From contig JAJDEH010000164.1 in assembly GCA_029259935.1 (NCBI GenBank), forward strand, positions 1 through 24,819: a stretch of DNA of 24,819 nt. Reading direction: 5' to 3'. This DNA comes from Planctomycetota bacterium (GTDB lineage: Bacteria; Planctomycetota; Planctomycetia; Pirellulales; Pirellulaceae). Below the pieces are notes generated by a model, which was not told where the DNA came from, did not search any database, and was given only the letters and a program-made list of their open reading frames with translations. Positions 1 through 24,819 of the stretch are shown piece after piece; the first letter of the stretch is position 1; every line of letters begins with the position of its first letter. Both the position numbers and the translations under genes were made by a program.

Positions 1-3000
1 GGGATGTCTTCGTCGATCAAACAACGCAAACAGTACATCACCGCGGCCGTGACGATCGCCCGGTTGGCGTTAAGATTGCCCGCCAACACCGACGCGGTTC
101 CGGTGAAGTCGACGACCGCAGTATCGCGATTGACCGTGATCGCCACCGTGATGGGCGAACCGTCGTCGAGATGGTCGGTGAATTCGTGGCGGCCATCGGG
201 AAAGCGAGCGAGGGCCATGCGCATTTTAGTTTCGGCCGCCTTTTGAATGTACCCCATGTAGGCCTGCACCACGGGCAAGGAGTATCGTTCGATCAAGGCC
301 AGCAGGTCGCGTGATCCATGTTCATTGGCCGCGATTTGTGCGGCGACGTCCGCCAAGTTCTCTTCGACACCGCGCGTGGGATAGGCGCCATCGAGCAACA
401 GAGCGCGGAACGCCTCGATCCGCGAATCACCCGCGGCGACGATCTTGAAATTACGAATCAGCACGCCCTCTTCGGAAAGATTTCGCGAGAAAGGAGGCAT
501 CGATCCGGGAGTGATTCCGCCGATCTCGGCATGATGGGCCCGGCTGGCGGTGAAGAACAATAACTCTCCATCCTGGTGAACTGGTGAGACCACGGTAATG
601 TCCGGCAAGTGCGAACCGCCGCGATAAGGGTCGTTCGTGACCATGACATCACCGGGTTGCATGTCGGGATTATCGGCGATGATCTGGCGAACCGTTTCGC
701 CCATCGCACCCAGGTGCACGGGAATGTGAGGCGCGTTGACAACCAAATCGCCGACCGGCGTGAATAGGGCGCAACTGAAGTCGAGCCGCTCTTTGACGTT
801 CACACTGCTGGCGGTGTTTCGCAGAGTGATGCCCATTTGCTCGGCGATACCGGCAAACTGGTTGTTGAAGATTTCTAGCATGACCGGATCGGGAGACGCG
901 GGAAGTTCCAGCGCGACTTCGAACGCCTCTGCCGACTCGCCGCCGACCGCCACGTCCTCGCGCGCCGCGACCGAAATAAGTAGCTCGCCGCCGCTGAGCA
1001 TCTCGGCGTTCCAGCCCGGGTCGACCACCGTCGTGGAGACATCTTCCAGAACAATCGCGGGACCGCTGAACAGGTCGCCCGGCCGCAAGTCGTGGCGACG
1101 GAAGATCTTGGTTTCACGTGGTTGGGCGTCGAAGTAGGCGGACACGGACCGCGCCGGCGTCGGCGAAGTTGGTTCGGCCTTGGTCGAGCGGGCGAGAGTC
1201 GCCGCCGAGCGCCCCGTTGCCTCGACGCGCGCCGCCACCACTTCCAGCCGCTTATCTTGTTGAATGTAACCGTACAATCGCCGATGTTCTTGTTCGTATT
1301 CCCGCGCATAATCGCCGTCATCCGGCCGCAAGATCGTCAGATACGAATCCAGTCCTTGGTAACGCAAGTCGAGCGAGCGCCGCACTTCGACGCGATCTTC
1401 AGCCACTCCTTCGTCAACAACTTCTTGATAAGCCGTTTGGCTCAGCCGATCAAAGACTTGGTCCAATCGCGACAGCGTTGAATCGTTGTACTGCTGGTAG
1501 ATGCCTTCTGCCTTATGCCGCACGACATCCGCCAGCCCGATCCCATAGGCGCTGAGGATGCCGGCGTCGGGGTGATTCAAAATGTGTTGCATCCCTAGCT
1601 CCGCGGCGATCGCGCAGGCATGCTGAGGCGCGGCGCCGCCGAAAGCCACCAAAACGTAATGGCGCGGATCGTATCCCTTGGCCACGGAGATCGAACGGAT
1701 CGCCTTGGTCATGTTGGCGTTGGCCACGCGCAGAAATCCATTGGCCAGTTCAACCGGTCCGAACCGAGTCCCCGCTGCCGCATTGATTTCGTCGCATAGG
1801 GCATTCAGTCGTTGTTGCACGGCGGAGCGGTCGAGCGGAAACGGAAAGTGTTCGGCGACGATTCTGCCCAGGAACAGATTGACGTCGGTCACGGTCAGCG
1901 GTCCGCCGCGTCCATAACACATCGGCCCCGGATCCGCGCCCGCGCTGTCCGGTCCGACCGCGAACTTGACTCCGTCAAACCAACAGATCGAACCACCCCC
2001 CGCCGCCACGGTTTCAATCGCCATCATCGGCGAGACGATCCGTACGCCCGCTTTTTCGGTTTCGTATTCAACATCAAAGCGTCCATCGAAGCGCGAGACA
2101 TCGGTGCTGGTGCCCCCCATGTCAAAACCGATGGCCCGCTCGAAGCCGGCAGCTTGAGCCACTTTGGAAAAACCGACGACGCCGCCCGCTGGTCCGGACA
2201 ATATGCTGTCCTTGCCGACGAAGTGATCGGCCGCCACCAATCCGCCCGCCGACGTGAGCAACCGCAAGTCGCTGTCTTTTCCCAGCGACTCGCGCAGCGA
2301 CGCGACATACTGGCGCAGCACCGGATTCAAGTACGCATCGACAACGGTGGTATCTCCGCGCGAGACAATCTTGATCAGCGGCGAGACTTGGCTCGACTTA
2401 CTAATCTCGTCGAAGCCCACTTCGCGCGCCGCTCGCTCCACCAAATCTTCATGCTCGCCATGAGCGTACGAATTGAGCAAGCAAATCGCCAACGACTCGG
2501 CACCTTGTCCGCGCGCGTCGTGCAATGCGGCCCGCACGTGATCAAAACTGGGCGCGACGAGCACTTCGCCGCCAGACGTCATGCGTTCGTCGATTTCAAC
2601 GACCGATGAAAACAGCGGCGGCTGCTTGCGAGTTCTTAGATCAAACAGCTTGGGACGGTTCTGATATCCGATCCGCAAAATATCGCCGAAGCCACGCGTG
2701 GTCACTAGCGCCGTCTTCGCCCCGTGCCGAGTGAGCAGCGCGTTGGTGCCGCGGGTCGTCCCCAGCCGAACGGTGACGCGCGGAATAGGCCGCTGCAGCG
2801 GTAGTCCCATCAAATAGCGAATCGCCAAGATCGGTGCTTCTTCATCCGCAACCAGTTCGTAGGATTGCCCTTCAACGGGAGGCCGGGAAAGCGCCGGTGC
2901 GACATGCAAGACTCCCGCGCTGGCCGAAAACCGTGCGACGGTCGACTCTTGCACCACCTGCCCCGAGGCGTCCAGCAGCCTCAGACGATAGCCTTCCCAA

Positions 3001-3191
3001 AAGCCGGGCGGATCGTTCTTGCGTGCAAAATCGACAAGCTCGCTCGACGAACTGCCCGCCGCGACTTGGCCCTTGGTCACGGCGGAACTGAGTACCTTGT
3101 GGCGCAACAATCCACCGTCGGGCCGCCGAGCGAAGCAATCCGTAAACGTGCCGCCGACATCAATCCAAAATTGAAATTCTTCTTCGTCCAT
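1..3191 (-). CDS. HyuA-HyuB fused hydantoinase / 5-oxoprolinase (ATP-dependent), 3' end cut by window
   Basis: The minus-strand frame is open from the ATG at 3191 to the left edge, giving 1063 residues without a stop; the C-terminus lies outside the window. The N-terminal half is HyuA-like: the actin-fold phosphate loop DVGGTFTD sits at residues 11-18, GTTRGTNALL near 145, and the second nucleotide motif GFDMGGTSTDV near 350. From about residue 755 the sequence changes to HyuB (VMLEIFNNQFAGIAEQMG, then VTNDPYRGGSHLPD). Family knowledge: single-chain HyuA-HyuB proteins of about 1,250-1,300 residues are cytosolic ATP-dependent 5-oxoprolinases or hydantoinases that open a cyclic amide with ATP hydrolysis. 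Which substrate is used here cannot be told from sequence. No clear Shine-Dalgarno is seen before 3191; the start was chosen because the nucleotide motif begins 10 residues later, as is usual. It appears to be transcribed alone from the 600-bp gap upstream. Confidence 0.93.
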   Translation of the reverse strand, partial: MDEEEFQFWIDVGGTFTDCFARRPDGGLLRHKVLSSAVTKGQVAAGSSSSELVDFARKNDPPGFWEGYRLRLLDASGQVVQESTVARFSASAGVLHVAPALSRPPVEGQSYELVADEEAPILAIRYLMGLPLQRPIPRVTVRLGTTRGTNALLTRHGAKTALVTTRGFGDILRIGYQNRPKLFDLRTRKQPPLFSSVVEIDERMTSGGEVLVAPSFDHVRAALHDARGQGAESLAICLLNSYAHGEHEDLVERAAREVGFDEISKSSQVSPLIKIVSRGDTTVVDAYLNPVLRQYVASLRESLGKDSDLRLLTSAGGLVAADHFVGKDSILSGPAGGVVGFSKVAQAAGFERAIGFDMGGTSTDVSRFDGRFDVEYETEKAGVRIVSPMMAIETVAAGGGSICWFDGVKFAVGPDSAGADPGPMCYGRGGPLTVTDVNLFLGRIVAEHFPFPLDRSAVQQRLNALCDEINAAAGTRFGPVELANGFLRVANANMTKAIRSISVAKGYDPRHYVLVAFGGAAPQHACAIAAELGMQHILNHPDAGILSAYGIGLADVVRHKAEGIYQQYNDSTLSRLDQVFDRLSQTAYQEVVDEGVAEDRVEVRRSLDLRYQGLDSYLTILRPDDGDYAREYEQEHRRLYGYIQQDKRLEVVAARVEATGRSAATLARSTKAEPTSPTPARSVSAYFDAQPRETKIFRRHDLRPGDLFSGPAIVLEDVSTTVVDPGWNAEMLSGGELLISVAAREDVAVGGESAEAFEVALELPASPDPVMLEIFNNQFAGIAEQMGITLRNTASSVNVKERLDFSCALFTPVGDLVVNAPHIPVHLGAMGETVRQIIADNPDMQPGDVMVTNDPYRGGSHLPDITVVSPVHQDGELLFFTASRAHHAEIGGITPGSMPPFSRNLSEEGVLIRNFKIVAAGDSRIEAFRALLLDGAYPTRGVEENLADVAAQIAANEHGSRDLLALIERYSLPVVQAYMGYIQKAAETKMRMALARFPDGRHEFTDHLDDGSPITVAITVNRDTAVVDFTGTASVLAGNLNANRAIVTAAVMYCLRCLIDEDI

Positions 3192-3803
<612 letters not shown>

Positions 3804-4433
3804 CTAGCCGACATATTGAAATAGCTCGAGCAACGATTCGATTTCATGGTCGGCCGTGCTCTCCAGATGGTTGTGCAAGCCGCCGGCGTGCTTGATGCGT
3901 ATCGTCGTCCATCCTAACTGGCGCGGCGCTTGGAAGTCCTTGGCCGGATTGTCGCCGATATAGGCGTAACGCTTCTCTTCACCGTAATGCCGCATCACCA
4001 ATCGGAACGGCAACGCGTCGGGCTTGCTGGTGTGGTGTTCGTCGGTGTACACGGGGAAGCTAATGAAGCGGTCAAGTTGCAACGCGTGAAACTTGTTAGC
4101 TTGCATCTTGTGAGGTCCGTCGGTAATCAAAGCCGTATCGTGTTTCGATTTCGCTTCGGCCAGCGCGATTTGCGATTCGACACCCAAGCGAATCAGCGGT
4201 TGATGGAATCGGTAGACATCGATCAGGCGTGGTATTTCTAGTTCTTGCGAGACCAGTTCGGCGTAGCGATCGAATACGCGTCCGCTTCCCTGCTCGTGGT
4301 AGATTCGCCATAGCGATTGATAAATGCCGAGCGGCCGGTCTTTGTCAAGATAGGATGCAACAGCCCAAAAGCCGCTGCGAACGAACTGATGTTCGAGATA
4401 AAGCGTGTCGTCGAGATCGAAAACGAGAATCAT
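3804..4433 (-). CDS. HAD-superfamily hydrolase (YjjG/Gph-like small phosphatase)
   Basis: The protein has 209 residues when started at the ATG at 4433. HAD motif I is MILVFDLDDTLY at the very N-terminus (nucleophile Asp6, acid Asp8). Motif II is around TALITDGP, the motif III lysine lies near TSKPDALPF, and motif IV is YIGDNPAKDF. The helical cap between motifs I and II fits subclass I phosphatases of small phosphorylated metabolites; the exact substrate is unknown. An in-frame GTG exists 15 nt upstream at 4448, but the ATG at 4433 has GGAGGG about 7 nt before it, so the GTG codon is part of the Shine-Dalgarno rather than the start. The stop codon TAG lies inside the CTAG end of the adjacent MITE-like repeat, so the annotated C-terminus (LFQYVG) may have been set by that insertion. 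Confidence 0.88.
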   Translation of the reverse strand: MILVFDLDDTLYLEHQFVRSGFWAVASYLDKDRPLGIYQSLWRIYHEQGSGRVFDRYAELVSQELEIPRLIDVYRFHQPLIRLGVESQIALAEAKSKHDTALITDGPHKMQANKFHALQLDRFISFPVYTDEHHTSKPDALPFRLVMRHYGEEKRYAYIGDNPAKDFQAPRQLGWTTIRIKHAGGLHNHLESTADHEIESLLELFQYVG

Positions 4434-4474
4434 GGGGTCGCCCTCCACATCTCACGGCGAATCAGTTACGTCGG

Positions 4475-6553
4475 CTACTGGTGCAGTAACTCGAAACGCC
4501 GCTTGGCTTCGACGGGCTCGACGAAACGATTGAGGACCGCCAGGCATCGAATCTTGCCCGACCAGTTTCTCGTTCCGCCGCCGTCCCATTCGTCGCCCAG
4601 CAGTAGATGCTGGCGGCTCCAGTTGCTGAAGTCGCCTCGCACGCGATCCGATGCGGCGACCCGCTTGCCATCGACGTAGCACGCCAACTGGCCGTCACGA
4701 TAAGACACGATTACGTGATACGGCCTTCCCGTGGCGATGGAAGTCAACGTGGTCTGCGGATTCAATCCGTTCGTGCCGGTCCTTGGCGTGCGGAGGCGGA
4801 ACAGAAGTTGATCGCCCTCCTGCCCGAGCGTGAAGTTGCGCGAATAACCGTCGGTCGAAAAAGAGATAATCCGCGCCGGTCCCTTTTGCCGGGCACGGTC
4901 CGACAAGATGATCGCTTCGACGGTCAACTCGCCGGTCTTTTTGCAGGCGTCTAGAATCGCGTCATCGGCATTGCGAACAAGAATCGCCCCTTGCGATAAA
5001 ACAATGCCGTCTTTGCCGATGCTCGCTTTGTCGCGAGTTTCCAAGCGGACGGCCGGTTTGATTTGACTGGCACTGCCAACCAGCTTGGCCGCGCCAAACT
5101 CAGGCTTCCAGGCCAGCACCAAGGAGGGATCATCCCCGGGCCACTTCTTGAGTACCAACGGTGGTTTGGCCGGCGGCCGATTTGGCTTGGTTGCTGTTTT
5201 GGCGCTGTTGCCCAAGGCGGCGGCCGAGGCGGTCAGCGGCAAGCATTGCAGGTTGCCGTCGCGATCCTTCAGGTAAAGCAATCCGTTGGCGAGCGTCACA
5301 TGCGGCCAAGCATCGTTCTTGAAAAGACCACCTTTTTCCGCCACGACTTTCAACGCGCCGGGAGATCGCGTGGCCGTTTCAATCAGTTGCAGGTCGCCCC
5401 GATTGGACCACACGATGAGCCGATCGTCGGTCGTCAGAATGCACGAACCTTGTGAACCAACTTTTCCGCCCAGCCATTTTTGTTTTCCCGTCTCGAAATC
5501 GAGGCAATGAATGCCCTTCCACGCCCAATACACATGCCCTTGGTGAATCACGGGGCTGCAAACTCCGGACGCCTGCTCCGACTCCCACACCTTTTCAGCA
5601 CCACTCTCCGTAATCCGTAATTTACACATCGCGTAGTGATTGTAAGCCGAGGTGATAATGACGTAGTTTTCGTGGACCGCCGGCGTGGGAATGTTGTTGG
5701 CGAAGTCAGTCGTCCACTTGTACTCGGCCAGGGTGCGGCCTTCATGGCGCGCATCGATTCGTGTGACGACCAGGTTTCGCAGCGTGAGCACCGCCACGCA
5801 GGGAATACCTTCCACGTTGATGGGAACGGGGCCGCCCGAATGTCCCGCTTCATCCTTGCACTCGGATGCCCACGCTTGCTTGCCCGTGCGTTTATCGAAT
5901 GCGATTAGGTTGCCCGTGTCGTCGCCCACTTCGACCAAGAGCCACTTGCCGGAAACCAGCGGGGATGAAGTGTAGCCATAATCGCGCAGCGTCTTCCGAT
6001 TCCGCTGCGCGACGTCAGGACGGCGGGGGACCTGATAGCGGTCGTAAAGATTGGTGCCCCATTTCTTCTCGCCCTCGCGGGTGGTGTCCCAGCAATTCAA
6101 GTCGCCGTCGGTGCTGAGCGTATAGAGCCAACCGGTTTCTAGGTCCAGCGAAGGCGTCGACGTGACACCGGAATAGATCCCCTTGTCGCCCGTGCTATGC
6201 CGGCCGTACTTGGGGCACGCGTAACTCTGCTGCCACAACTGCTTCCCCGTCACTGCGTCGCGGCAAGTCAGATGATCGCGGTCGTCGTACCAGCCTAGGG
6301 TATAGAGTTTTCCTCCGGCGACGATGGGCGAGGTCGAACCAAAGCCGACGTTGGTTGACCACAGGCTATCTCCCGCCGGCCAATTCTTCCCAGTCCATCC
6401 CGACGATTCGCCGACAATGTCGTTGCGGGTTGGCCCGCGCCAATGCGGCCAGTCGGCGGCAGTCAGTTGGCTAGGCCGACCCGTCGCCATCAGTCCAAGT
6501 ATCAGCGCGACGAGCAGAATCGTCGTCTTTCCAAAAGCAATACGGTTTTTCAT
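4475..6553 (-). CDS. Secreted PQQ-type beta-propeller protein with C-terminal LamG domain
   Basis: The start chosen is the ATG at 6553 (692 residues) because it opens a signal peptide (MKNRIAFGKT, hydrophobic ILLVALILGLMATG, cleavage near residue 32) followed by ADWPHWRGPTRND, a hallmark start of planctomycete PQQ-like propellers. The frame is open 66 nt further upstream, but that stretch does not look like a signal sequence. Repeated blades such as GWLYTLSTDGDLNCWD and HCLDFETGKQKWLGG match the PQQ/BamB repeat. After a proline-rich linker (PPAKPPLVLKK) the last 160 residues form a LamG/concanavalin-like sandwich (YHVIVSYRDGQLACYVDGKR, WSGKIRCLAVLNRFVEPVEAKRRFE). The protein is probably periplasmic or surface-exposed, with a binding or oxidoreductase-like role. 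The LamG domain is a paralogue of that in the neighbouring FecR protein. Function in the cell is unknown. Confidence 0.88.
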   Translation of the reverse strand: MKNRIAFGKTTILLVALILGLMATGRPSQLTAADWPHWRGPTRNDIVGESSGWTGKNWPAGDSLWSTNVGFGSTSPIVAGGKLYTLGWYDDRDHLTCRDAVTGKQLWQQSYACPKYGRHSTGDKGIYSGVTSTPSLDLETGWLYTLSTDGDLNCWDTTREGEKKWGTNLYDRYQVPRRPDVAQRNRKTLRDYGYTSSPLVSGKWLLVEVGDDTGNLIAFDKRTGKQAWASECKDEAGHSGGPVPINVEGIPCVAVLTLRNLVVTRIDARHEGRTLAEYKWTTDFANNIPTPAVHENYVIITSAYNHYAMCKLRITESGAEKVWESEQASGVCSPVIHQGHVYWAWKGIHCLDFETGKQKWLGGKVGSQGSCILTTDDRLIVWSNRGDLQLIETATRSPGALKVVAEKGGLFKNDAWPHVTLANGLLYLKDRDGNLQCLPLTASAAALGNSAKTATKPNRPPAKPPLVLKKWPGDDPSLVLAWKPEFGAAKLVGSASQIKPAVRLETRDKASIGKDGIVLSQGAILVRNADDAILDACKKTGELTVEAIILSDRARQKGPARIISFSTDGYSRNFTLGQEGDQLLFRLRTPRTGTNGLNPQTTLTSIATGRPYHVIVSYRDGQLACYVDGKRVAASDRVRGDFSNWSRQHLLLGDEWDGGGTRNWSGKIRCLAVLNRFVEPVEAKRRFELLHQ

Positions 6554-6675
6554 CGAGTTCACGTGTTGGATGAAGGTAGTTGCCGTCGAGCAGCGGCTGC
6601 GATCAACGAGGGCAAGCAATCAAACTGAGTAGAAATTCAGTCGGTCCAAGAGTGGCTTCCGGAAATCGTGGCTGC

Positions 6676-8268
6676 TTATCCGTCCTCGGAGTTTCGCACG
6701 TCCACGAGTTCGCGGTATTGGCCCGAATTGAGCTTGGCTTCCGCCGGTTCGATGAAGCGATTATAGATCGCAATGCCCTCCAAGACACCCTTCCAATCCG
6801 CGCCCCCGACGTAGCGATCGCCAAACAGAATGTGCTGCGGCACCCAGTTGCTCAAATCGCCGTCGATCTTCAAGTCACTTGATTTAGGTGTTTTGACACC
6901 GTCGAGGTAGGCACAAAGACGGCCCGACTGAAAGGAAACGATCAAGTGATGCGGCAGTTCGTCCGGCAAGGTAGCGACCGGGACGGCAACGCCCTGGGGG
7001 GACTTTGACGTGCGAATTCGGGCAACAAGCTGGTTGCCTTCCTGGCTGAGCAGGAAGTTATGGCTATCTTCGGATGTGGAAAGCGAAAGGATCTCGGCCG
7101 ACTCTTGTACAAGGTTCGCTGGGCGAACGAACGCTTCGAATGAAAAAGAATTGCTGCGTTTGCAGGCTTCGACGAGATCCGTCTCGATACCTTTAGCCTG
7201 CCAATATCCGTTGGTCAGCGCCATGGCTCCTTCATGGTTCACGCCGGCAAAGTCGTGCGGCTCGGCGACACTCTGACGATAGAGCCCCGTTCTGGGATCC
7301 TTGACGAAATTCACCTGGTTGTGGGATTCAAAGACAAAGAGCAAACCCTCGCGGTTCGAAGGCCACGCCAATTCGCTTCCGACGAGAGTTTTCTGGGTAA
7401 CAATGCCGTAGTGGTTTTCCCGAACGTTCCAGGATCCAGGACGACCCATGGTTCGCTCCAACTCGACCGTGCCTTCGGTGACGTACAGCCGGGTCTGCAA
7501 CGGTTCCGCAGCCAGGATAAACTCGGTTCCAACCACGGTCGCGAGGGCGATGGGTGTTTCGAATACCATGTTGGCCGAACCGCGTTGGGGAGTGACTTTG
7601 GCGGAAATCTGACCCGCGTCGAGGCCAATCCTTTTGCCGCCGTCAGATGCCGGTGACACGAAGCGAACGATACTATTTCGACCAACTTGCACTTCCGTCC
7701 CGTCGTCGGTGTAGCTAAAGACGACTTCATTTTCCGCCGAGGTCTGGATCATGTCTCCCAGGCGAAGCTTGAACGGCACTCCGGAAGTGACCTCCTTACG
7801 AACGCCGTCGCGGGTCACCGTGGCACTGCCGTCCAAGGATTTGATTTCCGCGACATAAGCGAATTGAGGAGCGGCGTAAAAGTAACCGCCGGCGCCAACT
7901 CCCACGGCGCCACTGAGCAACACCGCCGCCGCCAGCCAACTTGCAGCGCGGCGGCGAGACCGACGGTTTCGTTCGTTCCATTGCAGCAGTTCGTCTTCCG
8001 CGATGTCGCGGAGGTCATTCACTTGTTCGACCAACTGCTGTTCGCCCATCGTGTAATCGCGAATCCGCTGCTCGACTTGGGCCAGGAATCCCTGCCGGTC
8101 GACGGCGTACCGCTGGCCCAGCAACTCGTTCAACACCAGTTGCTCTTTGAGTTCGGTCGCCAGAGTCGGTGACTCGTGAAGTTCACGGAGCAGCGTCTCC
8201 ATCTCCGCTTCGGTCACCTGATCGGGATCGTCAAGAAATTTTTCGATGATGGCTTGAGCGGCGGTCAT
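6676..8268 (-). CDS. FecR-domain membrane protein with C-terminal LamG domain (putative anti-sigma partner)
   Basis: The protein has 530 residues. The cytoplasmic N-terminus of about 107 residues is acidic and helical (DDPDQVTEAEMETLLRELHE), of the kind seen in planctomycete anti-sigma-like proteins. One membrane segment lies at about 109-131 (WLAAAVLLSGAVGVGAGG), preceded by the arginine cluster NRRSRRR, which sets the C-terminus outside. A FecR domain follows at about 165-270 (LRLGDMIQTSAENEVVFSY, ATVVGTEFILAAEPLQTRLYVTEGTVEL). A LamG sandwich occupies about 372-508 (HHLIVSFQSGRLCAYLDG, IYNRFIEPAEAKL). It starts 3 nt after the ECF sigma stop codon and has no Shine-Dalgarno of its own, so it is probably translationally coupled. 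The likely role is to sense an extracytoplasmic, perhaps carbohydrate, signal and control that sigma factor; the ligand is unknown. Confidence 0.88.
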   Translation of the reverse strand: MTAAQAIIEKFLDDPDQVTEAEMETLLRELHESPTLATELKEQLVLNELLGQRYAVDRQGFLAQVEQRIRDYTMGEQQLVEQVNDLRDIAEDELLQWNERNRRSRRRAASWLAAAVLLSGAVGVGAGGYFYAAPQFAYVAEIKSLDGSATVTRDGVRKEVTSGVPFKLRLGDMIQTSAENEVVFSYTDDGTEVQVGRNSIVRFVSPASDGGKRIGLDAGQISAKVTPQRGSANMVFETPIALATVVGTEFILAAEPLQTRLYVTEGTVELERTMGRPGSWNVRENHYGIVTQKTLVGSELAWPSNREGLLFVFESHNQVNFVKDPRTGLYRQSVAEPHDFAGVNHEGAMALTNGYWQAKGIETDLVEACKRSNSFSFEAFVRPANLVQESAEILSLSTSEDSHNFLLSQEGNQLVARIRTSKSPQGVAVPVATLPDELPHHLIVSFQSGRLCAYLDGVKTPKSSDLKIDGDLSNWVPQHILFGDRYVGGADWKGVLEGIAIYNRFIEPAEAKLNSGQYRELVDVRNSEDG

Positions 8269-8271
8269 GAA

Positions 8272-8799
8272 TCACGACTGTTTGGCGAGAGAGTGTGCGA
8301 TACAATCCTTCAACTGCGCCCGGATTCGATGCAAGGCGACGCGCACCGCTTCGGCGGTCGAATTGATGGCCTCGGCAATTTTGGCGGACGGCAGATCTTC
8401 GGTATACCTCAGCAATAAAATACGGCGGCTCTTCTCGGGCAGTTTCTCGCAGCAGCCGTCGAGGGCAAACTGCATCGACTTTTGTTCCCCTTTTTTCTCC
8501 AACGGCGAGTCGGCGGTGGCCAGGATTTCGACCAGCGCCTCGCGGTGCAAACGTCCTCGACGTGAAATCCGTCGAATATGGTTCAAGCAAAGATTGCGGG
8601 CAATTCCCTTGATCCAGCGTTCAATCGCGACGTCGCTGGGAACGCGATGAAAATTGCGGAACAGCTCGACATAAACATCTTGCGCCACATCGTCGACTTC
8701 ATGCGAAGCGATTCCCATGCCGGCAATGTAAGCCCGGATGCGCACTTGGGTTTCACGCAGGACAGTGTCAAAGTCCGCCCCTGCTAGCTCATTGGACAT
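8272..8799 (-). CDS. ECF-type RNA polymerase sigma factor
   Basis: The protein has 175 residues. Region 2 spans about 15-90 (HEVDDVAQDVYVELFRNF, then ERWIKGIARNLCLNHIRRISRR), where ECF factors bind core polymerase and the -10 element. Region 4 spans about 118-170 (LPEKSRRILLLRYTEDLPSAKIAEAINSTAEAVRVALHRIRAQLK), a helix-turn-helix for the -35 element. The linker is short, as in ECF factors that lack region 3. GGGAG stands about 6 nt before the ATG at 8799. The gene is followed after 3 nt by the FecR/LamG gene, so the pair forms a sigma/sensor unit. The PQQ/LamG gene downstream is a plausible member of the same operon or regulon. Confidence 0.92.
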   Translation of the reverse strand: MSNELAGADFDTVLRETQVRIRAYIAGMGIASHEVDDVAQDVYVELFRNFHRVPSDVAIERWIKGIARNLCLNHIRRISRRGRLHREALVEILATADSPLEKKGEQKSMQFALDGCCEKLPEKSRRILLLRYTEDLPSAKIAEAINSTAEAVRVALHRIRAQLKDCIAHSLAKQS

Positions 8800-9000
8800 A
8801 CGGGCTCCCTGATGGCATCCACCTTATAGTCGCCATGGGCAGCGGCTGATGTTACACGATTCCACAACAATTTGGAGATCGGAGATGGAGACGTTGCCAT
8901 GGGCGGTCAGCGAACTCAGCTTAAGTTATTTGCCGTGTCCGGCAAGCCGTCGATGACGCAAAGCGTTTCAGTCATTGGGGTTATGCGACGAATGCGATTG
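8800..9000. promoter_or_regulatory. Upstream region of the ECF sigma operon
   Basis: This 201-bp gap lies between the stop of the alpha/beta hydrolase (9001) and the ECF sigma start (8799), both on the minus strand. It should hold the promoter of the sigma/FecR operon. I see no confident -35/-10 pair, terminator or small gene in it. Confidence 0.35.
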
Positions 9001-10881
9001 TTAGTCCCCGCCGGGTTGGCGGCTGGCCGCCGGCAAGTACGCCTTTCGCCTTCGGACGGGTTCGCCACCGATCCAGCGGAGATCGGAGAGCTTCGGTACG
9101 GCTCCCTGCCATGGCTTGAGTCTCGCCGCCGCTGGAACTTCGGCTTTGTCACCGGCCCGAAAGATAAGCTCGGTGATGCCGGCCCAATCATCCATAGGCT
9201 CATCCGCATCGTTGGTAAATCGAGTGGCGTTCAATTCGATCCGCTGCCGGCCAGCCTTGTCCAACGGAAAGAGGGCCGTCCAGATCATGCGCTTTTTGCG
9301 GGCGTATCCGCGCCAGGCATCGGTGTGAAGCTGCACCGCGAGGGTATTGCCGGGCTCGCTTGGGGTAACTTCGAAGGCCAGCTTCGCTCCGCGCGGCGCT
9401 TCCCATCGAGGGTCGGCCAGCTTGCGCGTGGCAAACAGCCAATGATGACGATTGTTGGCGTTCAAGGTGTACCAATCGCGGAAGCCGCGGCTAAAGTCGT
9501 CGATGGCGCGGCGCGGCTGCTCGGTGGCCTGCACGCTCGATTCGCGCAACTGGCGGGGATAAGCGGCCCGATAGGTGCTGAGTGCAAATGTCGCCGGGTC
9601 GCCGTCACGTCGCGCGCTTTCCGGCAGCCGGTAATAGACATTCGCCAAAGCAAACAGCGGCTCGTCAAGATCCAGCACGGGGCAATCCGCCCGCCAAACC
9701 CCATCGCTTTCGATCGCGCGGCCATCCGTCCAAAAGCGATTGCGAGGATCGCGCCCGTATCCGTAATACAAGTCGACTCGGTCAACCGGCAGGGACCGGT
9801 CCGGATGGACGCGAAACAGCGGGATGCCCGAGTCGCGTTTCAGCACCAGTTCGGCGGCTGGTGTTTTGGGAAAGGTCAGCCGCTTTTGCAAATGAGCGTC
9901 GAACCACAACGGCCGCGCGATTTCCGTTTCCGCCGTAAAGCGGTGATTCAAATGCGGCGCGTAAACGGTGCGTTTGTTTTCGTGTTCGACCAGCCGCATG
10001 CCTCGATCGACCAAGTCCATTGGCGCGTTAAAGTCATTCGTCGCACTGAGAAACAAGATCGGACATTGAACACGAGCCAGGTAGGCTTGGCCGGCGATCG
10101 TTCTCCGGAACAGATCGACGTTGCCCCGCACCTTCCGCGCGGAATCGCGAAGCCCCCACATGTCGGTTTGCAGGAAGCCACTACCGCCAACCGACGGCGA
10201 TGCGGCTTTAACTCGCGGGTCGCTGCCGGCGACCAAACCGGTCAGCCGACCGCCCATCGAGTGGCCGAAAACTCCGATACGTTCCGCATCCACATTCTCT
10301 TGCCGCTCGAGAAACGTGATGCCTCGCCGGCAACCGATCGCCAGCAAGAACCAATTGTTGTTGCGGGCAGACGGAAATGGATCCACGGTGTTTTCCTTGG
10401 GCAGCAGGTTGGAGTAGCCGCCGACGTTGCCTTGCGTGGGATCGACCGCTCCCCAGTCCGTATTCGCGTCACCCTCTTTTGCGCCTTCCATCGGTCGTCC
10501 GCCCCAGTTGACCGACAGTACCGCATAGCCTCGTTTGGCGTACCGTTTCACGACGTTCAAGAACGCACGCTGTCCACCGCCGTGCATGTGCATGACCGCC
10601 GGAAGATTCTCGCCGCCGGTCGGAAAGCCATGAAAAGCGGCCATGCGAGCAGGCCGGCCCTTGAACGTGCCTATGGAATAGACAACATATCGCAACGTGA
10701 TACCGTCTTCCTTCCACTCGCGAACGACTTCTATATTCAAAGGCTCGGTTCGCGGATCGTAGTCCGACCACAATTGCTGGACATCTTGGGGAGAGGCGTT
10801 CAGATGGGGCAGGGAATCGGCGCCGGATGCCGTCGAACTGGCGATGAACACAGCGAGAAGGGCTAGTCGGGTTTGCTTCAT
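9001..10881 (-). CDS. Secreted alpha/beta hydrolase (acetyl-xylan-esterase/peptidase-like) with C-terminal domain
   Basis: The protein has 626 residues from the ATG at 10881, chosen because MKQTRLALLAVFIASSTASG is a clean signal peptide; the open frame continues 69 nt further upstream without one. The esterase core includes an oxyanion region HMHGGGQ (about 98-104), the strand YAVLSVNWGGRP, and the nucleophile elbow GHSMGG with Ser208. A candidate acid lies in LSATNDFNAPMD and a candidate histidine in APHLNHRF. From about residue 340 onward there is a further beta-rich region (PLFRVHPDRSLPVDRVDLYYGYGRDP, then GNTLAVQLHTDAWRGYARKK). Family knowledge: such exported hydrolases in planctomycetes act on esters of polysaccharides or related compounds. 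The substrate is not determined here. Confidence 0.87.
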   Translation of the reverse strand: MKQTRLALLAVFIASSTASGADSLPHLNASPQDVQQLWSDYDPRTEPLNIEVVREWKEDGITLRYVVYSIGTFKGRPARMAAFHGFPTGGENLPAVMHMHGGGQRAFLNVVKRYAKRGYAVLSVNWGGRPMEGAKEGDANTDWGAVDPTQGNVGGYSNLLPKENTVDPFPSARNNNWFLLAIGCRRGITFLERQENVDAERIGVFGHSMGGRLTGLVAGSDPRVKAASPSVGGSGFLQTDMWGLRDSARKVRGNVDLFRRTIAGQAYLARVQCPILFLSATNDFNAPMDLVDRGMRLVEHENKRTVYAPHLNHRFTAETEIARPLWFDAHLQKRLTFPKTPAAELVLKRDSGIPLFRVHPDRSLPVDRVDLYYGYGRDPRNRFWTDGRAIESDGVWRADCPVLDLDEPLFALANVYYRLPESARRDGDPATFALSTYRAAYPRQLRESSVQATEQPRRAIDDFSRGFRDWYTLNANNRHHWLFATRKLADPRWEAPRGAKLAFEVTPSEPGNTLAVQLHTDAWRGYARKKRMIWTALFPLDKAGRQRIELNATRFTNDADEPMDDWAGITELIFRAGDKAEVPAAARLKPWQGAVPKLSDLRWIGGEPVRRRKAYLPAASRQPGGD

Positions 10882-11226
10882 GGATTGCGTTGGACTTTCA
10901 AGATGCCAATGTTCGGTCGCGGAGGGCGTTTTCATCGTTCGCGAAAACACGGATCACTAATAAAGCGCGCTCGCGGCCCGCCACTCTTCAACGCGCCGTC
11001 ACGACAAATGGAGGCCGCCAGAATTTGAAAAAGAGGAGCGGAATGCACAGGGGAGAATATAGGAGCGGATATTCTAATTTTCAATCCACCCGCGGCCGTG
11101 ACAAAGAAGAACGTCCTCGTTGACAAACCTCGACCACGAAAGATCGTCCTTGTACAACATGCTACAATAGCAGTAGGCGAGAGTCCTTGATTCTCGAGCG
11201 ACCACTCTGGGTTGGAGCCACGACAA
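10882..11226. promoter_or_regulatory. Divergent intergenic region
   Basis: About 345 bp separate the minus-strand hydrolase from the plus-strand small ORF, so promoters for both must lie here. A TTGACA at 11120-11125 and a TACAAT at 11163-11168 are present but 37 bp apart, too far to be one promoter. GGAG at 11214-11217 is the ribosome binding site of the small ORF. No RNA gene or repeat is visible. Confidence 0.4.
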
Positions 11227-11448
11227 ATGGATGAAGCCGCCGACAACAACGCCCAAATCGAAGCCTGGCTCAAGGAAGAAGGCTATCAACCCGACCAGAT
11301 AAAGAAAATCTTGGCGCGGGTAACCGAGTACGAGGAGCAGACAAAGTTTCTCTCAGGGATGGACTCCGTCGAGAACAGTGAATTCGGCATCAACGCCATC
11401 ATCGCGGAAGCCTTGGGCAAAATGGATCCGCCATCCCAAGACGAGTAG
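11227..11448 (+). CDS. Small acidic protein of unknown function (73 aa)
   Basis: I do not recognise this protein. It starts MDEAADNNAQIEAWLKEEGY and is rich in acidic and helix-forming residues. A short helix-turn pattern (IEAWLKEEGYQPDQIKKILARVTEYEEQT) resembles a UBA-like or small helical bundle, but that is only an impression. The ATG at 11227 has GGAG 9 nt upstream; an in-frame TTG at 11212 overlaps that GGAG and is less likely. The frame ends 34 bp before the convergent folA gene. Coding is supported by the ribosome binding site and the clean soluble composition, not by homology. Confidence 0.6.
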   Translation: MDEAADNNAQIEAWLKEEGYQPDQIKKILARVTEYEEQTKFLSGMDSVENSEFGINAIIAEALGKMDPPSQDE

Positions 11449-11482
11449 TTTCCGGGTTTCACGGCCGACCGATGAGCCAAAC

Positions 11483-11992
11483 TCAGTCAGCCGTTTCGCT
11501 GGTGCGTTCCTGTCGCTCGTAGAGCAAAAAACTGTATGCATGATCGTTGCGATGGTCGGCGTCGTGGCGTTCCTCGGCGACTTGTGTCCATTGATCCTCG
11601 GGTAAGTCCTCGAAAAACGTGTCGCCTTCAACGGTTGCATGCACTCGTGTCCAGTAGATTCGGTCCGCGTGCGGCAAGGCTTGCCGGTAGATCTCCGCGC
11701 CGCCGATCACGAAACCTTCGTTGTCGCCAGCCGCCATTTGGATTGCTTGTTCCAGACTATGAGCGACCAGCGCGCCGCCTCCGTCATAGGTTGGGTCTCG
11801 CGTCACGACAATCGAGGTGCGACCCGGCAACAAGCGACCCAACGACTGAAAGGTCTTTCGGCCCATGATAATGGCATGCCCAATGGTCAATCGTTTGAAT
11901 CGTCGCAGATCGTCGGACAGATGCCATGGCAGGGTTCCGTTGGCACCAATCACGCCGTTGTTCGATACCGCGATGATCAGCGAAAGAGTCAT
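11483..11992 (-). CDS. folA: Dihydrofolate reductase
   Basis: The protein has 169 residues, the usual length for bacterial DHFR. It reduces dihydrofolate to tetrahydrofolate with NADPH in the cytosol. Seen directly: the N-terminal [23 protein letters not shown], the catalytic acid Asp28 in LSDDLRRFK (equivalent to E. coli Asp27), the NADPH motif [25 protein letters not shown], and the late motif [25 protein letters not shown]. Its start overlaps the thyA stop by 4 bp (ATGA), so the two are translationally coupled. That makes functional sense because thymidylate synthase produces the dihydrofolate that FolA recycles. The tail after LLYER is a short charged extension. Confidence 0.97.
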
Positions 11993-12783
11993 ACGGCCAC
12001 CGGAGCCGCGATGCGAGGATGTGGATCGTAGGCTTCCAGCCGAAAATCCTCGTAGTGGAAATCAAAGATCGACCGCACATCGGGATTCAATTCCATCGTC
12101 GGCAGATCCTTCGGCTGACGTGAAAGTTGTAGATTGGCCTGATCGATGTGGTTCTGATAGAGATGCACGTCGCCAAAGGTGTGAATGAATTCACCCGGCT
12201 GCAAGCCGCACACTTGCGCCACCATCAGCGTCAACAGGGAGTACGACGCGATGTTGAAAGGCACTCCCAAAAACACATCCGCGCTGCGCTGATAAAGTTG
12301 GCAGGAGAGTCGATTTTCCGCCACATAAAACTGAAACAACAAATGGCAGGGCGGCAGCGCCATTTTGGAAACGTCGGCCACGTTCCACGCCGAGACGATC
12401 AGTCGGCGCGAATCCGGATCGGTGTTGATTCGTTCGATCAATTGGCTGATTTGATCCACGCAACCACCGTCGACCGTGGGCCAGGATCGCCACTGATAAC
12501 CGTAAACCGGTCCGAGTTCTCCGTCTTGGTCGGCCCATTCGTCCCAAATTTTGACACCGTGTTCTTGCAAGTATCGAATGTTGGTGTCGCCGCTTAGAAA
12601 CCACAGCAGTTCATGAATGATCGACTTCAGATGCAGCTTTTTCGTGGTCAGAGCGGGAAAGCCGGCGGCTAAATCGAAGCGCATTTGAGCGCCGAAGATG
12701 CTGAGCGTTCCGGTGCCGGTACGATCGGACTTTTCGATGCCTTCGTCGACGATTTTTCGCAATAGATCTAAATACTGTCGCAT
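11989..12783 (-). CDS. thyA: Thymidylate synthase
   Basis: The 264-residue length matches the E. coli ThyA class exactly. It methylates dUMP to dTMP using methylene-tetrahydrofolate and yields dihydrofolate. The catalytic cysteine is Cys146 in [14 protein letters not shown], the same number as in E. coli. Other signatures are the phosphate-binding [11 protein letters not shown] near 21-31, the substrate motif [21 protein letters not shown], and the folate/dUMP-binding [12 protein letters not shown]. The last residues IAAPVAV match the conserved ThyA C-terminus. GGAG lies upstream of the ATG at 12783. The gene sits 40 nt after the SNF2 helicase stop and overlaps folA, so a three-gene minus-strand transcript is likely. 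Confidence 0.98.
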
Positions 12784-12823
12784 GACCGTCTTTTACTCCG
12801 TTGCGAATCGACTGACAAGCGGG

Positions 12824-15800
12824 TTAGGTCAGCAGCAGTTGCAGGTCTTCAGTCGTCAGGCTGCGAATAAGGCTGTTGTCGGCCGAGACGATCGCGTCGG
12901 CTAGATCCCGCTTGCTCTTTTGCAATTCGAGAATCTTGTCTTCGACCGTATCGCGGCAGATCAGGCGATAAGCGAACACGCGGCGGGTTTGGCCGATGCG
13001 GTGGGCCCGATCGACCGCTTGCGCTTCGACCGCCGGATTCCACCAGGGGTCGAGGATGAACACATAATCCGCGGCGGTCAGATTGAGGCCGTGACCACCT
13101 GCCTTGAGGCTGATCAAGAACAACTGGCATTTCGGATCTTCCTGAAACTGCTTGACCTTGTCGCCCCGCTTGCGGGTACGGCCATCCAAGTAGGCATAGG
13201 GCAACTTCTTCTTGTCGAGGTGTCCGCGGACGATCGACAGCAAACTTGTAAACTGCGAAAAGACCAGCGCCTTGTGCCCCTCATGCAGCACTTCCTCTAA
13301 CTGTTCCAACAGAGCCTCCAGTTTGGCGCTCGGCTCGTCCGCTTTCTGCTTGTCGATCAAGCCAGGATGACAGGCGGCCTGCCGCAGCCGCAACAGCGCT
13401 TCGAGGACATGGATTTTCGACTTCTTCAGTCCCTGTTCCTCGACCTTCTTCGATAGCATCAGGCGATAATAATCTCGCAGTTCATCGTATTCTTTTCGCT
13501 GCTTTTTGCTCATTTCGCAGTACAGCGTCTGTTCGGTTTTTTCCGGCAGTTCCGTGAGGACTTGGTCCTTGGTCCTTCGCAAAAGAAACGGACGCAAGGC
13601 ATTCGCCAACAGGGGCAGCGAGCCGTTTTCTTCGCCGGGTTTGGTTTTCGAGAGCGCGGCGAACGCCGTCGAACGGCCGAGCATGCCGGGGTTGAGAAAC
13701 TCGAACAGCGACCACAACTCACCCAGGTGATTCTCCACCGGCGTTCCGGTCATCGCCAGACGATGCTCGGCTTTTAACAGCCGACAGGCTTTGGCGGCTT
13801 GCGAGTTGTGGTTCTTGATGGCTTGCGATTCGTCGAGAATCGCATAGTCAAACACAATTTCCTTCAGCTCGGCGACGTCCCGCCGTAACGTGCCATAGGT
13901 TGTCACCAGCAGATCGCACTGGTCGAGTTCCTCCAGTTGGCCCTTGCGGTCGAGCCCCGTGTAATTGCGGACGCGCAATTTGGGCGCGAATCGCGTCGCT
14001 TCATCGATCCAGTTAAACACCAAGCTCTTCGGCACCACCACGATCGACGGCGCGCGACGGGAACCACTTGGGACACGCCGCTGGCGTCTCGACTGCAACA
14101 ACGCCAGCACCTGGACCGTTTTGCCCAATCCCATATCGTCGGCCAAGCAGCCGCCAAAGCGAAACTCCTGTAGAAAATTCAGCCAGCCCAGTCCTTCGCG
14201 TTGATATTCCCGCAGTTCGCCTTGAAAGCCGCGTGGTTCCTGGCGTTTGTCGACACCCTCGAACGACTTCAGCTTCTTACGCATCTGGTCGAATTGGCGG
14301 TCGACATCCACATTGTCCTGCTCGGCCAGCATCGCGTCCAACAACAGCGCCTGGCACGACGCAAACCGCAACGATCCGTCCGACTCTTCACCCAAGCGAG
14401 CCAGCCCGCTATAACGCTTGAGCCATTCTTCGGGAAGTATCCCCTTCGAGCCGTCGTCCAGCACCACGAACTCGTCGCCGTCGCGAACCGCCGCCAGCAA
14501 GCGTGGCAGCGACGCGGAGACGCCGCCGAAATCAACCTCGCCTTCCAATTCGAACCAGTCGACATCCGTCGTGACGCTCATCCGAACCGCGCCGGGCCGC
14601 CGAATCCGCAAGCCGTCCTTGGCCTCGATGATCCAGCCTTTTTCTGTCAGATTCTTGACAATTTGAAAGAACTGTTTTTCAGAGAACTGAACGTCGACTT
14701 CACCACCGAAATAGCCCCCGGCTGGCTGAATGTCTTGCTCATTTAACTGCGCCAGCAACTGCCGTTCGGTGTCGCCGTCGCGCACCAGGATGCGATTTTG
14801 TTCCGGGTCGAACTGCGCCCGTTGTTCGTTTTTCAGTGAAATGGTTTGCTCGCCGTAATCAAATCCGACATTGCCAAACATCAGATGGCGAGGCTGATAA
14901 TCCAACGGCCCAACGACGGCCAACCGCCCCGTCGGTATCAGTTTCTCTTCCGCGGGCTTCAGTTCCGGGGGCAACGCGATTTCAGGAATTTGCGGCAGCG
15001 AGCAGAGCCAATTCAGCCAGGGGTCGCGATCGCTGAAGGGCACTTCGATAGGAGACGACCGCAGCGCCTCGATCCAGGGGGCCTGACTGCCATGGAAACG
15101 GGCCAGTCGATCAGGGAAAACGGTTAGCCCGTTTTCAAAGCAGCAAACGGCATCGCCCAGCTTCTTGGTTTCCTCGCCGCATGCAAAGCAACCATCCAGA
15201 GTCCAGCATTGGCGTTCTTCGTTGGCCTGCATTTCCAGTCGCAGTTGCCAGGGCTCCGCGTCCCAAGTCAGCGGCATCGCTTCTGAAATCGGCAGCGATG
15301 AGTTTAGCTGCCACACCAGCCGCCCAGTCGCCGCGATCTGGGGCAGAATCAACTCGATCAGGTCGCTGGGAATACTGAACGACGAGGCTCGATGGTAGTC
15401 GTATGCCCCGTAGTTTCGGTAGGAATTATAGTATTCGTCGGGGGTCGGCAATCGCGACAGAAAGCGGCAGATGGGTCGATCCTGTTCGTCCTGCAAATGA
15501 TCGACTTGCGCCGAGTCAATCGCGGCTCGCGTGAACTTACCCCACTCGCCATTTTTCTTGGTCTCTCGCTTGTATAACGAAATCACCAAGGAACTCCGCG
15601 CTATGCATTCACTGGTATCAAGCACATACCAAGTTTCGCGTTTCTTCGAGTTCTCGGCATCCCAGGACGAGCCCGTGGGGTGCGGTGGCGAATTCGACAT
15701 CACGTCGCGGACCTGAACCATCCAGTCTGGCGCGGACGATTCGGCGCGATGCCCAACCTGGGGAAAACCTACTATGGGCGGCCCGTCCAGGAATTCGTCA

Positions 15801-16165
15801 AAGGGGTCATCCGGCTCGTCGTACCAATCGTCCTCATCGTCGAACCCCACAATATCCAACTGCCCGATTGCCGGGATCTTGTAGCCGGCCATGTCCATCT
15901 CCAGGATCGTCGCCCAGACGTGTTGGCACGGCGAGGCCCCCAGGAACCCTGAACAGGTGCAGTCAACATAGAGCAGACCGTCCGCCACTTCCGACCAATC
16001 GACTTGAACAGTTTCTTGACGCCCGGAAATCGAGGACACCAGCGCCAACAGCAAATCGCCTTCCACGGTACGAATAATCACGTCGTCTCGTCGGAATTGT
16101 TGTTCCCCCAGGTTGAGGACGGGGCGGTCGAAAGACGGTCGGCAACGCGACGCAAGTGTACTCAT
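12824..16165 (-). CDS. SNF2-family DEAD/DEAH-like helicase/translocase with N-terminal SWIM zinc finger
   Basis: The protein has 1113 residues. The N-terminus carries a SWIM-type zinc motif CTCSGFLGASPCQH (Cys69, Cys71, Cys80, His82), a presumed DNA- or protein-binding module. A long middle region matches the bacterial SNF2-associated layout. Helicase motif I is DDMGLGKTVQVLALL with Lys682; motif II is DESQ at 778-781, where eukaryotic SNF2 proteins have DEGH/DEAH; motif III is MTGTPVEN; motifs V-VI are LISLKAGGHGLNLTAADYV and DPWWNPAVEAQAVDRAHRIGQTR. Family knowledge: these are ATP-dependent double-stranded DNA translocases that remodel nucleoproteins, including RNA polymerase (compare RapA/HepA). 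A purine-rich AAGGAA precedes the ATG by about 7 nt. The clustering with thyA-folA hints at a link to DNA metabolism, but this is only context. Confidence 0.95.
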   Translation of the reverse strand: MSTLASRCRPSFDRPVLNLGEQQFRRDDVIIRTVEGDLLLALVSSISGRQETVQVDWSEVADGLLYVDCTCSGFLGASPCQHVWATILEMDMAGYKIPAIGQLDIVGFDDEDDWYDEPDDPFDEFLDGPPIVGFPQVGHRAESSAPDWMVQVRDVMSNSPPHPTGSSWDAENSKKRETWYVLDTSECIARSSLVISLYKRETKKNGEWGKFTRAAIDSAQVDHLQDEQDRPICRFLSRLPTPDEYYNSYRNYGAYDYHRASSFSIPSDLIELILPQIAATGRLVWQLNSSLPISEAMPLTWDAEPWQLRLEMQANEERQCWTLDGCFACGEETKKLGDAVCCFENGLTVFPDRLARFHGSQAPWIEALRSSPIEVPFSDRDPWLNWLCSLPQIPEIALPPELKPAEEKLIPTGRLAVVGPLDYQPRHLMFGNVGFDYGEQTISLKNEQRAQFDPEQNRILVRDGDTERQLLAQLNEQDIQPAGGYFGGEVDVQFSEKQFFQIVKNLTEKGWIIEAKDGLRIRRPGAVRMSVTTDVDWFELEGEVDFGGVSASLPRLLAAVRDGDEFVVLDDGSKGILPEEWLKRYSGLARLGEESDGSLRFASCQALLLDAMLAEQDNVDVDRQFDQMRKKLKSFEGVDKRQEPRGFQGELREYQREGLGWLNFLQEFRFGGCLADDMGLGKTVQVLALLQSRRQRRVPSGSRRAPSIVVVPKSLVFNWIDEATRFAPKLRVRNYTGLDRKGQLEELDQCDLLVTTYGTLRRDVAELKEIVFDYAILDESQAIKNHNSQAAKACRLLKAEHRLAMTGTPVENHLGELWSLFEFLNPGMLGRSTAFAALSKTKPGEENGSLPLLANALRPFLLRRTKDQVLTELPEKTEQTLYCEMSKKQRKEYDELRDYYRLMLSKKVEEQGLKKSKIHVLEALLRLRQAACHPGLIDKQKADEPSAKLEALLEQLEEVLHEGHKALVFSQFTSLLSIVRGHLDKKKLPYAYLDGRTRKRGDKVKQFQEDPKCQLFLISLKAGGHGLNLTAADYVFILDPWWNPAVEAQAVDRAHRIGQTRRVFAYRLICRDTVEDKILELQKSKRDLADAIVSADNSLIRSLTTEDLQLLLT

Positions 16166-16498
16166 GAGTGCTTCCTTGCCAGGCTTGAACGTAGTAATGT
16201 TTCGTGAATCATGGGTGGCGAAAAAACTCCGTTGCGGATATTCCTTCTGAAGCCAGCGTCCATTTTATAATGAACATTGATGGCTCCATAGGGCATTGTG
16301 GAGTTGATCGCGGCAGACGGCGTAAGCGACTTTTCGGATGAGGAAGAGAGTGCGGAATGCGCTGCCCCATTATGGGCGTTTGGACCCGGCAAATTCGCCC
16401 CATCGCCCGCGTCGCCATGATTTGAGCCAGGTGATATGCTACAGAGGGACGTTGGATTCGCCTGCGCCGAGCCCGCGGAAGCCCAAGACACACAAATC
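16166..16498. promoter_or_regulatory. Divergent intergenic region between SNF2 and M20 genes
   Basis: These 333 bp lie between the SNF2 gene (minus) and the amidohydrolase (plus). They should hold both promoters. Plus-strand AGGTG just before the ATG at 16436 leaves open a longer amidohydrolase start. I see no RNA gene. A minus-strand frame through the region is discussed among the rejected items. Confidence 0.4.
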
Positions 16499-17734
16499 AT
16501 GAAAGCAAGCGAAAACAACAGCCGTTGGCACGAAGACCTCGACCGGGCCGTGAAGCAGCGGTCCGAGCGGATGAGGCAACTGCGCCGGCACATGCATTCG
16601 CATCCCGAGGTATCTGGCGACGAACGAGCGACGAGCCTTTATCTTTATCAGTTGCTGGGCGACGAGGGATTCGACGTTCGAATGGGGCCGGAAGGGCGCG
16701 GGGTCGTGGCCGACTTGCCCGCTGACCCGGACGGCCAGTTGCCGAAAATTGCGATCCGAGCCGATGTGGACGCGTTACGCATCCATGATGCCAAGAGTGT
16801 CCCCTATCGCAGCCAGACTGACGGCGTGATGCACGCCTGTGGCCATGATGCGCATTCAGCCCTGGTGTTTGGGGCGATCAGCGCGATTAACGAATTGCGG
16901 ACCGAGGGCCGCTTGCCGTGGGAGGTTCCCTTGCGGGGCATCTTCCAGCCGGCCGAGGAAACCACTCGCGGCGCGAAAGAGATGATCGCCGTGGGGGCCT
17001 TGGACGGCGTTGCCGCCATCCTGGCATCGCACATGGATCCAATGCGGCCGTTGGGGCATGTCGGGCTGCGCGTCGGGGTGCTGACCGCAAGTTGTGACGA
17101 AATGACGGTACAAGTCATTGGGCAAGGCGGCCATGCCGCCCGTCCCCACGAAACGAGCGATCCAATCGCGGCGGCGGCTTACCTGATCAGTGCCATGTAT
17201 CAGTTCATCCCCCGAGCGACCGACAGCCAAGATGCGGTTGTGGTCACGATTGGACAATTGATCGGCGGCGAGAACGCCAACGTGATTCCCGAAGAGGTAA
17301 TGTTGCGAGGCACGGTGCGCACGCTGGATCAACGAGTTCGCCAGAAGACGTTCGATCAGATTCACCGGCTGGCGCATGGAATCGGTGAAGCAACCGGCAC
17401 CCAGATCCAGGTGGAATTCGGCCTGGGATCCGGTTCGGTCGTCAACGATCCATTATTGATGCAACTGTTGCGGTCGGCCGCTCGCGACGTGGTCGGCGAC
17501 GACGGCCTGGACGACATTACCCGGGCCAGCATGGGCAGCGAAGACTTTGCGTCGTACCTCGAACAGGTTCCGGGCGCGATGGTGCGGCTTGGTTGCACGT
17601 CCGACCGTGTCGGCGGCTCGCCGCTTCACTCGGCAATGTTCGATATCGACGAACAGGTCTTGGAAATCGGGGCCAAGATCCTTGCGCGAGCCGCCATCCT
17701 GTGGGCGAATCCTGAGCGTACAACTTCCGCGTAA
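16499..17734 (+). CDS. M20-family metallo-amidohydrolase (HipO / N-acyl-amino-acid hydrolase type)
   Basis: The protein has 411 residues from the ATG at 16499; an in-frame ATG at 16436 would add 21 residues. Family members are cytosolic di-metal amidohydrolases that remove acyl groups from N-acyl amino acids such as hippurate, or from IAA conjugates. Signatures seen: RRHMHSHPEVSGDE near 29-42, RADVDALRIHD near 88-97, and the metal motif MHACGHDAHS with Cys114 and His116. FQPAEE follows with Glu153/154, then His178 in ASHMDP, the lid motif QGGHAARPHETSDPI, and the last metal ligand in PLHSAMFDIDEQVL. The exact substrate cannot be assigned. The stop is 19 nt before the next gene, so the two plus-strand genes are probably one operon. 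Confidence 0.92.
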   Translation: MKASENNSRWHEDLDRAVKQRSERMRQLRRHMHSHPEVSGDERATSLYLYQLLGDEGFDVRMGPEGRGVVADLPADPDGQLPKIAIRADVDALRIHDAKSVPYRSQTDGVMHACGHDAHSALVFGAISAINELRTEGRLPWEVPLRGIFQPAEETTRGAKEMIAVGALDGVAAILASHMDPMRPLGHVGLRVGVLTASCDEMTVQVIGQGGHAARPHETSDPIAAAAYLISAMYQFIPRATDSQDAVVVTIGQLIGGENANVIPEEVMLRGTVRTLDQRVRQKTFDQIHRLAHGIGEATGTQIQVEFGLGSGSVVNDPLLMQLLRSAARDVVGDDGLDDITRASMGSEDFASYLEQVPGAMVRLGCTSDRVGGSPLHSAMFDIDEQVLEIGAKILARAAILWANPERTTSA

Positions 17735-17753
17735 CCAGCCTGGAGCAACCGCC

Positions 17754-18890
17754 ATGGGAAAACTGGAATTCAACTCAAACTCGAGCCCGACCATTGGAAT
17801 TGAATTGGAACTGGCGCTCGTCGACGAACAGTCGATGGCCCTTTCGAATTCGATTCAGCAGTTACTGCCGCGGCTGCCGGAACATGTGCAAAAGTTTTCT
17901 AAACCAGAACTGATGCAATGTTGTATTGAAGTCATCACGGATGTGTGCGACTCGGTCGACGACGCGGAAAAAGACCTGCGCGGGAAGCTGGAGGTGATCG
18001 AACAAGCGACGGATCAACTCGGCTTGCGGTTGTGGTGGGGTTCGACCCATCCGTTTTCCTACTGGCGCGAACAGCAAGTCACGCCCAATGAGCGTTATCA
18101 GGATCTTGTGAATTTGCTACAGGAAATGGCTCGCCGGCTCGTGACCTTCGGCTTGCACGTGCATGTGGGCGTCGATTCCGGTGACAAGGCGGTGATGATC
18201 TGTGATCGCATCATGCAACACTTACCGATGTTGCTGGCGCTAAGTTGCAGTAGCCCTTTCTGGGAGAACCGCGATACGGGCCTGCAATCCCACCGCTCGA
18301 AAATCATGGAAGGGTTGCCCACGGCCGGTCTGCCGACATTGATGCGCAACTGGAGCGAATACGTGTGGCTGGTCAATCACATGGTCGACACGGGCTTCAT
18401 CAACACGATTCGCGAAATCTGGTGGGACGTGCGGCCGCATCACAATTTCGGCACGGTCGAAGTGCGCGTTTGCGACATGCCGGGCAACTTGGACGACGTG
18501 CTAACCATCGCGACGCTCATCCAATGCCTGGTCACGGCGCTTTCGGATCAGATCGACCAAGGCGCTTACCAACACGACTGCCATCCGATGATGGTGCGGC
18601 AAAATAAGTGGCGGGCAGCCCGCTTTGGAAGGCAGGCGGAACTCGTCAATTCTTTTACTTACAACGTCGAGCCATTAAGTCTGATGGTCGAGTTCCTGGT
18701 CGACCGGCTGAGGCCGACGGCGGTGGATTTGGGATGCGCTTCCAGGTTGGAAAGCGCGCAAGCAATGGCCAACAGTCCAAGCTGGGCTGATCGTCAAGTT
18801 GCCATCTTTAAGGAAACTGGCAACCGGCCCGCCGTCGTCCGCGAACTGACCGAGCAATCGCGAGTCACGGTTCGCGCCACGGAAGATTGA
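17754..18890 (+). CDS. YbdK-type carboxylate-amine ligase (GCS2 / glutamate-cysteine ligase family 2)
   Basis: The protein has 378 residues, with GGAG 8-9 nt before the ATG at 17754. The GCS2 fold joins a carboxylate to an amine with ATP in the cytosol. Seen directly: the opening PTIGIELELALVDEQ with metal/substrate glutamates, FGLHVHVGVDSGDKA in the centre, RSKIMEGLPTAGLP, and HHNFGTVEVRVCDMPGNLDD, all hallmark blocks of the YbdK family. True gamma-glutamylcysteine synthesis is weak or unproven for most YbdK proteins, so the general ligase name is safer. It follows the M20 amidohydrolase by 19 nt. An operon of an amide-forming and an amide-cleaving enzyme is suggestive but no pathway can be named. 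Confidence 0.92.
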   Translation: MGKLEFNSNSSPTIGIELELALVDEQSMALSNSIQQLLPRLPEHVQKFSKPELMQCCIEVITDVCDSVDDAEKDLRGKLEVIEQATDQLGLRLWWGSTHPFSYWREQQVTPNERYQDLVNLLQEMARRLVTFGLHVHVGVDSGDKAVMICDRIMQHLPMLLALSCSSPFWENRDTGLQSHRSKIMEGLPTAGLPTLMRNWSEYVWLVNHMVDTGFINTIREIWWDVRPHHNFGTVEVRVCDMPGNLDDVLTIATLIQCLVTALSDQIDQGAYQHDCHPMMVRQNKWRAARFGRQAELVNSFTYNVEPLSLMVEFLVDRLRPTAVDLGCASRLESAQAMANSPSWADRQVAIFKETGNRPAVVRELTEQSRVTVRATED

Positions 18891-18901
18891 ACGAGGTCGG
18901 C

Positions 18902-18916
18902 CCTGCAAATCGCAGG
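18902..18916. terminator. Possible weak bidirectional terminator hairpin
   Basis: CCTGC-AAATC-GCAGG forms a 5-bp hairpin exactly in the 27-bp gap between two convergent genes. There is no T-run on either side, so strength is doubtful. Confidence 0.3.
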
Positions 18917-18917
18917 C

Positions 18918-19511
18918 TCACGCCACGCCGGCGGGATTGAAATAATCGGGTTCGCTGCCGGCTTTCCATTTGATGTTACAGCCGATGCTCGGCGTTTGCT
19001 CTTCCGCCACCGGTTGGCCGGCCAACACGGCGTCCAAGGCTCCGCGCAAATCCTCGCCGGTCACGGGAATGCCCGAATCGGGACGGCTGGAATCGAGCTG
19101 CCCTCGGAATACCAATTCCTGTTTTCCATCGAACAGGTAAAAATCCGGCGTGCATGCCGCGTGGTAAGCCTGCGCGACTTCTTGTGTTTCGTCGAACAAA
19201 TACGGAAAACTGTAACCACGCAACTCGACTTCATGAACCATTTGCTCAGGAGAATCTTCAGGATGGTTGTCGACGTCGTTCGAATTGATTCCAACCACCG
19301 CCACGCCTTGCGGTTGGTAATCGGCTGCTAGACGCGCCAGTTCATCGGCAATGTGCTTTACGAATGGACAATGGTTGCAGATGAACATCACCAACAACGC
19401 TTTGGCATCGCCGAAGTCGGACGGGGAAACGGTGGTTCCATCGACGTTCAGCAAGGAAAACGAGGGGGCCTTCGTACCTAAAGGCAGCATGGTGCTGGCG
19501 GTTTTGACCAT
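18918..19511 (-). CDS. Thioredoxin-like / AhpC-TSA family protein with CxxC
   Basis: The protein has 197 residues. The peroxiredoxin-like thioredoxin fold is clear: PLGTKAPSFSLLNVDGTTVSPSDF, then the redox centre FICNHCPFVKH with Cys45 and Cys48, VAVVGINSNDVDNHPEDSPE, and HAACTPDFYLFDGKQELVFRGQLD with the cis-Pro loop. This matches the PRX-like-1 group (CNHCPFV) of bacterial thioredoxin-fold proteins, presumed cytosolic disulfide reductases or peroxidase-like proteins. The C-terminus PSIGCNIKWKAGSEPDYF, with a further cysteine, is typical of the group. No signal peptide is present. It is convergent with the GCS2 gene, and its own promoter must lie in the 162-bp gap to 19674. Confidence 0.93.
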   Translation of the reverse strand: MVKTASTMLPLGTKAPSFSLLNVDGTTVSPSDFGDAKALLVMFICNHCPFVKHIADELARLAADYQPQGVAVVGINSNDVDNHPEDSPEQMVHEVELRGYSFPYLFDETQEVAQAYHAACTPDFYLFDGKQELVFRGQLDSSRPDSGIPVTGEDLRGALDAVLAGQPVAEEQTPSIGCNIKWKAGSEPDYFNPAGVA

Positions 19512-19673
19512 TTCGCATGGACTCCGATTCAGAACTCGCTTGATTGGCTAACGCGTCGCGTTCCGTGGGAGAACGCGTATCTGCCTGGCATCTTACTATT
19601 CGCGGATCGGGGCGCATAGTGTCACCGGGCGGCCAGGGGCGGCCAGCGAACAAACTGGCCCACGAAACTAAAT

Positions 19674-21059
19674 CTAATCCGCCGGTAAGGTTTGTCCCAA
19701 CACGTGTCGCAGCGCGGTTTCAAGCCTCGGCTGCCGAAAGTCGTACCCCGACTCCGTCAGTTTTACCGGGGCGACACGGGTACTGGACAGCAGCAATTCG
19801 TCGGCCATTTCCCCCAGGGCAAGTCGCGCGGCGAAGGCGGGCATCGGCATGATCGTGGGGCGAACCAAAACCCGCCCCAGTGTTTTAGTGAATTCCAGAT
19901 TGGTCACCGAATGGGGAGCCACCGCGTTGACCGGTCCCGATAGAGAATCGGTCATTAACGCGTGGTGCACGGATCCGGCCGCATCATCGATTGAAATCCA
20001 ACTCCAGTACTGTCGCCCGCTGCCAATTCGTCCGCCACCGCCCAGGCGGAACGGCAACAGCATTTTCGCCAAAGCTCCGCCTTTAGGACTGAGAATCATG
20101 CCGAACCGCAAGTTCGCAACGCGAATGCCGGCATCTCGAGCGGGTTGCGTTGCCGCTTCCCACTGCTGTGCGACCTCGGCTAGGAATCCCGCACCGGGCG
20201 ACGAATCTTCGGTCAATATCTCATCGCCGCGGTCACCGTGGAAACCGATTGCGGACGCACATACCAATACTTTGGGAGGCGACTTCATCCGACTAAGGGC
20301 TTCGCACAGTTTACGAGTTCCCTCGACACGACTGGATTGGATATCTTCTTTTACTTTCGTCGTCCATCGGGCGGCCGCGATGTTCTTGCCCGCCAGGTGA
20401 ACCACGCCGTCGATCCCTTCCAAGGGTGAGGCATCGAACGATACGGACCGCGGATCCCAACCGATTTCACCTACCCCCGCCGGTCGGCGAACGAGTTTCG
20501 TTACATTGCATCCGCCCGTGGTCAGCATCGGCACCAGCGTTGATCCGACGAGTCCACTTGAACCTGTAACGGCGATGTTCATTGCGTGCTGCTCGCCGTG
20601 TTTCTTATGAGCGGCCAAGTCGTCGCGGGTCGTATTGTGCCGATAGGTAAACATCGCCTCCAGCTTTCGTTGGATATATCCGCCCCCAAGAAATCGCCCC
20701 GCCAAACCACCAGGGACTTGGTATTCAATATGATCCGTTAACACGCCGTGGCCGTCGCCGTTCGGTCGAAAGTCGTGTAAATGTTCCCAAATGACGAATG
20801 GGCCGCGAACTTGTTCGTCGCGAAAAGAACGGCCCGCGCGATAGTCATGGTGTTTGGCAATCCACTTCAATCGTAGCGGACCGAGCCGCTGGGAAAGTTC
20901 GACAATACTGCCGTCACGAATTCCACTGTTGCGCTTGTTGACGGCGACCTGCTCCCAAGGGGGAATCAAGCGGTCCAACGCACCTGGACGCTCGTGCCAA
21001 GCAAAAGCTTCTTCCGCGCTCACGGGGAGTTGCAGTTTTCGTTCAAAAATCTCGGTCAT
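19674..21059 (-). CDS. TIGR01777-type fusion: SRPBCC (START-like) domain + NAD(P)-dependent epimerase (YfcH-like)
   Basis: The protein has 461 residues. Residues 1-150 form an SRPBCC/polyketide-cyclase-like ligand-binding domain (FERKLQLPVSAEEAFAWHERPGALDRLIPPW, IEYQVPGGLAGRFLGGGYIQRKLEAMF). Residues 160-455 are a short-chain epimerase with the Rossmann motif TGSSGLVGS (165-173), GVVHLAGKNIA, VCASAIGFHGDRGDEILTED, and the typical ending SSTRVAPVKLTESGYDFRQPRLETALRHVLG. TIGR01777 proteins are widely conserved but have no settled biochemical role; in plants a relative is linked to cell division and chloroplast function. The fused form is known in several bacterial phyla. The gene starts 68 nt after the sigma factor stop on the same strand and may be cotranscribed with it. 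Confidence 0.93.
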   Translation of the reverse strand: MTEIFERKLQLPVSAEEAFAWHERPGALDRLIPPWEQVAVNKRNSGIRDGSIVELSQRLGPLRLKWIAKHHDYRAGRSFRDEQVRGPFVIWEHLHDFRPNGDGHGVLTDHIEYQVPGGLAGRFLGGGYIQRKLEAMFTYRHNTTRDDLAAHKKHGEQHAMNIAVTGSSGLVGSTLVPMLTTGGCNVTKLVRRPAGVGEIGWDPRSVSFDASPLEGIDGVVHLAGKNIAAARWTTKVKEDIQSSRVEGTRKLCEALSRMKSPPKVLVCASAIGFHGDRGDEILTEDSSPGAGFLAEVAQQWEAATQPARDAGIRVANLRFGMILSPKGGALAKMLLPFRLGGGGRIGSGRQYWSWISIDDAAGSVHHALMTDSLSGPVNAVAPHSVTNLEFTKTLGRVLVRPTIMPMPAFAARLALGEMADELLLSSTRVAPVKLTESGYDFRQPRLETALRHVLGQTLPAD

Positions 21060-21127
21060 GATTTACTCGGCTGATCTTGCTATCACCAGTTGTTGTCTTG
21101 ACGTTCGACGACCATGTCGCCGGAGAC

Positions 21128-22078
21128 CTACACCATGGCGGCTCCAAACAGTTCGTCCAATTCAAATTCCGCGGCCATGTCGCGAAGTTTGGCCACGGCC
21201 CGCTGTTCCAGCTGCCTGACGCGTTCCTTCGACACGCCAAGCTTGTCGGCCAGACACTGAAACGTCCGGACTTTCAAATGGGCACCCAGGGCATATCGGG
21301 AACGGATAATGAACCGTTCGCGCCGGTCGAGCTTGCCCATCATGGAAGCGGTCAGTTCGCGAAGATTGCTCCATACTTGATCGCTCATCGTCGACGAACC
21401 GCCGCTGTCCTCTTGCTCGAACGCGGCTTGATCGGGATCACTGGCGTAGCGTGCCTCTTCCTTGCGGGCCGTCATGATCGCGCGGTACGCATTCCGAGCG
21501 ATCGAGCGATAAGCGTAAGTGCTGAAGCGAAAGCCGCGGTCATAGTCGAACTTCTCGACCGCCTGCATCAGGGTGAAGATACCGTCACTCAGCATTTCGT
21601 CGAAAGACTGCTGGGGCGTCACGAACTTCTTCACAATGGAGATGACAAGCCGCGTGTTCGCCTGAACGATGTGGTCGCGCACTCTTTGGGCTTTCGCCAG
21701 CAGCCAGTCGATGGCCGCCACCACCCGTGCGTCGACTTGATCCGGGTCGAGCCGTGCGCGGAGTACGTTGGCGCGGAACTTTAAGTAGTTCATTTCTCGG
21801 AACAGGGCTTTTTCCTGGACGTGTGTCAACAAGTCCGACTCGCACATGCGGCGTAGGTGAGCCGGCAGATCAGCCGGGGCCTTGGTTGGACAGTCGGACT
21901 GCCGCAGTGTCGATTCGACGATCTCGTCTTCACTGTCGTCCACCGCCCGAAATTCAGGATTGGGAATAAATTCGATCTCGGTTTTCAGCAATTCCAGTGT
22001 GCGGCGACGCAATCCGGTCTTTTCCTTGCGTGAAAGCTGGCGCGGTCGTTGTGAGGTTTCGCGGGTAGCAGCGGTCAT
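21128..22078 (-). CDS. Sigma-70 family RNA polymerase sigma factor (short, planctomycete type)
   Basis: The protein has 316 residues. After a basic N-terminus and an acidic stretch (DDSEDEIVES), region 1.2-like LLTHVQEKALFREMNYLKFRA appears near 83-103. Region 2 follows at about 137-205 (ANTRLVISIVKKFVTPQQSFDEMLSDG, FDYDRGFRFSTYAYRSIARNAYRAIM). Region 4 is at about 246-302 with helix-turn-helix FQCLADKLGVSKERVRQLEQRAVAKL. It therefore binds core polymerase and recognises both promoter elements. Where housekeeping factors read TYATWWIRQAI, this protein reads TYAYRSIARNAYRAI, and region 3 is reduced to a short glutamate/serine-rich linker. This suggests an alternative sigma factor with changed -10 specificity. 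It has a good promoter and paired operator-like repeats upstream (listed separately). Confidence 0.92.
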   Translation of the reverse strand: MTAATRETSQRPRQLSRKEKTGLRRRTLELLKTEIEFIPNPEFRAVDDSEDEIVESTLRQSDCPTKAPADLPAHLRRMCESDLLTHVQEKALFREMNYLKFRANVLRARLDPDQVDARVVAAIDWLLAKAQRVRDHIVQANTRLVISIVKKFVTPQQSFDEMLSDGIFTLMQAVEKFDYDRGFRFSTYAYRSIARNAYRAIMTARKEEARYASDPDQAAFEQEDSGGSSTMSDQVWSNLRELTASMMGKLDRRERFIIRSRYALGAHLKVRTFQCLADKLGVSKERVRQLEQRAVAKLRDMAAEFELDELFGAAMV

Positions 22079-22100
22079 AATTTTGGGCTCCGTGCTAAAA

Positions 22101-22117
22101 TTCGTTCATATCGTTCA
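22101..22117 (-). promoter_or_regulatory. Downstream operator-like direct repeat (box pair A)
   Basis: On the minus strand this reads TGAACGATATGAACGAA, two TGAACGA half-sites 9 bp apart. It covers the expected transcription start of the sigma gene. The same arrangement recurs exactly 60 bp away on the other side of the promoter. Confidence 0.5.
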
Positions 22118-22122
22118 AAGTC

Positions 22123-22151
22123 TTTATACCGCCATTGATCGGCCAAGGCAA
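22123..22151 (-). promoter_or_regulatory. Sigma-70-like promoter of the sigma factor gene
   Basis: On the minus strand TTGCCT (22151-22146) and TATAAA (22128-22123) are separated by exactly 17 bp. The -10 box matches 5 of 6 and the -35 box 4 of 6 consensus positions. Transcription would start near 22116, giving a leader of about 40 nt before the ATG at 22078. Confidence 0.6.
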
Positions 22152-22160
22152 CGGACAAAA

Positions 22161-22177
22161 TCGTTCAAATCATTCAT
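22161..22177 (-). promoter_or_regulatory. Upstream operator-like direct repeat (box pair B)
   Basis: On the minus strand this reads TGAATGATTTGAACGAT, again two half-sites 9 bp apart, located just upstream of the -35 box. It matches box pair A at most positions, and the 60-bp offset is close to six helical turns. Confidence 0.5.
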
Positions 22178-22500
22178 TTTTGGCGAAATTTCCATAAACT
22201 GCTTATTTAATGGTGTTTACGCCATTGTTATTCTCAAATACGGCCTCAAAAGTAAGTTATTTTTGACAGGTTTGACTCGAAATGCATTGGTTAATTCATC
22301 CTTAACGTTCACCTTGGGCTTTTACGTACCTATTGATTGACTGCTAGGCGCGTTTTCCGAACCTATTGACTACGGCGAGTCAATTCCGATACACGGCTGG
22401 CAACCCCGTGTAATTGGAAAATTGAGATCGTGCGGAAGACTCCGCAAATTGGTCTCGGCACGCGTGCTATATTTCAGAGCCACCCTGGAGATTGCCACCA

Positions 22501-22679
22501 TGAATAATGAATTCTCGCTGCCCCACGACGCCAAGGCGCGGCAACACATGCTGCTGGCCGCGGACGTCTCTCAAGCAAAGCGGTCGCCGAAAAATAAGCG
22601 AAGCGAACAGCCGCCCGCCGCCGGGTCACAGGTCGGCTCGGCGAATGCACCGCGTGGGCGATCTTCAGCACGACGTTGA
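22501..22679 (+). CDS. Small basic protein of unknown function (59 aa)
   Basis: I do not recognise this protein. The ATG at 22501 is preceded by GGAG with 8 nt spacing (CTGGAGATTGCCACC), the same layout as other starts in this window. The product begins MNNEFSLPHDAKARQHMLLA and becomes strongly basic and low in complexity (AKRSPKNKRSEQPP, then a tail rich in Arg, Ser and Ala). A disordered basic tail of this type could bind nucleic acid. The N-terminal 25 residues look like real protein; the C-terminal part could be read-out of GC-rich non-coding DNA. It lies between the sigma factor and the Y RNA array. Confidence 0.45.
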
Positions 22680-22887
22680 TCGCGTCCACTGGCACGCGGC
22701 GAATAACGCGGGCGATGCAACGACGGGCTGGGCTGAATAGCTCGCCTGATGGTGGCCGGTCTTGAGCCGACGCGCTGTCGCCTCAATTCAACTGCTTGCC
22801 AGGTCGACATCTTTGTCTTCGAGATGTTGGACTTTTGCTATTTGCGTGCGGACCGAACCGATATCACATCCGCGTGTCTTGAAGGTA
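22680..22887. promoter_or_regulatory. Region upstream of the Y RNA array
   Basis: No coding sequence is supported here. Stem CGACATC/GATGTTG (22804-22810 and 22823-22829, one G-T pair) around a TCTTCGA-containing loop is present. The promoter of the RNA array should lie in this 208-bp gap; TTGTCT and TGCTAT at 17-bp spacing (about 22813-22841) are a poor match, so I do not call it. Confidence 0.35.
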
Positions 22888-23066
22888 GGTCCGACTGCCT
22901 GTCGGGAGTACATGACGGTCCTAAGGTAGCGATGCCGGGCGACTGGCTAGTGAACGGCGCCGGAGTCTCTTGTAGACGATGGGGCCAGTCAACGGTTGGC
23001 AACACAGCTTGCTGGCACGGACGACCGTAACGCCAACGCAACCTCTTGGCAAAACTTCGTCGGGCT
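22888..23066 (+). ncRNA. Y-RNA-like unit 1 (large module with 23S-rRNA-like segment)
   Basis: The closing helix is GGTCCGAC (22888-22895) with GTCGGGCT (23059-23066), eight pairs including two G-U, plus GGAGT/ACTTC. The 5' strand begins GGTCCGA, as human Y RNAs do (from memory). The loop carries a second stem ACGGTC/GACCGT (22915-22920, 23023-23028) and, inside it, a perfect 7-bp stem GACTGGC/GCCAGTC (22941-22947, 22984-22990) enclosing hairpin GTCT-CTTGT-AGAC (22965-22977). Bases 22915-22932 match conserved 23S rRNA exactly over 18 nt. There is no TTCRANT T-loop. Locally CCGAC-TGCCT-GTCGG can form a competing hairpin in this copy only. A T-run lies at 23086-23090, just after the unit. Confidence 0.75.
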
Positions 23067-23082
23067 CTGCTGAAAATCGTCG

Positions 23083-23098
23083 CGCTTTTTGAAAAATA
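23083..23098 (+). repeat. Linker repeat copy 1 (after unit 1)
   Basis: CGCTTTTTGAAAAATA recurs, with one T fewer, after unit 3 at 23352-23366. The T-run followed by an A-run is self-complementary. It may end transcription or mark a processing point between units. Confidence 0.55.
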
Positions 23099-23099
23099 C

Positions 23100-23211
23100 G
23101 GCGACTGCCGGTTGGAGTACATGGCCTCGTCCAGTGAGTCTGGTAGCCGCGATGCGGTGGGCGGGTTCGATTCCCGTACGGAGAAGAAACTCTGGCCACG
23201 ACTTCGTCGCC
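23100..23211 (+). ncRNA. Y-RNA-like unit 2 (T-arm and short acceptor-like hairpin)
   Basis: The closing helix is GGCGAC/GTCGCC (23100-23105, 23206-23211) plus GGAGT/ACTTC. The module has a hairpin CCAG-TGAGT-CTGG (about 23131-23143), a small hairpin CCGC-GAT-GCGG, and a T-arm GCGGG-TTCGATT-CCCGT (23161-23177) with a canonical T-loop. The T-arm is followed by a 5-bp hairpin CGGAG-AAGAAA-CTCTG (23179-23194) in the place where units 3 and 4 have an acceptor-like stem. No canonical D-arm is seen, so this is a reduced tRNA mimic. Confidence 0.75.
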
Positions 23212-23222
23212 AACCAATAGAT

Positions 23223-23352
23223 GACCGACTGCCGATTGGAGTACATCACCCGCCGGTTGCAGGTTCGAGTCCTGCCTTCTCCGCCATCAAACAACGGAGG
23301 TGTAGCTCAAATGGGAGAGCAGCGTACATCTCTGGTCAAAACCTCGTCGGTC
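23223..23352 (+). ncRNA. Y-RNA-like unit 3: YrlA-type tRNA mimic with permuted order and encoded CCA
   Basis: The closing helix is GACCGAC/GTCGGTC (23223-23229, 23346-23352); the inner box is ACCTC, one mismatch to GGAGT. The module reads, in order: T-arm GCAGG-TTCGAGT-CCTGC (23259-23275), acceptor 3' strand CTTCTCCG (23276-23283), CCA (23284-23286), and an 8-nt linker. Then come the acceptor 5' strand CGGAGGTG (23295-23302), TA, and a textbook D-arm GCTC-AAATGGGA-GAGC (23305-23320). Acceptor strands pair at seven of eight positions with one G-U. This is a circularly permuted tRNA in which the Y RNA helix takes the anticodon-stem place, the architecture known for YrlA. Nothing here resembles an anticodon loop, so it is not a normal tRNA gene. 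A TTTT at 23355-23358 follows. Confidence 0.85.
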
Positions 23353-23366
23353 GCTTTTGAAAAATA
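23352..23366 (+). repeat. Linker repeat copy 2 (after unit 3)
   Basis: CGCTTTTGAAAAATA is the second copy of the linker found after unit 1. It starts at the last base of the unit 3 closing helix. Units 2 and 4 are followed by different, shorter linkers of 11 and 9 nt. Confidence 0.55.
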
Positions 23367-23395
23367 TCCCGACGCGCAATGCCGGGACACAATAC

Positions 23396-23546
23396 ACACT
23401 CGACTGCCGAAGTGGAGTACATGGTTTTGCAGGTTCAATTCCCGCCCGGCCCCCTGGGACAGAAACATCGATGGGGCCGGATCTTGTGATTCGCGCGCGT
23501 GCGCCGTTTCGCGAGGATTCTCTCTGCTCATAACTTCGTCGAGTGT
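23396..23546 (+). ncRNA. Y-RNA-like unit 4 (T-arm plus 8-bp GC acceptor-like stem)
   Basis: The closing helix is ACACTCGAC/GTCGAGTGT (23396-23404, 23538-23546), nine perfect pairs, plus GGAGT/ACTTC. The module has T-arm GCAGG-TTCAATT-CCCGC (23429-23445, one mismatch), directly followed by CCGGCCCC (23446-23453) pairing perfectly with GGGGCCGG (23473-23480) across a 19-nt loop. This mirrors the T-arm/acceptor order of unit 3. In place of a D-arm there is a GC-rich hairpin TCGCG/CGCGA (about 23490-23514). A separate hairpin TCCCG/CGGGA (23367-23387) stands in the linker between units 3 and 4. Confidence 0.78.
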
Positions 23547-23555
23547 TGATACACC

Positions 23556-23622
23556 GATCCGACTGCCAGTGCGGAGTACATAACCAACCAACGCGTCTCT
23601 GCACTAACGACTTCGTCGGATC
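23556..23622 (+). ncRNA. Y-RNA-like unit 5 (minimal, module-less) in the Ro60 leader
   Basis: This is the shortest unit, 67 nt. The closing helix is GATCCGAC/GTCGGATC (23556-23563, 23615-23622), eight perfect pairs, plus GGAGT/ACTTC across the bulge. The loop is unstructured and A/C-rich, with no T-arm or other module. Six Ts (23624-23629) follow directly, so it also has the shape of an intrinsic terminator, and the Ro60 ribosome binding site begins 3 nt later. It may be a separate small Y RNA, a leader element of the Ro60 mRNA, or both. Confidence 0.78.
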
Positions 23623-23632
23623 ATTTTTTGAG

Positions 23633-23637
23633 AGGAG
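23633..23637 (+). promoter_or_regulatory. Ro60 Shine-Dalgarno
   Basis: AGGAG lies 6 nt before the ATG at 23644, a strong site that fixes the start. It begins only 3 nt after the T-run of RNA unit 5, so protein binding to unit 5 could cover it. Confidence 0.75.
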
Positions 23638-23643
23638 TTTGAG

Positions 23644-24819
23644 ATGGCCAACACGACATTGTTTTCCAGCACGAAGAGCAAGTTGCCGCGCACGGACTCG
23701 TTCAACGAGGCGGGTGGCCGCGCGTATCAGTTCGCGCCGAAGCACGCGCTGGCACAGATGGCCGCGACAGGCTGCTTCAACGGCGTGTACTACGCCAGCG
23801 CGCAGGACCAGCTTGACGAACTGCGCAAGCTGATCGATCAGGTCGATGACAACGTCTTTCTGGCCAAGTTGGCTGTCTATGCGCGTGAGCGCGCCTACAT
23901 GAAGGACATGCCGGCCGCGCTGTTGGTCGTCCTGTCGAAGCGAGACACGCAGTTGATGCACCGCGTCTTTGATCGGGTCGTGGACAACGGTCGCGTCATG
24001 CGCACCATGTTCCAGATGATCCGGTCAGGACAATTCGGTCGCACCAGCCTGTCGTCCAGCTTGCAGCGGGCGTTCCAGCGGTGGCTGAACGAAGCATCGG
24101 TCGGCAAGCTGCTGTCGGCATCAATCGGTAACGATCCGAGCCTGCGCGATGTGCTGCGGATGGCTCGTCCGACGCCGAAGGACAACAGGCGACGTGCGCT
24201 GTTCGGTTGGCTGACGGACAAGGAGCCCGCCAAGTGGGCTCCCGCGACCGAAGCCGACTTGCCGTGTCAGGTTCAGTCCCTGATCGCGTACCGCCGGGCC
24301 GACACCGCCGAAATGCAGACGTTGATCGTGGGTGATCTGGCGGTCCGTTGGGACTTGCTGGCTGACGCCGCGCTGAGTCCGCTGGTCTGGAAGGCGATCG
24401 CCCGCCAGATGGGTCCGCAGGCGCTGCGAATGAACCTTAACACGCTGTTGCGTCACAAGGTTCTGGGTAACGAGAAGGCTGATTACGAGATGGTGGATTA
24501 CGTGGCGGCTCGCATCGCGGACGCCGAGGCAATTCGTCGCTCGCGTCAGTTCCCGTACCAGTTCCTGGCGGCGTACCTGAACGCTTCGGATGAGATTCCG
24601 CACAAGATCAAGGCGGCGTTGCATCAGGCTGCCGAGATGGCATGCGGGAACGTGCCGGAGTTGCCGGGCCCGGTCGTCATCGGTCTGGACACGTCTGGTT
24701 CCATGTCGATGTCGGCAACTGGCTGGCGTGGACAAGGCGCGACCAGCAAGATGCGCTGTGTCGACGTGCTGGCTCTGTTCGCCGCGGCGATCCTGCGCCG
24801 TAACCCGGATAGCGTGGTG
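23644..24819 (+). CDS. rsr: Ro60/TROVE-domain RNA-binding protein (Rsr), 3' end cut by window
   Basis: The frame is open from 23644 to the right edge, giving 392 residues; full-length relatives have about 500-550. Residues 13 to about 335 form the TROVE domain, a ring of HEAT-like helical repeats ([82 protein letters not shown]). A von Willebrand A domain follows ([20 protein letters not shown]) with the MIDAS metal motif DTSGS at 349-353. Family knowledge: Ro60 binds Y RNAs on the outer surface of the ring and threads misfolded or damaged RNA ends through the hole; bacterial Rsr works with PNPase or near the ligase RtcB in RNA turnover and repair. Five Y-RNA-like units directly upstream fit this role. 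A downstream rtcB gene is plausible but outside the window. Confidence 0.95.

Follow-up and report, generated by a model that had tools for sequence, protein, structure and literature searches.

Y RNAs are known tRNA mimics. Mimicry of rRNA is known from the leaders of ribosomal-protein mRNAs, in which RNA elements imitate a piece of rRNA to bind a protein, and is said to have been reviewed by Meyer in 2018. A solved bacterial Y RNA shows its tRNA-like parts in circularly permuted order against tRNA, as described in passages of PMC11472068. According to passages of PMC8394870, DusA and TruB modify YrlA as a substrate, and a Y RNA tethers Rsr to PNPase. The latter assembly, i.e., the Rsr-Y RNA-PNPase complex RYPER of Deinococcus radiodurans, is described in passages of PMC8394870, PMC7790460, and PMC8058203. 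Several Y RNAs are combined with a Ro60 gene in operons such as rsr-yrlBA-rtcBA of S. Typhimurium (passages of PMC7790460), and a TROVE gene is present in 20 of the 29 archaeal tRNA gene clusters treated in passages of PMC6333295.

Here, we describe a locus in which five Y RNA units directly precede a Ro60 gene at the end of the window, i.e., the whole stretch of 24,819 nucleotides that was analyzed. Similar to S. Typhimurium and the plasmids of Methylosinus (L119) and Rhizobium (L121), this locus has a Ro60 gene together with several Y RNAs, and the boxes in L119 and L121 (CGAATGCC..GGACTACAT) are near-identical to those of the window (CGACTGCC..GGAGTACAT). However, in the rsr-rtcB operons, the space between rsr and rtcB is occupied by the Y units, with a divergent rtcR next to them, whereas in the window the rsr-yrl-rtcB arrangement was not encountered: the Y units precede the Ro60 gene, a sigma-70-type gene lies upstream, and the downstream side lies outside the window. 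As in RYPER, a Ro60 protein would be combined with RNA connecting the ring with a partner enzyme; in RYPER this enzyme is PNPase, whereas the array in the window has several kinds of heads. The features of the locus are as follows.

22888..23066, plus strand: unit 1 (179 nt), Y RNA with a circularly permuted head that mimics helices 69-71 of 23S rRNA
22912..22932, plus strand: ATGACGGTCCTAAGGTAGCGA in unit 1, 3' side of helix 69, on towards helix 70/71
22934..22947, plus strand: hairpin GCCGG-GCGA-CTGGC in unit 1, in the place of helix 71 (read by eye)
23017..23031, plus strand: ACGGACGACCGTAAC in unit 1, similar to the helix-69 5' strand but located 3' in the permuted head
23098..23213, plus strand: unit 2 (116 nt), Y RNA with a T-arm (23162-23176) and further hairpins in the head, based on boxes, T-loop motif, and single-sequence fold
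23222..23353, plus strand: unit 3 (132 nt), YrlA-type Y RNA (Rfam RF02553) with a permuted tRNA head comprising T-arm (23259-23275), acceptor strands, and D-arm (23305-23320)
23397..23545, plus strand: unit 4 (149 nt), Y RNA with a T-arm (23429-23445), an acceptor-like stem, and a long extra hairpin
23556..23622, plus strand: unit 5 (67 nt), minimal Y RNA of a stem and a short loop, followed by a T-run
23644..24819, plus strand: Ro60 (TROVE) gene, 392 aa, cut off by the window end (PF05731, E 4e-11)

An earlier note on this DNA had placed five units with shared boxes at 22888-23622, and we located all ten boxes: the 5' boxes at 22892, 23102, 23226, 23401, and 23560 and the 3' boxes at 23054, 23201, 23341 (as ACCTCGTCG), 23533, and 23610. 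Each pair of boxes forms an outer stem, with 8/8 positions pairing in units 1, 3, 4, and 5 and 6/8 in unit 2. The lengths that the note gave for units 1 and 5 (179 and 67 nt) were correct, and those for units 2, 3, and 4 (112, 130, and 151 nt) were revised to 116, 132, and 149 nt. It had also described the units as carrying different cargo modules, which agrees with the T-arm, 23S-like, and near-empty heads that we find; it had missed that parts of tRNA and 23S rRNA are copied in these heads. Three of the five heads have a tRNA T-arm, one corresponds to helices 69-71 of 23S rRNA, and one is nearly empty, and judged by these likenesses a single Ro60 protein probably works with several RNAs that each resemble a component of the translation machinery. 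The upstream neighbor of the array, the sigma-70-type gene, is located at 21128-22078 on the minus strand, and no sigma-70-like promoter was found at 22080-23700. The window contains no tRNA, and no Rfam match in it reaches gathering level.

The Ro60 gene starts 22 nt from the end of unit 5. Its protein has 89% identity to that of the relative L001 over the shared part (88% in the best segment) and contains the DxSGSM metal site as DTSGSM at residues 349-354. Its closest matches are planctomycete loci. The L001 protein is complete, matches vWA_Ro60 (E 3.4e-13) as well as TROVE, and matches the solved Deinococcus Rsr 2NVO (E 1.6e-18). Thus, the protein of the window has the TROVE domain and metal site of a Ro60/Rsr protein, with the vWA_Ro60 match being that of its complete relative L001.

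We compared the window with 54 TROVE loci from the genomes of 84,980 species, all of them titled as planctomycete except L029, which is titled only 'bacterium'. In these 55 sources, a unit finder that requires a 5' box together with a 3' box able to pair with it (four inner pairs and at least 6/8 in all) detected 237 units on the sense strands, none on the reverse complements, and two in one shuffle per source; these reverse-strand and shuffle controls rule out chance repeats. Seven of the 237 units, including one at position 7823 of the window, were dropped by position as false. The remaining 230 units are spread over 50 of the 55 sources (the window and 49 of the 54 loci) with 1 to 10 units per source, and these counts are lower bounds because the finder misses some units, e.g., the sarcin-ricin-like short unit of L018. 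Five sources lack units: in L004, L035, and L052, the TROVE match is preceded by just 0-62 bases, the match in L051 does not begin until residue 137, and L003 contains a single 5' box that has no pairing 3' box. The 230 units have a median length of 126 nt (62-287 nt) and the 180 gaps between them a median of 16 nt, and 3' of the units there is a T-rich stretch (57-63% T at +3 to +5). As claimed in the earlier note, the units adjoin the Ro60 gene, and they do so directly before TROVE in the window as well as in its relatives: the last unit lies 20-30 nt from TROVE in 25 of 50 sources and at most 100 nt from it in 41.

The earlier note had also supposed that the boxes form a helix. Across the 230 units, 94.9% of cells in the outer stem of 8 bp are paired compared with at most 72.4% when partners were re-paired at random 500 times, and for the outermost four pairs, each position of which uses several Watson-Crick types, the corresponding values are 89.9% and 52.3%; these percentages are raised by the pairing that the finder itself demands, and the re-pairing control keeps the letters. 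We conclude that the boxes form a covarying terminal stem, which is the predicted grip of Ro60.

The number of units does not set the window apart. At least three units are present in 42 of the 50 sources with units and at least five in 24, and six ordinary rsr loci have 2-5 Y boxes, contradicting the one or two Y RNAs that the earlier note took as typical of a Ro60 locus. Because ordinary rsr loci also have several Y RNAs, five units are not remarkable, and multiplicity was ruled out as the novelty of the array. These six loci are planctomycete second TROVE copies (four Y boxes in L109, two in L110, and four in L112) and plasmids (four in L119, five in L120 of Novosphingobium, and five in L121), and many of their units have T-arm heads. 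The features that are remarkable are the rRNA heads and, in relatives of the window and not in the window itself, the anticodon-like heads and the tRNA island. In the six ordinary rsr loci, neither helix-69 nor sarcin-ricin heads occur and the fetched stretches are free of tRNAs, and the viral TROVE loci L117 and L118 have no rRNA heads, no tRNA, and no Y box by this pattern.

The units are closely linked to Ro60. R1, a covariance model of the unit-1 type for which unit 1 (matching positions 1-176 of 176), G002, and G004 served as seeds, gave nine matches in 6 of 40 genomes of one order. All nine lie in Ro60 islands, and the covariance search that the earlier note had suggested for units scattered away from TROVE genes therefore found none in these 40 genomes using the unit 1 model. 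The TROVE genes beside the matches are 70-100% identical to that of L001, and 8 of the 40 genomes have a TROVE gene at 69% or above. In three held-out genomes (G162, G158, and G155), the 21-nt core ATGACGGTCCTAAGGTAGCGA is exact in all three and a 23-nt core in one, and each mimic is located 0.6-0.8 kb before Ro60. When 119 genomes drawn across the phylum were searched under stricter filters, only G002 matched, and therefore only some lineages have the system. In 16 genomes, the box pattern had 76 matches, of which 63 are in the fetched islands, five in two further tRNA/Y clusters of G001, and eight alone; an off-register control, i.e., the box pattern with one extra base in the gap, gave six matches. 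Based on these searches with the box pattern and the R1 model, a mobile repeat was ruled out. More generally, the units could be decayed or selfish pieces of tRNA genes or rDNA, or a repeat that lies beside Ro60 by accident, and it fits such an origin that an HNH endonuclease gene is found inside one tRNA array (L001 462-1058) and that an element carrying a serine recombinase interrupts one island. However, the stems covary, all R1 matches are linked to Ro60, and the units are nearly absent elsewhere, with the lone box matches barely outnumbering those of the off-register pattern, making this origin highly improbable.

By motif, the heads of the 230 units comprise 64 with T-arm and D-arm, 67 with a T-arm alone, 19 that are rRNA-like, 41 short ones, and 39 others. 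The T-arm comes before the D-arm, i.e., in circularly permuted order, in 59 of the 64 units having both motifs. In the window, unit 3 aligns with the YrlA model RF02553 at 23222-23356 with 51.6 bits (E 1.7e-10) over model positions 1-114 of 114, the gathering score being 69, and by this alignment it is a full-length YrlA-type Y RNA with a score below the gathering cut-off. Apart from the lower score, it shares with YrlA the terminal stem, the position of the boxes, and the permuted tRNA head, whereas units 1 and 5 are without a tRNA head and unit 1 has a 23S head instead. None of the other units of the window matched YrlA up to an E value of 10. The plasmid units scored at best 49.9 and 60.3 bits against this model, both under the gathering score. 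Further YrlA-like units occur in ordinary and planctomycete arrays, and each of them also scores under the gathering level. Units 2 and 4 have the T-arm motif without the D-arm motif, and units 1 and 5 have neither. When all 230 heads were clustered by similarity, units 1, 2, 3, and 4 fell into clusters of 19, 11, 74, and 31 heads, respectively, and unit 5, the head of which is almost empty, stood alone.

A stem with almost no head, as in unit 5, would be sufficient if the Y RNAs were gates only, with heads that fold back and close the RNA-binding surface of Ro60 until a real substrate displaces them and with the likeness to tRNA or rRNA setting what opens the gate. A gate role of Y RNAs was reportedly put forward by Sim and Wolin in 2018. 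We regard gating alone as unlikely, because the diversity of the heads and a detailed 23S mimic kept across genomes exceed the needs of a plug.

This mimic is the head of unit 1. Its stretch at 22912-22932 is identical to the 23S rRNA gene of genome G003 in 21 of 21 positions (score 42 compared with 27 for the best of 20 shuffles) and to that of G002 in 20 of 21. In alignment A1, which comprises 14 type-I copies (unit 1 and 13 relatives), GACCG at 23023-23027 pairs with CGGTC at 22916-22920 as helix 3 (98.8% of cells paired), and the hairpin in the place of helix 71 is helix 5 (98.6% of cells paired). The permuted 3' strand is similar to the authentic helix-69 5' strand at a shuffle p of at most 0.05 in 12 of 17 sequences (0.007 for the window) and is no better than shuffles (p above 0.05) in the other five. 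The predicted fold of A1 consists of the Y stem, an inner stem, the helix-69-like stem made of permuted strands, the hairpin that replaces helix 71, and additional stems. In this fold, 94.8% of cells are paired compared with 85.6% in shuffles, double changes occur in 26 of 48 pairs compared with 11.2 in shuffles, none of 500 shuffles reaches any of five measures, and sliding the partners reduces pairing to 28-46%; the fold was derived from the same alignment that was used to test it, which favors it. A second form (A2), present in the six loci L021, L038, L042, L044, L046, and L054, keeps the helix-69 hairpin closed and is found by the type-I model with E values of 3e-20 to 1.2e-10. Altogether, the 23S mimic is detected by motif (at most three mismatches) in 22 of the 55 sources. 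The helix-69 stretch is also a known endonuclease site (I-CeuI); the rebuilt, covarying, and permuted stem argues for a role as RNA, and a homing-endonuclease target was set aside as an explanation of the likeness.

In a scan for shared 11-mers, we compared 232 heads (the 230 and two added by hand) with three 23S rRNA genes and one 16S rRNA gene. Helix 69 was matched by 17-18 heads in each of the three 23S genes and the sarcin-ricin loop by three heads (two of them hand-added) in each; no other place in 23S was matched by several heads in all three, although a few single heads recurred. With the G003 gene, about 20 further heads shared some 11-mer compared with a mean of 10 and a maximum of 15 in shuffles, without recurrence in the other two references. 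Shared 11-mers with 16S were no more frequent than in shuffles, and antisense matches to 23S were also within shuffles. The sarcin-ricin 11-mer GTACGAGAGGA has three exact copies in the ~594 kb that remain of the 617 kb fetched when four 23S loci are excluded, and each copy lies directly behind a Y box (L018, L053, and L115).

We also considered that Ro60 might be a chaperone or be guided by its Y RNAs, so that the 23S mimic assists it in recognizing immature 23S rRNA at domain IV or in refolding this domain and the tRNA heads act likewise for tRNA precursors. The part of domain IV that is copied in the mimic is contiguous. Host 23S helix 69 was readable in 11 of 21 genomes, 10 of which have the mimic; the mimic has the same variant as the host in seven of these, the opposite one in two (L021 and G001, the mimic of the latter being in L114), and neither variant in L041. 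In L019, L022, L030, and L054, mimic and host 23S rRNA have the same inverted helix-69 pair in common, as would suit a chaperone, whereas in L021 and G001 the host pair is inverted and the mimic lacks the inversion. Because four of the seven agreeing genomes are of the Rhodopirellula type, there are few independent events of agreement between mimic and host. Moreover, the likeness is to the sense strand, so that a mimic would compete with the true rRNA rather than pair with it, and the antisense matches do not exceed shuffles. We consider a chaperone or guide function improbable.

Our working hypothesis, to which we assign a probability of about 50%, is that the heads are baits or adaptors, i.e., that the stem docks on Ro60 and the heads capture proteins that act on tRNA or 23S rRNA. 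The units would be transcribed, probably together because the gaps between them are short, and then cut apart. The covarying stem would be the docking site for Ro60, the heads would bind translation-related enzymes involved in modification, maturation, or decay, and the captured proteins would be brought to, or kept at, the Ro60 ring. The array would then be a tool holder in which one ring is provided with several exchangeable RNA adaptors, and unit 5, given its place in the Ro60 leader, may allow the protein to monitor how much Ro60 is available. Y RNAs mimicking rRNA would constitute a new kind of Y RNA; they would differ from the rRNA mimics of ribosomal-protein mRNA leaders in being heads of Y RNAs on Ro60. 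We found no Y RNA with an rRNA-like head in the literature searched, which did not comprise the key primary YrlA papers, so that absence is unproven. Because nature provides a series of different heads on the same stem, one of which copies a named element of 23S rRNA, the purpose of the heads is directly testable.

The copied heads might equally be decoys, and we counted this against the adaptor hypothesis. The copied sites are targets of toxins that cut tRNA and rRNA, and as decoys against an attack on translation the heads would soak up or sense the enzymes that cut there. Ro60 would tentatively be the hub of a translation-protection island, the Y RNAs of which display copies of vulnerable sites (the tRNA elbow, the anticodon loop, 23S helices 69-71, and the sarcin-ricin loop) as decoys or sensors and to which relatives perhaps add divergent tRNAs as spares. 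In support of this possibility, 27 of 59 short units in relatives have an anticodon-arm-like head, i.e., a stem of 4-5 bp with a 7-nt loop near the head start, and 19 of these 27 have U33 and a purine at 37 (mean 0.58 and maximum 4 in 200 rounds of shuffling); the sarcin-ricin 11-mer of the three loci points in the same direction. A literature search on rRNA-cutting toxins returned nothing. For YrlA itself, competitive inhibition of an anticodon nuclease has been raised as a proposal by the authors of PMC7790460 in the passages concerned. However, the window has no tRNA and no anticodon-arm-like or sarcin-ricin head, and unit 1 has an opened helix-69 loop. We favor baits or adaptors over decoys, which we regard as a possible but clearly less probable function, because the parts of tRNA copied in most tRNA-like heads, i.e., the elbow, do not include the anticodon loop.

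The tRNA genes that would be spares in a protection island are found beside TROVE in relatives of the window. At least one tRNA gene is present in the fetched stretch of 34 of the 54 loci and at least five in 20 (19 without one L024 tRNA call, which overlaps with a Y unit); the loci reach at most 3 kb before TROVE and, therefore, these counts are lower bounds. All of these tRNAs are on the TROVE strand and before TROVE. The relatives resemble the archaeal clusters in having tRNAs beside TROVE; by contrast, a term search of PMC6333295 returned no mention of Y RNAs in those clusters, and the window has no tRNA array beside TROVE, its downstream side lying beyond the window end. In G002, 32 tRNAs precede the Y array and, by eye, differ strongly from the chromosomal tRNAs. 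A viral contig carries one minimal unit between its tRNAs, as would also be compatible with decoys.

In the window, the leader of the Ro60 gene (23556-23644) contains unit 5, the minimal Y RNA nearest the Ro60 start, together with its T-run, and this pair could act as an attenuator of the gene. On the other side of the Y array, a small open frame separates it from the sigma factor gene:
22500-22679, small open frame, MNNEFSLPHD...

Among the related loci, two planctomycete islands carry long tRNA arrays upstream of their Y units, and similar elements were found on a contig of the viral collection and on a viral contig:
L089 4683-10091, array of 32 tRNAs, planctomycete
L114 12092-16475, array of 33 tRNAs, planctomycete
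L090 8566-13216, 32 tRNAs interspersed with Y units, viral-collection contig
L091 8199, reverse strand, single minimal Y unit with the same boxes as the other units, flanked by tRNA genes, viral contig

When compared by eye in the planctomycete genome G002, the D-arms of the array tRNAs are strongly unlike those of the chromosomal tRNAs. The L090 contig looks like an island of the planctomycete type. The Y unit of L091 adjoins a gene that, by eye, resembles a DNA polymerase.

The island of strain TBK1r is divided by ~58 kb (L114; L017 around 2700), with one Y unit cut into two halves, one at each end of the split, and a serine recombinase frame adjoining one of the breaks:
L114 9285-10775, serine recombinase open reading frame

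A Y RNA gene seems to have been used as an insertion site in this strain.

Two further kinds of element lie within Y arrays or Y units of relatives, namely a small conserved protein gene, whose product matches PQQ_2 weakly and under the cut-off, and the 11-mer of the sarcin-ricin loop within short Y units:
L022 1899-2378, protein gene inside the Y array
L001 2366-2731, protein gene inside the Y array
L018 2130, sarcin-ricin 11-mer
L053 2144, sarcin-ricin 11-mer
L115 2700, reverse strand, sarcin-ricin 11-mer

Finally, some planctomycetes possess a second TROVE gene, 42-45% identical (L112, L109, L110), and these copies are accompanied by ordinary YrlA-type units with the box CGAATGCC.
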